In this document: one piece after another, positions 1 through 64,000 of the stretch
Layout: every line of letters begins with the position of its first letter
Numbering within the stretch: the stretch's first letter is position 1
Source: Clostridia bacterium
GTDB lineage: Bacteria; Bacillota; Clostridia; Oscillospirales; Acutalibacteraceae
Direction: 5' to 3'
NCBI GenBank assembly: GCA_017621885.1
Contig: JAGASD010000032.1
Span: 42,528-106,527 of the forward strand
DNA length: 64,000 nt
The notes under the pieces: generated by a model
Database searches by the model: none
What the model was told of the DNA's origin: nothing
What the model saw: the letters and a program-made list of their open reading frames with translations, nothing else
Translations under genes and position numbers: made by a program

Positions 1-1440
1 ATTATTCCTTCGGGAACAGAGCTTAATTATATTGAGAAAAGCGGAGATTTTTACAGAGTCGGTGTTACCGTAAGCGGTACAAGGTATTACGGTTACGTTT
101 CTGCTTCAAATGTCAGTATGTACACAAATTACGGCAGACCTTGGACAGACCCGTATAAAGCAATATACTACGGTGCTAAATATATTCACACATCCTTTTC
201 GGATTATCAGTTTACGGGTTATCTTCAGAAATTCAATGTGAATCCTGCTTCCGGAAACCTTCATTTAAATGAGTATATGGCAAATGTAAGGGCAGCGGCG
301 CTTGAATCGTCACATTCGTACAGTGCATATAAATCCTGCAACATTCTGAGTACAAAAAAAGTGTTCTCAATTCCCGTTTTCCGCAATATGCCGGGTGAAG
401 AAATGACAGCGGATGAGGTTTTTGCTGCAACGTCACCCACGGTGTCGTGCGCTTCATATTCCCGGTCAGGTATCACGCTTTCCTGGACAGCGGTTGATGG
501 TGCAACGGGTTATCAGGTTTTTAAATATGATGTTGCAAAGGGCGAGTATAGTATTGTGCAGACTTCGTCCTCAAGAACATATACAGATTCAGGGCTTACC
601 GACGGTGTTATTGCGCGCTATCTTATACGTGCCTATAAAACAGGCTCAAACGGTACGTTGTATTCATCATACAGTGAAAAGTTTTACGGAGCTTGTGCAC
701 CTTTGGCACCTACGGGTCTTACAGCTGCGTCTGTGGGGCAGAATTCAGTTTCGTTGAAATGGAATGCTGTGAATAATTGCACAGGATATTACGTATACCG
801 ATATGATGCAATATCAGGTGTGTATTCTTATGTCGGTTCAACTACTGCAACCGCATATACTGACAGCAGTGTGCTGTCGGGTACGGCATACGCTTACAGA
901 GTCAAAGCTTATTTTACAACCTTGAGTATGACGTCGGTGTCCGAATATTCCTCGGCGATAAATGTAACAACTTCGGGTACAACAGCGGCACAAATAGGTG
1001 TTGTTAAGGTAAGTGATTGGCTTAACGTGCGAAGTGAACCCAGTACAAGCGGTACTGTGATCGCTGAGTTGACAAACGGATACAGGGTTTACATATTGGG
1101 TAAAACGGGTGTATGGTACAAAATACAGTTCACTTTGAACGGAAAGCAATATACAGGTTATGCTCATTCTGATTACATTACGGTAACAGGCAGTGCGCAG
1201 ACTTGTCCGTATTCTGAGCCGACTGTAATCCTGCAGAATGGTGACAGCGGTGATGGTGTAAGATGGGTTCAATGGTATCTGTGTAAATTGGGTTATCTTA
1301 CAACTGCAGATATAGATGGCTCTTTCGGTCCTACAACCTATGCGGCGGTGGTAAAATTCCAAAGAGATAAGGGTATTGCCGCAGATGGTGTTGTTGGTTC
1401 GGGAACAAGAGCGGCCCTTAAAACTGCTATGGGATATTAA
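1..1440 (+). CDS. Secreted SH3/Fn3/peptidoglycan-binding protein, 5' truncated
   Basis: The reading frame is open from base 1, so the gene begins before the window; 479 residues are visible. In order: the end of an SH3-like domain (about 1-40); a stretch with KFNV near 78 and a later IPVFRNMP motif, which resembles the C-terminal part of clostridial cell-wall glucosaminidases; two fibronectin type III-like domains (about 145-325); a bacterial SH3 domain beginning GVVKVSDWLNVRSEP (about 333-400); and a C-terminal PG_binding_1 domain (about 413-479, DGSFGPTTYAAVVKFQ). The arrangement fits an exported protein that binds or cuts peptidoglycan. The catalytic domain, if any, and the signal peptide lie outside the window, so enzymatic activity is inferred. 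It ends at a strong shared terminator facing nagA. Confidence 0.8.
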   Translation: MIPSGTELNYIEKSGDFYRVGVTVSGTRYYGYVSASNVSMYTNYGRPWTDPYKAIYYGAKYIHTSFSDYQFTGYLQKFNVNPASGNLHLNEYMANVRAAALESSHSYSAYKSCNILSTKKVFSIPVFRNMPGEEMTADEVFAATSPTVSCASYSRSGITLSWTAVDGATGYQVFKYDVAKGEYSIVQTSSSRTYTDSGLTDGVIARYLIRAYKTGSNGTLYSSYSEKFYGACAPLAPTGLTAASVGQNSVSLKWNAVNNCTGYYVYRYDAISGVYSYVGSTTATAYTDSSVLSGTAYAYRVKAYFTTLSMTSVSEYSSAINVTTSGTTAAQIGVVKVSDWLNVRSEPSTSGTVIAELTNGYRVYILGKTGVWYKIQFTLNGKQYTGYAHSDYITVTGSAQTCPYSEPTVILQNGDSGDGVRWVQWYLCKLGYLTTADIDGSFGPTTYAAVVKFQRDKGIAADGVVGSGTRAALKTAMGY

Positions 1441-1455
1441 TTAGAATAATGTTTT

Positions 1456-1495
1456 AAAGAGTCTTACTGAGAAGTTTCAGTAAGACTCTTTTTTA
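1456..1495. terminator. Bidirectional intrinsic terminator
   Basis: A perfect 15-bp inverted repeat (1456-1470 with 1477-1491, AAAGAGTCTTACTGA arms) has a 6-nt loop and a T-run on the plus strand and an A-run before it, so it can stop transcription from both the SH3 protein gene and the convergent nagA, whose stop codon lies inside it. Confidence 0.9.
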
Positions 1496-2656
1496 ATAAA
1501 TAATGTTTCCTTTTGTAACGACAGATTTTATATTTACTTCATCATCAAAGAGAATTAAATCGGCATCATACCCTTTTTCTATTTTTCCTTTTCTGTCACC
1601 GTATCCGCAGACAATGGCAGGTGTCAGTGAAGCCATCTTAACAACACTGTAAAGGGGTATACCTATACATTTATGCATATTTCTGACGCAGTCGGAAAGT
1701 GTTGCGGCACTGCCTGCCAGGGCGGAGCGATCCGAAAGCTTCATAACATTATCTTCATAAATTACACCCATACCGTTTTCCTGAGTGTAAACGGTATTTT
1801 CTTTTACGTTACTTGCAGAAAATTCAAGACCGTCAGTTATAAGGTACATTTTTTCGTCGCCTTTGCACTTGTAAATAAGCTTTAGAAGACCTGCAGGAAG
1901 ATGGCGCAAATCTGCAATTGTCTGGGTTGTAAGCTCGTCCATATAAAGACCTGCCTCAACAACACCTGCATTTCTGAAAAGACCGGTTTTAAAGCAGGAG
2001 GAACAAGCGTTGTAAATATGCGTGACGTCGCTGAAACCGTGACGTATTGCCTCTTCAACCTGCTCATAGCTTGCGGCAGAGTGAGCTACGGAAGCCACAA
2101 TTCCGCGTTTTGAAAGCTTATCACCTAATTCTAAAACGCCTTCGCATTCGGGGGCGGCACCCATAATAAGTATTTTGTCCCACATATCAAGAAGCTCATC
2201 GGGGGAATCCTTTGAAGGATTTAATATATTTTCAGGACTTTGGGCACCCTTGTATTGCATCGATATATAAGGCCCTTCAAGGTGTACGCCGAGGATATTG
2301 GCTTTTTGGCTTTTTTCAGAGGCTGCTTTTATGGAATTCACAACTTTTTTCAGTTGCTCTATAGGTGCAGCGAGGGTAGTTGGAGCAATAGAAGTTGTTC
2401 CGTGTTTTAAATGTGCTTCCGCCATTTCAACAATATCTGAAGGCTTTTCGCTCATAGCACTTTTATTTCCTCCGCCATGCACATGTATGTCAACAAAACC
2501 GGGGGAAAGGTATAAGCCTTTACAGTCAACGACTGTGTCATTTTCGCTTTTTTCAAAGCTTTCGCATATATCAACTATTTTGCTGTTTTGAGTTGCGACA
2601 ACACAGTCGCGTATTTTGTCAGGGAAAATAACTTTTGCATTTTTATAATAAATCAT
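1493..2656 (-). CDS. nagA: N-acetylglucosamine-6-phosphate deacetylase
   Basis: A 387-residue cytoplasmic amidohydrolase that removes acetate from N-acetylglucosamine 6-phosphate, the first committed step in feeding amino sugars into glycolysis or wall synthesis. The family metal site is visible: HxH at residues 58 and 60 (GFVDIHVHGGG), Glu127 in HLEGPYIS, His192 in SVAHSA and His213 in VTHIYNA. The catalytic Asp275 is in LITDGLE. The length is normal for the family. It stands alone with its own promoter just upstream; no nagB is in this window. The start has GGTGATG upstream as a modest ribosome site. Substrate assignment rests on family motifs. Confidence 0.93.
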   Translation of the reverse strand: MIYYKNAKVIFPDKIRDCVVATQNSKIVDICESFEKSENDTVVDCKGLYLSPGFVDIHVHGGGNKSAMSEKPSDIVEMAEAHLKHGTTSIAPTTLAAPIEQLKKVVNSIKAASEKSQKANILGVHLEGPYISMQYKGAQSPENILNPSKDSPDELLDMWDKILIMGAAPECEGVLELGDKLSKRGIVASVAHSAASYEQVEEAIRHGFSDVTHIYNACSSCFKTGLFRNAGVVEAGLYMDELTTQTIADLRHLPAGLLKLIYKCKGDEKMYLITDGLEFSASNVKENTVYTQENGMGVIYEDNVMKLSDRSALAGSAATLSDCVRNMHKCIGIPLYSVVKMASLTPAIVCGYGDRKGKIEKGYDADLILFDDEVNIKSVVTKGNIIY

Positions 2657-2672
2657 ATCATCACCAACTTAT

Positions 2673-2700
2673 ATTTTAATATATTTATTCTGTATGTCAA
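2673..2700 (-). promoter_or_regulatory. Sigma-A-type promoter of nagA
   Basis: On the minus strand a consensus -35 TTGACA (2695-2700) is separated by 16 nt from a -10 TAAAAT (2673-2678). Initiation near 2665 would give a very short leader for nagA. Confidence 0.65.
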
Positions 2701-2715
2701 TTAAAATTTTCTGCA

Positions 2716-2757
2716 CGACCTTTAGCGACAAACTACAAAAGGTCGGAATAATATAAT
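2716..2757 (+). promoter_or_regulatory. spoIIGA promoter with inverted repeat and possible Spo0A box
   Basis: A perfect -10 TATAAT lies at 2752-2757 but there is no good -35 at normal spacing, as expected for an activator-dependent promoter. Where a -35 would sit, the minus strand reads TTTGTCGCT (2725-2733), one mismatch from the Spo0A box core TGTCGAA. The region is bracketed by an 8-bp inverted repeat, CGACCTTT (2716-2723) and AAAGGTCG (2738-2745). Spo0A activation of spoIIG is known in Bacillus; its use here is inference. Confidence 0.5.
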
Positions 2758-2777
2758 AAATGTATGGGGGTGATGCC

Positions 2778-3680
2778 TTGACTGAAATTTATGCAGATGT
2801 TCTTGTTTCCTTGAATATTTTGTTTACATACATATTTCTTGTTGCAACCAGGGTTATTTGTAAAATTCCCACTAATAAGTGGGGCGTTGCAATTTCGTCT
2901 TTTTTAGGCGGGATGTCATCGCTGATAATATTTGTGAACGAATTAAATATAATTCTATCTGCAGGATACAGAATTATGGTTGCAATTGTTCTTACGGGCA
3001 TTGCGTTTTTACCCCGCAGCATTAAAAGCTTTATAAAGGTGATATGTGCTTTTTTCGGGGTAAGCTTTCTTTTTGGCGGAATAATGTACGGTATTGAAAT
3101 TGCATTTAATCCGTCTAACATATTTTTTGTAAACGGAACGGTTTATTTTGATATGAGCATAACATATCTTGTAGTAAGTGTTCTTGTTGTATACGGTGTG
3201 TTTCTTGGCTGCAATTATTTGCTTCAAAGGAATCTTTCAAATAATGAAATTTATGAAATTGAAATATATTTCCGCAGCACAAGCGCAGCTTTAAGGGGAA
3301 TTATTGATACCGGTAATGCTTTGAAAGACGGGGTTATGGGAAGACCTGTTATTGTTGCTGAGCTAAAATCACTTTTACCGTTGTTTACTGATGAAGAAAT
3401 CCGATATCTGAAGGCTGAGGCTCTTTTAAATGTTCCGCAAAGTCTTGAAACAAGAATTCATTTTATTCCTTGTAAAACGGTTAGCGGCAGGAAGCTGTTA
3501 CCTGCAATAATACCTCGGAAGGTTGAGTTAGTGAATGGGAAAAATGCTGCAAAAACAGATTTTGTTGCTGTTGCAATAATGAATGAAAAAGTATCGTCAG
3601 GGGAATATAACGCACTTTTGTATAAAGAGATAGCAGAGTTAAGTTGGAAGGAGAATAACAATGCCAAACACATTTTTTGA
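2778..3680 (+). CDS. spoIIGA: Sporulation sigma-E factor processing peptidase SpoIIGA
   Basis: Membrane aspartic protease that cleaves the pro-sequence of pro-SigE in the mother cell after asymmetric division. The N-terminal half is a run of about five hydrophobic helices; the C-terminal domain carries the aspartic protease motif [10 protein letters not shown] (DTG active-site triad) followed by GRPVIVAE, as in SpoIIGA. I place the start at the TTG at 2778 rather than the upstream ATG at 2760: the TTG follows GGGGGTGA at the right distance, the TATAAT at 2752-2757 would put the transcript start downstream of 2760, and the resulting N-terminus ([12 protein letters not shown]) matches the family. 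That gives 300 residues. It overlaps sigE by 20 nt, implying coupled translation. Confidence 0.93.
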
Positions 3681-4383
3681 AAAAATCAGAAGCATAAGAA
3701 TAAAAATAAAGCTGCTTTTAGATAATGGGATTTATTACATAAACAGCCCTCAGGTTTTACCGCCGCCTCTTTCGCGAAAGGACGAGGATGCCTTAATTGA
3801 AAAATTGCGTGAGGGTGATACAACCGCACGGGATAAGCTTGTGGAGCATAATTTACGGCTTGTGGTATATATTGCAAAAAAGTTTGAAAACTCGGGAGTT
3901 AATATTGAGGATTTGATTTCTATCGGTACAATAGGTCTTATAAAAGCCGTGAATACCTTTAAGGCAGATAAAAATATAAAGCTTGCCACGTATGCTTCAA
4001 GATGCATCGAGAATGAAATATTGATGTATTTACGCAAAATTAACCAGCAAAGGCTTGATATATCTTTAGATGAACCGTTGAATGTGGATTGGGACGGTAA
4101 TGAGCTTCTGCTTTCGGATGTGCTTGGCAGTGACGGTCTTGAAATTAACGACAACGTTGAGCAAGAAGACGAAAAAAGAATACTGCATATGTGTATGGAG
4201 GGCTTATCACCGCGCGAAAGACTGATAATGAGTATGCGTTTCGGAATGGACGGTAAAAGAGAGCATACGCAAAAAGAAGTAGCAGATATTCTGGGCATAT
4301 CACAAAGTTATATTTCTCGTCTTGAAAAGCGTATAATTCTTAAATTAAAAAGGGATATTGAAAGACAAACAATTGAAAAATAA
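3661..4383 (+). CDS. sigE: RNA polymerase sporulation sigma factor SigE
   Basis: Mother-cell sigma factor, 240 residues, made as an inactive precursor. The N-terminal pro-region (about 1-30, hydrophobic and basic) precedes the conserved PPPLS segment. Region 2 ([53 protein letters not shown]) and region 4 with its helix-turn-helix ([20 protein letters not shown]) match SigE closely. The gene directly follows and overlaps spoIIGA, whose product activates it. In Bacillus sigG follows next; here an unrelated esterase does. Likely targets within this window are ylbJ and yqfCD. Confidence 0.96.
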
Positions 4384-4473
4384 AAACTGAAAATCCCCTT
4401 GTTTTTTTCTGATTTCTGTAATAAAATGGATTTACAGGAAATATTTATGATTTCTTTTTAAGAGGGGATAAAA

Positions 4474-5409
4474 ATGAATAAAGCGGAACTTGTTTTTAAA
4501 GCGGTAGATATTTTGTGTTATCCGGCACAAAATATCAAAAGGTTCAAGAATATTGTCTGTGTTAAAGATATACCTTACGGAGATAAAAAACGACAAAAAG
4601 CGGATTTGTATTACCGTCCCGATATTATAAACGACGGCAAAAAACACCCGTTGGTTGTGTATTTTCATGGCGGCGGTTTTATAATGGGTGATAAGAATTA
4701 TCGCACGAGTATATGCGAGTTTTATGCTAACGAGGGTTATTTTGTTTATAATATAAATTACGAGATGCCTCCGGATGCCGTTTGTCCCGATATGTTTTAC
4801 GGTTGCGTTAAGGGTGTAAACTCCGTTGAAAGGCTTTTTGAAAAATATAACATTGATGAGGATAAAATCATCCTTACGGGTGACAGCTCGGGAGCATATA
4901 TATGCTCTTATGTTGCAGCTCTTAAATTCGATGATGATTTAAGGGAAGCTGTTGAGTGCGAAGAGGTTGAAATCAACATAAACGGACTTATGCTTATGTG
5001 CGGTATATATGACCTTGAGGTTCTTTTGAAGGGCTCTTCGCTTATGGGAGTTATACCCACAACAGCAAGAATGGTTTTAGATTTTGATTTGAAAAAAGAT
5101 TTTTCAAATATTAAAGAGTTTAAATATTACGACTATATTTCGCCTGCACATTTTGTTAATGATAAGTGGTGTTCAACCTTTATCTGCTGGGCAGATGATG
5201 ATATAGTGTGCCAGAATCAGGGTGAGCCCATGGCAGAAAAACTCAAAGAGTGTGTGCCTTACTTTGATTCGTACCATATAAAGGGCTTTCAGAATAATCA
5301 TTGCTTCCACCTTAATTTCGGTACAAAAAACAAACCTGCAATGGAATGTATGAACAAATCCCTTGAATTTTTAGAAAAAATAACAAAAGAAGAAACTGTT
5401 ACGGCTTGA
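4474..5409 (+). CDS. Alpha/beta hydrolase, hormone-sensitive-lipase-like esterase
   Basis: A 311-residue esterase of the HSL/GDXG group. It has the oxyanion motif HGGG at 65-68 and the nucleophile elbow GDSSG at 136-140 (Ser138); a later Asp cluster (CWADDD) and a His in NNHCFHLNF supply likely triad partners. There is no signal peptide, so it is probably cytoplasmic. AGAGGGG precedes the ATG at good distance. It follows sigE by 90 nt; weak pairing between them is not a convincing terminator, so read-through from spoIIG is possible. The substrate (a short-chain or acetylated ester) cannot be read from the sequence. Confidence 0.82.
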   Translation: MNKAELVFKAVDILCYPAQNIKRFKNIVCVKDIPYGDKKRQKADLYYRPDIINDGKKHPLVVYFHGGGFIMGDKNYRTSICEFYANEGYFVYNINYEMPPDAVCPDMFYGCVKGVNSVERLFEKYNIDEDKIILTGDSSGAYICSYVAALKFDDDLREAVECEEVEININGLMLMCGIYDLEVLLKGSSLMGVIPTTARMVLDFDLKKDFSNIKEFKYYDYISPAHFVNDKWCSTFICWADDDIVCQNQGEPMAEKLKECVPYFDSYHIKGFQNNHCFHLNFGTKNKPAMECMNKSLEFLEKITKEETVTA

Positions 5410-5427
5410 AAACCGTAACAGTTTTTT
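5393..5427. terminator. Intrinsic terminator between esterase and protease genes
   Basis: A perfect 12-bp stem (5393-5404 with 5413-5424, AAACTGTTACGG arms) is followed by six T. The esterase stop codon lies in the loop, so the terminator is partly coding. Symmetry suggests it also ends the convergent protease transcript. Confidence 0.88.
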
Positions 5428-5432
5428 GTGTG

Positions 5433-8400
5433 TTATCCTGCCAGAGCCTTGTTTACGGCATTCTGGTAATCTCTTGAATCAAGCTTGTTGTTATTATTCA
5501 TATCCGCAGCCGAAAAGGTGCTTCCGCTTAAAGTGGTGTGTCCGTTGGCTGCTTTTTCTATTTCTATGCAGTCAAGTACATCGCACACGCTGTCGCCATT
5601 CAAATCGCCGTATACAACAACGTTAAAAACAGAATCAGGTTTACCGTTAAGATAAACGATTACAGATGAACCCGTACCATAGAATTGTTCATCTCCGTTT
5701 GAGTAGGAGGGAACGGCGTAATGGGTGGAATATTCGCTGAATTTTAATATATCGTTTATATCCTGAATCTGCATTTCAGAGGTTTTAATTGAAAGCTTCA
5801 GTAAGTCTACGGCGGTGTTAGAAAGCAAGGAGGAAACTACAGGGATGAACGTACATACATCGCTTGTTATAGTCATAAGCGGGTTGCTTCCGTCCTGACA
5901 GATAACAATACAGTAATAATAGTCATAAATTTTAGTGTGGCTTGCAGGTGTGAATTCACTTGTGGTTGCATTCTTAATGAATTTACCGCCCGTGTTACTG
6001 TTTTTGGTGTTTCCGTACCATTGATAAATTCTGTTAAGTCCCATAACATCAAATGAAATAGTATCCTTTATGCTTTCGCAATATTGCGGAACATTTCTGA
6101 ATATTGCCGTGTCGGTTGTGATTTCAATAAATGTCTGATTGTTTTCGTTAGCCCAGGTTTCGCCGAAGCTTCCCTTTGAGCCGTATATTATAACGTTATC
6201 AAAATCAGTATCTTCGATGCTTGTGACGGATAATGGTAAAGCTGTGGGGATATTTTCGGGTAAATCCTTAATTGAAATTGCATTGTCAAGAATAACCTTT
6301 TCTGCAGTAAAATCAGTTTCAAATGCGCCTGCTTCAACGGTTACATCGCCTTTTATCCAAAGTTCATTAAGGGAGGAGCAACTCTCAAAAACATTTTTGC
6401 CGAGAGTCTCGAGGGCAGGAAGATTAACCTTTTGTAGGTTCTTACAGCCTTTGAATGCGTTTTCAAAAAGCTTTGACATATATTGGAAATTTGCAGTTTC
6501 GAGCTTTGTGCAGTTTTCAAAACCGCTTATGCCTACCTCATTCAAGGTGGGTGCAGTGAAAATTTTAAGTGCGGTGCAGTTATAAAAGCTTTTGGGGTTA
6601 ACGTATTTCAGAAGGGGGAAGGTCGCAGTTTCAAGCTTTGTGCAACCGTTAAAGGCACTTTCGCCTACGGCTGTGGCTTTATCAGAGGATATTTCCTTTA
6701 ATTCGGTACAACCGCTGAAAGCGTATTGCTGAACGCTTGAAGCATTGGTAATAATAGCTTCTTCAAGCTCTTTACAGTTTTCAAAAGCGTATTCTTTTAT
6801 TGAGTTAACATTTGGTATTTCAACGTATCTTATAGGTGTTTCTTTGAAAGCATGAGCACCAAGTACTGTAAGCTTATCGGAAACGAAGCTTTGAATACCC
6901 GAAGAATAGAAGGCGTACATGTCTGTTACACCTACGTTTGAGGTATCTAAATAAGTTAAATCTAAAGCGTAGGCAAAAGCATAATAACCAATGTTATAAA
7001 GATTACTACCCGTAAATTCTTTAAGGTTGTGGCATTTATAAAATGCGTAAGATCCTACCGTTTTTACACCTCTTGCCGTTATATATTCAAGATTTGAGCA
7101 AAGGTAAAATGCTTTGTTGCCGATTTCTGTTATTGTGTCGGGAAGTGTAATACTTTCAAGATACGTATATCCGTTGAAAACCGATTCATATATACCCGTG
7201 GGTGTGATGCCTTTTATGGTATCGGGGATAATAATTTCTGTATTATCCGATGAGTCTTCACCTAAATAATCTGTTATGACACCGGCGCTGTTTATGATAT
7301 ATTTTTCTTCCTCATTAAGAAATAGTCTTTTATATGTTCCTACAGTTTCCTCACTTTTGGTTTTACCCTTTTTTTGTGCATAGGCGGTTATAACCGTATC
7401 GTAAGTGATTTTTATCGGCTCTTCATAGTCGTGTACTGCCTGAGAATCATTTTTCATATAAAATATAAAAGCATCAGGGTCGGAACAAGTTATTTCAAGA
7501 TAAAACTCAGTATCAAATTCACCTGATTCTACGCTCAGAACGGGTGTGGGAGTTTGCTGTATTTCTTCGTCAAGTATATATTCTATAAACATACCGTTAC
7601 GCCATTCGTATTGGTCGATTCTGTCAACAATTTTATTGTACGTAATGGTAGGAGTGTCAAGAATAAGGTATGTTACTGCAGCGGCAACATAAGGTGATGC
7701 CTGAGAAGTACCGGATGCAATAGCCCAGGTATTATTTAAATATGAGCTTGTAACCTGATAACCAATGGCGGCAGTTTCACACATTGAGCCGTAGTTACTG
7801 AAATACATTCTCATATTCATTGGTGCGTTGTACGCCATAACGGTGATAACATTGTCACAGCAGGCGGGGGTGAAGGGGGTAGCATCCATATTGTAACCGT
7901 CGTTACCTGCGGCAGCAACGAGGATTATACCTGCTTTGTGTGCCTTTGCAAGGGCTTCATCCATCGCGGGATTTTCACCTCTGCGGCCGAAACTCATATT
8001 TATAACGTTAACACCGTCTGCAATAGCGGCTTCAACACCTAAAACTGTCTGTGCGTCGGTGCCCTTACCCTCGTTGTTAAGAACCTTATAGGGCTTGATT
8101 GTAATGTTTTCAAGTGTGTTTGCAGCAATTATACCTGCAACGTGTGTTCCGTGACCGTTGTCATCATAGCAGGATGAACCGTTAACCGCATCAAATCCGT
8201 TGGGGTCAACTCTTTCCTTTAAAAGGTCGTGGTCATAAGCAATACCCGTGTCAATAACAGCAACGGTCAATTCTCTTTTGTATACCACATTATTATCCTC
8301 GAGCTTTTTGCGTAGTGCCGTAAAGCCAAGGGTGTCAGCATCGTCTATCATAGGCTGGGGGAGAGCGACGGATGAGGATGCTGTTTCGAGAATTTCAAAA

Positions 8401-8840
8401 TCCGCAACCCTGTTGATTTCATCCTCCTGAGCATATTCAACGTTTTTGCAGCTTTCGTAGTATTCAAGGGCTTCTTCTGCAGACCTGCCGTTATCAAATT
8501 GCAGAATGTGTAAATCGTTGTAGCCTTCAATATATGCAACCGCATCACGGGTGTCGATATCCCCCTCAGCTTTTACGATAAGGCGGTCTGTTCCGTAGGT
8601 TAAAATTTCTTCTTTTTCATCCTCTGTTTCGTCCTTGCAAACAGAAAATGAGTTGATTGAACTAACCTCATTCTCATCAGGGACGGAGCTGTAATCGTAT
8701 TTTTCAATCATATCATTCAACCGGTTGGAAAAGGTCTCAAGAGAAACCTCATTTTCCGAAGTGTCTGTTGCTTGCGCATAAAAAGGCAAACACGAAATTA
8801 ACAGCACACCGCAAAGGATTAAACTGATAAATTTTTTCAT
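5433..8840 (-). CDS. Secreted subtilisin-like protease with LRR_5 repeats and C-terminal dockerin
   Basis: A 1135-residue exported protein. Start set at 8840, where AGGAGG lies 8 nt upstream and a signal peptide begins (MKKFISLILCGVLLISC); a further upstream Met has no ribosome site. Order: signal peptide (1-25); propeptide-like region to about 185; peptidase S8 domain with Asp197 (VIDTGIA), His230 (NGHGTHVAG), oxyanion Asn313 (AAGNDG) and Ser379 (SGTSQASP); a chitobiase/CHB_HEX_C-like segment (about 430-510); about a dozen BspA-type leucine-rich repeats (about 550-850); an uncharacterised region; and a dockerin type I with two calcium loops (GDLNGDSVCDV and ADMNNNNKLDS) at the extreme C-terminus. 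All catalytic residues are present. A dockerin predicts docking to a cohesin protein, which is not in this window. Role (host or food protein attack, or adhesion) is inference. Confidence 0.9.
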   Translation of the reverse strand: MKKFISLILCGVLLISCLPFYAQATDTSENEVSLETFSNRLNDMIEKYDYSSVPDENEVSSINSFSVCKDETEDEKEEILTYGTDRLIVKAEGDIDTRDAVAYIEGYNDLHILQFDNGRSAEEALEYYESCKNVEYAQEDEINRVADFEILETASSSVALPQPMIDDADTLGFTALRKKLEDNNVVYKRELTVAVIDTGIAYDHDLLKERVDPNGFDAVNGSSCYDDNGHGTHVAGIIAANTLENITIKPYKVLNNEGKGTDAQTVLGVEAAIADGVNVINMSFGRRGENPAMDEALAKAHKAGIILVAAAGNDGYNMDATPFTPACCDNVITVMAYNAPMNMRMYFSNYGSMCETAAIGYQVTSSYLNNTWAIASGTSQASPYVAAAVTYLILDTPTITYNKIVDRIDQYEWRNGMFIEYILDEEIQQTPTPVLSVESGEFDTEFYLEITCSDPDAFIFYMKNDSQAVHDYEEPIKITYDTVITAYAQKKGKTKSEETVGTYKRLFLNEEEKYIINSAGVITDYLGEDSSDNTEIIIPDTIKGITPTGIYESVFNGYTYLESITLPDTITEIGNKAFYLCSNLEYITARGVKTVGSYAFYKCHNLKEFTGSNLYNIGYYAFAYALDLTYLDTSNVGVTDMYAFYSSGIQSFVSDKLTVLGAHAFKETPIRYVEIPNVNSIKEYAFENCKELEEAIITNASSVQQYAFSGCTELKEISSDKATAVGESAFNGCTKLETATFPLLKYVNPKSFYNCTALKIFTAPTLNEVGISGFENCTKLETANFQYMSKLFENAFKGCKNLQKVNLPALETLGKNVFESCSSLNELWIKGDVTVEAGAFETDFTAEKVILDNAISIKDLPENIPTALPLSVTSIEDTDFDNVIIYGSKGSFGETWANENNQTFIEITTDTAIFRNVPQYCESIKDTISFDVMGLNRIYQWYGNTKNSNTGGKFIKNATTSEFTPASHTKIYDYYYCIVICQDGSNPLMTITSDVCTFIPVVSSLLSNTAVDLLKLSIKTSEMQIQDINDILKFSEYSTHYAVPSYSNGDEQFYGTGSSVIVYLNGKPDSVFNVVVYGDLNGDSVCDVLDCIEIEKAANGHTTLSGSTFSAADMNNNNKLDSRDYQNAVNKALAG

Positions 8841-8845
8841 AAAAC

Positions 8846-8917
8846 AACCTCCTGTTTTTACTCTTTGCAAAGCTTAATAAACTTGCTTTCTGTTATATAG
8901 TGTAAAAACAGGAGGTT
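8846..8917 (-). repeat. Perfect 16-bp inverted repeat enclosing the protease ribosome site
   Basis: AACCTCCTGTTTTTAC (8846-8861) and its exact complement GTAAAAACAGGAGGTT (8902-8917) are separated by 40 nt. On the protease mRNA the start-proximal arm contains the AGGAGG Shine-Dalgarno sequence and the distal arm a CCTCCT anti-Shine-Dalgarno, so a transcript begun upstream of 8917 would bury the ribosome site in a 16-bp stem. A TATATA inside the loop leaves open that a promoter lies between the arms. Confidence 0.85.
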
Positions 8918-8984
8918 TTTGACAAAAAATTCAAAAAAATATTTATAATCGCCGAACAAGGTTCAGAAATTCTTCGTTTTTGAT

Positions 8985-9017
8985 AAAAAGCCACCCGACA
9001 AAGTCGAGCGGCTTTTT
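8985..9017 (-). terminator. Intrinsic terminator of the fucose isomerase gene
   Basis: On the minus strand the RNA forms AAAAAGCCGCUCGAC with GUCGGGUGGCUUUUU over a UUU loop; the stem is perfect only when two G-U pairs are allowed on this strand, which shows its orientation. It lies one base beyond the isomerase stop codon. Confidence 0.88.
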
Positions 9018-9018
9018 C

Positions 9019-10485
9019 TTACGCAAAGGGATTTTCTGTTTTATAGGGGAGTGATTTAGGCTGGTTGTAGCCGATTTTTTCAACTCCGAGATATTTGAAA
9101 ACTTCAAATATAGCCTTGCCGTGGTGGCCGAAAGCAACTGCACCGTGGTGGGGGAAGTTGTCTTCAATAAGCACGTGGCGGTAGAATCTGCCCATTTCGG
9201 GGATTGCAAATACACCGATACCGCCGAATGAACGGGTTGCAACGGGGAGAACTTCACCTTCGGCAACGTAAGCCTTGAGATGGCTGTCGGCAGTTGACTG
9301 AAGTCTGAAGAATGTGATGTCACCGGGAGCAATGTCACCCTCAAGAGTGCCGTTTGTGTATTCTTTCGGGAGTGCCCTTGCCATAATCTTCTGGTATTTC
9401 ATTTCGCAGAAGCTGAGCTTACAGGAGGGGGTGTTACCGCAGTGGAAGCCCATAAAGGTGTCAGTAAAGCTGTAAGGCGTTTTACCGCCGATTTCATTTT
9501 CGTACATATCTCTGGGCACAGAGTTGTTGATGTCAAGGAGTGTAACTGCATCTTCGCTTATACAAGCACCGATGTATTCCGAAAGAACACCGTAAATGTC
9601 AACCTCGCAGGAAACGGGGATACCTCTTGAAGCAAGTCTGCTGTTTACGTAGCAGGGAACAAACTTGAACTCTGTCTGGAACGCGGGCCAGCACTTGCCT
9701 GCAATTGCAACATATTCTCTTGAACCCTTGTGTGCTTCAATCCAGTCAAGGAGTGTAAGCTCATACTGAGCAAGCTTTTCAAGGATTTCGGGCTTTTTAT
9801 TGCCTTCGCCCAGCTCTTTTTCCATATCCTTAACAACCTCGGGGATTCTTTCATCACCTGCGTGAGCATTAAAGGAAGCAAAAAGGTCAAGCTCGCTGTT
9901 TTCTTCAATTTCTACACCTAAATCGTAAAGCCTTTTGATAGGCGCGTTGCAAGCAAGGAAATCCTGGGGACGGGGACCGAATGAAATGATTTTAAGGTTC
10001 TTGAGTGCAAGGATTGTTCTCGCAATGGGAAGGAAATCCTTAATCATTTTTGCGCAATCAACAGCGTCACCAACGGGATATTCGGGTATGTATGCTTTGA
10101 TTTCTCTTAATTTAAGGTTGTAGCTTAAATTAAGAACACCGCAATAAGCATCGCCTCTGCCGTCAAGAAGGTCGTTCTGACTTTCTTCAGCAGCGGCACA
10201 GTACATTACAGGGCCGTCAAAAAGCTTTGCAAGGAGTGTTTCGGAGCTTTCGGGACCGAAGTTGCCAAGGTAAATAACAAGGGCGTTACAGCCGGCGGCC
10301 TTCACGTCCTCAAGGGCTTTAAGCATATCTTTTTCGTTTTCAATACAAACGGGACATTCATAAATTTCACCCGTTTTGGAATATTCTTTAACAATCGCAC
10401 TTCTTCTGCCCTCTGAAAGTGTCATGGGGAAGCAGTCGCGTGAAACGGCAACAATGCCGAGCTTAACTGTGGGTATGTTTTTCAT
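9019..10485 (-). CDS. L-fucose/L-arabinose isomerase family protein
   Basis: A 488-residue cytoplasmic sugar isomerase of the FucI/AraA fold family, expected to interconvert an aldose such as L-fucose with its ketose. Visible family features are the N-terminal Rossmann-like domain (VKLGIVAVSRDCFP; NALVIYLGNFGPE), an acidic segment with CEVDIYGVLSEYI containing likely metal-binding Glu/Asp, and a C-terminal fucose isomerase-type domain with several His (FPHHGAVAFGHHG). AAGAAGG precedes the ATG. The GH29 fucosidase 2 kb away supports a fucose role, but there is no fucK or fucA here and this subfamily is distant from E. coli FucI, so the exact sugar is uncertain. Confidence 0.8.
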   Translation of the reverse strand: MKNIPTVKLGIVAVSRDCFPMTLSEGRRSAIVKEYSKTGEIYECPVCIENEKDMLKALEDVKAAGCNALVIYLGNFGPESSETLLAKLFDGPVMYCAAAEESQNDLLDGRGDAYCGVLNLSYNLKLREIKAYIPEYPVGDAVDCAKMIKDFLPIARTILALKNLKIISFGPRPQDFLACNAPIKRLYDLGVEIEENSELDLFASFNAHAGDERIPEVVKDMEKELGEGNKKPEILEKLAQYELTLLDWIEAHKGSREYVAIAGKCWPAFQTEFKFVPCYVNSRLASRGIPVSCEVDIYGVLSEYIGACISEDAVTLLDINNSVPRDMYENEIGGKTPYSFTDTFMGFHCGNTPSCKLSFCEMKYQKIMARALPKEYTNGTLEGDIAPGDITFFRLQSTADSHLKAYVAEGEVLPVATRSFGGIGVFAIPEMGRFYRHVLIEDNFPHHGAVAFGHHGKAIFEVFKYLGVEKIGYNQPKSLPYKTENPFA

Positions 10486-10518
10486 AGCAATACCTTCTTT
10501 TCTTGTAATAATACCTAT

Positions 10519-10547
10519 ATTTTACTTTGAACTTTTGGTTCTGTCAA
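10519..10547 (-). promoter_or_regulatory. Promoter of the fucose isomerase gene
   Basis: Minus-strand -35 TTGACA (10542-10547), 17-nt spacer, -10 TAAAAT (10519-10524), about 35 nt before the start codon. It is arranged back to back with the T-box promoter that begins 33 nt away. Confidence 0.75.
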
Positions 10548-10579
10548 TATTTAACGGATGTATTTTCACAAGTTAATTG

Positions 10580-10608
10580 TTGACAGATGAATTTACTGGT
10601 GATATAAT
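10580..10608 (+). promoter_or_regulatory. Full-consensus promoter of the trpB T-box transcript
   Basis: TTGACA (10580-10585), exactly 17 nt, TATAAT (10603-10608): a perfect sigma-A promoter. Start near 10615 places the whole T-box in the leader. Confidence 0.9.
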
Positions 10609-10615
10609 AACTGCA

Positions 10616-10900
10616 ATTAAATATTAAACCGTTGAGGCGGAGGTAACGGCGAAAATGCCTTCACAGAGAGCCCGTGTAGCTGGAATCGGGCAAGAAACAA
10701 ATCGTCAAATGGGCCGCTGAGGGTGCAGTCAAATGGCAGTTTTGCCAAAGTATTCTGCAACGTTCGGCATACGTTAGTTGTCAGGGGTATGTTTGTACCT
10801 CGTAAGAGTGCGAACTTTCGCAAATCAGGGTGGCACCGCGGATAATGTTTATTCGTCCTTGACAGATAATAAATTTCTGTCAAGGACTTTTTATTTTTTC
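10616..10900 (+). promoter_or_regulatory. T-box riboswitch, predicted tryptophan-specific
   Basis: The leader holds the T-box consensus AGGGTGGCACCGCGG at 10827-10841, an AGAGAG/AGCUGGAA Stem I region near 10665-10685, and a terminator with a 12-bp stem (10855-10866 with 10876-10887) and U-run. The bulge UGGC predicts a tRNA ending GCCA, that is discriminator G, as in tRNA-Trp. The probable specifier is UGG at 10710-10712, directly before CCGC (10714-10717), which pairs with GCGG (10637-10640) to close Stem I; a second UGG at 10734-10736 is less well placed. The specificity agrees with trpB downstream. Uncharged tRNA-Trp would favour the antiterminator and switch trpB on. Confidence 0.9.
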
Positions 10901-10994
10901 GGAGGCGGTTTGAATGCTTTTAACAAAACGATGGCGAAGCTTGTTTTAAGTTGTTTATTATTAAATTGAATTATTGTTTTTGGAGGATATAAAA

Positions 10995-12215
10995 ATGATA
11001 CATAACGGTATTGATTTTGACACATATTTTAACAATTACCCCGATAAAGAGGGCTATTTCGGTAAATACGGCGGAGTTTTTATTGATGATAAGCTCAAGG
11101 CTGCAATGGCGGAAATTACAGAGGCTTATTACTCAATCTGCCAGTCAAGAAAATTTATTGCAGAGCTTCGCAGAATAAGAAAAGAGTTTCAGGGCAGACC
11201 CACTCCCGTCACTCACCTTGAAAGGCTTTCTGATGCTTTGGGCGGTAAGGTTCAGCTTTATGCAAAGCGAGAGGATTTGAACCATTCAGGCGCTCACAAG
11301 CTCAATCATTGTATGGGTGAGGCTCTTCTTGCGAAATATATGGGCAAGAAAAAGGTTATTGCCGAAACAGGCGCAGGTCAGCACGGTGTAGCTCTTGCAA
11401 CAGCTGCTGCATATTTCGGCCTTGAATGTGATATTTATATGGGCTCTGTTGATATTAAAAAACAGGCTCCCAACGTGGCAAGAATGAAAATTCTCGGTGC
11501 TAATGTGGTTGAGGTTACCCACGGTCTTCAGACCCTTAAAGAGGCTGTTGATGCGGCTTTTGATGCATACAGCAAAGAGTATAACGACAGTATTTACTGT
11601 ATCGGTTCAGTTTTAGGCCCCCATCCCTTCCCTATGATGGTGCGTGATTTCCAGAGCGTTGTTGGTATTGAGGCGAGAGATCAGTTTATTGGAATGACAG
11701 GTCACCTTCCCTCATCAATTGTTGCTTGTGTTGGCGGCGGCTCAAATGCTGCAGGTCTTTTTGCAGGCTTCCTTAATGACCCTGTTGATATTTACGGTGT
11801 TGAGCCTTTAGGCAGAGGTCCCAAGCTCGGTGACCACGCTGCAAGCCTTAAATATGGTACAGAGGGCATTATGCACGGCTTCAACAGTATTATGCTAAAA
11901 GATGAAAACGGTGAGCCTGCACCCGTTTATTCTGTTGCAAGCGGTCTTGATTATCCCTCTTCCGGCCCTGAACACGCATTCTTGCAGGAAATCGGCAGAG
12001 TTAAATATGATGTTGTTGACGATGAAGAAACAATTGATGCATTCTTCAAGCTTTCCCGTCTTGAGGGTATCATCCCTGCAATTGAAAGCTCACACGCAGT
12101 AGCTTTCGGTATGAAGCTTGCAAAAACTATGGATCACGGCTCAATCCTCATTAACCTTTCAGGTCGCGGTGATAAGGATATGGATTACATTATAGAGAAT
12201 TATGGTATAAGATAA
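10995..12215 (+). CDS. trpB: Tryptophan synthase beta chain
   Basis: PLP enzyme that joins indole and L-serine to make tryptophan; 406 residues. Start at ATG 10995, preceded by GGAGG at 10982. The PLP lysine is Lys102 in NHSGAHKLN, the catalytic Glu is Glu124 in [10 protein letters not shown], and the phosphate loop is GGGSNA. The sequence is a standard TrpB1 type ([19 protein letters not shown]). No trpA or any other trp gene is beside it: the next gene is convergent. With a Trp T-box in front, this looks like a stand-alone indole-salvage or last-step gene rather than part of a trp operon. Between T-box and start lie two very short reading frames, one with a Trp codon. Confidence 0.95.
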
Positions 12216-12217
12216 AT

Positions 12218-12322
12218 TAAAATCGCTGAGTTTTGCGCATAAGTCATTTTCCGCCCCTCGGAGTATCCATATACACCGTCGGTTCGAGAAAAAGCCTTCT
12301 GCATCAAAACTCAGCGATTTTA
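12218..12322. repeat. Long palindromic element with 18-bp arms
   Basis: TAAAATCGCTGAGTTTTG (12218-12235) and its exact complement (12305-12322) enclose 69 nt. Both outer edges are T-rich on the outgoing strand, so the element may terminate both trpB and the convergent fucosidase gene. The 69-nt interior with its own small hairpin (GTAT-CCAT-ATAC) is far larger than a terminator loop; a dispersed repeat or small RNA gene is possible. Confidence 0.75.
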
Positions 12323-12345
12323 TTTTTATCTTATTTTTAGTTATT

Positions 12346-13686
12346 TTAATAAACTTTAATCCACTCAATTTCGGGTACATCGCGGGATGCCATAATTCGC
12401 ACCTTGATTTCGTCGGTTTCAGTAGGGTTGATTTTGACAATCTTTCTGCTGCCGACTGTTGTGCCTTGTTCAGCTTTATCCCAATAGCCCTCTTTGTTTT
12501 TTGTGAATATCTGGAAGTTAGAAATGCGTTGACCTTCACTGATTTTTTCAGCAAGCTCAATGTATTTCACTTTTTTTATACTATTTAAATTCACAATGTA
12601 TTCGGGCTGTGTTACGCCGAAACCGGGTAATATTTCAATTTTACTGTTTTCGGCCAAATTTGTACCAAACTCTTTTTCCAGCATTTTACCAAGCTCGTTA
12701 AGTCTTTTAACATCCTCATCGTTAAACCTGCCGTTGGACATAGGGGGAATGTTAAGGTTAAAGGTTGTGTTGTTACCGACAGAGTTTAAGTATGTATTAA
12801 AAAGCCTTTCGAGGGAATGGGGCTTTTCGTTTTCGTGATAAAACCAGCCCGGACGGATTGACATATCCGTTTCAGCAGGGGTAAAAACAAGACCCTTTGA
12901 ATAAATAATCGTTTCAAGTGAGCCTATGGCAACATCGCTGTTGTAACTGAAGCTGATATCACCCTCAATTAGCGCACCGCTTGTTTGCGGCTTATTCATA
13001 GGGCAAAGCTCAACGGGGACAACCGCCCATTGTGCAAAGGGGGCAGAGCCTGCCTCGTTACCGCACCAACGAAGCGTGCCCGTATCGTGGAAAATTGTTG
13101 CATCAGGCTGATATTTTTCGACCAATTCAATATATCCGTCAAAATCATAAACCTGCTTTTTTCCGTTGGGACCTTCGCCGCAAGCACCGTCAAACCACAC
13201 GTGGAAAATTTGACCATAGTTTGTTAAAAGCTCTGTTAACTGATTTTTATAATATGTGTTGTATTCGTCTGTGCCGTAAAGCTCGGAATTTCTGTCCCAG
13301 GGGGAAAGATAAAACCCGAATTTCAGACCGTGTTTTTTGCAGGCTTCTGCGGCTTCGCGTACAATATCACCTTTTCCGTCTTTGTAGGGGCTGTTCTTCA
13401 TACTGTGCTCTGTGTACTTTGTCTGCCACAAGCAAAAACCGTCGTGGTGCTTTGCTGTAAGGACCATACCCTTCATACCTGCACTTTTAATTGCTTTTGC
13501 CCATTGCTCACAGTCAAGCTCTGTGGGGTTGAAAATTGCAGGGTCTTCTGTGCCGTCGCCCCATTCAAGGTTTGTGAATGTATTGGGGCTGAAATGTACG
13601 AATGCATAAAACGGTGTTTCTCTGAGCATTCTCAATTGATTTTGAGAGGGCTTTACGCGAGCAGCATTTTTAAGAAAGCTTTTCAT
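12346..13686 (-). CDS. Alpha-L-fucosidase, GH29
   Basis: A 446-residue glycosidase releasing L-fucose from fucosylated glycans with retention of configuration. It has the N-terminal signature FVHFSPNTFTNLEWG, HHDGF at 80-84 and the nucleophile Asp166 in HVWFDGACG; the C-terminal part is a small beta-rich domain. No signal peptide is seen, so it should act in the cytoplasm on imported oligosaccharides. AAGGAG lies upstream of the start, which overlaps the end of the upstream membrane protein gene by 17 nt, so the two are translationally coupled. The acid/base Glu is not conserved in position in this subfamily and cannot be assigned by eye. Confidence 0.92.
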   Translation of the reverse strand: MKSFLKNAARVKPSQNQLRMLRETPFYAFVHFSPNTFTNLEWGDGTEDPAIFNPTELDCEQWAKAIKSAGMKGMVLTAKHHDGFCLWQTKYTEHSMKNSPYKDGKGDIVREAAEACKKHGLKFGFYLSPWDRNSELYGTDEYNTYYKNQLTELLTNYGQIFHVWFDGACGEGPNGKKQVYDFDGYIELVEKYQPDATIFHDTGTLRWCGNEAGSAPFAQWAVVPVELCPMNKPQTSGALIEGDISFSYNSDVAIGSLETIIYSKGLVFTPAETDMSIRPGWFYHENEKPHSLERLFNTYLNSVGNNTTFNLNIPPMSNGRFNDEDVKRLNELGKMLEKEFGTNLAENSKIEILPGFGVTQPEYIVNLNSIKKVKYIELAEKISEGQRISNFQIFTKNKEGYWDKAEQGTTVGSRKIVKINPTETDEIKVRIMASRDVPEIEWIKVY

Positions 13687-15046
13687 TTTCTTTTTTTCTC
13701 CTTGCCCTGAGAGTTAATATATCAATGTATAACCAAATGTTGATAATAATTGCCGAAATAACGACCATAAGATGCTGGAATGCATAATTTCCCCACAAAT
13801 GAGTGCAGTCACTTGAGCCTACTGCGAGATAAACTGCGATAATATATGTAACAAAGAAAATAAGTATCAAACGAGAATGAATATACATAGGTTTTTTGCT
13901 CGAGTTTATACCGTAACGCTTTACGAGTATGATAATAAAAACGAGTGCAAACAGAACGCTTAAAATTACCGCAGGAACAGTGACGTCGGTATCTTCAAAT
14001 CTTACAAGTACGGGGCGCACAATATTTACGCCGATCATAAACAGGGTTGAAAGAACAAACGTGAGAATTGCTCGAGGTTTTTCTTTTACGTTACTGAAAG
14101 CAAGCTCTTCTACATTCTTTTCGGGCTTTAAATAAACAATGAAGGCGGTTAAGATTGCGCCTGCTGCAAAGCCGGTAAAGTATTCCCAGCAACCCCAAGA
14201 AGAGAAAAATTCGGGAAGATATGAGTTATTTAACATATGATAACCGCCGTGACCGAAATAGAAGAAAAGGTCGCTTACAGTTATGGCATAAGCAAATGCA
14301 CCGCAGGTAACAGCACCCGTTTTTGCGGCAACCTTATCTTTTATAACAAACCTTGTTGTTATGATTGAAGCAATTGCCGAAATCGCAGATGAAATTGTTT
14401 CAATTGATTGATAATAATTGCGGCCGCCTACAAGCTTTTTTGCATAGCCTAAATCTTTGAAATTTTTGAGGTATGCGGAGTAGGGAGTAAGGTCGCTGCC
14501 TTCAATTTCAAGACCTTTTTGAAATAAATCCACCGCTTCCGGTTGAACGAGCTTGAGAATAAACGGTGAAATAAAAAGATTTACTATTAAATCTGTAATG
14601 CAGAATACGGCGATAAGAATGACGAAGTCTTTTATTCTCCATTGCTTTTCGCTGAAGCCTCTTCCGAGCATTATACCGAATATTGCCGCAAGACCAAAGC
14701 CGAGACAGACCATTAAGAAAACAGCGGCAGGAATTGATGTAAAAACAGTAACAGGGTAATCTTCGTCCGCAACGTGAAGTACACCTGTAATCTGATTTAA
14801 TAGTGTGCCCCAACCGGGAGTTGTTATCATAAAAGAAAGAGCGGTAAGGCCTATCCAGCCTAAATCCAGCTTTTTACGGCTTCCCTTAATGAAAACAACG
14901 AACATTGTGTAAATAAAGCCTGCGTTCAGAAGCCCCCATGATGAACCCCATCCGTGTTCACCGCGTACGCGCCAGAGAAACCCCATTAAAAGCGCGCCCA
15001 TAATAATATATAATATTTGTTTAAATGTGCTTTTACTATTATTCAA
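13670..15046 (-). CDS. Unknown multi-pass membrane protein, possible transporter
   Basis: A 458-residue protein with about 12 hydrophobic helices. I do not recognise a transporter family. The N-terminus contains a striking polar motif between helices, FLWRVRGEHGWGSSWGLL, and later GWGTLLNQITG and FYFGHGGYHML. The gene is first in an operon with the GH29 fucosidase and overlaps it by 17 nt. Because the fucosidase lacks a signal peptide, an importer of fucosylated oligosaccharide would make sense here, but this is inference from context alone. Other possibilities are an acyltransferase-like or sensor membrane protein. The TTG/ATG-proximal region has AAGAAGGTG as ribosome site. Confidence 0.7.
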   Translation of the reverse strand: MNNSKSTFKQILYIIMGALLMGFLWRVRGEHGWGSSWGLLNAGFIYTMFVVFIKGSRKKLDLGWIGLTALSFMITTPGWGTLLNQITGVLHVADEDYPVTVFTSIPAAVFLMVCLGFGLAAIFGIMLGRGFSEKQWRIKDFVILIAVFCITDLIVNLFISPFILKLVQPEAVDLFQKGLEIEGSDLTPYSAYLKNFKDLGYAKKLVGGRNYYQSIETISSAISAIASIITTRFVIKDKVAAKTGAVTCGAFAYAITVSDLFFYFGHGGYHMLNNSYLPEFFSSWGCWEYFTGFAAGAILTAFIVYLKPEKNVEELAFSNVKEKPRAILTFVLSTLFMIGVNIVRPVLVRFEDTDVTVPAVILSVLFALVFIIILVKRYGINSSKKPMYIHSRLILIFFVTYIIAVYLAVGSSDCTHLWGNYAFQHLMVVISAIIINIWLYIDILTLRARRKKENEKLS

Positions 15047-15079
15047 AAAAACACCTTCTTATCAGCATTTGTTATCTTC

Positions 15080-15107
15080 ATTATAATACTTTAGTTTGAT
15101 AATTCAA
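15080..15107 (-). promoter_or_regulatory. Promoter of the membrane protein-fucosidase operon
   Basis: Minus-strand TTGAAT (15102-15107), 16-nt spacer, TATAAT (15080-15085), about 35 nt before the membrane protein start. It is back to back with the phosphoesterase promoter. Confidence 0.65.
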
Positions 15108-15124
15108 TAAAAAAGACTTATTTG

Positions 15125-15153
15125 TTGAAAGTTTATGCGAATTATGGTAAAAT
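15125..15153 (+). promoter_or_regulatory. Extended -10 promoter of the exported phosphoesterase
   Basis: TTGAAA (15125-15130), 17 nt, TAAAAT (15148-15153) preceded by TGG, an extended -10. The spacer resembles that of the promoter at 61651-61679. Transcription from about 15160 rules out the upstream ATG codons at 15135 and 15144. Confidence 0.7.
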
Positions 15154-15188
15154 TTACCCGTGAATTCTACAAAAAGGATGTGGATTGT

Positions 15189-16475
15189 TTGAAAAAATCA
15201 GGTAAATTCAAAAAATTTATATGCTTTACTATTGCCGCTGTTTGCGGTGTAACATTTGTTACAGCAACGGCAAACTCCCGGGTTGCTAAAACTGAAAAGG
15301 AAAAGGCAAAGTCGTACAGCGAGGTTGAAATCGATAAAAAGCCGGTTCCCGAAAAGGATGAAAATGGTAACTGGGTTTTCACAACAGACAGAGACTTTAA
15401 GGTTGTGCAGCTTACTGACGTTCATATCGGTGCAGGTTATATGTCTTATAAAAAGGACTTAATGGCGTTTAATGCTGTTGCAAGTATGATTACCCGTGAA
15501 AAACCTGATTTGGTTATTGTTACGGGTGATATGTCATATCCCGTACCATTTCAGGCGGGTACATTTAATAACAAAAACTCTACCGTTGCCTTTGCCGAGC
15601 TTATGGAAAGCCTTGGTGTATATTGGACAGTAACTTTAGGTAACCACGATTCGGAAAGCTACAGCTATTACTCCCGTGAGAAGATAGCTGAAATATATAC
15701 TGATGAAAAATATACCCATTGTCTTTTTGAAAAGGGGCCCGAGGCTATTGACGGCTACGGTAACCATACTATTGAGGTGAAAAATTCAAAGGGCATTATT
15801 ACCCGGGCTTTTGTGATGCTGGATTCACATTCATATACCGATGGTGACTATTTCGGACTTTTCTGGAAATACGATAACATTCATCAGAATCAGGTGGATT
15901 GGTACAGGTCCGAAATCAAAAGAATGAACACAGAAAACAGCAAGACTATAAAAGCAATTCAGGGAGATACAAACGGGGGGCTTTTTAAGGAATACGGCAC
16001 AGTAAAAACCCTTGCTTTTTTCCATATCCCGTTGGTGGAAATGCTTGATGGCTGGAATGAATTTCAAAATAATAATTTTAAAGATACAGAGAACTTTAAG
16101 TATATAGGTGGCATAATAGGTGAAACAGGCAAACGCATTTATCCCGGTGTGGGCGAGGATGAGCTTTTTGAAGCAATGCTGGAATTGGGCTCAACAAAGG
16201 CGATGTTCACAGGTCACGATCACTACAATAATGTAACCTTCAGCTATAAGGATATTATTTTCAGCTACGGCTATTCTGTTGATTATCTTGCTTATGTTGG
16301 CGTAAGCAAAGAGGGTTCACAACGAGGCTGTACGGTTATAACAACAAAACCTGATACTACCTTCACAATTGAAAAGTTCAATTACTACAGTGACAGATAT
16401 AATTCAGATGAATTCCCCCGTGAAGAGGTCGTAATGCAATTTGAGGATGTTACATATCAGGTAGCAGAGGAATAA
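15189..16475 (+). CDS. Exported or membrane-anchored calcineurin-like phosphoesterase
   Basis: Binuclear-metal phosphoesterase, 428 residues from a TTG start at 15189, with AAGGATG 8 nt upstream and a mapped-by-eye promoter ruling out earlier starts. The N-terminus (KKSGKFKKFICFTIAAVC) is a signal peptide or anchor. The metallophosphoesterase motifs are complete: LTDVHIG, VTGDMSYP, LGNHDSE, a single His in FFHIPL, and TGHDHYN. The substrate is unknown; relatives act on nucleotides, phosphosugars or wall phosphodiesters. It stands alone between the fucosidase operon (divergent) and a convergent operon that contains a second phosphoesterase. Confidence 0.85.
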   Translation: MKKSGKFKKFICFTIAAVCGVTFVTATANSRVAKTEKEKAKSYSEVEIDKKPVPEKDENGNWVFTTDRDFKVVQLTDVHIGAGYMSYKKDLMAFNAVASMITREKPDLVIVTGDMSYPVPFQAGTFNNKNSTVAFAELMESLGVYWTVTLGNHDSESYSYYSREKIAEIYTDEKYTHCLFEKGPEAIDGYGNHTIEVKNSKGIITRAFVMLDSHSYTDGDYFGLFWKYDNIHQNQVDWYRSEIKRMNTENSKTIKAIQGDTNGGLFKEYGTVKTLAFFHIPLVEMLDGWNEFQNNNFKDTENFKYIGGIIGETGKRIYPGVGEDELFEAMLELGSTKAMFTGHDHYNNVTFSYKDIIFSYGYSVDYLAYVGVSKEGSQRGCTVITTKPDTTFTIEKFNYYSDRYNSDEFPREEVVMQFEDVTYQVAEE

Positions 16476-16523
16476 AATTCAGCACACGGTAAAGCTTCAA
16501 CTTTACTGTGTGCTGAATTCTTA
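16476..16523. terminator. Bidirectional intrinsic terminator
   Basis: Arms AATTCAGCACACGGTAAAG and CTTTACTGTGTGCTGAATT pair with a single G/T interruption over a 6-nt loop. It sits between the convergent phosphoesterase and DUF975 genes and is nearly symmetric. Its T-runs are short. Confidence 0.75.
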
Positions 16524-17279
16524 TCTGAAAACATCAAGCTCCGGTAAGCCTTTTTTTATACCCTCGTTTTTTATATCTGTGAAAAACTCGTCGTGGGTAA
16601 TAAGCTTATATGGCGTTATATAAAAGTGTTTCAGGATACCGAATGTAAGAAATTCAAGGATATCCCAACCGATAAAGGATAGCTCCATTAAAATGAATTT
16701 TATTCGATTGCCTTTCATCATAGCGGAGCTTACCCGGAGCGCTTGCTTAGGGTTTAAATCCGGGCATAGTGCTAACACATAGTGAACAGCCATATAATCA
16801 AAAGTTTTTATTATACCGGGAATTATGAAAAGTAAACTCCGGAGTGCTATTTTTACAACCTTCAACAGTTCAACTGCAATAATGTTTTTAAAAGCCTTGT
16901 TGTCACCGCGAAGTGCAAAGAATATTTCTGAAACAGCGGGATTGCTTGTTTGCGCTTTTATAAAATACCTTGTTCCGCCTACCTTGAAAACAGAAAGCAC
17001 AAATATCTCGAACAAGAAAACAATAACAGAAAAAATAATTTCGTTTTTATTCGGGAAATGATGTTCGAAAATCAAGGTGTGAAGAGTTTGCAATTCAACT
17101 GCCTTAATGGTTTCCCGGTCGAAAGTGCGTAATTTTAAAAGAGGAAATATGGCTTCACCGCTGAATATTGAAAAAAGATGTTGATATCAAAGGTGATTAT
17201 GAAAGCCACAAGCACCTTTGACCAATAATGCTTTTTTATGGAGCGCCGAGCCTCTTTTTTTAACTTTTTTTATTCTCAT
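16521..17279 (-). pseudogene. DUF975 membrane protein gene with two compensating frameshifts
   Basis: The open C-terminal part (from about 17200 down to 16521) encodes a DUF975-type membrane protein: several hydrophobic helices, LLFIIPGIIKTFDYM and ALRVSSAMMKGNR. The expected N-terminus is present upstream but split between frames. From ATG 17279 the frame reads MRIKKVKK, then KEARRSIKKHYWSKVLVAF continues in another frame after a run of seven A (coding strand; plus 17255-17261), and the original frame resumes at FSIFSGEAIFPLLKLRT after a run of six T (plus 17171-17176). Removing one A and adding one T would restore one protein of about 250 residues, the usual family length. The ATG lies one base after the stop of the alpha-galactosidase gene, so it ends that operon. 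Real decay, slippage or a sequencing error are all possible. Confidence 0.75.
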
Positions 17280-17280
17280 T

Positions 17281-19005
17281 TTACTTCGCTTTCACTCTGA
17301 ATACCTTAACACCGTGGGCGGGAACAGTGGCTTTGATTTCGGATGAAATTTCCTCTGTCGTGTTATCCCAAAGCTCTGTAACCTCATAAGCTTTTGCAAT
17401 GGGTAAATCAACGTATACCTCGTTGTGGATTTTTGCGATACTCTGAATCATTTCCTTTTCTGAAGAGGCTTTGTTAAGGAAGCAAACAGCAAGCTCGTTA
17501 TTTTCAAGAGGTTTAACAAGAATATCCTGCTTACCGTTTGTGAAAATACGTTTTGCCTGCAAGCCGCGTTTATCCTGGTCAATGGCAATAAGATTTTTGT
17601 TTGTGAGAATTTTGAGGATTTTGTTTTCTGTTGCAACACTTCCGTCAGGGTGGATGAATCTCCTTATATCGTTGCCGAGGATAAGAGGAGCAGCCATCAT
17701 ACACCATAATGTGAAATGGGTTTTGTTCTCTTCTGCTGTAAGCTCTCCAACACCAACCTCCAGCATATCGGGATCATTCCATCCACCGATTGTTGCGTGC
17801 TTATAAAGTCTCACATTTACCTCATATATACCAATCATTGAAAGCCAATTCGGTTTGATATCGGGAGTGGTGCGCCAAAGATTGCCTGCTTTTGCGCCCC
17901 ATTTCCAGGATTGGTTGATTCCCCATTCACAGATTGAGAAGCAAATAGGCTTTTCAGTTGTATTATTCTTTTCTGCAAATTCCTTTGTTGCGCGTTTTAA
18001 TTCCTTGCCCATAAGGGTGTACTGTCTTTGCGCTGAGTCCATTTTGGATGCAACCGGGTTATTAAATGCTAGGGTATTTAGACCCTTTTTAAGTTTGATA
18101 ACCTTCTGAAGTCTGCCGTCGGGTGTGAAGCCCTTTGATTCAGGAAAATAGCAATCGTATGCTGTTTCTCCGTTTACTGTGCAAACAAGGAATTTTTTAC
18201 GGTTTCCGCCTTTTCTGAATACCATAGTCAGTGAATATTCACCGTCTTCGGGAACGTCAATTGTATTGAATTCAAGGCTTCCGAGACCGCCGCAAAGACT
18301 GCCGACAACATATCCGCCGTCAACCTTTTCGTCTTCAAACACTTTTGCCCCGTTTTTAAGAATGCCGTGTTCAGCCTGGATTTCAATGAAATCGGGCTCG
18401 TTAATTTTTCCGATACATATTTTAATAAGCTCGGGTGCAATCGTGGGGATAGTCTCATTGTGGCAGAAATCGTATTTGAAATATTCTACGCCCCACTCAG
18501 CAAGAGTGTCTGCATCAATGGATTCGTTATAAAGGCTTGCGGGTAAATCCTCGCAGGTGAGGGTGCCGTTTGATGTATAAAGACCTAATTTGAAGCCCAT
18601 TTTGTTTATATCTTCAACAAGGGGCTTGATTCCGCGCGGAAATCTTGTTAAGTCGCCTTGAAGCTTGCCGTCAGCAGTACGCATAGAGCTTTGCCAACAG
18701 TCGTCAAGATTTATATAGCTGTACCCGGCATCAAGAAGGCCTGTCCTTTTCATTGCTTCTGCAGTATCAGTAATAAGCTTTTCGTCGATTGTATTACGGA
18801 AGGTGTTCCAGCTGCTCCAACCCATGGGGGGAGTGAGCGCAACACCGTTGCTATAATTTTCAATATCAGCTACGTGCACCTTTGTTGAAGATAAAGCTTT
18901 TTTTGCAACGCAAACCGGACAAATGCGGTTAGCCTTGAGGATTTTTCCAATGGCGACACCTGCTCCTGCTCCGAGTGCGATTGATACAAGTTTTTTTGTG
19001 TTCAT
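17281..19005 (-). CDS. Alpha-galactosidase, GH27, with inserted carbohydrate-binding-like domain
   Basis: A 574-residue glycosidase removing terminal alpha-galactose. GH27 signatures: TPPMGWSSWN (58-67), INLDDCW (98-104), nucleophile Asp179 in YFKYDFC, likely acid/base Asp382 in LWRTTPD, and GGWNDPDMLEVG (407-418); a beta-sandwich C-terminal domain follows. About 150 residues (roughly 200-350) with a jelly-roll, CBM35-like character (FNTIDVPEDGEYSLTMVF) are inserted between the two catalytic residues, which is unusual. The N-terminus has a Gly/Ala-rich hydrophobic helix (LVSIALGAGAGVAIGKIL) and a CPVC motif, suggesting membrane tethering rather than secretion. It lies 14 nt after a phosphoesterase gene in the same operon. 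Confidence 0.9.
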   Translation of the reverse strand: MNTKKLVSIALGAGAGVAIGKILKANRICPVCVAKKALSSTKVHVADIENYSNGVALTPPMGWSSWNTFRNTIDEKLITDTAEAMKRTGLLDAGYSYINLDDCWQSSMRTADGKLQGDLTRFPRGIKPLVEDINKMGFKLGLYTSNGTLTCEDLPASLYNESIDADTLAEWGVEYFKYDFCHNETIPTIAPELIKICIGKINEPDFIEIQAEHGILKNGAKVFEDEKVDGGYVVGSLCGGLGSLEFNTIDVPEDGEYSLTMVFRKGGNRKKFLVCTVNGETAYDCYFPESKGFTPDGRLQKVIKLKKGLNTLAFNNPVASKMDSAQRQYTLMGKELKRATKEFAEKNNTTEKPICFSICEWGINQSWKWGAKAGNLWRTTPDIKPNWLSMIGIYEVNVRLYKHATIGGWNDPDMLEVGVGELTAEENKTHFTLWCMMAAPLILGNDIRRFIHPDGSVATENKILKILTNKNLIAIDQDKRGLQAKRIFTNGKQDILVKPLENNELAVCFLNKASSEKEMIQSIAKIHNEVYVDLPIAKAYEVTELWDNTTEEISSEIKATVPAHGVKVFRVKAK

Positions 19006-19019
19006 ATTACCCCTCCGTA

Positions 19020-20168
19020 TCAGGACTTTTTATTTTTGATAATCTTTTTTACAATTGCCGCAACACCTGCGGCACCTGCAATTCCGGCACCGATATAACC
19101 CAATTGATGGAGCGCAATGCTGTCTCTGTCGTGTAGAGTGCTCATAATGGGACCAAGACAAGTACATTTAAGCCCGAATTCCTTGAAATGGCGTACGTGC
19201 GATTCAATCTTCCAAGGGTTTTCTTCATACACGTTTATGATTCTCACAAGAGAACGGCATCCGTCTGTGTAACAACAAAAACCGCTGGTTTTGTTCTGTC
19301 CGAGCATAATACCGTCAACATAGCCTGTGAAATCGTTCAGATGATCATGTCCGAAAAAAGCACCTATAACGTCACCGGTCTTTTTCCAGCTTTGGAATTG
19401 ACCGCCGTTGTAACAAGGTGCGCAGGGACCTTCTCCCAAAAAGCCCTCAACACCGTCTTTGAGAATATATTTTTTGTCGGAAAATTTATGGTGTCCTTCA
19501 ACGGCACCGTAAAGCTTTTCAAGAGGCTTTGCTTCTCTCAAAAGCTCATATTCTTCATAAACCGGTGTGTGCTGAAAAACAATTGCAGGTATAGTTTTTC
19601 CTCCGTGCTCGTCTTTAATGCGTTGAGCTGTTTTTTCGTACCATTCAATCTGGTCCTCGTGCACCCAGTCATAAATTGAAACCTCAGGGTCATCGCAACA
19701 ATTGTTTGAGTCAATGAGCCAGAGATTTAAAATATCATCTGTGCCTTCGGTATTTTTAACAAGCAAATTACAGTTGAAATTACCTCTCGGGCAGGTGGGG
19801 TCATTTTCACCTATGCAGGTTTCAATTTCTTTGTATGCTTCAACAATTTTTTCTTCCTGTCCCTGGTCGTGCTCGTGATTACCTAAAACATAGGTGAATG
19901 GGATACCCGAGTCAATAACAGGTTTGAGGATATCGCTAAGCGCGCTCTTGTAATCCTTGAAATCCTCCGAACCATCCTTTTCTGAAAGTGTGTCACCGAG
20001 AAGCACAATTAAATCAGGCTTATAGGTGAGAATACCGGCCTTAACAAGATTGTGCATATCCTCGCGTCTTTTTCGTTTGTCGCGGTTATCAATATAAAGA
20101 TTTTCGTGCAAATCACCTAAAGTCATAATTGTAAATTTGCCGTTTTTGAATTTCAGGTTATTATTCAT
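19020..20168 (-). CDS. Calcineurin-like phosphoesterase with C-terminal hydrophobic anchor
   Basis: A 382-residue binuclear-metal phosphoesterase: TLGDLHENLYI, VLLGDTLSE, VLGNHEHDQ, FQHTPVYEEYE and FFGHDHLND supply the family ligands. Start chosen at ATG 20168, which has GAGGAG upstream, rather than an upstream alternative at 20207. The C-terminus is a Gly/Ala-rich hydrophobic helix followed by lysines (YIGAGIAGAAGVAAIVKKI), similar in kind to the N-terminal helix of the alpha-galactosidase encoded next. That pairing hints that both act at the membrane. The gene is first of three in an operon ending with the DUF975 gene. Substrate unknown. Confidence 0.85.
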   Translation of the reverse strand: MNNNLKFKNGKFTIMTLGDLHENLYIDNRDKRKRREDMHNLVKAGILTYKPDLIVLLGDTLSEKDGSEDFKDYKSALSDILKPVIDSGIPFTYVLGNHEHDQGQEEKIVEAYKEIETCIGENDPTCPRGNFNCNLLVKNTEGTDDILNLWLIDSNNCCDDPEVSIYDWVHEDQIEWYEKTAQRIKDEHGGKTIPAIVFQHTPVYEEYELLREAKPLEKLYGAVEGHHKFSDKKYILKDGVEGFLGEGPCAPCYNGGQFQSWKKTGDVIGAFFGHDHLNDFTGYVDGIMLGQNKTSGFCCYTDGCRSLVRIINVYEENPWKIESHVRHFKEFGLKCTCLGPIMSTLHDRDSIALHQLGYIGAGIAGAAGVAAIVKKIIKNKKS

Positions 20169-20190
20169 AAATGACACTCCTCGAAGGTTG

Positions 20191-20230
20191 TAAAAAACGG
20201 AAGACAACTTCTTTATGAAATGTCTCCCGT
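20191..20230 (-). terminator. Intrinsic terminator after the DUF4234 gene
   Basis: Minus-strand RNA ACGGGAGACA pairs with UGUCUUCCGU (one G-U pair), then a run of six U (plus 20192-20197). It separates the DUF4234 gene from the phosphoesterase operon, which therefore needs its own promoter or read-through; I see no clear promoter. Confidence 0.75.
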
Positions 20231-20262
20231 ATCTTAGCGTTTATAAAATTTATATAAGTTTT

Positions 20263-20712
20263 TTACTGGGCAGCTTCCTCAGTTGCTTCAACAGAAACAT
20301 CAGATTCCTCAACCTCAGCCGCATTTTCTTCAGCAACGGGCTCTTCAGCGGGGAGCTGAGCATTGTAAACTTCAGCAAGCTGATTTACATAAGCGATTTT
20401 GAATTTTGCACTCAAGAAGGGAACGAAACGCGCAAGCATAAAGAACATACCGCCGTGCTTGAATTCAAGACCGTAATCTGCAGCCTTCCGGAAAAGTCTT
20501 TCACCCATTTTGCAGTTCCAGGCAAGTGTGTTAATACCGATTGAACACCAGTCAAGAACAAAATCAAGAAGGTAGTTGGCGCTGTCTTTATCGTCGCCTT
20601 CGCAAAGCTTGTTAACGTCCTCAGTCCATTTATACCAAAAAAAGATGTTATAAATGCCGAGAGTAACAATTGTAAGTAAAATGTATTTGCCCAAACTTCT
20701 TTTTTTAATCAT
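20263..20712 (-). CDS. DUF4234-type small membrane protein
   Basis: 149 residues. The N-terminus LGKYILLTIVTLGIYNIFFWYKWTEDVN is the typical DUF4234 hydrophobic signature, with a second hydrophobic stretch (MFFMLARFVPFL). The last 40 residues are very acidic and rich in Glu, Ala and Val, giving a charged cytoplasmic tail. Function unknown. It has its own promoter and terminator, so it is monocistronic. GGAGG precedes the ATG. Confidence 0.75.
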   Translation of the reverse strand: MIKKRSLGKYILLTIVTLGIYNIFFWYKWTEDVNKLCEGDDKDSANYLLDFVLDWCSIGINTLAWNCKMGERLFRKAADYGLEFKHGGMFFMLARFVPFLSAKFKIAYVNQLAEVYNAQLPAEEPVAEENAAEVEESDVSVEATEEAAQ

Positions 20713-20781
20713 AATAAAAGCCTCCGATATTGAAAATTAAATGCGTTGCATAAGCAAAACACCCTTTATATCTTATATTAA

Positions 20782-20810
20782 ATAATACTATAACCAAATA
20801 AAATTGTCAA
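20782..20810 (-). promoter_or_regulatory. Promoter of the DUF4234 gene
   Basis: Minus-strand TTGACA (20805-20810), 17-nt spacer, TATTAT (20782-20787). The leader to the ATG is about 65 nt. Confidence 0.75.
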
Positions 20811-20824
20811 TGATTATTTAATAT

Positions 20825-20858
20825 GAAAAACGAAGAGCAGAAACAAATGCTTCTGCTC
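20825..20858 (-). terminator. Intrinsic terminator of the PRPP synthetase gene
   Basis: GAGCAGAA (20835-20842) and TTCTGCTC (20851-20858) form an 8-bp stem; on the minus strand it is followed by TTCGTTTTT. Confidence 0.75.
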
Positions 20859-20867
20859 CCGGAAAAA

Positions 20868-22076
20868 TCAGTTGTTAAAAAGTGAAAGCTCATCTTTTTT
20901 CTGCTGTTCTTTATATTTTTCAAGTCTTGCCTTGATTTTATCGGCAGGGTTAAGAAGAACACTTACGGAGCAATCGTGGTTGAGTGTGTCAATGATAAGT
21001 GAGCAATATTTACTCATATCAACCTCAAAATACCAAGGCTTTTCAAGAAGCTCGGGTGTTCTGTAAACAAGGTTGGTTGTAAATACACCGTCAAGAATGC
21101 CGTTTGCGTAAGCCTTATCAAACTCCTGAAGACCGTTGCAGAAAAGACCGAAGCTTGTACATACGAAAATACGGTTTGCTTTAAGCTCCTTGAGTTTTGT
21201 TGCAACCTCAATCATAGAATCGCCTGATGAAATCATATCGTCAATAATAAGGCAATCCTTACCTTCAACGTTGTCACCAAGGAATTCGTGAGCAAGAATG
21301 GGGTTTCTGCCGTTTACAACAACAGAGTAGTCACGGCGTTTGTAGAACATACCAAGGTCAATGCCGAGAACTGTAGAGTAATAAATACAACGGCTCATAC
21401 CACCCTCGTCGGGAGAGATAACCATAAGATGATCGTGGTCAATTTTAAGGTCCTTAAAGTTTTTGGTAAGAGCTTTTACCATCTGGTATGTAGGCGCAAC
21501 GTTTTCGAAGCCCTTGAGCGGAATTGCGTTCTGCACTCTGGGGTCGTGAGCATCAAATGTGATGATGTTTTCAACACCCATATCTGAGCAAAGCTCCTGG
21601 AGAGCAATTGCGCAGTCAAGCGATTCGCGTCTTGAGCGTTTATGCTGTCTGCCTTCGTAGAGCATAGGCATAATAACGTTAATTCTTCTTGCTTTACCTT
21701 CAATTGCTGAAATAGCTCTTTTAAGGTTAGCGTAATGTTCGTCGGGAGAATAATGGTTTTCATAACCGTACATATTGTAGGTTACGCCGTGATTGAAGCA
21801 GTCACAAATAATGTAAATATCATAGCCTCTGACTGTTTCGTGAAGCACACATTTACCTTCACCTGAACCAAATCTTGTGAAATCAGCATCAATAATAAAG
21901 GTATCTCTCTGATAACCGTAAAAAGCAATAGTTTCTTTGTGCTCACTTTCTCTTTCGTTTCTCCATGAAGTGAGATAATTGTTGATTTTCTCAGCAAGCT
22001 CCTCGCAACCCGGAGTAGCAATGATACCGAGAGGACCTACAGGGATTGTGTTTGGAATACCGAATGCATCTGCCAC
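20868..22076 (-). CDS. prs: Ribose-phosphate pyrophosphokinase, long form
   Basis: Makes PRPP from ribose 5-phosphate and ATP for purine, pyrimidine, histidine, tryptophan and NAD synthesis. 402 residues, about 80 longer than the common bacterial form; the extra length is at the N-terminus and in inserts, as in a clostridial/Bacteroides-type subgroup. The PRPP-binding loop is DCLIIDDMISSGDSM, and the ATP/ribose regions INVIMPMLYEGRQHKRS and ITFDAHDPRV are recognisable. It is monocistronic. A TATAAT lies about 30 nt upstream of the start on the minus strand but without a clear -35. Confidence 0.88.
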   Translation of the reverse strand: MADAFGIPNTIPVGPLGIIATPGCEELAEKINNYLTSWRNERESEHKETIAFYGYQRDTFIIDADFTRFGSGEGKCVLHETVRGYDIYIICDCFNHGVTYNMYGYENHYSPDEHYANLKRAISAIEGKARRINVIMPMLYEGRQHKRSRRESLDCAIALQELCSDMGVENIITFDAHDPRVQNAIPLKGFENVAPTYQMVKALTKNFKDLKIDHDHLMVISPDEGGMSRCIYYSTVLGIDLGMFYKRRDYSVVVNGRNPILAHEFLGDNVEGKDCLIIDDMISSGDSMIEVATKLKELKANRIFVCTSFGLFCNGLQEFDKAYANGILDGVFTTNLVYRTPELLEKPWYFEVDMSKYCSLIIDTLNHDCSVSVLLNPADKIKARLEKYKEQQKKDELSLFNN

Positions 22077-22204
22077 GACATTAACCTCCGTTGTTTTTAT
22101 TATACACTAATTGTACTAATAATTGACTTCCTTTTCAAGAGTAATAGACAAAATATTTAATTAGAATTTATTTCAATATATTGTAAGCATTTTGTGAAAA
22201 GTAA

Positions 22205-22240
22205 CAAAAAAGCAACACGACACAATAAAAGTGCCGTGTT
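22205..22240 (-). terminator. Intrinsic terminator of the ylbJ operon
   Basis: Minus-strand AACACGGCAC pairs with GUGUCGUGUU (one G-U pair) over a 7-nt loop, then GCUUUUUU. It overlaps the last codon of the small cysteine protein gene. Confidence 0.8.
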
Positions 22241-22457
22241 AAAGCTTGAAATCATCTTCTGAAAAGTCACCCGTAAACACAAACGTACGGGGCACTCTTT
22301 TGAGAGGATCATATTTGTATTTTCTGCATTTGGATTCAGGGAACATAATGCCGCCAACCTTACGACAAATTACAACATCGCCGCCATCGGGAATTTCAGC
22401 AAATTCACATAAAGCGCATTTTGCATCAATTTCGCCTTTGAAAAGCTTCAATGCCAA
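22239..22457 (-). CDS. Small cysteine-containing conserved protein
   Basis: 72 residues from a TTG at 22457 that lies 8 nt after AAGGAG; the in-frame GTG nine bases earlier is too close to that site. It has a CxxC (KCALCEF), a further Cys in VICRK and a fourth in SKCRKYKYDPLKRVP. Four cysteines with this spacing suggest a small zinc or redox fold. I recall proteins of this shape (ending in KYDPLKR.P) as conserved hypotheticals in clostridia. It lies 39 nt after ylbJ on the same strand, so it may be co-expressed during sporulation. No function assigned. Confidence 0.7.
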   Translation of the reverse strand: MALKLFKGEIDAKCALCEFAEIPDGGDVVICRKVGGIMFPESKCRKYKYDPLKRVPRTFVFTGDFSEDDFKL

Positions 22458-22496
22458 CGATACCACTCCTTGCTTTTTGTAATTTCCGATAATATT

Positions 22497-23558
22497 TTAG
22501 CACATCTTACGTTTGTTATCAACCTCTAAAATCAAAAGAATAAGCATAAAAATGAGGATTATTGCAGATGCTACACTGTGATAAAGCGGAAATGCCACGT
22601 TGTTTATGGTTACAGATGTTGAAGCGGGGGTTGCTTCGGGGAAAACTTTTAAAAGCTCAGAGCAGACAAAGGCTGCAAGGGCACCGTTAATAAGCCGTGT
22701 ACAAAAAAACAGCTTTGGGTTTAATGAGCACTGCTGCAAATACTCTGTAATCTGAAAAAACACCGCAAAACCGCCGAAGCCCAATATTCCGCAGGTTATA
22801 GGAAGAGGCAGATTGGCTTCGGCAGCTGTACGGCAACCTGTAGTAACCTCTGCCAATGCTCGGAAAACAATTGCTCCCGACGGAGGAAGAATTTTACTGA
22901 AAAGTGCACCTGCTGCAGAAAAAATAAGAACCCAGCCGCAAATGGTTAACATAGATTTACCTGAGCTGTTTACCGCTTCAACAAGCAGATTTTTTTTGTT
23001 TTCATCAGCTATTATTACAGGCGGAGAATAAGTTCTTTTTGTGAAAAAAGAAACAGCCAGCCCGGTAATCAAGGCACTTATAACAAGGGAAATGTACAGT
23101 ATTATTCCGATTTTTATTCGAGCGTACATAAAAGAGCCCACTGCCAATATTACAAAAGCAAATCCGGGATTTACACTCCATAAAAGGAGCGATTGAGCCT
23201 GGTTTTTTGTTAGTTTCCCGTTTTTGTAAAAGTCAGCAGTGATTTTTGCCCCTATGGGATATCCGCCTATAAAACTCATAATAACTGCACACATCCCGTA
23301 TCCGTTGGTTTTAAATACTTTTGATGAAAAACGGTTTGTTATTTTTGCCAGTACATCTGACACGGAGGACTCCACAAGATAAGAAGAAAGCACCATAAAA
23401 GGAAAAAGTGACGGTATAAGATTATTTGCCGTTAACAGTAGTCCGTCTTTAATGCCGCCCGCGGTTTCTGTGGGGTAAAGTAAAAGACCTGTAATGCACA
23501 TAACAACTCCCGCAACAGACGGCAGAAGCTTTATTATTTTGAATATCTTTCTTTTCAA
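22497..23558 (-). CDS. ylbJ: Sporulation integral membrane protein YlbJ
   Basis: 353 residues with about eight transmembrane helices and the nucleoside-recognition (Gate) domain features of YlbJ: NNLIPSLFPFMVLSSYLVES, FIGGYPIGAKITAD and LLWSVNPGFAFVIL. In Bacillus the gene belongs to the sigma-E regulon and is needed for heat-resistant spores. Start is a TTG six nt after GAGGTG. It is divergent from yqfC over a 70-nt region with two overlapping sigma-E-like promoters. Confidence 0.9.
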   Translation of the reverse strand: MKRKIFKIIKLLPSVAGVVMCITGLLLYPTETAGGIKDGLLLTANNLIPSLFPFMVLSSYLVESSVSDVLAKITNRFSSKVFKTNGYGMCAVIMSFIGGYPIGAKITADFYKNGKLTKNQAQSLLLWSVNPGFAFVILAVGSFMYARIKIGIILYISLVISALITGLAVSFFTKRTYSPPVIIADENKKNLLVEAVNSSGKSMLTICGWVLIFSAAGALFSKILPPSGAIVFRALAEVTTGCRTAAEANLPLPITCGILGFGGFAVFFQITEYLQQCSLNPKLFFCTRLINGALAAFVCSELLKVFPEATPASTSVTINNVAFPLYHSVASAIILIFMLILLILEVDNKRKMC

Positions 23559-23574
23559 TGCTCACACCTCAAAG

Positions 23575-23604
23575 ATATTTTATGAATGCCCTGCATAAGA
23601 ATAT
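23575..23604. promoter_or_regulatory. Overlapping divergent sigma-E-like promoters for ylbJ and yqfC
   Basis: Plus strand: ATATT (23575-23579), 14 nt, CATAAGAAT (23594-23602), toward yqfC. Minus strand: ATATT (23600-23604), 15 nt, CATAAAAT (23577-23584), toward ylbJ. Both fit the sigma-E pattern of ATATT at -35 and CATAC-A-T-like -10. The two elements of one promoter are interleaved with those of the other in 30 bp. Confidence 0.5.
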
Positions 23605-23629
23605 AACAAGAAACAAAGGGGTGTACCGT

Positions 23630-23872
23630 ATGAAGTTGGGCGGATTAAAAAATATAAAAGAGGATTTGAACAACTGCGCAATTGAGCTTTATTCAAATAA
23701 ACGGATTATAATTCTCGATTGCAGATGTGTTGTGGATTATTCAAAAGACTGTATTGTGTTGGATTTAGGTGAGCTTAATCTTAGAATAAGCGGTAAAAAT
23801 CTTGTGGCGGATTCGTTCGTTTTCGGTCAGACAGATATAAGCGGACAAATACAAAGTCTTGAATTTATTTAA
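23630..23872 (+). CDS. yqfC: Sporulation protein YqfC
   Basis: 80 residues from ATG 23630, which follows AAAGGGGTG; an upstream in-frame start overlaps the ylbJ promoter and is rejected. The pattern of short beta strands (RIIILDCRCVVDYS, CIVLDLGELNLRISG) and the position immediately before yqfD match YqfC, a sigma-E-dependent sporulation protein of unknown mechanism. It ends 16 nt before yqfD. Confidence 0.85.
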   Translation: MKLGGLKNIKEDLNNCAIELYSNKRIIILDCRCVVDYSKDCIVLDLGELNLRISGKNLVADSFVFGQTDISGQIQSLEFI

Positions 23873-23887
23873 GGGGAAAAAGTCATT

Positions 23888-25048
23888 ATGGTTAGCTTAC
23901 TAAGGGTCTTTGGTGGGTATACAAGGTTTTGTGCAGAGGGTGGTTTTCCCGAACGGTTTTTGAATTTATGTAAAATTGAAGGAATCAGTCTGTGGAGCAT
24001 AGAAAATGATGGTGTAAAGGTGAAAGCCTGTACATCCTCGAGAGAATTTGAAAAAATAAAAACGCCTGCGATTAAGTCGGGTATGGAAATAAAAGAACTG
24101 GAATCAAAGGGCTTTCCGTTTTTTGTGAAACGCCATAAATGGCGGTGCGGTGCGGTTTTAGGTGTCATCATTGCCGTTTTGTTCGTGTGGATTATGTCGG
24201 GCTGTGTGTGGGAGGTGGAAGTGGTTGAAGAAGAAGGTGTGAAGTTAGATAACTTTACAGAAAGCCTTGCAGAGTTTGGTGTGAAAACAGGTGCAAGAAA
24301 ATCAAAAATTGATATTCTTGACGTTCAGGAAAAGCTTTTAAAAAGGTATCCGCAGCTGTCGTGGGTGAGCGTGAACATTTTTGGTGATAAGGTTCAGGTG
24401 GAATACACACCTGCAAAGACAGCCCCCGAATTAAAATCAGAAAATGTTACGTCAAACATTATTGCAGGAAAAAGCGGCAAGATAGTTCTTGTTGAGGGTT
24501 ACAAAGGAACAAACGCTGTGAAAGAGGGAGCCTATGTTCCTAAGGGGGCGTTACTTATTTCAGGTGTTACGGTAAATGCAGACGGCAGTGAAGCCTTTGC
24601 ACAGGCATCGGGAAAGGTGTTTGCTCAGACCGACAATAAGCATTCGAGCTTTGAAGCATCGAGCTCAGAAAGAGCTTTAACCACAGATGCCTTCCGCAGA
24701 TACAGTTTGTCGGTTTTTAATCTTGAAATTCCTTTAGGATTTTATGATAAAACTGCACTTTCGTGGACTACGGATATGATGCTTCAAGGTGATTCAGCCG
24801 TTTTACCGGTTGGTGTTATACGCGAGGATTCTGTTGAAACACAAAATGTGAAAGTGAATTTAACCGTAAGTGAAACCCAACTGATGAATCTTTGCCGCTG
24901 TATTAAAGAAAAACGAAGCAAATATACTGATGCAGAATTTGTGAAGGTGAGCTTTGCACCAAAGAATGATGGAGGTGAAAACGCACTTTTTATGGAAATT
25001 GTTTGCGTCGAGGACATAGCAGAGGAGAAAATTGTCGATGTAGAATAA
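23888..25048 (+). CDS. yqfD: Sporulation protein YqfD
   Basis: 386-residue single-pass membrane protein. The N-terminal cytoplasmic domain opens with GYTRFCAEGGFPERFLNLC, the helix is at about 94-112 (VLGVIIAVLFVWIMSGCVW), and a large extracytoplasmic domain follows with the POTRA-like part (RYPQLSWVSVNIFGDKVQVE). It is an expected sigma-E regulon member working with YqfC. The phoH promoter begins within 40 nt of its end, so phoH can be expressed in vegetative cells independently. Confidence 0.9.
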   Translation: MVSLLRVFGGYTRFCAEGGFPERFLNLCKIEGISLWSIENDGVKVKACTSSREFEKIKTPAIKSGMEIKELESKGFPFFVKRHKWRCGAVLGVIIAVLFVWIMSGCVWEVEVVEEEGVKLDNFTESLAEFGVKTGARKSKIDILDVQEKLLKRYPQLSWVSVNIFGDKVQVEYTPAKTAPELKSENVTSNIIAGKSGKIVLVEGYKGTNAVKEGAYVPKGALLISGVTVNADGSEAFAQASGKVFAQTDNKHSSFEASSSERALTTDAFRRYSLSVFNLEIPLGFYDKTALSWTTDMMLQGDSAVLPVGVIREDSVETQNVKVNLTVSETQLMNLCRCIKEKRSKYTDAEFVKVSFAPKNDGGENALFMEIVCVEDIAEEKIVDVE

Positions 25049-25086
25049 AACTGATACCTTTTCACAAAAAAAATCAAATATTTTAG

Positions 25087-25114
25087 TGGACATTTACAAA
25101 AAATATGTTATACT
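25087..25114 (+). promoter_or_regulatory. Promoter of the phoH-recO cluster
   Basis: TGGACA (25087-25092), 16-nt spacer, TATACT (25109-25114). Start near 25121. Confidence 0.6.
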
Positions 25115-25127
25115 ATAAATTGATTAG

Positions 25128-26120
25128 TTGTATTTTATTATAAAGAGGGTAATTAAGTCGGAACAGATAATTAATGTGGACAGAATGGAGCAGGCTGTAA
25201 GCCTTTTCGGCAGTTTTGATGAAAATATATTGCTTATTCAGAAAGCCTTCGGAGTTGACGTTATAAGCCGCGGGTCAGATATTAAAGTCAACGGTGAGCC
25301 CGAGAATGTTTCAAAAGCAGTAAAGGCAATAAACGGACTTCTAATGCTCCTTAACAGAGGGGAAAGCCTTAATGAGCAAAACGTCCGTTACGTTATTTCT
25401 CTTGTTGATGACGGCAACGAAGAAAAGATTACTTCGATGTCCGGTGACTGTATTTGTATCACAAGTAAGGGTAAACCCGTGAAGCCAAAAACACTCGGCC
25501 AGAAAAAATATATTGAAAGCATAAAGAACAACACAATAGTTATCGGCGTAGGCCCTGCAGGTACAGGTAAAACTTACCTTGCCGTTGCAATGGCTGTAAA
25601 CGCTTTCAGAGCAAAAGAGGTCAACAGAATAATTCTTACGAGACCTGCTGTTGAAGCCGGTGAAAAGCTCGGCTTTTTACCCGGGGACCTTCAGAGTAAG
25701 GTTGACCCTTATTTAAGACCTCTTTATGATGCGCTGTTTGATATGTTGGGTGCAGAAAATTTCAATAAATATCTGGAAAGGGGTAATATTGAGGTTGCAC
25801 CATTGGCATATATGCGAGGACGCACACTTGACGACAGCTTCATAATTCTTGATGAAGCCCAGAACACAACACCCGAACAGATGAAAATGTTCCTTACAAG
25901 AATGGGCTTTAATTCAAAGGTGGTTGTTACGGGTGACGTAACTCAGATTGACCTTCCTGACGGTAAAAGGTCGGGTCTTGTGGAGGTTACTAAAATCCTG
26001 AAAAATATGGAGCAGATTGACATTGTCCGTTTTTCTGAAAAGGACGTTGTAAGGCATAAATTGGTTCAGGATATTATAAGGGCATATGAAAAATATGAGG
26101 AGGCAAAGAAAAGGAAATGA
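25128..26120 (+). CDS. phoH: PhoH family ATPase
   Basis: 330 residues at most. PhoH-type P-loop ATPase linked to RNA metabolism; in this gene order it accompanies the ribosome-maturation nuclease YbeY. Walker A GPAGTGKT at 142-149, Walker B with FIILDEAQN (DEAQ 242-245), and an N-terminal KH-like part. The start is uncertain: the TTG at 25128 lies only a few bases from the predicted transcript start, and AAAGAGGG at 25142-25149 is followed by an ATT at 25152 rather than a normal start codon. The protein may really start up to 16 residues later. It overlaps ybeY by 4 nt. Confidence 0.92.
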   Translation: MYFIIKRVIKSEQIINVDRMEQAVSLFGSFDENILLIQKAFGVDVISRGSDIKVNGEPENVSKAVKAINGLLMLLNRGESLNEQNVRYVISLVDDGNEEKITSMSGDCICITSKGKPVKPKTLGQKKYIESIKNNTIVIGVGPAGTGKTYLAVAMAVNAFRAKEVNRIILTRPAVEAGEKLGFLPGDLQSKVDPYLRPLYDALFDMLGAENFNKYLERGNIEVAPLAYMRGRTLDDSFIILDEAQNTTPEQMKMFLTRMGFNSKVVVTGDVTQIDLPDGKRSGLVEVTKILKNMEQIDIVRFSEKDVVRHKLVQDIIRAYEKYEEAKKRK

Positions 26121-26629
26121 AAGAGAAGATTAAAGTAGTTATTTCCAATAATCAGAAAGCTGTTAAAATTCCCACAGGTGTAAGACTCCTTGTAAGACGC
26201 TGTTGTAATGCAGTGCTGACCTTTGAGGAGTTTCCTGACCCTGCTGAAATCAGCGTGACTCTTGTTGATGATGCGCAGATTCACGAGCTTAATAAAATGC
26301 ATCGCAATATTGACAGAAGCACGGACGTGCTTTCCTTCCCCTTGGGTGAAAACGGTGTTTATGATAAAAACCTTGAAACGGGTGCAAGCCTTCTTGGCGA
26401 TATTGTAATATCTGTTGAAACTGCAGTAAGACAAGCTGAAGAGTATGGCCATACTCTCCAGCGTGAAATCGGTTTTCTCACCGTACATTCGATGCTTCAT
26501 CTTTTAGGCTACGACCACGTTGACGGCGGTATAGAAGCTGTACATATGCGCGAAAAGGAAGAACGTGTCCTTACAGAGCTTGGATTGAAGCGTAACGAGT
26601 CTTATTATATGGGCTCCGGGGAGGAGTAA
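26117..26629 (+). CDS. ybeY: Endoribonuclease YbeY (16S rRNA maturation)
   Basis: 170 residues. Single-strand-specific metallo-RNase that helps process the 3' end of 16S rRNA and in ribosome quality control. The zinc motif H-x3-H-x5-H is present as HSMLHLLGYDH near residue 130-140, with the upstream family sequence STDVLSFPLGE. It starts within the phoH stop (ATGA overlap), giving coupled translation, and is followed 4 nt later by dgkA. Confidence 0.95.
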   Translation: MKEKIKVVISNNQKAVKIPTGVRLLVRRCCNAVLTFEEFPDPAEISVTLVDDAQIHELNKMHRNIDRSTDVLSFPLGENGVYDKNLETGASLLGDIVISVETAVRQAEEYGHTLQREIGFLTVHSMLHLLGYDHVDGGIEAVHMREKEERVLTELGLKRNESYYMGSGEE

Positions 26630-26632
26630 TTT

Positions 26633-27121
26633 ATGAAGGATATTGACAGCCTCTTCAGAAGCTTTGTCTATGCCGTTAAGGGCTTTGCGTGGATGGTAAG
26701 TCACGAAAGGAATTTCAGGATACATCTAGTATGTCTCGGATATATGATATTCTTTTTGTGTCGATATGATTTTTTCGTTGTATCTGAGATTGAAGCTTCA
26801 ATACTTGTTATTATCAGCGCACTTGTAATAGGCAGTGAAATGATAAATACGGGTATAGAAAAAGCCGATGATGCTTTTTCGAGAGAGGAAAAGTACGCCA
26901 TAAAGGTGTCAAAGGATGTTGCGGCAGGTGCTGTGCTTGTGTTTGCTGTTGCCTCTGTGGTAATAGGTGTTTTTATTCTTTGGCAGCCTGCGGCTTTTGA
27001 AGCACTTTTTGCACATTATAAGGCTCATATATGGAAGGTCGCTTTATTGGTTTTCAGCTTCGTTTTATCGTTGCTGTTCATATTTAAATTCAATTTCAAG
27101 GAAAAGGGAAAAGAAAAATAA
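26633..27121 (+). CDS. dgkA: Diacylglycerol/undecaprenol kinase DgkA
   Basis: 162 residues. Small membrane kinase; Gram-positive members phosphorylate undecaprenol to recycle the wall lipid carrier. Motifs: ERNFRIHLVC, and the catalytic/Mg-binding helix SEMINTGIEKADD followed by KVSKDVAAGAVLV. It has four predicted helices rather than the usual three, with an extra C-terminal helix from about 130. The stop codon overlaps the start of era by one base. Confidence 0.88.
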   Translation: MKDIDSLFRSFVYAVKGFAWMVSHERNFRIHLVCLGYMIFFLCRYDFFVVSEIEASILVIISALVIGSEMINTGIEKADDAFSREEKYAIKVSKDVAAGAVLVFAVASVVIGVFILWQPAAFEALFAHYKAHIWKVALLVFSFVLSLLFIFKFNFKEKGKEK

Positions 27122-28014
27122 TGTCACAAAGAAAAACGGCATTTATTGCCATTGTGGGTAAACCCAACGTAGGTAAATCGTCAATTCTCAACAAGCTGTT
27201 AGGGCAGAAGGTTGCAATTGTTTCTTCGCGCCCTCAGACAACCCGTACAAAGATTATGGGTGTTCTTACAGAGGATAATATTCAGTTGGTGTTTACGGAT
27301 ACACCCGGTTTTCATAAGCCTAAAACGAAATTGGGCGAAAAAATGATTCAAGCTGTTGATGACAGTATCGGCGGTGTTGATTCCTGCCTCTTCGTTGCAG
27401 AGGTAAAGGGTGAAATCAAACCGACTGAGCTTGAACTTCTGCAGAAGCTGAAGTCAGAAAAAATCCCCGTTGTGCTTGCGATTAATAAGATTGATATGCT
27501 CAGCGACAAGCAGGAAACGATGCAGCGCATACTTGAGCTTACAGATTTATTTGAGTTTGAGGCGGTTGTTCCCGTGAGTGCTCGTGACGGTGACGGAATG
27601 GATGCTCTGAAGGCGGAGCTTATGAAGCTTGCTCAGGAGTCCGAATTTTTCTTCCCTGAGGATACTCTTACTGACCAGCCTGAGCGTGTGCTTGCCGCTG
27701 AAATGATAAGAGAAAAGCTTCTTCACAGATTAAATGAAGAAATTCCGCACGGTATAGCAGTTTCAATTGAAAAGCTCCGTGAGCGTGAGGACAAGCCTAT
27801 TCTTGATATCGAAGCAATTATTTATTGCGAAAGGGAAAGTCATAAGGGTATTGTTATCGGAAAAAAAGGTGCAATGCTTAAAGAAATTTCCACTAATGCA
27901 AGGCATGAGCTTGAAAGATTTTTTGAATGCAAGGTCAATCTTCAATGCTGGGTAAAGGTAAAGGAAGATTGGCGCAACAGAGAGGGACTCATACACAATT
28001 TCGGATTGGATTAA
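27121..28014 (+). CDS. era: GTPase Era
   Basis: 297 residues. Ribosome-assembly GTPase that binds the 3' end of 16S rRNA. G1 GKPNVGKS at 13-20, G3 DTPG at 60-63, G4 NKID at 122-125, and a C-terminal KH domain with GKKGAMLKEI. Length and domains are normal. The partners ybeY and recO around it keep the usual Firmicutes order. Confidence 0.97.
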   Translation: MSQRKTAFIAIVGKPNVGKSSILNKLLGQKVAIVSSRPQTTRTKIMGVLTEDNIQLVFTDTPGFHKPKTKLGEKMIQAVDDSIGGVDSCLFVAEVKGEIKPTELELLQKLKSEKIPVVLAINKIDMLSDKQETMQRILELTDLFEFEAVVPVSARDGDGMDALKAELMKLAQESEFFFPEDTLTDQPERVLAAEMIREKLLHRLNEEIPHGIAVSIEKLREREDKPILDIEAIIYCERESHKGIVIGKKGAMLKEISTNARHELERFFECKVNLQCWVKVKEDWRNREGLIHNFGLD

Positions 28015-28093
28015 TTTACTGCGTGTACGGTCTGTATAAAGCAAATCCCGTTGAATAGAATAATATTGTAGATATTCTGACGGGAGTGGTTTT

Positions 28094-28255
28094 ATGGATG
28101 AGAAAGAGCTTTGGGCAAAATTCTGTCAGGGTGGTAAGATTCAGGATTATCTTGAGTACCGTAACTGTGTGAATAGTGCCCCGAAAACGGAGTTGGACAG
28201 ATGTGATAAAGATAAGTGCACCGGGGTTGGTAATACGGGAGCAGAGTATAGGTGA
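28094..28255 (+). CDS. yqzL: YqzL-like small protein overlapping recO
   Basis: A 53-residue reading frame with GGGAGTGG ten bases before its ATG, between era and recO, where Bacillus has yqzL. The first 22 residues, MDEKELWAKFCQGGKIQDYL, share the YqzL pattern (aromatic-rich W..F..TG.I..YL). The tail contains three Cys and overlaps the first 53 nt of recO in another frame. Function unknown. Position and motif support it; the overlap makes the C-terminus less sure. Confidence 0.6.
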   Translation: MDEKELWAKFCQGGKIQDYLEYRNCVNSAPKTELDRCDKDKCTGVGNTGAEYR

Positions 28256-28946
28256 GTCTGATAAACTCATAACCGTGTTGACTGCAAAATACGGTCTGGT
28301 GCGTGCTTTTTCAAGGGGTGCAAAGAAAACCAAAAGCAAAAAGCTTGCCGCAACCTCGCTTCTTGCTTACGGTGAGTTTACATTTGTAAAAACAAAGGAT
28401 GCCTTTTCTGTTGAGGATGCCCTTGTTAAAGAGGTGTTTTTTGAACTGCGCGAGGATGTTGAAAAGATGGCACTTGCGCAGTATTTTTGTGAATTGGCAA
28501 ATGAATTTTGCGAAGAAGATTTTGAGGCGGAAGAGATTTTGCGCCTTCTCCTTAACGGGATATGGCTTTTGAAAAATGATAAAAAAACCACCGATTTCAT
28601 AAAAGCCGTAATTGAAATGCGTCTTATGTCTTTAAGCGGTTATATGCCCGATCTTGTGGGCTGTGAGCAATGCGGTGCTTACGAAACGGAAAAAATGTTT
28701 TTTGTTCCCGAAAGCGGCAAAATTTATTGTGAGGAATGTGCACCTTCCGGTTTTAACTATCGCGTTAACGCAAGCGTTATTCAGGCGATGCGCTATGTTA
28801 CGCTTTCGGATTTTGAAAAGATTTTTTCTTTTGTATTAAACGAAGAGTCACAAAAGCTTTTCGGAAAAATAACTGAAGCGTACCTGCTTCAGAAAACACA
28901 AAGGAAATTTAATACACTTGATTTTTATAGGGTGATTAAAAGCTGA
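28203..28946 (+). CDS. recO: DNA repair protein RecO
   Basis: 247 residues from a GTG at 28203, chosen because it gives the family N-terminus (IKISAPGLVIREQSIGESDK) and follows GGAG; an upstream GTG at 28176 adds nine atypical residues. RecO loads RecA on SSB-coated single strands with RecR. OB-fold N-terminal domain, helical middle, and a zinc site CEQCGAYE... with IYCEECA. It ends 17 nt before mutS2. Confidence 0.92.
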   Translation: MIKISAPGLVIREQSIGESDKLITVLTAKYGLVRAFSRGAKKTKSKKLAATSLLAYGEFTFVKTKDAFSVEDALVKEVFFELREDVEKMALAQYFCELANEFCEEDFEAEEILRLLLNGIWLLKNDKKTTDFIKAVIEMRLMSLSGYMPDLVGCEQCGAYETEKMFFVPESGKIYCEECAPSGFNYRVNASVIQAMRYVTLSDFEKIFSFVLNEESQKLFGKITEAYLLQKTQRKFNTLDFYRVIKS

Positions 28947-28963
28947 CACCCGAGGATAATATT

Positions 28964-31363
28964 ATGACAGAGATAAACAGACATTTAAAAGCACTTGAGT
29001 TTGACAAGGTGCTTGAGCTTCTTTCAGCGCGTGGTTGTAACGAGGATGCGAAAAATATCCTTCGTGAATTGCGCCCTGAAACTAAAATTACAAACGCACA
29101 GCGTCTGATAAAGATGACTGAAGAAGCGTACATATTGCTGGCAAAGTACGGCGGTCCGTCCTTTGGCGGACTGAGCAATGTTACAAATTCACTGTCGAGG
29201 GCTGCTGCAGGCGGTGTGCTTTCGATGAAAGAGCTTCTGACAATTGCAGGAACTCTCAGAGCCGTGCGCGGTATTTCAGAATGGCGCAGCAACAGCGGTC
29301 AGAATGAATTGAGTATTGATATTTATTTCAACGGACTTATGCCAAATAAATTCCTTGAAGATAAAATTAATGCCGCCATTATTACAGAGGATGAAATGAG
29401 TGATAACGCCTCGCCTGAGCTTGCATCAATTCGCAGACAGATAAAGAATAAAGAAAACAGCGTAAGAGAGCAGCTTGAAAAGCTGATTCGTTCACAAAGT
29501 CTCAAGGCGGTTTTGCAGGATGCAATAATAACCCAACGTAACGGTCGTTATGTTGTCCCCGTTAAAAGTGAACACAGAGCAACTGTTTCAGGACTTGTTC
29601 ACGATACGTCTTCAACGGGTGCAACGGTATTTATTGAACCTACGGGTGTTGTTGAAGCAAATAATGATATAAGAGTATTGAAAGGTAAAGAGGCACAGGA
29701 AATAGAGCGTATTCTTTACGAGCTTTCTGTTCTTTCGGGTGAGTTTACCGAAGAAATAAAGGGCAGTTACGAAAATGCTGTAGAAATAAACACAATTTTC
29801 TGTAAAGCACACCTTGCTTATGAAATGAAAGCTTCAGTGCCCGTGCTTAACGATAAGGGTGTTACAGAGCTGAAAAAAGCAAGACACCCGCTTATTGACC
29901 CTAAAAAGGTTGTTCCCACAGATATAAGGCTCGGCTCTGATTTTGATACGCTTGTGATAACGGGTCCTAATACGGGCGGTAAGACTGTTGCAATTAAAAC
30001 GGTCGGTCTTTTGTCTGCAATGGGGGCATCGGGGCTTATGATACCGGCTGCTGATGAAAGTCAGATAAGCGTTTACGAGAATATTCTTGTTGATATAGGT
30101 GATGAGCAGAGTATTGAGCAATCTCTTTCCACTTTTTCGTCACATATGGTGAATATTGTAGGCATTCTCAAAAAAGCCAACGAAAAATCCCTCGTTCTTA
30201 TTGACGAATTGGGTGCAGGTACAGACCCTGTTGAGGGTGCGGCGCTTGCTATGGCTATTCTTGAGCAATTGCACGGGCAGGGCGCAAAAATTGCCGCAAC
30301 AACTCACTATGCTGAGCTTAAAGCCTATGCACTCGGCACGGACAGAGTTGAAAACGGCTCGTGCGAATTCGACGTAAACAGTCTTAAACCCACATACAGA
30401 CTCCTTACAGGTATTCCCGGTCGCTCAAATGCTTTTGCAATATCACAGCGTCTGGGTATAGATGACAGCATAATCGAAAGAGCGGGGGAGCTTGTGTCTT
30501 CTGAAAACGTGCGTTTTGAAGACGTTGTGGATATGCTTGAAAAAAGCCGTCTTGAAATGGAAGACGAAAGACGAAAGGCGAAAGAAATCAAAGAGAGTGC
30601 AGAGCTTGACAGAGTCAATGCGCAAAAGCTTCTCAGTGATGCACAATTCAGACGAGACAGAGAGCTTGAAAATGCAAAGGGTGAGGCTCTCAGAATTGTT
30701 GAACACGCAAAGCGAGAGGCAAATGCACTTCTTAATGAGGTCGAAAAGCTGAAAAAAGAAGCAAAAGAAACGCGCAATGCAGCAGAGCTTGCAAGAAAAG
30801 CGAAAAGTACGGTTAATTCCCATCTTAACTCAATAAACAGCGCTATTAACCCTGTTACGGATGATATTGATGATGAGGAATATGTTCTTCCCAGAGCGTT
30901 GGAAATCGGCGACACGGTTTTCTGTAAAACGATAGGCAAAAATGCAAGTGTTACAGCTCTCAGGGATAAAAAGGGTAATGTGGAAATAGCTGCAGGTATG
31001 TTGAAAATGCGGGTTAAAGAAGAATCCTTGCGCCTTGTGGACAAGCCCAAAAAGGAAAAAAGTGCGAAGAAGAATGTTTCAATCGGTAAGGTCAGCGGCG
31101 AAAGCAGAGCTTCAATGCAGGTTAATAACCGTTGTGACCTTCGCGGACTTATGGTTGACGAGGCAGTAATTGTTCTTGACAGATTCCTTGACGATTTGTT
31201 GCGTTCCGGGCTTACAGAGTGTACTATAATTCACGGTAAAGGCACCGGTGCTTTAAGAGCAGGGATTACTCAGTATCTGAAATCCGACCCCAGAATAAGA
31301 ACGTTCCGTTTAGGTACGTTCGGTGAAGGTGAAAACGGTGTAACCATCGCAGAAATAAAATAA
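28964..31363 (+). CDS. mutS2: Endonuclease MutS2
   Basis: 799 residues. MutS homologue without mismatch-recognition domain; it acts on recombination intermediates and, in Bacillus, on collided ribosomes. Core ATPase Walker A GPNTGGKT at 334-341 and DELGAGTDP for Walker B; a long charged coiled coil (about 515-625); a KOW-like segment; and the C-terminal Smr nuclease domain with CDLRGLMVDEA and IIHGKGTGALR. All domains are complete. GAGGA lies upstream of the start. Confidence 0.95.
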   Translation: MTEINRHLKALEFDKVLELLSARGCNEDAKNILRELRPETKITNAQRLIKMTEEAYILLAKYGGPSFGGLSNVTNSLSRAAAGGVLSMKELLTIAGTLRAVRGISEWRSNSGQNELSIDIYFNGLMPNKFLEDKINAAIITEDEMSDNASPELASIRRQIKNKENSVREQLEKLIRSQSLKAVLQDAIITQRNGRYVVPVKSEHRATVSGLVHDTSSTGATVFIEPTGVVEANNDIRVLKGKEAQEIERILYELSVLSGEFTEEIKGSYENAVEINTIFCKAHLAYEMKASVPVLNDKGVTELKKARHPLIDPKKVVPTDIRLGSDFDTLVITGPNTGGKTVAIKTVGLLSAMGASGLMIPAADESQISVYENILVDIGDEQSIEQSLSTFSSHMVNIVGILKKANEKSLVLIDELGAGTDPVEGAALAMAILEQLHGQGAKIAATTHYAELKAYALGTDRVENGSCEFDVNSLKPTYRLLTGIPGRSNAFAISQRLGIDDSIIERAGELVSSENVRFEDVVDMLEKSRLEMEDERRKAKEIKESAELDRVNAQKLLSDAQFRRDRELENAKGEALRIVEHAKREANALLNEVEKLKKEAKETRNAAELARKAKSTVNSHLNSINSAINPVTDDIDDEEYVLPRALEIGDTVFCKTIGKNASVTALRDKKGNVEIAAGMLKMRVKEESLRLVDKPKKEKSAKKNVSIGKVSGESRASMQVNNRCDLRGLMVDEAVIVLDRFLDDLLRSGLTECTIIHGKGTGALRAGITQYLKSDPRIRTFRLGTFGEGENGVTIAEIK

Positions 31364-31382
31364 AGCGAAGGATGTGAGCGGT

Positions 31383-31676
31383 ATGAGTGATAAAATTGTG
31401 GAATTTTCGGATTTTAAAGATATGAATGAGGCTGTGCGGGAGTGCAAGCTTTTCAAGGATTTGTATTACGACCTTGCACATGCGGTTGAAGCAGCTGTTG
31501 AATGTGATACAAAGCGTGAAAGCGACAGACTCCTTGTTAATGCTCAACGGCTTGCGGAATATAAATATCTCTCGTATTACGAAAAGGATATTGAAAGTGT
31601 AGAGATATTTTTAGCCGGCTTCAATGTGGATGAATATCTTGATAACATAAAAAAACAAAAAAAGAACGATAAATAA
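31383..31676 (+). CDS. Small helical protein of unknown function
   Basis: 97 residues from ATG 31383, nine nt after AAGGAT and 19 nt after mutS2, so co-transcribed with it. The protein is charged, mostly helical by pattern, with no recognisable motif: ECKLFKDLYYDLAHAVEAA near the middle and a lysine-rich end. A strong terminator follows at once, so it is the last gene of the cluster. Confidence 0.65.
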   Translation: MSDKIVEFSDFKDMNEAVRECKLFKDLYYDLAHAVEAAVECDTKRESDRLLVNAQRLAEYKYLSYYEKDIESVEIFLAGFNVDEYLDNIKKQKKNDK

Positions 31677-31681
31677 TAACA

Positions 31682-31716
31682 AAAACCTTCTTGAAAGCGT
31701 TTTCAAGAAGGTTTTT
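31682..31716. terminator. Bidirectional intrinsic terminator
   Basis: A 13-14-bp stem (AAACCTTCTTGAAA with TTTCAAGAAGGTTT) over a 4-nt loop, flanked by A-rich and T-rich runs, serves both the mutS2 cluster and the convergent DUF1963 gene. Confidence 0.88.
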
Positions 31717-31729
31717 TATGATTTGTTAT

Positions 31730-32266
31730 TTATTTAATGAAAAAATCTGCGTTTGAAAAGTCAAGCTTTTTCAAATCAGCGAGAGGCAGTGTAACGTAAG
31801 CAATTTTTTCCGTGTCTGCAAGGAAAGGGGGCATATTGTCGTCTAAAGGATCATATCGGAGAAGTGTAATGTTTTCACCCTCTGAAACAAGCAGCCGCGT
31901 GCTGTCCTCGCAAGAGTCAGCTTCAAAATAATCTATTGAGTATTCCGTATCGGTGTCGCCTAAAAAATCAAAGCCTGCATTGAAATCGTCAATGAGTGTA
32001 TCGGGCTCATCTTTGCAGTAGCGGATATTGGGAATGAATTTTCCGTCTTTAAATGAGAGAAAAATGTAAATAAATCCCATTTGCGGCAGAATACCGCTTT
32101 TATCCAAATGCTTGAATTCGGAAAGCTTTAATTGGCAAAAGAAAAAATCATCATCGCCGACAGTTCCGTCAGAGAGCCATTCTTCGGGCATTGTAGGTGC
32201 ACCGAAGAATTTACTTGTTCCGGGGTCGTATTCCCCGTGTGCTTTTTCAACAGTAATACCTATCAT
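31730..32266 (-). CDS. DUF1963/YwqG-like protein
   Basis: 178 residues, cytoplasmic and acidic. The order SKFFGAPTMPEEWLSDG, a short FFFCQLKLSEFKHLD strand region and LPQMGFIYIFLSF resembles DUF1963 (YwqG), a family with no known activity often found near envelope or toxin-immunity genes. It overlaps the upstream carboxypeptidase by one base, so the two are one operon. The family call is by pattern and moderate. Confidence 0.55.
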   Translation of the reverse strand: MIGITVEKAHGEYDPGTSKFFGAPTMPEEWLSDGTVGDDDFFFCQLKLSEFKHLDKSGILPQMGFIYIFLSFKDGKFIPNIRYCKDEPDTLIDDFNAGFDFLGDTDTEYSIDYFEADSCEDSTRLLVSEGENITLLRYDPLDDNMPPFLADTEKIAYVTLPLADLKKLDFSNADFFIK

Positions 32267-33231
32267 CAGGCAACCCCCAAGTATTCTTCAAGAACAAGTC
32301 CGCTGCTCTTGATTGCTTTTGCGTTTTCAACACCGACATAACGCCAGTGCCAGGGCTCATATATAACCTTTGTGATATCCTGCTTGTCCTTGGGGTATCT
32401 GAGTATGAAGCCGTAATCAGCGGCGTTTTCCTGAAGCCATCTGAACTCTGCTGTATCCTCAAACCACTCTTCAACGCACACAATATCCATGGCATAACCG
32501 AGGTTATGCTCAGAGCTTCCGGGAGGCATAATGATCGTTGCAGCTTTTACCTTCGCTTCTTCTCTCGAGTATCCCTGACCTTCAAAAAACTCAATCTTGC
32601 GGTTGTAGTTGCGCTCCTGAGTTTCGTAAGAACGGTAGCCTGAGCAGGGGGTCAGCGTAACACCGTCAGCAGCCGCCGCGCGGTACATTTCCTCATAATG
32701 TGAAGCAATTTTTCTGTCAAGACGCTCACCGCTTCCGCATACGTAAACAAGATCGGGAGAATAGCTGTCGGGAATACGATAACCGGAGTTTACTAGTGTG
32801 AGCTGCCAGTTGGATTCGTCAATTGTGATGATGGTCGGGTTGCTTATTGTGCCGGGAGTACCGACGCTTGCGTTGGCGCTGTTACCTTCAATTTTTATAA
32901 TGGAGGCATCAGTTGTGCCGGTTGTGGATTGTGCCTGAGTTGAAGGCTCGGTTGTTATTTTTATAATTGACGGAGCCTTCTGAGTGGTGGCGGGAGCGGT
33001 TGTTGCTTCGGACGCGGAAATGTTTATGCTTTCCGAAACATTAGCCTGCCCTGCCGCAGCAAGTGTCTGGTTGGCAAGGAGTGTTTTATTTCTGCTGTTT
33101 ACCGCTACGCAGACAACACTTATAAAAACGGTTATACAGGCAAGAACAATGCATAAAAATTTGTTTGCGTTTGATTCCTTTGCGTTGAACCTTTTTGAGT
33201 CAGGAATATTGTTTTTATTCAAGTCTATCAT
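32266..33231 (-). CDS. VanY-type D-alanyl-D-alanine carboxypeptidase, M15B
   Basis: 321-residue anchored zinc peptidase that trims the terminal D-Ala of peptidoglycan stems. N-terminal signal anchor at about 26-47 (FLCIVLACITVFISVVCVA), a Ser/Thr-rich linker to about 130, then the M15B domain with SSEHNLGYAMDI (zinc His and Asp) and EPWHWRYVG (catalytic Glu and zinc His). It is not linked to vancomycin-resistance genes, so a housekeeping wall-remodelling role is likely. Strong promoter upstream; AGAGGTG ribosome site. Confidence 0.88.
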   Translation of the reverse strand: MIDLNKNNIPDSKRFNAKESNANKFLCIVLACITVFISVVCVAVNSRNKTLLANQTLAAAGQANVSESINISASEATTAPATTQKAPSIIKITTEPSTQAQSTTGTTDASIIKIEGNSANASVGTPGTISNPTIITIDESNWQLTLVNSGYRIPDSYSPDLVYVCGSGERLDRKIASHYEEMYRAAAADGVTLTPCSGYRSYETQERNYNRKIEFFEGQGYSREEAKVKAATIIMPPGSSEHNLGYAMDIVCVEEWFEDTAEFRWLQENAADYGFILRYPKDKQDITKVIYEPWHWRYVGVENAKAIKSSGLVLEEYLGVA

Positions 33232-33255
33232 GACTACACCTCTCTTTTGCCTTAC

Positions 33256-33284
33256 ATTATATTGTAAATTTATGAAAAAGTCAA
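33256..33284 (-). promoter_or_regulatory. Strong promoter of the carboxypeptidase operon
   Basis: Minus-strand TTGACT (33279-33284), 17 nt, TATAAT (33256-33261). An 11-bp repeat of the ribosome-site region (ACTACACCTCT, 33233-33243) occurs inverted at 33334-33344. Confidence 0.8.
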
Positions 33285-33483
33285 TATTTGTGCATTATAC
33301 TTTAATGTCATATTAGTTGTAAAATACAAAAGTAGAGGTGTAGTTTTGTGCTTTTTATACAAAGATAAAAAAAAGTTGAAAATTACTGTTGTTAAGCGTT
33401 TTTTTGTGATATAATTATCCGGTGAATAAAAAGAAGAGTCGGGTTATGTACTCTTCTAAATTATCGAAAGGGGTAAAACCTTT

Positions 33484-34380
33484 ATGAAACGTATTTTTAC
33501 AGTTGTTTTGGCAATTTTACTTGTGAGCTCAATGCTTATGTCTTTCGCATCCTGCGGCGGTTCAGATGAATCGGAAGATACTTGGGAGCTTTCAACGGTT
33601 GAGGCGGTTTATACCGAAAGTGCAACTCCCGTTAACAAAACGAGCGCAGAGGTTCTTGAATACTTTAATTCTTTAGTTAATGACATTAAAGTGTCAAAGC
33701 CCGCAATTTCTTACAATTATCAGATAAACGTTCCTGATGACAGCTTGAAGGTTACTAAAAAAGGAATGGAAGATGCTGAAGAGGTTGACGAAAGCCTTAA
33801 ATCAATTAATGATGCTGCGGTAGGTATCAAGGATATGATTCTTAAAAATATCCGTGAAAAATCCGGAGATATTCCTTTTGGTGCGGATAATACAGAGTAT
33901 CTTTTTGTCAAAGGTGAGTCGTGGACATCAAGCCTTACTGTTGCTGATATTGACACCGCAACAATCAAGGAGGTTGGTGACAATTATTACATCACAATCA
34001 CATTCAGTGATATAGATGAAAACGGCGTTGCAGATCCTCTTGCAAAAGCATTTGACCTTCGTGATAAAGAAGAGCTTCTTGCTTCCGATGAATTTGCAAA
34101 AACAAGCCCTTACCTTAAACTTAACGATTATTCAATTTCATACAGTGGCTGTAAAATAACTGCAGTTGTTAACAGATTGACAGATGAAATCTCAAACCTT
34201 AACTGTTACAAAGCAGCTAATATCACTGCTGATATGACGGGTGCAGGTTCTCTTGAGGACTACGGTGATGTTAGTGTTATGTTTACACTTGAGGATAAGG
34301 CTGATTTCAATATGATTTGGAAAACAGAGCTTCCCACAAGTCCTCTTGAAACCGCCACTGAAACAGCTGCTGCTCAATAA
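33484..34380 (+). CDS. Lipoprotein of unknown function
   Basis: 298 residues with a lipoprotein signal peptide; lipobox cysteine in SFASCGG near residue 24. The mature part is acidic, with a central region of strands and helices (IKEVGDNYYITITFSDIDEN) and a short Thr/Ala-rich end. No known domain is recognised. GAAAGGGG precedes the start. A small hairpin with arms GAAGAGT and ACTCTTC lies in the leader (about 33434-33458). A second lipoprotein gene follows 35 nt later. Confidence 0.75.
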   Translation: MKRIFTVVLAILLVSSMLMSFASCGGSDESEDTWELSTVEAVYTESATPVNKTSAEVLEYFNSLVNDIKVSKPAISYNYQINVPDDSLKVTKKGMEDAEEVDESLKSINDAAVGIKDMILKNIREKSGDIPFGADNTEYLFVKGESWTSSLTVADIDTATIKEVGDNYYITITFSDIDENGVADPLAKAFDLRDKEELLASDEFAKTSPYLKLNDYSISYSGCKITAVVNRLTDEISNLNCYKAANITADMTGAGSLEDYGDVSVMFTLEDKADFNMIWKTELPTSPLETATETAAAQ

Positions 34381-34415
34381 TCGGAGTTCTTGTGTTCCAT
34401 ATTGGAGGTATAGTT

Positions 34416-35162
34416 TTGAGTAAAAAAATTATTGCAGTTTTAATTGTTTTAACAATGCTTTTTATGACAGTCTTTGCTGCTTGTAATTCTGACAATGAAG
34501 AAGAGCGGGTTTATGTCGAAAAAGATGAATATGATTTTGTAACAGATGAGAATGGCGAAAGAGTTCTCAATAAAGACGGCGAGTTCCTTGTTTATGAAAC
34601 CGATGACAAGGGTAAACGCGTAAAAGATGACAATGGCGAATACATCACTTTGGCCCAGCCCTTTGAACCTATTGAGGATGGTAATGTTATTGAGAATTAT
34701 GGCTACAAATTTAATTTACCGGAGGGTTGGAAAACAACGAATCAGCCGGGCGAATTTGTGAATGAAAAGACTCAGCAGAGTATTGAAGTTGACGTTCTTA
34801 AGTACACGTATCCTGACTACTATAACAAGAATATAGAAATGTATCAGCAATTAAAGTCACAGGGATATAACGTTAAATGGGAAGATAGTGTTGATTTAGG
34901 TGCTGATTTTACAAATGCAGCTCGTTTTACGCTGCAGACTGAAGAGGGTGTCAGCATTATGTACTTCTTCGTAAATTCAGGAAATCTTTATAAACTTCTT
35001 TTTAATGCGGTTGACCCTGCAACAGCTGTAGCGGACAGTGAAGCCTTGTGTAAGGTTATTGACTTCAAGCCCTTCACCTACTATGATGACATAACATCAA
35101 TAGAAACAACAACTGCTGCAACACAAACATCTGCTGAAGCTTCTGAATCGGTTGCACAATAA
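34416..35162 (+). CDS. Lipoprotein with PsbP/DUF-like C-terminal domain, function unknown
   Basis: 248 residues from TTG 34416, eight nt after GGAGG; lipobox cysteine in VFAACNSD. Residues about 35-75 are an acidic Asp/Glu/Lys repeat-like segment (DENGERVLNKDGEF, DDKGKRVKDDNGEY), which looks like an imperfect internal duplication. A globular domain follows (YGYKFNLPEGWKT onward), similar in outline to PsbP-like or DUF folds. Ser/Thr/Ala-rich C-terminus. It is in an operon with the lipoprotein upstream. Confidence 0.72.
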   Translation: MSKKIIAVLIVLTMLFMTVFAACNSDNEEERVYVEKDEYDFVTDENGERVLNKDGEFLVYETDDKGKRVKDDNGEYITLAQPFEPIEDGNVIENYGYKFNLPEGWKTTNQPGEFVNEKTQQSIEVDVLKYTYPDYYNKNIEMYQQLKSQGYNVKWEDSVDLGADFTNAARFTLQTEEGVSIMYFFVNSGNLYKLLFNAVDPATAVADSEALCKVIDFKPFTYYDDITSIETTTAATQTSAEASESVAQ

Positions 35163-35198
35163 GCTGTTTTCAGATAGAACGGTATTTGAAATAGAATT

Positions 35199-35237
35199 AA
35201 AACGTCGGATGCTGTTTTCAGATATCCGACGTTTTTT
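35199..35237 (+). terminator. Intrinsic terminator of the lipoprotein operon
   Basis: AAACGTCGGAT (35200-35210) and ATCCGACGTTT (35224-35234) form an 11-bp stem followed by a T-run. Its loop repeats 14 bases (GCTGTTTTCAGATA) seen 48 bp upstream. Confidence 0.88.
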
Positions 35238-35264
35238 ATAAAATGTTTAAATGTGGAGATAGTT

Positions 35265-36155
35265 ATGGCATATTGTAAAAACTGTGGTAATTATTGTGGT
35301 GACAGCGATTGTAAGTTTTGCCCTAATTGCGGTACGACAATGGGGGAGCAAGAGCTTGTGCCTCAAAAAGGAAAAAACAAAATAAGTAAATTTGCAATAG
35401 TTTATTTGCTGGTTTCCTTGTTTGTTGTTGCGGTTGTTATTGCTTTGTTTATAGGCAAAAGTTCAGCAAAAAAAGATGTTGATTCAACCGAAAGCACAGA
35501 AACGACTCAGGTTGTTTCAACAACCGGGGTAACACAAGCCGAAACCGAGAAAGAAACAGAATCCGAAACAGTAAAAGAGTCGGTAAGTGTTTCTCAGGAG
35601 ATTGTTGTGGTTACTGTTCCCGTGCAGCAGAGCTATTATCCTGCAGGGAATTGGTCGTGGGATTACAGCAACCCGGAATTGCGTTTCATCACTTACGATA
35701 CTCCCGGTCACGCAGGGGTGAAGCTGAGAGCGGAGCCTGTTGATGAAAGTGCATATTCAATGGTTCTTCCTGAAGGCACAAAAGTAATACGCGTAAATGC
35801 AGCAAACGAAACATATAACACCAAATATATCAAGGTTGTTGCGTTGGTTAACGGAAATGCATATATGGGATACGTTATGCAGAGATATGTTTCTGCATAT
35901 ACAGATTCGGATTATAACTACAATTCAGGTTCCGTTTACAACTACAGAATTTCTTATGATACTCCGAGCCACGCAGGGGTTGTTCTTCGCGCAGGAAGCT
36001 CCGGTTACAGCGAGAAGCTTATGGTTATTCCCGAGGGTACAAGTGTAAGAGTTCTTGATAGCTCTACCGGTGCATATTGGAAGGCAGAGGTTTTATATAA
36101 CGGTGGTGTTTATACGGGTTACATTTTAGGGAAATATATTGAATATGTGGGCTAA
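35265..36155 (+). CDS. Zinc-ribbon, single-pass membrane protein with two SH3-like domains
   Basis: 296 residues from ATG 35265. An N-terminal zinc ribbon (CKNCGNYCGDSDCKFCPNCG) lies in the cytoplasm, then a helix at about 40-62, a Thr/Glu-rich linker, and two extracellular SH3b-type repeats beginning ISYDTPSHAGVVLRAGSS-like sequences (near 145 and 230), each ending in TGYI or MGYV. The layout suggests a wall-contacting sensor or anchor. The two repeats are clearly related to each other. Ribosome site is GGAG. Confidence 0.78.
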   Translation: MAYCKNCGNYCGDSDCKFCPNCGTTMGEQELVPQKGKNKISKFAIVYLLVSLFVVAVVIALFIGKSSAKKDVDSTESTETTQVVSTTGVTQAETEKETESETVKESVSVSQEIVVVTVPVQQSYYPAGNWSWDYSNPELRFITYDTPGHAGVKLRAEPVDESAYSMVLPEGTKVIRVNAANETYNTKYIKVVALVNGNAYMGYVMQRYVSAYTDSDYNYNSGSVYNYRISYDTPSHAGVVLRAGSSGYSEKLMVIPEGTSVRVLDSSTGAYWKAEVLYNGGVYTGYILGKYIEYVG

Positions 36156-36175
36156 GATGATTCGGGTATAAAAAT

Positions 36176-36218
36176 GAACTCCGCAAGGCTTTGGTTGCCT
36201 TGCGGAGTTTGATTTTTT
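36176..36218. terminator. Bidirectional intrinsic terminator
   Basis: ACTCCGCAAGGC (36179-36190) and GCCTTGCGGAGT (36196-36207) form a perfect GC-rich stem, with T-rich sequence on the right and A-rich on the left. It serves the SH3 protein gene and may also end the convergent ECF transporter gene. Confidence 0.88.
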
Positions 36219-36249
36219 TATAACAGAAAAACAGGTTTAATTTTTAAAA

Positions 36250-36822
36250 TCAGATTTTGTCTTTTAAAACTTTTTCAGTTGCCATATAGATTGACGGCAC
36301 AAGGACTAAAGCGGCAACAAGTTCAATAAGTCCGTTTGTGCTGATAAGTGTTCCTATAATAACCTCAAGGGTTTTTGCAGCTTCACCGAAAAGTGTTTCA
36401 AAGCCGCCGAAAATCTTGAGTGAACCCAGAACCAGCACGGTGTTTGTAAGAGTTCCTGTAAATGCAGATATAATCAATGCAATAGGCTTCGGGCACTTTG
36501 TTTTTGATAAACCATAGAAAACAAGACCGGCAACCAAGCCGACAATAAGACGGGGTACGAGAGACACCAAAGGATTCTGGAACGGGATAATACCGAATTG
36601 GAATGCTCTCATAACACAAGTCAGACCCCACACACCGCCTAAAATTGCACCGTATTTCGGTCCGAGTATGACTGCACCGAGAATTACAACAACGTGCAGC
36701 GTGGTAATTTCAATAATACCTACCGTAATGTAGCCAAGGTACGGTGTGAATGTCATTACGACTATCAATGCCGCAAATAAGGCGCACAATACAAGACGAA
36801 CAAGCTTCTTTTTTTCTTTCAT
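36250..36822 (-). CDS. ECF transporter S component, probable pantothenate uptake
   Basis: 190 residues from ATG 36822 (AAAGGAG upstream; a longer start is rejected). Six hydrophobic helices with the S-component pattern ITTLHVVVILGAVILGPKYGAILGG and FQNPLVSLVPRL. Such proteins bind a vitamin and use a shared energising module (EcfAA'T), not in this window. It lies 55 nt downstream of coaX on the same strand, so pantothenate, the substrate of CoaX, is the most likely vitamin (inference). Confidence 0.8.
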   Translation of the reverse strand: MKEKKKLVRLVLCALFAALIVVMTFTPYLGYITVGIIEITTLHVVVILGAVILGPKYGAILGGVWGLTCVMRAFQFGIIPFQNPLVSLVPRLIVGLVAGLVFYGLSKTKCPKPIALIISAFTGTLTNTVLVLGSLKIFGGFETLFGEAAKTLEVIIGTLISTNGLIELVAALVLVPSIYMATEKVLKDKI

Positions 36823-36877
36823 AATACTACTCCTTTGCTGTTGTTCTTTTAAAAGATACAACGCTATTGTTTCTGTA

Positions 36878-37648
36878 TTACCTGTTTTTCTTATATATTA
36901 TTAAAAGTCCTTGCAAAATAAGGTCTTTATTATAGATGATTTCTTTTTCACAACAAGCCACAACTTCTTTAGCAAGACCGCCCGTTGCAACAAGCGTTTT
37001 TATGGGCTTACCCAATTCTTTTTCTATACGCGATGCCATACCGTCAAGCATAGCGGCATTTCCGAGGACTGTACCTGCTCTTATACATTCAATGGTGTTT
37101 GTTCCGTATGCGTGCTTCGGAGCTGAAAGCTCAATTGTGGGGAGCTGAGATGTTCTCATTGAAAGTGCATCAAGAGAAATACCGATACCGGGAGCTATTG
37201 TGCAACCGGCAAAAACTCCGTTTTCATCAATAAGCGAGATTTTTGTAGCCGTTCCCAAATCCATAACAAGACAGGGAAGTTCATATTGCGCTAAAGCACC
37301 AACGGCACCCGCAACCAAATCTGCACCAACTTCTTTTGGATTATCTGTGGCTATTTTGAGCCCGTTTTTAACCCCTGCGGCAACAATTATAACCTTGCAA
37401 CCGGCAACCTTCTCAATTGCGGCTTTAAAGATTCTTGTGAGCTCGGGTACAACAGAGCTTATAATTGCACCTTCAAAGTCTGTGCCGATTTTTTCAAGTT
37501 CAAAAATTGACTTCAGCTCAATGGCATATTGGTCGGCTGTGCGATGGCGATGTGTTGCCATTCTTGAAATGCAAAACGGTGTGTTGCAATCGTTGTCAAA
37601 AAAGCCGAGTGTAATATTTGTGTTACCTATATCAGCTGTAAGAATCAA
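36878..37648 (-). CDS. coaX: Type III pantothenate kinase
   Basis: 256 residues. First step of coenzyme A synthesis, phosphorylating pantothenate. ASKHA-fold motifs: ADIGNTNITLGFF at the N-terminus, the DxGTATK motif (VMDLGTATKI), and GCTIAPGIGISLDALS. Start is a TTG with GAAGGTG upstream. Length and motifs are typical; type III enzymes are not inhibited by CoA. The downstream transporter gene is in the same operon. Confidence 0.94.
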   Translation of the reverse strand: MILTADIGNTNITLGFFDNDCNTPFCISRMATHRHRTADQYAIELKSIFELEKIGTDFEGAIISSVVPELTRIFKAAIEKVAGCKVIIVAAGVKNGLKIATDNPKEVGADLVAGAVGALAQYELPCLVMDLGTATKISLIDENGVFAGCTIAPGIGISLDALSMRTSQLPTIELSAPKHAYGTNTIECIRAGTVLGNAAMLDGMASRIEKELGKPIKTLVATGGLAKEVVACCEKEIIYNKDLILQGLLIIYKKNR

Positions 37649-37682
37649 AAAATCACCTTCGTTTGAGGATTTTGTTTAAATA

Positions 37683-37711
37683 ATTATACACTATTTGCAC
37701 AAAATAAGCAA
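37683..37711 (-). promoter_or_regulatory. Promoter of the coaX operon
   Basis: Minus-strand TTGCTT (37706-37711), 17 nt, TATAAT (37683-37688), about 35 nt before the TTG start. Confidence 0.65.
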
Positions 37712-37804
37712 TAAATTTTTAAAACATCTCGCAAAACTCTTTAAAAATCAATAATTGTATGGTATACTTTTAAAGTAAATTTTTTTTACAAAGGAGATTT
37801 GTCT

Positions 37805-38260
37805 ATGAAAAAGTTTTTTGGCGAATTTAAAGATTTTATCGCAAAAGGTAACGTTATAGACCTTGCAGTCGGTGTTATTATCGGCGGAGCTTTCTCGGGT
37901 ATTGTAACAAGCCTTGTAGAAAACATTATCACCCCTGCAATAAGCCTTCTTACAGGCAAAGTAGCATTTGCAGATTTGTTTGTTGCTCTTGACGGTAATA
38001 CATACAAAACACTTGAAGAGGCTGCAGCTGCAGGTGCTTCAACTATTAATTACGGTCTTTTTATCCAGGGCATAATTGATTTTATCATCACAGCGTTTGT
38101 TATTTTCCTTCTTGTAAAGGTTATCAATAAAATCAGAACAGCAGGTGAAAAAGAAGAGGCTGTTGAAGAAGCACCCGCAACAAAGGTTTGTCCCTTCTGT
38201 AAGAGTGAAATCGACATTGAGGCAACTCGTTGTGCTCATTGTACTTCGGAGGTTGAATAA
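37805..38260 (+). CDS. mscL: Large-conductance mechanosensitive channel with C-terminal zinc ribbon
   Basis: 151 residues from ATG 37805 (AAGGAG seven nt upstream). Pentameric membrane valve opened by tension under hypo-osmotic shock. TM1 is GNVIDLAVGVIIGGAFSGIV and TM2 IIDFIITAFVIFLLVKVIN. The loop between them is longer and alanine-rich. After TM2 and an acidic helix comes CPFCKSEIDIEATRCAHC, a zinc-ribbon not found in E. coli MscL. It starts an operon with murT, five nt away. Confidence 0.94.
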   Translation: MKKFFGEFKDFIAKGNVIDLAVGVIIGGAFSGIVTSLVENIITPAISLLTGKVAFADLFVALDGNTYKTLEEAAAAGASTINYGLFIQGIIDFIITAFVIFLLVKVINKIRTAGEKEEAVEEAPATKVCPFCKSEIDIEATRCAHCTSEVE

Positions 38261-38265
38261 TACTG

Positions 38266-39654
38266 ATGGGTCGACTCAGATATTTTATTGCCCTCTGGGC
38301 AGCAAAGCTTGTGTTTGTGTTACTCAGATTACTTAAACGTAATGCAACAATGTATCCCGGATATATTGCACTCAAAATTTGTCCCGATTATCTTGCAAGA
38401 ACAAGAAAATCACCTAACGTGCTCTGTGTTACCGGTACAAACGGTAAAACCACCACTACAAATATGGTTGCAGATATTCTCTCTCAAAGCGGGATGAAGG
38501 TTGTTTCCAACAGATACGGTTCTAATATCAATACAGGTGTTGCTACTGCACTCACGCACAGTGTGAGTGTTTTCGGTAAGCCTAAAATTGATGCACTTGT
38601 GCTTGAGGTGGACGAGCGTTTTTCAAGACTTATTTTGCCGTTTATTAAGCCGGATTATCTTGTTGTTACCAATCTTTTCAGGGATTCAATCAAGCGTAAC
38701 GCTCACCCTGAATACATTTTCAGCATTCTTGATACTTATGTGCCTGAATCAACCAAGCTTATTCTTAATGCAGATTGCCTTCAGTCATCGCAGCTTTTAA
38801 AGAATAATCAGCGTGTTTATTTCGGCATTGATAAGCTTGATACGGACGTAACCGAGTGCGTGAATCTTATTAATGATTTTTCGATTTGTCCTGTTTGTGA
38901 CGAAAAGCTTAAATTCAATTACCTTCGTTACCATCACATCGGTAATGCATATTGCCCCAAATGCGGCTTTAAATCCTATGAGGCAAATTACCGTCTTACA
39001 AATATTGATTATGACAACAAGACAATAACTGTTGAGCAGAATGGTGCAGCATCTGTCTATCCTATGATTAACAGAGCTCTTTATAATATTTATAACGAGC
39101 TTGCCGCAATCAGCCTTATGTCTGAATTTGGTGTTGACCTTGAAAAGGTCAAAGAGTATATGCGTAAAATAAGCGTTACACAGACCCGTTACAAAGAGGA
39201 TAAAGCAGGTAAAACCGAAATTGTACGCACAATGGCTAAAGGTCAGAACTCTGTTTCATGCTCAAGAACACTCGATTTCGTGGGTCACGAAAACGGTGCA
39301 AGAACTGTTTTCATTATGATTGATGACTTGTTTGAACGCCGCGACTCCTCAGAGTTTATTGGTTGGATTTACGATGCAGACTTTGAGTTTCTTAACACAC
39401 CCGACGTTAAGCAGATTGTTCTTGCAGGTCCCCGTTGCTTTGACTATAAGTTAAGACTTCTGATAGCCGGGATCCCTGAAGAGCGAATCCTCTGCGAAGA
39501 GGATGAATTTAAGGCTGTTGATATTATGGACAAGGATATAGACAAGCTTTACCTTCTTCACGATACCTCAACATATGACCTTGCTTGTAAGGTTGAAGAA
39601 AAAATTAAAACTGTATTTACAGAGGCATATAAATCAAAGGGCGGTGAACAATAA
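38266..39654 (+). CDS. MurT-like Mur ligase domain protein
   Basis: 462 residues. It resembles MurT, the ATP-dependent ligase subunit that with GatD amidates glutamate of lipid II. Walker loop VTGTNGKTTTT at about 56-66, EVDER, NLFRDSIKRN, and a four-Cys zinc knuckle (CPVCDEK ... CPKCG, about 206-243) are present. The C-terminal DUF1727 part is divergent: VFIMIDDLFERRDSSEFIGW where MurT usually has IND, and DTSTYDLACKVEEK at the end in place of the usual NYTAL-like motif. The N-terminus has a hydrophobic stretch. It overlaps the gatD-like gene by one base. Confidence 0.82.
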   Translation: MGRLRYFIALWAAKLVFVLLRLLKRNATMYPGYIALKICPDYLARTRKSPNVLCVTGTNGKTTTTNMVADILSQSGMKVVSNRYGSNINTGVATALTHSVSVFGKPKIDALVLEVDERFSRLILPFIKPDYLVVTNLFRDSIKRNAHPEYIFSILDTYVPESTKLILNADCLQSSQLLKNNQRVYFGIDKLDTDVTECVNLINDFSICPVCDEKLKFNYLRYHHIGNAYCPKCGFKSYEANYRLTNIDYDNKTITVEQNGAASVYPMINRALYNIYNELAAISLMSEFGVDLEKVKEYMRKISVTQTRYKEDKAGKTEIVRTMAKGQNSVSCSRTLDFVGHENGARTVFIMIDDLFERRDSSEFIGWIYDADFEFLNTPDVKQIVLAGPRCFDYKLRLLIAGIPEERILCEEDEFKAVDIMDKDIDKLYLLHDTSTYDLACKVEEKIKTVFTEAYKSKGGEQ

Positions 39655-40364
39655 TGAAGATAGAAGTACTTTATCCTGAAATTTGTTGTTTGTTCGGCGA
39701 CAAAGCTAATATGCGCTATTTTGAAATGTGCCTTCCCGATGCAGAGTTTATTAAAACTCCCGTAAGTGAAATGCCTCATTTTCTTACCGAGGATGTTGAT
39801 ATGGTTTATTTCGGTTCGTGCAGTGAATCTAACCAGGAACGTATCCTCAGCAGATTGAAAGGATACGAAAGCCGTATAAATGAGCTTATTGAAAAAGGTG
39901 TCATTTTCCTTATGACGGGTAATACCTTTGAGATAATGGGAAAATATATAGAAAAGCCCGACGGAGAAAAAATTGACGGACTGGGTATTTTTGATTTCTA
40001 TGCCAAGAGAACAATACCTAAGCGTTATAATTCACTTTTCCTCGGTAAATTCGGTGAGATGGAAATTGTCGGTTACACAAGCCGCTTTTCTCATTGTTAT
40101 GATATTGATGAAAATGACAGCTTTCTTACAGTAACAAAAGGTTACGGCTCAACTGTTGAAGCCAGAACTGAGGGTATAAGAAGAAATAACCTTTTCGGTA
40201 CGTATCTTTTAGGACCCTTCCTTATTCAGAATCCTATGTTCACAGCGTTTCTTATGAAAAAGCTTGGTTGTAAAGATCCTGAGCTTGCATTCAAAAATGA
40301 TATTGTCAAGGCTTACGAGGTAAGGCTCGCTCAATTTAAAACAGATATAGTTTTCGCAGAATAA
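39654..40364 (+). CDS. GatD-like glutamine amidotransferase homologue lacking catalytic Cys and His
   Basis: 236 residues, co-encoded with the MurT-like gene. The overall GatD pattern is clear (DGLGIFDFYAKR, RRNNLFGTYLLGPFLIQNP, KGYGS). In S. aureus GatD the nucleophile Cys94 lies in ICGGYQFLG and the catalytic His189 in TYLHGP. Here the matching places read MTGNTFEIMG (Thr88) and TYLLGP (Leu186), and the GFENHGGRT segment has become GYTSRFSHCYD. The glutaminase should therefore be dead, leaving a structural partner or a different reaction. Residue equivalence is by eye from remembered family sequence. Confidence 0.78.
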   Translation: MKIEVLYPEICCLFGDKANMRYFEMCLPDAEFIKTPVSEMPHFLTEDVDMVYFGSCSESNQERILSRLKGYESRINELIEKGVIFLMTGNTFEIMGKYIEKPDGEKIDGLGIFDFYAKRTIPKRYNSLFLGKFGEMEIVGYTSRFSHCYDIDENDSFLTVTKGYGSTVEARTEGIRRNNLFGTYLLGPFLIQNPMFTAFLMKKLGCKDPELAFKNDIVKAYEVRLAQFKTDIVFAE

Positions 40365-40369
40365 AGACA

Positions 40370-40397
40370 AACGACCCGAGATTTTGCTCGGGTCGTT
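40370..40397. terminator. Bidirectional intrinsic terminator
   Basis: AACGACCCGAG and CTCGGGTCGTT pair perfectly over a 6-nt loop between the convergent gatD-like and zinc-ribbon genes. Confidence 0.85.
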
Positions 40398-40409
40398 GAT
40401 ATTTTATGA

Positions 40410-41129
40410 TTATTCTTGTTCAGCTCTTTGCTTTCTGAAGCCTTTGTTGATTATAGTGTTGAGTACAATATTCAGAGTAAAAAGAGCAATGCCCACAAAC
40501 AAGCCATATTGCACAGAACCATCTATGAACGTTATTGTTGTGTTACCTATACTGCCGACTGCTATGGCAAAAAGTATACCCGCAATTGCAAAGCAGAGGG
40601 TGGAGCCAACACAAAGAACAATATTTGATGTTGCTTTTAGTGAAGGCGCTTTTATAAGTACAAATATAAAGTTGAGTACCCCAAATACAACGGCAAGATA
40701 TAACAGAAGAATGGCAAGCATTATAAATAAAACAGGAGAACCGACGGTTTGTCCGGAAACAAGTCCTATAAGACCGCCCCAATTTAATGAAAGCAGGGTG
40801 TTCATTGTAAAATCAAGGAGTGTCATATTTGTAGCGGAGTTGTTAACGAAGGGGAGTGTGAGCGTATAGCTTGCCAAAGGAAGAACAAGTGCAATCAGAG
40901 GCAAAAAGGTACAGATAAAACGCATGATACGTATTTTACTTCCGAAAAGTGCGCTTTTAAAGTTGCCTGTGAATTTTCTGAATTTCTTCCATGCAACCTC
41001 TGCATTTTTTGCATCTGCTTCAAGACGCCCTTCCCAATCGTAGTTGGGTATATTAACACCGCAGTAAGGACATTCTGCTTTAATGTTCCAGAAATTCAAT
41101 ACGTGGTTACATTTGGGACAAAGTGCCAT
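40410..41129 (-). CDS. Zinc-ribbon membrane protein of unknown function
   Basis: 239 residues. An N-terminal zinc ribbon (CPKCNHVLNFWNIKAECPYCG), a basic/helical linker, then four to five transmembrane helices (FICTFLPLIALVLPLASY; LFIMLAILLLYLAVVFGVL and others). No family recognised. It lies 20 nt after hom, with AAAGGAG before the start, and appears to be the second gene of that operon. No functional link to threonine synthesis is evident. Confidence 0.7.
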   Translation of the reverse strand: MALCPKCNHVLNFWNIKAECPYCGVNIPNYDWEGRLEADAKNAEVAWKKFRKFTGNFKSALFGSKIRIMRFICTFLPLIALVLPLASYTLTLPFVNNSATNMTLLDFTMNTLLSLNWGGLIGLVSGQTVGSPVLFIMLAILLLYLAVVFGVLNFIFVLIKAPSLKATSNIVLCVGSTLCFAIAGILFAIAVGSIGNTTITFIDGSVQYGLFVGIALFTLNIVLNTIINKGFRKQRAEQE

Positions 41130-41149
41130 AAGGGGTCTCCTTTCGCATT

Positions 41150-42385
41150 TTAATAGTCAAGAACACGAAGCACAGATTTAACATTAATAGGTAACTTTTC
41201 AATGACACCGCGCGCTTCTTTTTCACGCATTACGGGGGTAATAAACGCGATTTCTGTTTTGGGCTCGTCTTCTCTGTGAAGAATGTGAGGATTTTCAAAG
41301 TTTTTATTGATTTCGTTAAATGCAGTTATATAATCATCTGTTGTTGCGCGCACATAGAGAGATGTACTTTGTAAGAGGGGATCGATAACATAGTTATCAA
41401 TAGCGGGACCCCATCCGAAATTTTTGCGTTTCGTGCTGTGCTTTGCACAGTCTATAATATCAGCAACAACCGCACTTGCCGTGGGAAGCTTACCTGCACC
41501 TTTTCCGTAGAAAACAACGTCACCGATAGCGTCACCGCGCACAAGAATAGCGTTGAAAACGTCATCAACGGAAGCAAGCTGGCTGTGATTCTGGATAAGG
41601 CAGGGACCGACAGTAGCACTGATTCTCTCGTTATCGTTAAGCTTTGCTCTGCCGATAAGTTTAATAACACCGCCCCAATCTTTAGCGTAATCTACGTCTT
41701 CGGGTGTGATGTTTGTTATACCTTCTGTTTCAACGGCGTCGGGATAAACGTGCTTTCCGAAGCAAAGTGAAGCAAGTATGCATATTTTTCTTGCTGCATC
41801 ATGACCGTGAATATCTGCAGAGGGGTCACGCTCTGCGTAACCGTTATCCTGAGCAAGCTTCAAAGCCTCGTCAAAGGCCATGCCATCCTCAATCATCTTT
41901 GTAAGTATGAAATTGGTAGTACCGTTAAGAATGCCTGCAATTTCACATATTTCGTTTGCCGCAAGACATTGACTGATGGGTCTGATAATGGGGATACCGC
42001 CGCCTACACTTGCTTCAAAAAGGAAGTTAACATTGTTTTCTTTAGCAAGCTCAAGAAGCTCAAAGCCTTTTGCTGCAACCAACTCTTTGTTGGAAGAAAC
42101 AACGCTTTTCCCTGCTTTAAGGCAGGATGATACGTATTCATAAGCGGGGGTTGTACCGCCCATACACTCAACAACAATTCCCACAGAAGAATCATTGAGT
42201 ATATCGTTAAAATCTGTGGTGAAGTATTTTCCTAATTCGTGGTTGGAAAAATCACGGATATCAAGAATGTATTTGATATCCAATGTGCTGTGACCGCTTT
42301 TAGCCACAATGCTTTTCTGGTTTTTTAAAAGAAGTTCAGCAACACCGGAACCGATAGTTCCGAAGCCCATAATTGCTATTTGCAT
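41150..42385 (-). CDS. hom: Homoserine dehydrogenase
   Basis: 411 residues. NAD(P)H-dependent reduction of aspartate semialdehyde to homoserine, the branch point to threonine and methionine. Nucleotide loop GFGTIGSGVAELLL at 7-20, catalytic region EASVGGGIPIIRP and ILNGTTNFILTKM, DPSADIHGHDAARK, and a C-terminal ACT domain (about 340-411) for feedback control by an amino acid. GGAGG lies upstream of the ATG. No thrC or thrB is adjacent in this window. Confidence 0.95.
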   Translation of the reverse strand: MQIAIMGFGTIGSGVAELLLKNQKSIVAKSGHSTLDIKYILDIRDFSNHELGKYFTTDFNDILNDSSVGIVVECMGGTTPAYEYVSSCLKAGKSVVSSNKELVAAKGFELLELAKENNVNFLFEASVGGGIPIIRPISQCLAANEICEIAGILNGTTNFILTKMIEDGMAFDEALKLAQDNGYAERDPSADIHGHDAARKICILASLCFGKHVYPDAVETEGITNITPEDVDYAKDWGGVIKLIGRAKLNDNERISATVGPCLIQNHSQLASVDDVFNAILVRGDAIGDVVFYGKGAGKLPTASAVVADIIDCAKHSTKRKNFGWGPAIDNYVIDPLLQSTSLYVRATTDDYITAFNEINKNFENPHILHREDEPKTEIAFITPVMREKEARGVIEKLPINVKSVLRVLDY

Positions 42386-42587
42386 TTTTACATCCTCCGG
42401 ATAGAGTGAGGTTAAGCTCCTCTAAGTATATACAAAAATCATTTTAGCATAAAACTGTCTGAGAAAAAAGGGGTTAAAGTGAAATTTTTTAAAAAAAGTT
42501 AAAAAAATGAAAAATTTGCTTCAATTTAATTGTAATATTGCTGTTAATAGTATAAAATGTAAGTGGTGAAACGGAGGGACAAGCTTA

Positions 42588-43775
42588 ATGGATTATATTG
42601 TGGAAAAAAGACGGTCTTTTATAATAAATTTTCTGTATTTCGGAATATTCCTTGCTCTGTATTATTTGGGAATTAAATATCTTTTCAGTTATTTGCTGCC
42701 ATTTATAATTGCAACGGCGCTTGCAGTGTTCCTTCAGAAACCTGTAAGAAAAATCAGTGAAAAGCTTCACATAAAAGCACACGGAGTTGTTTCATTGCTT
42801 TTGGTGCTGTTGATTGTTGTTACCATTGTCGGCGTGTTAGGTCTTATCGGATATTCACTTGCAAATGAGGTCCGTGAGTTTTTCGTTTATCTTTTCAGTC
42901 AGTTTTCATCGGTTGATGATATTGTAAACTCTTTGGAAGGTGTGCTTAAATCTGCAACGTCCGTATTACCGGGCAATATGAGTGCCAGAGCCGTTGAATT
43001 TATTGAAAATGCGTTTAACAACATTGGTAAAGGTGACGATAGTGTAGATTACGGGGCGATGATTTCAGGCTCGCTCAGCGGTGCGTGGACTGTTGTGAAG
43101 GGGATACCTTCAGTGATTGTTGCTTTTGTTGTAACAATTATTTCAAGTGTGTTTATGACATCTGAATATGATTTGATAAGGGATATGCTTCTTGGTATGT
43201 GTTCAGATGAACAGGGTGAAAAGTTGGTCAAGACAAAACGCACGGTTACAGTAGGCGTTTTCAAGCTTATAAAAGCTTACAGTACACTTATGCTGATAAC
43301 TTTTGCGGAAATGTGTCTCGGGCTTAATATTCTTAAACTTTTGGGCGCTTACGAAGGCGGCTATATCGCAATTATTTCTCTTGTGACTTGTGTGGTTGAT
43401 ATTGTACCCGTTCTCGGTACAGGTACCGTGGTTTTACCTTGGGCAATATATAATTTCTTTACAGGAAATATAGGCATGGGCATCGGACTTGTTATTCTTT
43501 ATGCCGTAATAACGGTTATAAGACAGGCTATTGAGCCTAAGCTTGTTGCAAATCAGGTAGGGTTACCCTCTATAATAACAATTATGGGTATGTTCCTTGG
43601 TGCAAGGCTATTTGGTGCATTCGGTATTCTTTTGGTTCCCTTCTCGATAATAGTGCTTAAACTTATGTATGATGAACGTATCATAGGGTATAAGAACGTT
43701 TGTAAAGGTAAAGCTGCTTCCGAAGAATCGGTTAATACAAAAAAGCTTTCCGAAAAGCAGGAGGTTGAAGAATAA
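42588..43775 (+). CDS. AI-2E family membrane transporter
   Basis: 395 residues with about eight transmembrane helices and the family core: helices near the N-terminus, a soluble middle section (FSSVDDIVNSLEGVL), and the conserved GSLSGAWTVVKGIPSVIVAFVV-type, VPVLGTGTVVLPWAIY and IEPKLVANQVGLPSI motifs. Relatives range from AI-2 exporters to sodium/proton antiporters, so substrate is open. It is the first gene of a pair with the CpsB-like gene, whose ATG overlaps its stop. GGAGGGA ribosome site. Confidence 0.85.
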   Translation: MDYIVEKRRSFIINFLYFGIFLALYYLGIKYLFSYLLPFIIATALAVFLQKPVRKISEKLHIKAHGVVSLLLVLLIVVTIVGVLGLIGYSLANEVREFFVYLFSQFSSVDDIVNSLEGVLKSATSVLPGNMSARAVEFIENAFNNIGKGDDSVDYGAMISGSLSGAWTVVKGIPSVIVAFVVTIISSVFMTSEYDLIRDMLLGMCSDEQGEKLVKTKRTVTVGVFKLIKAYSTLMLITFAEMCLGLNILKLLGAYEGGYIAIISLVTCVVDIVPVLGTGTVVLPWAIYNFFTGNIGMGIGLVILYAVITVIRQAIEPKLVANQVGLPSIITIMGMFLGARLFGAFGILLVPFSIIVLKLMYDERIIGYKNVCKGKAASEESVNTKKLSEKQEVEE

Positions 43776-44533
43776 TGTTTGAGGGTATGACCGATATTCA
43801 TTCTCACGTTTTGTGGGGACTTGATGACGGTGCGGGTCATTTTGATGAATCTGTTGAGCTTTGCTTTATGGCAGAGGATAACGGAACACAGAATCTTTTT
43901 CTTACACCTCATCTTATGTATTGGGACAGAGCAGAAGAGCTTTATGATTTGCGAGAACAAAAAACGGAAGAACTGCAGGAGATTCTTTTTGATAACGATT
44001 GCGAAATCACCTTGAGAAAAGGCTTTGAGATTCTTTGCGATGACGACATTTTTAATGTAAAATACTTTAATCCTTATACGCTCAATGATTCCGGCTATCT
44101 TCTGTTGGAGTTTGATTTTTTTAAAACAAATGAAAGTGATGTGGTATCGTGGTGTAAATACATTTCCTCTTTCGGACTTGTGCCAATCATAGCCCACCCG
44201 GAGAGATACCGCTTTGTGCTTAACGATATAAGCGCTGTGCAGCGTCTTTCGGAGCAGGGTGCACTCTTTCAGATAAATGCAGGCTCTCCTGCAGGCCATT
44301 TTGGTGAAGCGTCGGAGGAAATAGCTTGCGATATGCTTAACAGAGGGTATGTTGACTTTATAGGCTCTGATGCGCATGATTTGTTTTCAAGAAATACTGA
44401 TTTGCGTGAATGTATGGAGTTCTATCCGTCGTTTTTGAATGAAGAACTGATTTACAAGGCTGCTGTTGAGAATCCTATGTTTATAATTGAGGATTTAAAA
44501 TACAAGCCCGTAAGAATAGATGACTTAAAATAA
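43775..44533 (+). CDS. CpsB/CapC-type tyrosine phosphatase, PHP domain
   Basis: 252 residues. Manganese-dependent PHP-fold protein tyrosine phosphatase that in other Firmicutes controls BY-kinases of capsule synthesis. Motifs: TDIHSHVLWGLDDGA at the N-terminus, TPHL, a Glu metal ligand, PIIAHPERYRF, and FIGSDAHD at the end. No polysaccharide genes or BY-kinase are adjacent, so the substrate is unknown. It overlaps the AI-2E gene by one base, indicating coupled expression. Confidence 0.85.
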   Translation: MFEGMTDIHSHVLWGLDDGAGHFDESVELCFMAEDNGTQNLFLTPHLMYWDRAEELYDLREQKTEELQEILFDNDCEITLRKGFEILCDDDIFNVKYFNPYTLNDSGYLLLEFDFFKTNESDVVSWCKYISSFGLVPIIAHPERYRFVLNDISAVQRLSEQGALFQINAGSPAGHFGEASEEIACDMLNRGYVDFIGSDAHDLFSRNTDLRECMEFYPSFLNEELIYKAAVENPMFIIEDLKYKPVRIDDLK

Positions 44534-44636
44534 ATAATAAAAAGAAAAAATTTTTTATTATTCCGTTTTAGAAAAAAGAATGGTAAAAAGTATGCTAATA
44601 TAATGATGATTAAAAGGAAGAAAGGAGGATATACAG

Positions 44637-44864
44637 ATGTTAGATTCTATTTGGCAGCTTCTCGCTAACTACGGTCTTGATGTGAAGGAAATTGCTGATG
44701 CGATACATTCTCTTGTTGCGCCCGTTGTTGATGCAGAGGGTAATGTAGTAGGTTACGAAGGTACTCTTGCTTCTATCGTTGACTTCCCCGTTATCGGTAG
44801 TGTTCTTAAGGGCTTTGCTGATTTTGCTCCCTCAATCTCAGACGCAACTGACACAGTAGCATAA
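44637..44864 (+). CDS. Small hydrophobic protein of unknown function
   Basis: 75 residues, with AAAGGAGG directly before the ATG and a TATAAT at 44599-44604. The N-terminus MLDSIWQLLANYGLD is amphipathic; two further hydrophobic stretches follow (SLVAPVVDAEGNVVGYEG, VIGSVLKGFADFAPS). There is no signal peptide and no known domain. It ends before a GC-rich terminator, so it is a monocistronic, apparently well-translated small gene. Codon choice (GTT, CTT, GCT-rich) resembles that of the ribosomal protein genes nearby. Confidence 0.7.
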   Translation: MLDSIWQLLANYGLDVKEIADAIHSLVAPVVDAEGNVVGYEGTLASIVDFPVIGSVLKGFADFAPSISDATDTVA

Positions 44865-44917
44865 TTAGCTACATACACTTAATAAGAAGTGTGAATTATT
44901 GCAATAGTTTTCACAGG

Positions 44918-44948
44918 GAGAGTGTGGGGAACCGCGCTCTCTTTCTTT
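44918..44948 (+). terminator. Intrinsic terminator of the small protein gene
   Basis: GAGAGUGUGG pairs with CCGCGCUCUC (two G-U pairs) around a GGAA loop, followed by UUUCUUU. Confidence 0.78.
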
Positions 44949-45014
44949 AAAGAAATTCAGGTATGCTGTTTGTATACTATTATATATATTATATGCACAT
45001 CGGAGGATATGCCA

Positions 45015-45764
45015 ATGAGTAAGGGAAAAGCAAAAAATGCCAATAAAGAAAAAAGCATGACGGCTGTTATAGCTGTTTTAGGCGCAGGCTTTTTTATTGG
45101 TGCGGTTGTGCTCGTGCTTGCATTAACAGGAATTTTTAGTAACGGTAAAGATAAAAAGAAGGAAAAGGAGGCGTATGTGCTCACGTCCTCTGATTTTTCT
45201 GAAAAAGTGTCGGTAGATTCAAATATATACGACAAAACACCTATTTCGGATAATCAAGCAGAGGTTTCAAACCATAATCACACAGAGAATAATGCTTTTC
45301 AGATCCAGGAGGGGGGACAGAACAATTCCTCCGGAAAGGCTGAAAAAACAACGGCACCCGCTGTGACAAAAAATTCAGCTATAGAATATTATGAACAGCT
45401 TTCGCCCAAGGGAAACAATATACTGTCGGATAACTGCGAAAATGAATTTATAAAGCTTATTTCTGAAACTTATAATATTGACAGTGACCTTCTTGTTGCG
45501 GTATATTCAACTCCCGATAACGGTGATAATTTTGTTCTTCAGTTTAAACCTACAAAGGATAGTAACGGAAACTATATAAAAAGTCCGGATACTCTCGAAA
45601 AAGTTTACCAGATAGATAAAAACAGGAACATTAAAATTGCTACCGGTAAAAAATCAGGTAATGTGGGAGTGTCTTACGGTGAAGGTATGCTTTGCTTCAA
45701 TATGATAAAAACTGTTGTTATGGAACAGTATCCCGATTATTTTACGGGTCTCAAGGGAAAATAA
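45015..45764 (+). CDS. Membrane-anchored protein of unknown function
   Basis: 249 residues from ATG 45015, eight nt after GGAGG. A lysine-rich N-terminus, one helix at about 17-38 (IAVLGAGFFIGAVVLVLAL), a Lys/Ser/Asn/Thr-rich linker to about 125, and a C-terminal domain of about 120 residues (YYEQLSPKGNNILSD onward; LLVAVYSTPDNGDNFVLQF). Topology suggests an outside C-terminal domain. No homologue recognised. No terminator is seen before the S10 leader promoter. Confidence 0.7.
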   Translation: MSKGKAKNANKEKSMTAVIAVLGAGFFIGAVVLVLALTGIFSNGKDKKKEKEAYVLTSSDFSEKVSVDSNIYDKTPISDNQAEVSNHNHTENNAFQIQEGGQNNSSGKAEKTTAPAVTKNSAIEYYEQLSPKGNNILSDNCENEFIKLISETYNIDSDLLVAVYSTPDNGDNFVLQFKPTKDSNGNYIKSPDTLEKVYQIDKNRNIKIATGKKSGNVGVSYGEGMLCFNMIKTVVMEQYPDYFTGLKGK

Positions 45765-45841
45765 GTCTTTTGAGGAAAAAATATCTTTGTAACATCTTAC
45801 AAATTTTATTTAAAAAATTCTAAAAAAAATACAAAAAACAC

Positions 45842-45870
45842 TTGCAATCTTTAAATAGTTGTGATATTAT
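45842..45870 (+). promoter_or_regulatory. Promoter of the S10-spc-alpha ribosomal protein supercluster
   Basis: TTGCAA (45842-45847), 17 nt, TATTAT (45865-45870). The 60 bases upstream are A- and T-tracts like an UP element, as expected for a very strong promoter. Confidence 0.82.
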
Positions 45871-46172
45871 GATAGGGCGCGCGAAGGGCGTGTCCCTATC
45901 TTTTTATGCCCTGAAGCGAGTAGATATGCGTTGATGCGGGAGGTGGCTGCCCACTGAGGCAGGGAATTTCCGCGGAGTATGTCCGATTTAAAACCGGGCG
46001 ATTAAATACCGATAGCAAACCGTCTGCCGTCCTTAACTGCGGCTTCGGTGTTGTTTCGGAGCGTGAGTATATCCCGGAATTTTATTCCGGTTTTTAAATG
46101 AACTGTGCGATAAGCCCGGTTCGGTTGTAAAAAACTTGCGCAGCCCGCCAAAATTATTAGGAGGCGTTTAAA
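45871..46172 (+). promoter_or_regulatory. Structured leader of the ribosomal protein operon
   Basis: No gene is seen in these 300 bases, but structure is strong. A hairpin at 45871-45900 (GATAGGG with CCCTATC and an inner GCGC/GUGU helix) runs into TTTTT at the very start of the transcript. A compact terminator-like hairpin CCGGAAT-TTT-ATTCCGG at 46074-46090 is followed by TTTTT. AACCGGGC (45992-45999) can pair with GCCCGGTT (46114-46121), enclosing the second hairpin. This suggests attenuation or autogenous control by a ribosomal protein; the ligand is unknown. Confidence 0.7.
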
Positions 46173-46484
46173 ATGGCAGTTAAGGGAAAAATCAGAATCA
46201 GACTCAAGGGTTACGATCACAACCTCGTTGACAAGGCAGCAGAAAAGATTGTTGAAACTGCAAAGCGCACAGGCGCTCAGGTTTCCGGTCCCATTCCGCT
46301 CCCCACAGAAAAAGAGGTTATCACAGTGCTTCGTGCAGTTCACAAGTACAAAGACTCTCGTGAACAGTTCGAGCAGCACACACACAAGAGACTCATAGAC
46401 ATTCTCAGACCCTCAAACAAAACTGTTGAGGCTCTCACAGGTCTTGAGCTTCCCGCCGGTGTTGATTTTGAGATTAAGCTTTAA
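46173..46484 (+). CDS. rpsJ: 30S ribosomal protein S10
   Basis: 103 residues, full length. Late 30S head protein that also acts as NusE with NusB in rRNA antitermination. Conserved [19 protein letters not shown] at the start, [11 protein letters not shown], and HKRLIDIL near the end. First gene of the supercluster, with AGGAGG nine nt before the ATG; it follows a 300-nt leader. The 100-nt gap to rplC contains a further hairpin. Confidence 0.97.
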
Positions 46485-46585
46485 TCCGATATAAAGCTTA
46501 ATTTTGAATATACCTATTATATATATAATGGGTTGCAGGTCATGTTGAGGAAACTCAACCAATAATCTGACAGGAGGAAAACAAA

Positions 46586-47218
46586 ATGAAAAAAGGTCTT
46601 ATCGGAAAAAAGATCGGCATGACTCAGATCTTCGATGAAAAGGGTAATATGATTCCCGTAACAGTTATCGAAGCTGGTCCTTGCGCAGTTGTTCAGAAAA
46701 AGACAACTGAAAACGACGGCTATGATGCCGTACAAATCGGTTTCGGCGACAAAAAAGTCAGCAGAGTGAACAAGCCTATGGCAGGTCACTTCAACAAAGC
46801 TGGCGTAGCTCCCAAAAGAGTTCTTAAAGAATTCAGACTCGCTGATACCTCATCCGTAAACGTTGGTGATATTCTTAAAGCTGACATCTTCGAAGTTGGC
46901 GATATCGTTGACGTAGTAGGCAAAAGCAAAGGTAAAGGTACAGCCGGTGTTATCAAACGCTGGAACTTCGGCAGACTCAGAGAGTCTCACGGTACAGGTC
47001 CCGTTGCAAGACACGGCGGTTCATTGGGTGTTATCGACCCCGCTCGTATCTTCAAAGGTAAGAAGATGGCAGGTCACCTCGGTAGTGAACGCGTTACTGT
47101 ACAGAACCTCAGCGTAGTTAAAGTTGACAGCGAAAACAATCTCATCGCTATCAAGGGTTCAATTCCCGGACCCAAGGGCGGCATCGTTGTAATTGCTGAC
47201 AGCGTTAAGAAAGCTTAA
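46586..47218 (+). CDS. rplC: 50S ribosomal protein L3
   Basis: 210 residues. One of the first assembly proteins of the large subunit, near the peptidyl-transferase centre. [17 protein letters not shown] at the start and the extended loop region [17 protein letters not shown] are typical. A hairpin (GTTGAG-GAAA-CTCAAC, 46544-46559, GNRA-type tetraloop) lies just before its ribosome site AGGAGG, and an AT-rich stretch with a TATAAT at about 46524 could be an internal promoter. Confidence 0.97.
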
Positions 47219-47234
47219 GGAAGGAGTGTAACAG

Positions 47235-47858
47235 ATGAGTAAATTATCAGTACTTGATATGGCAGGCAAAAAGGTTTCTGACATCGAGCTTAATGATTCA
47301 ATTTTCGGCATTGAGCCCAATATGTCCGCTATGCACCTTGTTGTTGTTGGCTACTTAGCAAATCAGCGTCAGGGCACTCAGTCCACTAAAACTCGTTCCG
47401 AAGTAAGCGGAGGCGGTAAAAAACCGTGGCGTCAGAAGGGAACAGGTCGTGCAAGACAGGGTTCAACTCGTTCACCCCAGTGGTATCACGGTGGTATCGC
47501 TCTTGGTCCCAAGCCTCGCACATACGGCATTTCAATCAACAAGAAAGTTAAGAGACTTGCTATGAAGTCAGCTCTTTCTTCTAAGGTTGCTGCCGAAGAG
47601 ATGCTTGTTCTTGATTCCATCAAGCTTGATGCTATCAAAACAAAGGAAATGGCAAAAATGCTTGCTGCACTTGAAGCAAGCAAGAAGGTTCTCGTAGTTC
47701 TTCCCGAAAATAACGAAGTTATCTACAAGAGCATTCGTAATATAGAGGGCGCAAAGGTTTCAACCGTTAATACCCTCAATGTTTACGATATCCTTAATTG
47801 CGACAAAATCGTAGTTCTTAAGGATGCAGTTACAAAAATCGAGGAGGTATATGCATAA
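47235..47858 (+). CDS. rplD: 50S ribosomal protein L4
   Basis: 207 residues. It lines the exit tunnel with its long loop ([33 protein letters not shown]). In gamma-proteobacteria L4 is the repressor of this operon, which makes it a candidate ligand for the S10 leader here (inference). AAGGAG precedes the ATG; the stop overlaps the rplW start by one base. Confidence 0.97.
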
Positions 47859-48151
47859 TGAAACTTGCACAAGACATTATCATTAAGCCTATCATCACAG
47901 AAGCTTCTATGATGGGCATTGTTTCCAAAAAGTATACCTTTAAGGTTGCTTCCGATGCTAACAAGGTTGAAATTGCTCGCGCAGTTGAAGAGCTTTTTGG
48001 CGTTAAGGTTGCAAAGGTAAACACAGTAACTGTTAACGGTAAGATGAGAAGATACGGCAGATTCGAGGGCTACACAGCTTCCTGGAAGAAAGCGGTTGTT
48101 ACTCTTACCGAAGATTCAAAGACAATTGAGTTCTTTGACGGCATGATGTAA
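47858..48151 (+). CDS. rplW: 50S ribosomal protein L23
   Basis: 97 residues. Sits at the tunnel exit and docks signal recognition particle and trigger factor. The family core IIKPIITEASMMG and YTFKVASDANKVEIARAVE is present. Translation is coupled to rplD by the TAATG overlap. The 84-nt gap to rplB contains a small hairpin (TATACC-CCACTT-GGTATA, 48170-48187). Confidence 0.96.
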   Translation: MKLAQDIIIKPIITEASMMGIVSKKYTFKVASDANKVEIARAVEELFGVKVAKVNTVTVNGKMRRYGRFEGYTASWKKAVVTLTEDSKTIEFFDGMM

Positions 48152-48235
48152 TCTGAAACTTAAATAACTTATACCCCACTTGGTATAGTATGGAGTTGAC
48201 ATTCTCCGCAAAACCATTATAGGAGTGTGAATAAA

Positions 48236-49069
48236 ATGTCTATTAAAGTTTTCAAGCCGACAACAAACGCAAGACGTAATATGTCGGTTACAGATTACTC
48301 CGAACTTTCAAAGGTTGCTCCCGAAAAGAGTCTTTTAAAGCCTCTTCAGAAAAATTCAGGTCGTAACAGCTACGGCAGAATCACCGTTCGTCATCGTGGC
48401 GGCGGAAACCGCAGAAAGTACAGAGTAATTGACTTCAAGAGAACAAAGTTCGATATTGAAGCAACAGTTAAAACTCTTGAATACGATCCCAACCGTTCAG
48501 CACACATCGCTCTTATTGAGTATGCAGACGGTGTTAAATCTTACATCCTTGCTCCTGTCGGCCTCAAGGTTGGCGACAAGGTTGTTGCAGGTCCCGCAGC
48601 AGATATCAAGCCCGGTAACGCATTACCCCTTGTAAATATCCCTGTTGGTACTTTCGTTCACAACGTTGAACTTTATCCCGGTAAGGGTGGCCAGCTTGCA
48701 AGAGCAGCAGGTAACGCAGCTCAGCTTATGGCTAAAGAAGGCGCTTACGCTCTTCTCAGACTCCCCTCCGGTGAGCTTCGTAATGTGCCCGTAAATTGTA
48801 TGGCAACTGTTGGTCAGGTTGGTAACCTTGATCACGAGAACGTTAAAATCGGTAAAGCCGGTCGTACACGCCATATGGGTATCAGACCCACAGTTCGTGG
48901 TTCTGTTATGAACCCCAATGACCACCCCCACGGTGGTGGTGAAGGTAAATCACCCATCGGTCGTCCCGGTCCCGTTACCCCCTGGGGTAAACCCGCTCTC
49001 GGTTATAAGACAAGAGCCAAGAAGAATCGCTCCGATAAGCTTATCGTGAAGCGTCGTAACGGCAAATAA
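48236..49069 (+). CDS. rplB: 50S ribosomal protein L2
   Basis: 277 residues from ATG 48236 (AGGAGTG upstream). Essential for subunit joining and peptidyl transfer. [21 protein letters not shown] at the N-terminal domain and the C-terminal [13 protein letters not shown] with the conserved His are intact. A GTG three codons earlier is a less likely start because it overlaps the ribosome site. Confidence 0.97.
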
Positions 49070-49090
49070 GCCGGAAAGGAGCAGTATTTA

Positions 49091-49372
49091 ATGAGCAGAA
49101 GCATTAAAAAAGGACCTTATGTGCAGCCTAAGCTGCTCGAAAGAGTTCAGAAAATGAATGAAAACGGCGAAAAGATCGTTCTTAAAACATGGAGCAGAAG
49201 CTCAACAATCTTCCCCGATTTTGTTGGTCACACTTTTGCAGTTCATGATGGCCGTAAGCATGTTCCTGTTTATGTAACAGAGGATATGGTTGGTCATAAG
49301 CTCGGTGAATTCGCTCCCACAAGAACCTTTAAGGGTCATGCGGGATCAAAAACTTCAAATAACGGTAAATAA
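49091..49372 (+). CDS. rpsS: 30S ribosomal protein S19
   Basis: 93 residues. Head protein contacting S13 and the A-site finger. [16 protein letters not shown] at the start and [20 protein letters not shown] are diagnostic. Ribosome site GGAAAGGAG; usual neighbours L2 and L22. Confidence 0.97.
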
Positions 49373-49396
49373 TAGGTCGAAAGGAGTGTGTTAAAA

Positions 49397-49729
49397 ATGG
49401 AGGCAACAGCAAAAGCTACTTATATAAGAATAGCTCCCCGTAAGGTTCAGATTGTTCTTGACCTTATTCGCAATAAGCCTGCAGATGAAGCAATGGCAAT
49501 TCTCAAGCACACACCGAAGGCCGCTTGTGAGCCGCTTGAGAAGCTTCTTAAATCCGCTATCGCAAATGCGGAAAACAAAAATATGGACGTAAGCTCACTT
49601 TACGTTGCAAAGTGCTGGGTATGCCAGGGTCCCACTCTCAAGAGAATCAGACCCCGTGCAAGAGGCAGCGCTAACAGAATTAACAAAAAGACATCTCATA
49701 TCACCCTTGTACTCAAGGATGCAGAATAA
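49397..49729 (+). CDS. rplV: 50S ribosomal protein L22
   Basis: 110 residues from ATG 49397, with AAGGAG upstream; an in-frame codon nine bases earlier overlaps that site. Its long hairpin lines the tunnel beside L4. [15 protein letters not shown] and the C-terminal loop [18 protein letters not shown] are typical; changes there can give macrolide resistance, none is evident. Confidence 0.97.
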
Positions 49730-49747
49730 GCGAGAGGAGGAAATATA

Positions 49748-50419
49748 ATGGGCCAGAAAATCAATCCTACCGGATTAAGAATAGGCGTTATCAAAGACTG
49801 GGAATCTCGCTGGTTTGCTAAGAAGGGTGAATTCGGTGATATCCTTGTTGAGGATAACAAAATCCGTGAATTCCTTCTTGAACTCCTTGCTCCGGCAGGT
49901 GTTCCGAAGGTTGAGATTGAGCGTGATCCCAAGAGAATCCGCATCAACATTTTCTGTGCAAAGCCCGGTATCGTAATCGGTCGCGGCGGTGCAGAAATCG
50001 AAAAACTTAAAGAAACAGTTAAGAAAATGCTTGGTGGCGATAAAGATGTTTACATCAATATCACTGAAATCAAGCAGCCTGATCTTGACGCTCAGCTCGT
50101 TGCAGAAGGCATTGCAGCTCAGCTTGAAAAGCGTGTATCTTTCCGTCGTGCTCTTAAACAGTCAATCGGCAGAACAATGAAAGCAGGCGCTAAGGGTATC
50201 AAAGCTCAGGTTTCCGGCAGACTCGGCGGTGCTGAAATTGCTCGTACAGAGCAGTATCACGAAGGTACAATCCCGCTTCAGACAATCCGTGCTGATATCG
50301 ATTATGGTTTTGCAGAAGCAAAAACAACATACGGTCGTATCGGTGTTAAGATTTGGATTTATAAAGGCGAGGTTCTTCACGAGTCCCGTAAGAATAAAAG
50401 GGAAGGAGGAGCCAAGTAA
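49748..50419 (+). CDS. rpsC: 30S ribosomal protein S3
   Basis: 223 residues. Forms the mRNA entry site with S4 and S5. [17 protein letters not shown] domain with [15 protein letters not shown], and the C-terminal domain [13 protein letters not shown] are all present. The stop overlaps the rplP start. Confidence 0.97.
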
Positions 50420-50847
50420 TGTTATTACCTAAAAGAGTTAAATACCGTAGAGTTCAGAGAGGCCGTCTTAAAGGCGTTGCTCATAGAGGTAACAAAGTCA
50501 ATTATGGTGATTTCGGTCTTCAGGCTCTCGAACCCGCATGGATTACATCAAACCAGATTGAAGCAGCCCGTATTGCTATGACAAGATATATCAAGCGTGG
50601 CGGTAAAGTTTGGATCAAAATTTTCCCTGACAAACCCATTACAGAAAAACCTGCAGAAACTCGAATGGGTTCAGGTAAAGGTTCGCCCGAATATTGGGTA
50701 GCCGTTGTTAAACCGGGCAGAATTATGTTCGAAATCGGCGGCGTTGACGAAGCTCTTGCTCGTGAGGCTATGCGTCTTGCAGCAAACAAGCTTCCTATTA
50801 AATGCAAGTTTGTAGTTAAGGCAGAACAGGATGGTGAGGCAGAATGA
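50419..50847 (+). CDS. rplP: 50S ribosomal protein L16
   Basis: 142 residues. Late assembly protein near the A site. [27 protein letters not shown], and [19 protein letters not shown] are family signatures. It overlaps both rpsC (one base) and rpmC (four bases), so all three are translationally coupled. Confidence 0.97.
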
Positions 50848-51047
50848 AAGCAAGTGAATTAAGAAAACTTCCTCAGGCGGAGTTGGATGCTAAGCTCCTT
50901 GAACTGAAGAAAGAACTCTTTAACCTCCGCTTCCAGCAGGCCATCAATCAGCTTGATAACCCAATGAGAATAAGTGCCGTAAAGAAAGACATCGCAAGAG
51001 TTATGACAGTAATTCGCGATAATCAGCTTAACGGCAAGAATTCTTAA
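50844..51047 (+). CDS. rpmC: 50S ribosomal protein L29
   Basis: 67 residues, two-helix hairpin at the tunnel exit. [15 protein letters not shown] and [17 protein letters not shown] are typical. It begins inside the rplP stop region with ATGA, and rpsQ follows 17 nt later. Confidence 0.95.
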
Positions 51048-51064
51048 TCACGGAGGGCAATTAA

Positions 51065-51322
51065 ATGAGTGAAAGAAATTTAAGAAAAACTCGTGTCGGT
51101 ATCGTTACAAGCGATAAGATGGACAAAACAGTTGTTGTTTCCATCAAAGACAGAGTAAAGCATCCCCTTTATGGTAAGATTGTCAACCACACACTTAAAG
51201 TTAAAGCTCATGACGAGACTAACGAATGTGGTATAGGCGACCGTGTAATGATTATGGAAACACGTCCCATGTCAAAAGATAAGAGATGGCGTGTATGTGA
51301 AATAATTGAAAAGGCTAAATAA
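51065..51322 (+). CDS. rpsQ: 30S ribosomal protein S17
   Basis: 85 residues. Primary 16S rRNA binder with an OB fold: [34 protein letters not shown] and [18 protein letters not shown] before the ATG. Confidence 0.97.
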
Positions 51323-51349
51323 TTTAGTCGGTAAAAGGAGGCACACACT

Positions 51350-51718
51350 GTGATACAGCAGCAGAGTTACCTCAAGGTAGCCGATAACACGGGCGCAAAA
51401 GAAATTATGTGCATCCGCGTTTTAGGCGGCTCCAGAAAGAGGTATGCCAACATAGGTGATGTTATCGTGGCTTCTGTCAAGAAAGCAGCACCCGGTGGCG
51501 TTGTTAAAAAAGGTGACGTTGTAAAGGCTGTAGTTGTTCGTTCAAAGAGCGGCGTTCGCCGTGATGACGGTACTTACATCCGTTTTGACGAAAATGCAGC
51601 AGTTATAATCAAGGAAGATAAAAACCCGAAGGGTACCCGTATTTTCGGACCCGTTGCAAGAGAACTTCGTGAGAAAGAATATCTCAAGATTCTCTCTCTT
51701 GCTCCGGAAGTACTTTAA
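51350..51718 (+). CDS. rplN: 50S ribosomal protein L14
   Basis: 122 residues with a GTG start after AAAGGAGG. Contacts S12 at the intersubunit bridge and is the RsfS target during silencing. [18 protein letters not shown] and [17 protein letters not shown] are diagnostic. Confidence 0.97.
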
Positions 51719-51733
51719 TGGGAGGTACGACTA

Positions 51734-52048
51734 ATGAGTAAAGTTCATGTCAAAACAGGAGACGAGGTCATCGTTATTCAGGGCAAAGACCGCGGCAAAA
51801 AAGGCAAGGTACTTCAGGTATCCCCCTCAGAAGGCAAGGTTATTGTTGAAAAGGTAAACATCGTTTCCAAGCACGTTAAACCCCGTAAGATGGGCGAGCC
51901 CGGTGGTATCATCAAGGCTGAAAGCGCTCTCTATGCGGATAAAGTTCAGCTCATTTGCCCCAAATGCGGTCAGGCTACAAGAGTTGGCCATGAGGGCAAA
52001 GGCAGAGATAAAAAGCGCGTATGCAAAAAATGCGGCGCTGAGTTTTAA
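51734..52048 (+). CDS. rplX: 50S ribosomal protein L24
   Basis: 104 residues. Assembly initiator for the large subunit. KOW motif in [19 protein letters not shown]. The C-terminus carries [11 protein letters not shown] and CKKCGAEF, a four-Cys zinc ribbon found in some bacterial L24 forms, fitting the zinc-plus r-protein set of this genome (S14, L36). Confidence 0.95.
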
Positions 52049-52065
52049 TTAAGGAGGGTCTAACA

Positions 52066-52608
52066 ATGTCAGCAAGACTTAAAGAATATTACAACTCTGA
52101 CGTAGCCCCTCAGCTTATGAAGAAATTCGGCTACAAGAGTGTTATGCAGATTCCCAAGCTTGATAAAATAGTTGTTAGCGTTACAACAGGCGAAATCAAG
52201 GATAACTCCAAGATTCTTGACGCTATCATTAAAGATCTCAAGCAGATTACCGGTCAGACACCCGTTGTTTGTAAAGCAAAGAAATCAGTTGCTAACTTCA
52301 AGCTTCGTGAGGGTATGGACATCGGTGCAAAGGTTACTCTTCGTGGTGACCGTATGTATGAGTTCCTTGACAGATTCTTCAATCTCGCTCTTCCCAGAGT
52401 TAGAGACTTCAGAGGTATCAATCCCAACTCATTCGATGGCAGAGGTAACTACTCCATCGGTGTTAAGGAACAGCTTATTTTCCCTGAAATTGAGTACGAT
52501 AAAATTGATAAGGTTCGCGGTATGGATATTAACTTTATCACAACCGCTAACTCAGACGAAGAAGGCCGCGAATTGCTTACACTTCTCGGCGCTCCGTTTG
52601 CTAAGTAA
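52066..52608 (+). CDS. rplE: 50S ribosomal protein L5
   Basis: 180 residues. Binds 5S rRNA and the P-site tRNA elbow. [40 protein letters not shown] cores and [17 protein letters not shown] are typical. AAGGAGG ribosome site. Confidence 0.97.
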
Positions 52609-52619
52609 GGAGGGTCATC

Positions 52620-52805
52620 GTGGCTAAAACATCTATGAAAGTTAAGCAGGCGAGACCTGCAAAGTATTCCACAAGACAGTACAACAGATGCAAAATCTGT
52701 GGTAGACCGCACGCTTATCTTCGTAAATACGGTGTTTGCCGTATTTGCTTCAGGGAGCTTGCACACGCAGGCCAGATTCCCGGTGTGAAGAAGGCTAGCT
52801 GGTAA
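52620..52805 (+). CDS. rpsN: 30S ribosomal protein S14, zinc-binding type
   Basis: 61 residues with a GTG start after AAGGAGG. The short zinc form (type Z) with [20 protein letters not shown] giving a C-x2-C-x12-C-x2-C site. Zinc-free paralogues elsewhere in the genome often replace it under zinc starvation; none is in this window. Confidence 0.96.
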
Positions 52806-52833
52806 GAGCGATTGATAAAGGAGGAAACACGGC

Positions 52834-53232
52834 ATGCAGATTACTGATTCAATTGCTGATATGCTTACAAGAATCCGTAATGCTAATTCAGCAAAGCACG
52901 ATACAGTGCAGATCCCGGCATCTAACATCAAGAAATCAATTGCTCAGATTCTTGTAGATGAGGGTTATATAAAGAGTTTTAAAGTAATCGAAGACGGAAA
53001 ACAGGGTATCATTGAGATTGCTCTCAAATATGGTCCCAACAAGTCTCAGGTTATTACAGGACTTCGCAGAGTTTCTAAACCCGGACTCCGCATTTATTCA
53101 AATTGTGAGGATATGCCCAAGGTTCAGAATGGCCTCGGTATCGTTATCCTTTCAACATCAAAGGGCATTATGACAGACAAGGACGCTCGCAAAGCTAATG
53201 TTGGCGGCGAAGTTCTTGCATACATTTGGTAA
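52834..53232 (+). CDS. rpsH: 30S ribosomal protein S8
   Basis: 132 residues. Central-domain 16S binder and, in E. coli, repressor of the spc operon. [20 protein letters not shown] at the start and [20 protein letters not shown] near the end. AAGGAGG upstream. Confidence 0.97.
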
Positions 53233-53246
53233 GGAGGTACAGTACT

Positions 53247-53792
53247 ATGTCACGTATAGGCAGAATGCCGATTGCCGTTCCGGCAGGCGTTGAGGTCAAC
53301 ATTGACGGAAATACTGTTACCGTTAAGGGTCCTAAGGGCACACTTACCAGAACAGTTAATGAGAACATCACTGTTGCTCTTGACAACGGCGTGATCACAG
53401 TATCACGTCCCAATGATCAGAAAGAAAACCGTGCGCTTCATGGCCTTAATCGTACACTTATCGCAAATATGATTACAGGTGTAAGCGAAGGTTACAAAAA
53501 AGAACTTGAGATCAACGGTATCGGTTACCGTGCAGCAAAGCAGGGCAAGGATCTCGTTCTCAACATTGGTTATTCACACAATGTTGTTGTTCCCGAAGTT
53601 GATGGTATTTCAATTGAAGTTCCTGCTCCTAACAAAATTATTATTTCCGGTCCTGATAAGCAAAAGGTTGGTCAGTTTGCTTCTGAAGTCAGGGGTCACA
53701 GACCTCCCGAACCTTACAAGGGTAAAGGCATCAAGTATGTTGATGAAGTTATCCGTCGCAAGGAAGGCAAGGCCGGTAAGGGCGGTAAATAA
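53247..53792 (+). CDS. rplF: 50S ribosomal protein L6
   Basis: 181 residues from ATG 53247, with AAGGAGG upstream; an in-frame start 21 nt earlier lies in the rpsH stop and is rejected. Two related domains near the factor-binding site: [16 protein letters not shown] and the C-terminal [18 protein letters not shown]. Confidence 0.97.
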
Positions 53793-53823
53793 TCCCTGAA
53801 TTCAATTAAGAGGTGAAGAAATA

Positions 53824-54183
53824 ATGGTACAAAGACCGAACACTAATAAAGCAAGGGTTCAGCGTCATAAAAGAGTACGTGGCAAAATCAGCGGTACAGC
53901 TGCTTGCCCCCGTCTCGATGTATTCCGTTCTCTTCAGCATATCTATGCTCAGTTGATTGACGATGTAAACGGTGTAACACTCGTTTCGGCTTCAACTGTT
54001 GAAAAGGACTTCAAGGATTACGGCGGAAACAAGGACGCAGCCTTTAAGGTTGGTAAGTTATTAGCAGAGCGTGCAGCGGCAAAAGACATCAAAGATGTAG
54101 TTTTCGACCGCGGCGGTTACATTTATCACGGCCGTGTACAGAGCTTGGCCGAAGGCGCCCGTGAGGGCGGCCTCAACTTCTAA
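53824..54183 (+). CDS. rplR: 50S ribosomal protein L18
   Basis: 119 residues. Carries 5S rRNA into the large subunit with L5. RPRLDVFRS-like core ([19 protein letters not shown]) and [20 protein letters not shown] end. AAGAGGTG ribosome site. Confidence 0.97.
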
Positions 54184-54200
54184 GAAAGGGAGGAATTACT

Positions 54201-54707
54201 TTGGCTAAATTCGATACAGCTCGCAAAGACTCTGAACTTCAGGAAAGAGTCGTAGCCATTAACCGTGTATCTAAGACAGTTAAGGGTGGTAGAATTATGA
54301 AATTCTCAGCACTCGTAGTTGTTGGTGACGGTGAAGGCACAATTGGTTTTGGCTTAGGAAAGTCAAACGAAGTTCCCGATGCTATCCGTAAAGGTATCGA
54401 GGACGCAAAGAAAAATCTCGTTAAGGTTGCTCTTAAAGGCACAACTATTCCTCACGAGATTATCGGTAAATTCGGCGCAGGCGTTGTACTTCTCAAGCCC
54501 GCAGCACCCGGTACCGGTGTTATCGCCGGTGGTCCCGTTCGTGCAGTTGTTGAGACAGTAGGTATTAAGGACATCCGTGCTAAGGCACTTCGTTCAAACA
54601 ACCCCTGTAACGTAGTTAGAGCTACAATGGACGGACTTATGAAGCTTCGCAATGTTGAAGAAGTTGCTAACATTCGCGGCAAATCCGTTAAGCATTTTAA
54701 AGACTAA
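54201..54707 (+). CDS. rpsE: 30S ribosomal protein S5
   Basis: 168 residues with a TTG start after GGGAGG. Helps mRNA helicase activity and decoding fidelity. [20 protein letters not shown] and [15 protein letters not shown] mark the dsRBD-like N-domain; [18 protein letters not shown] the C-domain. Confidence 0.97.
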
Positions 54708-54721
54708 GGAGGGTGGTTCAA

Positions 54722-54901
54722 ATGGCTAACATTAAAGTTAAGCTCGTAAAGAGCCTTATTGGTTCAAAGAAGGACCAGATTGCCACCGCCTATGCGTTAG
54801 GTCTCCACAAAATCGGTGATGTTTCAGTTCAGCCCGATAATGCGGCAACCAAAGGCAAAATTAAAAAAATCGCTCATCTTATTGAGGCTACTGAAGAATA
54901 A
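54722..54901 (+). CDS. rpmD: 50S ribosomal protein L30
   Basis: 59 residues from ATG 54722 after [32 protein letters not shown] is the family core. Neighbours S5 and L15 keep the usual order. Confidence 0.95.
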
Positions 54902-54918
54902 GCAAGGAGGTGCAACAT

Positions 54919-55362
54919 ATGAAGCTTCACGAGCTTTCACCCGCAGCCGGTTCCAAAAAGGAAGTTAAGCGTATCGGTAGAGGTCCCGGTTCAGGCCAGG
55001 GCAAAACAGCCGGTAAGGGTCATAAAGGCCAGAAGGCACGTGCCGGTCGCGGTATGCGGATCGGTTTTGAAGGCGGCCAGATGCCTTTGCAGAGACGCCT
55101 TCCCAAAAGAGGTTTTGTTAATATTTTCGGCAAGGAGTTTGCTATTGTTAACGTAGCAGCACTTGAGGACAGATTTGAAGATGGTGCAGTAATCGATATT
55201 GAGGCACTTAAATCAGCAGGTCTTGTCAATAAAACACTTGATGGTGTTAAGGTACTTGCTCATGGTGATATCACCAAAAAGTTCACCGTTAAGGTTAATG
55301 CTTATTCTGATGCAGCTAAAGCTAAAATTGAGGCTGCCGGAGGAAAGGCAGAGGTGATTTGA
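54919..55362 (+). CDS. rplO: 50S ribosomal protein L15
   Basis: 147 residues from ATG 54919 (AAGGAGGTG). [18 protein letters not shown] and the Gly-rich [19 protein letters not shown] extension reach into the 23S core; [16 protein letters not shown] is typical. secY follows within one codon. Confidence 0.97.
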
Positions 55363-55363
55363 C

Positions 55364-56701
55364 ATGTTACAGACATTAGTTAATGCATGGAAAATCCCCG
55401 ATTTAAGAAAAAAGATTATGTTCACAGCATTCATCGTAGTGCTTTTCAGGGTTGGTGCTAACATTCCTGTTCCCTTTGTTGATATTCCTTCAACAGGTCT
55501 TATTGACCCCTCATCAGGTACAACCTTCCTTAACTATTTAAGCATGATGACCGGTGAAGCCTTCAACTACGGTACAATTTTTGCTCTTTCAATTACACCG
55601 TACATCAACAGCTCGATTATTATCCAGCTCCTTACGGTTGCCATTCCCTACCTTGAAAGACTTTCAAAGGAAGGCGAAGAGGGCAGAAAAAAGATTGCAA
55701 AAATCACACGTTATGTAACACTTGCTCTCGGTCTTCTCCAGAGTATTGCTTACTTTATCTACCTCAATGCAAAGAATTTCCTTCTTTACACAGGCGATAA
55801 CACAGCAACAAAGGTGTTCCAGGGCGTAGTAGTTGTTGCAGTTCTCACAGCAGGTACAACACTTGTTATGTGGCTCGGTGAACAGATTAATGCTAAGGGT
55901 ATTGGTAATGGTATTTCAATTATCCTTTTTGCAGGTATCATTTCAAGAATCCCCACAGAGATGACAATGCTCTTTGGTCCTGAATCAGGCGGTTATTTCT
56001 CACGAGGCGGTATTTATTACTTCCTTTCACCCTTCGTTCTTGTTTGCTATATCCTTATGATTGCTTATATCGTTTGGATGGACAATGCAGAACGCAGAAT
56101 CCCTGTTCAGTATGCTAAGAGAGTTGTTGGCCGCAAAATGTATGGCGGTCAGAGTACACACATTCCGATCAAAGTTAATATGAGTGGTGTTATGCCCGTT
56201 ATCTTTGCAAGCTCAATCCTTTCACTTCCTCCCACATTTGAGTTGTTTTTCTCAAGCAAAATCAAAGAGGGCGGAGCATTGGATAAGTTCTTCGGATTGT
56301 TCGATCCCACAAACTGGTTCTATTGCATAATCTATTTTGTACTCATCATCTTCTTTGCATATTTCTATGCTGCTATTCAGTACAATCCTACTGAAATGGC
56401 TAACAATATTCGTAGCAACAGCGGTACAATCCCCGGACTTCGTCCCGGTAAACCCACCGCTCTCTACATTCAGAAAATTATTTCGAGAATCATTCTTCTT
56501 GGCGCATTGCTTCTCAGCGTAGTTGCTTTGTTCCCCAACCTGTTCTCTTTGATTACAGGCCTTGTTCTCGGAAAAGAAGGCGGTATGAACATTTCATTGG
56601 GCGGTACTTCAATCATCATTATGGTTGGTGTTGCACTTGAAACTGTTAAACAGCTTGAAAGCCAGATGATGCTTCGTCATTATAAAGGCTTCCTTGATTA
56701 A
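55364..56701 (+). CDS. secY: Preprotein translocase subunit SecY
   Basis: 445 residues. Channel of the Sec translocon, ten transmembrane helices. Conserved IPDLRKKIMFTAFIVVLFRVG at the N-terminus, GIGNGISIILFAGI, and the cytoplasmic loops ERRIPVQYAKRVVGRKMYGG and AFYNPT-like IQYNPTEMANNIR. The start overlaps the spacing of rplO so translation is probably coupled. All exported proteins in this window depend on it. Confidence 0.97.
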   Translation: MLQTLVNAWKIPDLRKKIMFTAFIVVLFRVGANIPVPFVDIPSTGLIDPSSGTTFLNYLSMMTGEAFNYGTIFALSITPYINSSIIIQLLTVAIPYLERLSKEGEEGRKKIAKITRYVTLALGLLQSIAYFIYLNAKNFLLYTGDNTATKVFQGVVVVAVLTAGTTLVMWLGEQINAKGIGNGISIILFAGIISRIPTEMTMLFGPESGGYFSRGGIYYFLSPFVLVCYILMIAYIVWMDNAERRIPVQYAKRVVGRKMYGGQSTHIPIKVNMSGVMPVIFASSILSLPPTFELFFSSKIKEGGALDKFFGLFDPTNWFYCIIYFVLIIFFAYFYAAIQYNPTEMANNIRSNSGTIPGLRPGKPTALYIQKIISRIILLGALLLSVVALFPNLFSLITGLVLGKEGGMNISLGGTSIIIMVGVALETVKQLESQMMLRHYKGFLD

Positions 56702-56719
56702 TACACGGAGGGCTTGATA

Positions 56720-57352
56720 ATGAAACTTATATTTCTCGGTGCACCCGGCGCGGGTAAAGGCACTCAGGCGGAGATTATCGCGGCTGAGCTTAATATTCCC
56801 ACAATTTCCACAGGAAATATCATCCGTGAAGCACTTGCTAACGGAACAGAGATGGGTCTTAAAGCAAAATCATTTATTGAAGCCGGAAAGCTTGTTCCTG
56901 ATGATGTTGTAATCGGCATCATCAAGGATAGGTTGGCAGCTGACGATTGTAACGGCGGTTTTATCCTTGACGGATTCCCCCGTACAATTCCTCAGGCTGA
57001 GGCTCTTGATAAAATGGGCGTTATTATTGACAAGGTTGTTGATATTGACGTTCCCGATGAAAACATTGTAAACAGAATGTCAGGCAGACGCGTTTGTAAG
57101 GCTTGCGGTTCTTCTTATCATATTGAGAATAAGAAACCTAAGGTTGACGGTGTTTGCGATGCTTGTGGCGGCGAGCTTCAGATTCGTAAGGACGATGCTC
57201 CCAAAACAGTTCTTGACAGACTCAATGTTTATCACGAACAGACCGAACCGTTAAAGGATTACTACGCAAATTGCGGTAAGCTTCGCAGCGTAGAAGGTAC
57301 AGCTCCCATTAAGGAGATTACCGCTTCAATCCTTAAGGTATTGGAGGATTAA
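56720..57352 (+). CDS. adk: Adenylate kinase
   Basis: 210 residues from ATG 56720 (GGAGG). Balances ATP, ADP and AMP. P-loop GAPGAGKGTQAE, ILDGFPRTIPQAE, and a LID with a zinc site CKACGSSYH and CDACGGELQ, the Gram-positive four-Cys form. Common position after secY. Confidence 0.97.
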   Translation: MKLIFLGAPGAGKGTQAEIIAAELNIPTISTGNIIREALANGTEMGLKAKSFIEAGKLVPDDVVIGIIKDRLAADDCNGGFILDGFPRTIPQAEALDKMGVIIDKVVDIDVPDENIVNRMSGRRVCKACGSSYHIENKKPKVDGVCDACGGELQIRKDDAPKTVLDRLNVYHEQTEPLKDYYANCGKLRSVEGTAPIKEITASILKVLED

Positions 57353-57354
57353 GC

Positions 57355-58104
57355 ATGATAGTGCTTAAAAGCGAAAAAGAAATCAGGCAGATGCTTGAAG
57401 CGTGCAGGATTTCTGCAGAAGCACTTAAAGTTGCAGGTGAAGCGGTCGAACCCGGTGTGTCAACCTGGGAAATTGACCGCATAGCCAGAAAGTATATTGA
57501 AAGTAAAGGCGCCAAGCCAACTTTCCTCGGTTACAATGGCTTTCCTGCAGCTGCATGCATTTCCATAAACGACGAGGTCATTCATGGAATTCCCGACAAG
57601 TCACACATTATAAGAGCAGGCGACATAGTAAGTATCGACCTCGGAGCCTGTATCAACGGTTTTACCGGTGATAATGCCGCCACTTTCGCTTGCGGAGATA
57701 TCTCTGCAGAAGCGAAGCGGCTGATAGGAACTACCGAAGAAAGCCTTTATATAGGCATTCAGAAGGCAGTTCCCGGCGGCAGACTCGGTGATGTAGGAAG
57801 CGCAATTCAGAAATATTGTGAAGAGCGTGGATACGGAGTTGTCAGAGAATATACAGGTCACGGCGTTGGAGCCGCACTTCATGAAGACCCGGCGGTGCCT
57901 AACTATGGTACACCCGGAAGGGGAGCCCGTTTGGTGCCGGGCATGACAATTGCCATTGAGCCCATGATTAACCAGGGTAAGGCATCTGTTAAAACATTGT
58001 CCAACGGCTGGACGGTAAAAACAACCGACGGCAAGCTGTCCGCTCATTTTGAGCATACAATTGCCATTACAAGCAGCGGACCGTTAATTATGACAAAGAT
58101 TTAA
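57355..58104 (+). CDS. map: Methionine aminopeptidase, type I
   Basis: 249 residues. Removes the initiator Met from nascent proteins. Metal ligands are seen in [18 protein letters not shown] (two Asp), [12 protein letters not shown] (His), IEPMIN (Glu) and AHFEHTIAI (Glu). It begins two bases after adk. No zinc-finger extension. Confidence 0.97.
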
Positions 58105-58145
58105 AAAACAGAACAATAACAAATTTAATCTGGGAGGTTTTTGTT

Positions 58146-58364
58146 ATGTCAAAAGACGATATGATCGAAGTTGAAGGTACTGTTGTTGAAGCATTACCTA
58201 ACACAACATTTCAGGTGGAACTTGAAAATGGTCATAAAATTTTAGCCCACATTTCCGGAAAACTCAGAATGAACTACATTCGTATACTTCCGGGAGATAA
58301 GGTTACAGTCGAAATGTCGCCATACGACCTTACTCGTGGACGAATCACATGGCGTTCAAAATAA
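58146..58364 (+). CDS. infA: Translation initiation factor IF-1
   Basis: 72 residues. OB-fold factor blocking the A site during initiation. [20 protein letters not shown] and [21 protein letters not shown] are diagnostic. GGGAGG upstream. The usual neighbours map and rpmJ flank it. Confidence 0.97.
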
Positions 58365-58400
58365 TAAAAGGCAAAAAGCTGAATTTTAGGAGGTATCTTA

Positions 58401-58514
58401 ATGAAAGTCAGACCTTCTGTTAAGAAAATTTGCGAAAAATGCAAGGTAATTAAGCGCAAGGGAAAAATCATGGTTATCTGTGAGAATCCCAAGCACAAAC
58501 AGCGTCAGGGTTAA
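58401..58514 (+). CDS. rpmJ: 50S ribosomal protein L36
   Basis: 37 residues: [20 protein letters not shown] at the start, then [17 protein letters not shown]. The C-x2-C-x12-C-x4-H zinc site is complete, the zinc-plus form. AGGAGG lies seven bases before the ATG. Short genes of this size are easily missed, but length, motif and place between infA and rpsM are decisive. Confidence 0.97.
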
Positions 58515-58552
58515 TCCCTTACGAAACCATTATTTGGAGGTGCAACTGACAA

Positions 58553-58921
58553 ATGGCGCGTATTTCAGGTGTTGATTTACCCAGAGATAAAAAAGTCGAA
58601 ATTGGTCTTACTTATATCTTCGGTATAGGTCCCAAGACTGCAAAAGACATAGTTGCTGCTACCGGTGTTGATCCCGAAACAAGAGTTAAGGATCTCACTG
58701 AGGACGATGTAGCAAAATTACGTGAGTATATTGATCACAACGTAAAGGTCGAAGGTGACCTTCGTCGTGAAACAGCTTTCGATATCAAAAGACTTGTAGA
58801 AATTGGTTGCTATCGTGGCGTTCGTCACAGAAAAGGTCTTCCCGTAAGAGGTCAGCGTTCAAAAACAAACGCTCGTACTCGTAAGGGTCCCGCTAAAACA
58901 ATAGCTAACAAGAAGAAATAA
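58553..58921 (+). CDS. rpsM: 30S ribosomal protein S13
   Basis: 122 residues. Head protein contacting the P-site tRNA and L5. [28 protein letters not shown] and [20 protein letters not shown] are typical. GGAGG upstream. First gene of the alpha part of the supercluster. Confidence 0.97.
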
Positions 58922-58939
58922 GTCGAAGGAGGTATTAGA

Positions 58940-59344
58940 ATGGCTACAAAAGCTACCGGCAAAAAAGTCGGAACACGCAAGCGTCGTGAGCGTAAAAATA
59001 TTGAACGCGGTGCGGCTCATATCCAATCCACCTTCAATAACACCATAGTTACAATTACTGATACTCAGGGCAATGCCGTTTCTTGGGCAAGCGCTGGTGA
59101 AATGGGCTTCAGAGGTTCTCGTAAGTCTACTCCCTTCGCAGCTCAGACTGCTGCTGAAACTGCTGCAAAGGCTGCTATTGAGCACGGTATGAAAACTGTT
59201 GAAGTTTATGTTAAAGGCCCCGGTGCAGGAAGAGAAGCTGCAATCAGAGCATTACAGGTTGCAGGTCTTGATGTTACTCTTATCAAAGACGTAACACCCA
59301 TTCCTCACAACGGTTGCCGTCCGCCCAAGAGAAGGCGTGTATAA
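58940..59344 (+). CDS. rpsK: 30S ribosomal protein S11
   Basis: 134 residues. Platform protein near the Shine-Dalgarno helix. [20 protein letters not shown] and [18 protein letters not shown] at the C-terminus. AAGGAGG upstream. Confidence 0.97.
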
Positions 59345-59365
59345 CGTAATAGGAGGAAACGAATT

Positions 59366-59992
59366 ATGGCAAGATATACCGGTGCGGTATGTAAGCTTTG
59401 CCGCCGTGAAGGCCAGAAGCTCTTTTTAAAGGGTGGCAGATGCTATACAAATAAATGTGCTATTGAACGTCGTTCTTATGCTCCCGGCCAGCACGGTCAG
59501 GGTCGCAAGAAGATTTCCGGTTACGGAATGCAGCTTCGCGAAAAGCAGAAAGCAAGACGTTACTATGGCGTACTTGAAGGACAGTTCCACAAATATTTCC
59601 TTATGGCTGAAAAAATGCAGGGCCAGGCAGGTGAAAACCTTCTCAGAATCTGTGAAAGCCGTTTGGACAACATTGTCTATCTTCTTGGTTGGGCAGATTC
59701 CCGAGCAGAAGGCAGACAGCTCGTTACACACGGTCACTTCTGTGTTAACGGCAAGAAGGTTGACATTCCGTCATATCTCTGCAAAGCAGGCGACGTGATT
59801 TCAATCAAAGAAAAATCTGCACAGACCGACGCTATGAAAAATATTATTGAAGCAAACGGCAGCCGTCCAGTTCCCGCATGGCTTGACCTCAACCGTGAAG
59901 AAAACACAGCAAAGATTGTTAATCTTCCCGAAAGAGATCAGATCGAAGCTCCCGTTGCAGAGCATCTTATCGTCGAGTTCTATTCAAAATAA
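59366..59992 (+). CDS. rpsD: 30S ribosomal protein S4
   Basis: 208 residues. Assembly initiator and, in Bacillus, repressor of its own synthesis. The N-terminus has a Cys-containing zinc-like knuckle ([18 protein letters not shown], then CAIERR). The S4 RNA-binding domain includes [26 protein letters not shown] upstream. The next gene starts 79 nt later. Confidence 0.97.
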
Positions 59993-60071
59993 TGCTCTTT
60001 AGCCTCATGTCTGTATTGGCAGGCAAAACAAAAATTGCAGTTAAACTGTATAATTTTAAGGAGGGTTTGGT

Positions 60072-61022
60072 ATGATTGGTATTGAGAAACCCGAAGTAAA
60101 GTTTATCGGTTCGGCAGAAGATTCAGCATACGGCTCATTTGTTGTTGAGCCTCTTGAGAGAGGTTTCGGTACAACACTTGGTAACAGCCTTCGCAGAGTT
60201 CTTCTTTCATCCCTTCCCGGTTATGCTATTACATCAGTCAAAATTGACAATGTTCTTCACGAATTCTCAACGATCCCGAACGTAAAAGAGGATGTTACCG
60301 AGATAGTTCTTAACCTTAAGGGCGTTATTCTCAAAATACACGGAGACGATCCCAAGATTATGCGTATCGAGGCAAATGGCTCCGGTGAAATCACAGCGGG
60401 TGACATCAAAGCAGATTCAGAGGTTGAAATTCTTAACCCTGATCATCACATTGCAACGCTTGATGCTGACGCTCACGTTGTAATGGAACTTACTGCAGAT
60501 AAGGGCAGAGGTTACGTTTCTTCTGACAGAAACAAACAGCTTCTTGATCCCGTTATCGGCGTAATCGCTATTGATTCTATTTACACACCCGTGTTAAAAG
60601 TTAACTACACAGTTGATAACACTCGTGTAGGTCAGATTACCGACTACGACAAGCTCACTATAGATGTAACAACAGACGGTACAATTTCTGCTAAAGATGC
60701 TGTATCATTTGCTGCTAAGATTCTTACTGAGCACCTTAATCTCTTCGTTGAGCTTTCTGATGAAGTTTCAAATACAGAGATTATGGTTGACAAGGAAAGC
60801 ACAGATAACGGCAAGGTGCTCGAAACAACAATTGAAGAGCTCGACCTTTCTGTTCGTTCTTTCAACTGTCTCAAGAGAGCCGGTATCAACACTGTTGAAA
60901 ACTTGATAAACAAAAGCGAAGAAGATATGATGAAGGTTAGAAACCTTGGTAGAAAATCTCTTGAAGAGGTTGTTGCTAAATTGGCTTCACTCGGTCTTTC
61001 TCTTCGCGACGAAGACGAATAA
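60072..61022 (+). CDS. rpoA: DNA-directed RNA polymerase subunit alpha
   Basis: 316 residues. Assembly platform of RNA polymerase; C-terminal domain contacts UP elements and activators. Alpha-NTD with [19 protein letters not shown] and [18 protein letters not shown]; alpha-CTD with [16 protein letters not shown] and [18 protein letters not shown] upstream; the 79-nt gap after rpsD has a TATAAT but no clear -35. Confidence 0.97.
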
Positions 61023-61038
61023 GTTAGGAGTGATTTAG

Positions 61039-61380
61039 ATGCCCGGAACCAGAAAACTCGGCAGAGCGAGCGATCACCGCGATGCTATGCTTCGCAATAT
61101 GGTTACATCCTTACTTGAAAACGGTAAGATGACAACAACAGTCACAAGAGCGAAGGAAGTTCGCGCAATGGCTGAAAAGATGATCACCCTCGCAAAAGTC
61201 GACAGTCTCCACAACAAGAGACAGGCTTTGGCATACATTACTAAGGAAGATGTCGTTAAGAAACTCTTTGACGAGATCGCTCCCAAGTATAAAGATGTAA
61301 ACGGTGGTTACTGCCGTATAATCAAGACTGAAGCTCGCCGCGGTGACGCAGCAGAGATGTGCATTCTTGAATTAGTTTAA
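61039..61380 (+). CDS. rplQ: 50S ribosomal protein L17
   Basis: 113 residues. Tunnel-exit surface protein. [17 protein letters not shown] and [18 protein letters not shown] are typical. It ends the supercluster, just before a strong terminator; cbiO/ecfA genes that often follow rplQ in Firmicutes are absent here. Confidence 0.97.
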
Positions 61381-61388
61381 TTAAAGGT

Positions 61389-61424
61389 AAAAGTGCTTGA
61401 CCGAAAGGTCAGGCACTTTTTGTT
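61389..61424 (+). terminator. Terminator of the ribosomal protein supercluster
   Basis: AAAAGUGCUUGACC pairs with GGUCAGGCACUUUU (one G-U) around a GAAA tetraloop, followed by a T-run. Confidence 0.92.
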
Positions 61425-61427
61425 TTT

Positions 61428-61510
61428 GAATCAGGAATGTGGAATCAGGAATGTGGAATCAGGAATGTGGAATCAGGAATGTGGAATCAGGAATGTGGAA
61501 TCAGGAATAT
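61428..61510. repeat. 14-bp tandem repeat, about six copies
   Basis: The unit GAATCAGGAATGTG is repeated exactly five times from 61428 to 61497, with a sixth diverged copy to about 61510. Further short direct repeats of the AAATTGC/AAATGG kind follow to about 61565. The 340-bp region between rplQ and the next gene holds nothing else except a promoter. Confidence 0.9.
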
Positions 61511-61650
61511 CGGAACGCGATTAAAATTAAATTGCAAATTGCAAATGGTAAGTGGCAAATTTCGGAACTGCGTTGCGATTATAATGTGTAATGAAAGGTT
61601 TGTGTACAAAAAAAGTGGTTTTTTTTGTGTATTATGCTGTTTTACGATAA

Positions 61651-61679
61651 TTGAAATTTCTTATGAATTATGGTAATAT
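61651..61679 (+). promoter_or_regulatory. Extended -10 promoter of the LRR/Fn3 surface protein
   Basis: TTGAAA (61651-61656), 17 nt, TAATAT (61674-61679) preceded by TGG. Eleven bases across the spacer and -10 (AATTATGGTAA) are identical to the promoter at 15125-15153. Confidence 0.65.
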
Positions 61680-61723
61680 CAATATATAAGATTGTCTTAA
61701 AATAGTTTTAAGGAGTATGTATT

Positions 61724-64000
61724 ATGAAAAGAACGTTAAGTTTAATGTTAGCTTTAGTAATGGTTTTGGGGATATTTACATGTGTTCCCGTATACGCATC
61801 AAATACCAATCGTCTGCTATTCAGTTTGAATAGTGACGGTCAGTCATACCGTGTTGATGGTTGTGATGAGTACTGGTCGTCTGAGATTGTAATTCCTTCA
61901 ACTTATTGTGATAAACCTGTTACAACAATACGAGATTATGCATTTGTCGATTGTCCGTATTTTAGCTCTGTTTCAATACCTGATAGTGTAGTTAGTATTG
62001 GTGTTGGTTCTTTTTCTAATTGTACTGAACTTGAAACTGTTTCAATGGGTAATGGGGTTAAAAACATTGGTGATAACGCATTTTCCGGATGTTTGAAACT
62101 TGTTTCTGTTTCGGGCGGTATTAATATTGAAAGTTTCGGTGATTATGCATTCGACGGTTGTAAAAGTCTTACATCATTTGTAATTTCTGATAAAGTAACA
62201 ACTATAAGTAAATATCTTTTTTCTGATTGTATGAATCTTCAGTCTGTTTCAATTGGTAATGGTGTAACCTTAATTGATGAATATGCATTCAGCGGATGCA
62301 TAAAACTTACTGATATTATTTTTGGAAATAATTTAGAGAGAATTGGAGAATATGCATTCAGACGATGCGAAAACCTTACTTCATTGGTATTTCCTGATGG
62401 CTTGATAACTATCGGTGATTTTAGCTTTGTGAATTGTGATAGTCTTATAAATATTGAAATTCCTCAAAGTGTTGAAACAATAGGTGAAAATGCTTTGACT
62501 TATTGCTTTTACCTGCAATCAATAAAAGTTGATGAGGATAACGCCAATTATTCATCAGTTGACGGAGTGTTATTTGATAAGGATAAAACTACCCTTATCA
62601 GATATGCTGCCGGTAGAGAGGATACTTCATATATTGTTCCGGATAGTGTATCAACAATTGGTGATTGTGCTTTTTACGGTTCTCTTAATCTTACCTCCGC
62701 TATAATCCCGGATAGTGTTACCTATATAGGTGAAACTGCTTTTTATTTCTGTTCAGAACTTAAATCAATTACAATTCCTAACAGCGTTACCGCTATGGGT
62801 GGTGGTGTGTTTGGTCAGTGTTATAAATTAGAATCATTCGTAATGCCTGATAGCGTAACAAGTTTTGGTGATTTTATGTTTCAGGATTGCATAAATCTTG
62901 CTGATGTAACACTTTCTGAAAGCATTAAAGCTATACCTCACAATTCCTTCCGACATTGCGCAAGTCTTACTACGGTTAAAATTCCAGATAGTGTGGAAAG
63001 TATTGACGAGTCTGCTTTTTCACAATGTTCAAATCTTGTAAACATTGAAATCCCTGATAACGTTAAAACTATAGGTTCCGATGTTTTTAGTTTTTGTACA
63101 AAACTTTCATCAGTTTCTATTGGAAATGGTGTAACAAGCATTGGAAATAATGCATTCTTTTATTGTAATAACATCAAAGAAGTAATATACGCAGGTTCTA
63201 AAGCGGATTGGAACAAGATTAGTATAGGAACAGGCAATGAAGCAATAAATAATCGTATTTTTTATGAAATTCCATCCAAACCTGTTACACCTAAAACAGA
63301 AACTGAAAATGCACTTACCGGTGTTCTTGTTAAATGGAATGCAGTTGAGGATGCGGTTAAATATGTTGTATATCGCAGACAAGGTGGAAACAGCACTTGG
63401 GTAAATGTTGGTACAACAACAGGTACATCACTTACAGATACAAGGGTTATAAGCGGTACATATTATTGTTATTCAGTAAGAGCATACAATAGCCTTGGTC
63501 AGTACAGTGACTTTATTCAAACTAACACAAGTACCCGTAAATTTATGGCAACACCAAAGCTTACCACAATTTATAACCACACAAACGGTCTTGCAATTAA
63601 ATGGAATGCCGTTTCAGGTGTAACAAAAGGCTATCGTGTGTATCGTCGGGGAGCAGGCTCAACCTACTGGACATATCTGGGTACAACAAAAAATCTTTAC
63701 TTTATTGATAATGCAGTAAAGAACAGAAGCGGTGAATATTTCAGATATACAGTAATCGCAGACGGCGGATATCACAGTAAGTTTGACACAACAGGACTTT
63801 ACTTCAAGCGCCTTGCTAACCCCACACTTACAAGTGCTGTATCATCAAGCGCAGGTATAACAGTTAAATGGGGCACAGTAAAAGGCACAACAGGCTACTA
63901 CGTATACCGCAAAACAGCAAACTCAAGCTGGGTACGCATTGCAGCAGTAGGCGGCACAAATAACACAGCATACCTTGATAAAACAGCAAGGAAGGGTGTA
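61724..64000 (+). CDS. Secreted leucine-rich repeat (BspA-like) protein with Fn3 domains, 3' truncated
   Basis: The frame is open from ATG 61724 (AAGGAG upstream) to the end of the window, 759 codons. A signal peptide (MKRTLSLMLALVMVLGIFTC) is followed by about twenty LRR_5 repeats of the BspA/TpLRR type (consensus like SVSIGNGVTSIGNNAFFYC) to about residue 510, then at least three fibronectin type III-like modules (VKWNAVEDAVKYVVYRR; IKWNAVSGVTKGYRVYRR; VKWGTVKGTTGYYVYRK). Such proteins are cell-surface adhesins or matrix proteins in gut Firmicutes. The C-terminus, perhaps with a dockerin or wall anchor, is outside the window. The LRR class matches that in the protease at 5.4-8.8 kb. Confidence 0.88.
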   Translation, partial: MKRTLSLMLALVMVLGIFTCVPVYASNTNRLLFSLNSDGQSYRVDGCDEYWSSEIVIPSTYCDKPVTTIRDYAFVDCPYFSSVSIPDSVVSIGVGSFSNCTELETVSMGNGVKNIGDNAFSGCLKLVSVSGGINIESFGDYAFDGCKSLTSFVISDKVTTISKYLFSDCMNLQSVSIGNGVTLIDEYAFSGCIKLTDIIFGNNLERIGEYAFRRCENLTSLVFPDGLITIGDFSFVNCDSLINIEIPQSVETIGENALTYCFYLQSIKVDEDNANYSSVDGVLFDKDKTTLIRYAAGREDTSYIVPDSVSTIGDCAFYGSLNLTSAIIPDSVTYIGETAFYFCSELKSITIPNSVTAMGGGVFGQCYKLESFVMPDSVTSFGDFMFQDCINLADVTLSESIKAIPHNSFRHCASLTTVKIPDSVESIDESAFSQCSNLVNIEIPDNVKTIGSDVFSFCTKLSSVSIGNGVTSIGNNAFFYCNNIKEVIYAGSKADWNKISIGTGNEAINNRIFYEIPSKPVTPKTETENALTGVLVKWNAVEDAVKYVVYRRQGGNSTWVNVGTTTGTSLTDTRVISGTYYCYSVRAYNSLGQYSDFIQTNTSTRKFMATPKLTTIYNHTNGLAIKWNAVSGVTKGYRVYRRGAGSTYWTYLGTTKNLYFIDNAVKNRSGEYFRYTVIADGGYHSKFDTTGLYFKRLANPTLTSAVSSSAGITVKWGTVKGTTGYYVYRKTANSSWVRIAAVGGTNNTAYLDKTARKGV

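Follow-up and report, generated by a model that had tools for sequence, protein, structure and literature searches.

A MurT/GatD-like gene pair in a clade of Clostridia has a GatD subunit without the catalytic cysteine and histidine

Amidation of D-Glu is reported to influence both the cross-linking of peptidoglycan and the sensing of wall fragments by the host. The closest described systems are the MurT/GatD complexes of Staphylococcus aureus (6gs2/7q8e) and Streptococcus pneumoniae (6fqb), which, like the locus described here, are encoded by two co-directional genes and combine a zinc-ribbon Mur ligase with a class I GATase-type partner. The glutaminase site of S. aureus GatD contains Cys94 and His189, and its triad is reported to be completed by MurT Asp349 (PMC6113224); for S. 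pneumoniae, GatD Asp32 was proposed as the third residue (PMC6085368). In S. pneumoniae, replacement of MurT N85, D112 or E113 is reported to stop activity. MurT loop 135-143 and the gate around Asp355/Asp361 are situated there between GatD and the active site of MurT, and a role in guiding ammonia was proposed for them, although alanine at Asp139 or Glu143 has only minor effects on activity; GatD Gly34 is a conserved contact of MurT Trp360 (PMC6085368). The gate segment DNAAD of MurT has also been likened to the amino acid pocket of MurE, as a segment that might hold the lysine of the stem (PMC6113224). MurT relatives that occur without a glutaminase partner are reported among archaeal pseudomurein ligases and MurT-like proteins (PMC11915815); unlike the pair described here, in which the GatD partner is kept, these are archaeal and have no GatD. 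The MurC to MurF ligases ligate amino acids, and, unlike the present pair, act on UDP-linked precursors held by the N-terminal domain. Among the titles and abstract openings searched, in which subscription papers are thinly represented, none described a GatD without catalytic residues or a ligase for substituents of the D-Glu alpha-carboxyl.

The window analyzed here is a 64,000-nucleotide stretch of a Clostridia bacterium contig (JAGASD010000032.1). It carries a murT-like and a gatD-like gene (Table 1), whose overlap had been noted in a first-pass annotation of the sequence and amounts to a single base common to the murT stop TAA and the gatD ATG, which suggests coupled translation. Both proteins pass the Pfam cut-offs of their domains, Mur_ligase_M (24 bits) and MurT_C (25 bits) for MurT and GATase_3 (27 bits) for GatD. 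In phmmer searches S. aureus MurT matches the window MurT at E 2.4e-48 and S. aureus GatD the window GatD at E 2.4e-18 (4.7e-31 with a 29-row profile), and the closest relatives of known structure are the corresponding chains of the S. aureus and S. pneumoniae complexes. The NCBIfam equivalog cut-offs are missed by a wide margin, with scores of 181.3 and 172.4 against 800 for MurT and of 69.0 against 400 and 72.9 against 450 for GatD. The window pair is homologous to MurT/GatD but lacks the glutaminase that defines lipid II isoglutaminyl synthase.

Table 1. Features of the murT/gatD locus (window coordinates)
Feature	Position	Strand	Evidence
MurT-like Mur ligase, 462 aa	38266..39654	+	Mur_ligase_M 50.9 bits, MurT_C 83.5 bits
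P-loop GTNGKT, residues 57-62, kept	38434..38451	+	sequence
Asp116-Glu117 (= S. pneumoniae Asp112-Glu113), followed by Arg118, new in the clade	38611..38619	+	alignment
Interface loop R139-E149, RDSIKRNAHPE in place of RDQLDRYGE.. of intact MurT	38680..38712	+	alignment
Zinc ribbon Cys208/211/230/233, kept	38887..38964	+	alignment
K-N loop 325-333, 2-residue insertion relative to the intact K-N-P loop	39238..39264	+	alignment
Gate segment 353-372, 3-residue insertion; W367, Y369, D370 kept	39322..39381	+	alignment
murT/gatD stop-start overlap TAATG, one base	39652..39656	+	sequence
GatD-like class I glutaminase homologue without catalytic Cys and His, 236 aa	39654..40364	+	GATase_3 57.9 bits
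GatD Asp16, counterpart of S. pneumoniae Asp32, kept	39699..39701	+	mapped by alignment
Former nucleophile elbow T88-G89-N90-T-F-E93; Gly89 replaces Cys94	39915..39932	+	alignment
GYTSRFSHC where intact GatD has GFENHGGRT	40071..40097	+	alignment
Leu186 replaces catalytic His189	40209..40211	+	phmmer and profile

Unlike GatD of the described complexes, the window GatD has neither Cys94 nor His189, and the glutamine-site motifs CGGYQ and ENHGG are replaced. The loss of both catalytic residues, which the first-pass annotation had read from the sequence, is borne out by two alignment methods, phmmer and the profile, which agree on Gly89 for Cys94 and on Leu186 for His189. The annotation had already placed the histidine at Leu186 and had noted the missing ENHGG segment; its assignment of the cysteine position to Thr88 has to be corrected, as this residue aligns with the Ile preceding Cys94. 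Alignment with the MurT/GatD families, which the annotation had suggested, extends the loss of Cys and His to 106 of the 155 GatD sequences compared (hereafter both-lost, as opposed to intact). A new pattern occupies the former site in these sequences. TGN is found at the elbow in 84 of the 106 both-lost rows and in none of the 45 intact ones, and 79 of these 84 carry an acid (Glu or Asp) at position 93. The His189 position is I, L or T in 96/106 both-lost rows and H in 45/45 intact rows, and the Asp16 column holds D in 64 and E in 40 of the 106. In no alignment column do at least half of the 106 both-lost GatD carry a Cys or a His, so a relocated Cys and His in the glutaminase site, the result that would have spoken against the annotation, was not seen in this column check; 30/106 both-lost rows have a His two positions ahead of the missing one, but the window does not.

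Among the contacts between the partners, the window pair retains Tyr369, Asp370, G187-P188 and N193-P194, and the MurT-GatD complex is likely. The GatD Gly34 contact lends no help to the view of an unchanged complex: its counterpart is Ala18 in the window, unlike in the described complexes (G in 48/106 both-lost and 45/45 intact rows).

In the MurT partner, ATP and acceptor residues are kept and several segments are altered. Its P-loop and zinc knuckle, both named in the first-pass annotation, are present, the former as GTNGKT and the latter with all four Cys. P-loop Gly60 and Lys61 occur in 103/104 both-lost rows (the remaining row is a gap in a partial sequence), each of the four zinc-ribbon columns is Cys in 104/104, and N87, D116 and E117, the equivalents of S. 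pneumoniae N85, D112 and E113, are kept in 101, 103 and 101 of 104. The near-invariant residues assigned to ATP, to magnesium and to the acceptor carboxyl (K61, N87, D116, E117 and hinge R308), as well as the interface aromatic Tyr369, are thus shared by the window MurT with the described MurT, and in the alignment the ATP, magnesium and acceptor-carboxyl residues are the same in the intact and both-lost kinds. The window MurT probably works like a MurT ligase. Unlike in MurT of the described complexes, the interface loop, the K-N-P loop and the gate segment are changed. Arg118 is present in 91/104 both-lost and 0/45 intact MurT, the couple Asn145 and His147 in 89/104 and 0/45, and all three together in 80/104 both-lost MurT. 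Conversely, Asp143 of the interface loop is found in 45/45 intact but only 1/104 both-lost rows and is lost in the window, and Glu147 in 44/45 and 1/104, respectively. The loop histidine described for Mur ligases (PMC6085368) would, by our reading, not correspond to the His147 position. The counterpart of S. aureus Asp349 varies with the alignment because of the 3-residue insertion in the gate segment: it is Phe364 in the 155-row alignment, Glu363 in an 8-row alignment and Asp361 in the pairwise phmmer alignment. The Asp349 position is D in 45/45 intact rows, and E (39), D (21), N (18) or others in both-lost rows, so that D or E is found in 60/104. The C-terminal domain had been described as altered; this stands for the K-N-P loop insertion and the rewritten gate, but the change is local and the domain still scores 83.5 bits against MurT_C.

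Of 200 genomes drawn from the family, 70 had a GatD match and the same 70 a MurT_C match; the two genes are co-inherited. Sixty-seven of the 70 were classified (G073, G091 and G168 were left out), with 52 carrying only the both-lost form, 15 only the intact form and none both kinds. Outside the family, MurT matches were found in 68/295 order, 134/245 class and 80/249 phylum genomes, in sets that partly overlap. From the genomes newly met, 39/54 of the order, 29/130 of the class and 11/77 of the phylum were taken, chosen partly by score, and the resulting totals are consequently not frequencies: 155 GatD rows from 151 genomes or records comprise 45 intact, 106 both-lost, three with only the Cys lost and one with only the His lost. 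Of the 11 rows added at phylum level, which lie outside the class, all have the His and 10 have the Cys. One class match of middling score (L235) turned out to be both-lost, which means that score alone cannot sort the two kinds, and the class, order and phylum matches beyond those taken may be of either kind. A separate scan of named genomes with one P-loop pattern, of which seven loci (L094-L100) out of at least 80 were used, is not a measure of distribution. The named both-lost relatives are MAGs from uncultured Clostridia, an Oscillospiraceae bacterium and Mageeibacillus sp. UBA1046.

Phylogenetic trees were constructed as short searches without bootstraps and with uneven composition in many rows. 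In the concatenated tree of 149 pairs, from which the trait segments had been removed, the 101 both-lost rows form one clade (SH-aLRT 98), and the single-gene trees, from which three long branches were also dropped (146 rows), repeat the split with SH-aLRT of 92 for MurT and 96 for GatD. Excluded from the concatenated tree were a partial sequence (L033), near-copies (L021, L055, L061), a locus whose sole MurT-like match on the stretch is a MurC-like frame (L031) and three loci without the partner on the stretch (L016, L099, L208). The clade spans 18 family codes of the class and contains no row with intact Cys and His. The loss of Cys and His is therefore clade-wide and not a private mutation, and orthologues with intact residues, next to which the window copy would be merely mutated, were not seen inside the clade. 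Two large branches can be told apart, an A-type of window-like rows with a VGFKSQF-like GatD segment and a B-type with a VGFINKC-like GatD segment and MurT VTGSNGKTSTVE. Four genomes of three genera contain two diverged both-lost pairs, an A-type plus a B-type in three (G107, G084, G192) and two A-type branches in the fourth (G038). The sister group of the clade, two intact rows (L205, L207) and one with the Cys lost (L241), already carries Asn145 and lacks His147. Three both-lost rows (L068, L069, L206) form a very divergent branch with a long stem, and their MurT loop lacks His147.

Outside the clade, three rows (L241, L242, L246) have lost only the GatD Cys, replaced by Gly, Ser and Gly, and have a MurT of intact type. 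Glu147 is found in 0/3 of these as against 44/45 intact rows (Fisher p 2e-4), which fits a link of Glu147 to the glutaminase. In a further row (L233) the Cys is kept and Asp stands in place of the His. These four are likely independent losses of the glutaminase.

The window's genome is 94% complete and yielded neither a second MurT nor a second GatD, so that the search for a further intact pair proposed in the first-pass annotation found none, an absence that is not absolute at this completeness. It has one MurT_C place and two GATase_3 places, the second of which was rejected as a GatD on the basis of its sequence and his-operon neighbours and is presumably HisH. Six Mur_ligase_M proteins are encoded, one being the window MurT, three that we take to be MurE, MurC and MurD, and two (L254, L259) without a label. 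The MurE has a DNPR motif, which we assume to be a sign of meso-DAP, and the precursor is on this ground probably of the meso-DAP type. In the accessible part of a review of gut peptidoglycan, Ruminococcus, Ruminiclostridium, Ethanoligenens and Mageeibacillus have no type listed (PMC11382707).

An ATP-grasp gene (PF14397) directly adjoins the pair at six of the 106 both-lost loci, whose flanks are of unequal length, from families f1 and f27 (L017, L019, L021, L024, L215, L217), upstream or downstream depending on the locus (frames taken stop to stop) and co-directional in five, with the opposite strand in L017. It has no match in the window's genome, and the link to the pair is partial. Within the family, PF14397 occurs in 29/52 both-lost genomes and 56/148 others, a weak association (Fisher p 0.034, uncorrected for kinship). 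FemAB shows no clear linkage in the same comparison (21/52 versus 39/148, p 0.08) and was not found in the window's genome.

We propose, with a probability of about 0.4, that the pair acts as a glutamine-independent ligase in which GatD serves as a scaffold or partner and the incoming amine is somewhat likelier to be an amino acid or another amine than ammonia. The pair would descend from the lipid II amidating complex and have become independent of glutamine. MurT would bind ATP and phosphorylate a carboxyl, most likely the D-Glu alpha-carboxyl of a lipid-linked wall precursor. GatD, no longer splitting glutamine, would be retained because MurT depends on it to fold or close, and the former glutamine site would have turned into a new conserved pocket, making GatD a scaffold or a ligand-binding protein. 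The amine attacking the acyl phosphate would somewhat more probably be an amino acid or small amine, held by Arg118, Asn145 and His147, than ammonia. As placed by alignment, these three residues neighbour the catalytic acids or belong to the interface loop. The adjoining ATP-grasp gene, as a partial link, also counts in favour of the proposal, whereas D or E at the Asp349 position in 60/104 both-lost rows and Ala18 in place of GatD Gly34 count against it. The first-pass annotation had likewise suggested a GatD without its catalytic residues that is kept in a complex with the ligase, and had named free ammonia, another substrate in place of ammonia or a different wall precursor as options; the comparisons support a glutaminase-dead GatD in a co-inherited pair whose ligase still looks active, and leave the choice among these options open to the weighing below. 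That the catalytic residues are missing could also mean decaying or misassembled genes, but we consider this extremely improbable: dN/dS against the nearest relative, within the window genus (L004 versus L005, dS near saturation), is 0.03 for murT and 0.06 for gatD, the frames in the window are open and full-length, and the same state is found throughout one clade of 18 family codes. Conservation of the new motifs, TGN in GatD and R118 with N145 and H147 in MurT, points instead to replacement, since decay would not build them.

It is almost as likely that the pair simply amidates with free cytoplasmic ammonia, giving D-iso-glutamine, with GatD retained for structural support of MurT. The same Cys-to-Gly change in S. 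aureus, GatD-C94G, is reported to abolish glutamine use while amidation from ammonia persists at pH 8.5, and MurT alone is reported to be inactive and to require GatD (Munch et al., PMC3266927). This is a direct precedent for a catalytically dead GatD acting as a scaffold, and it makes free ammonia a candidate to be taken seriously. The rows outside the clade that have lost only the Cys beside an otherwise intact-type MurT fit the same view. However, the S. aureus complex is reported not to use ammonia at pH 7.5 (PMC3266927), the gain of conserved residues by both MurT and GatD is not accounted for by glutaminase loss alone, and two diverged both-lost pairs in one genome are left unexplained and would be odd if both only added ammonia. 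Taken by themselves, the changes on the nucleophile side leave room for ammonia as well as for another amine such as an amino acid. The altered gate segment may indicate another stem rather than another nucleophile, because DNAAD was likened to a holder of the stem lysine and not of the incoming amine. A more specific version, which we think unlikely, is that the pseudo-glutaminase binds an amino acid or other amine and passes it to MurT, leaving a residue instead of an amide on the D-Glu alpha-carboxyl; the two diverged pairs of some genomes would then correspond to two substituents. If true, this would supply a missing enzyme class for walls with a substituted alpha-carboxyl or D-Glu bridges in an ancient clade of Clostridia. 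Also unlikely is a different acceptor or a regulatory role, for example sensing of a ligand in the GatD pocket that gates MurT. The conserved TGN with an acid at position 93 (79/106) would suit it, and related ligases act in other walls, with the pseudomurein ligase pMurC model matching the window MurT at E 4e-21; the acceptor-side and magnesium-binding residues are, however, unchanged, and no widely common neighbour hints at another pathway. In particular, with acceptor and ATP residues near-invariant, an acceptor group of another type seems less likely.

The name lipid II isoglutaminyl synthase (glutamine-hydrolysing) should not be given to the window pair. With 52 of the 67 classified pair-bearing genomes of the family having only the both-lost form, the isoglutaminyl synthase label would be wrong in its chemistry there, and a substituent not yet described may be present in the walls of these bacteria.

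Genes around the pair differ between loci. Apart from murT and gatD, no neighbour cluster occurs in more than four of the 20 group-A loci and the window. In the window, mscL (PF01741; 37799-38260, +) ends five bases before murT on the identical strand, and mscL, murT and gatD may form one operon. The opposite strand farther upstream encodes an ECF transporter component and a type III pantothenate kinase; the latter, like mscL, lies beside the pair only in three members of the genus among these loci. Downstream, the opposite strand encodes a protein that matches no Pfam family and a homoserine dehydrogenase, and a homoserine dehydrogenase and a permease-like gene are likewise close to the pair in another genome (L088 of G123). 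Across all 155 loci, with flanks of unequal length, genes that we take to be RecD-like and ComF-like were found at 13 and 7 loci and the ATP-grasp gene at 6, and frames presumably encoding alanine racemase-like, FtsW/RodA-like and flippase-like proteins at 3 or 4 each. Two further clusters of this set (2 and 8) look like spurious frames and were ignored. Elsewhere in the window, 2760-4383 (+) resembles spoIIGA followed by sigE, and the gene after it seems esterase-like and not sigG. A protein of 1145 aa is encoded at 5433-8870 (-), which by eye we take to resemble a secreted subtilisin-type protease with leucine-rich repeats and a dockerin-like C-terminus.
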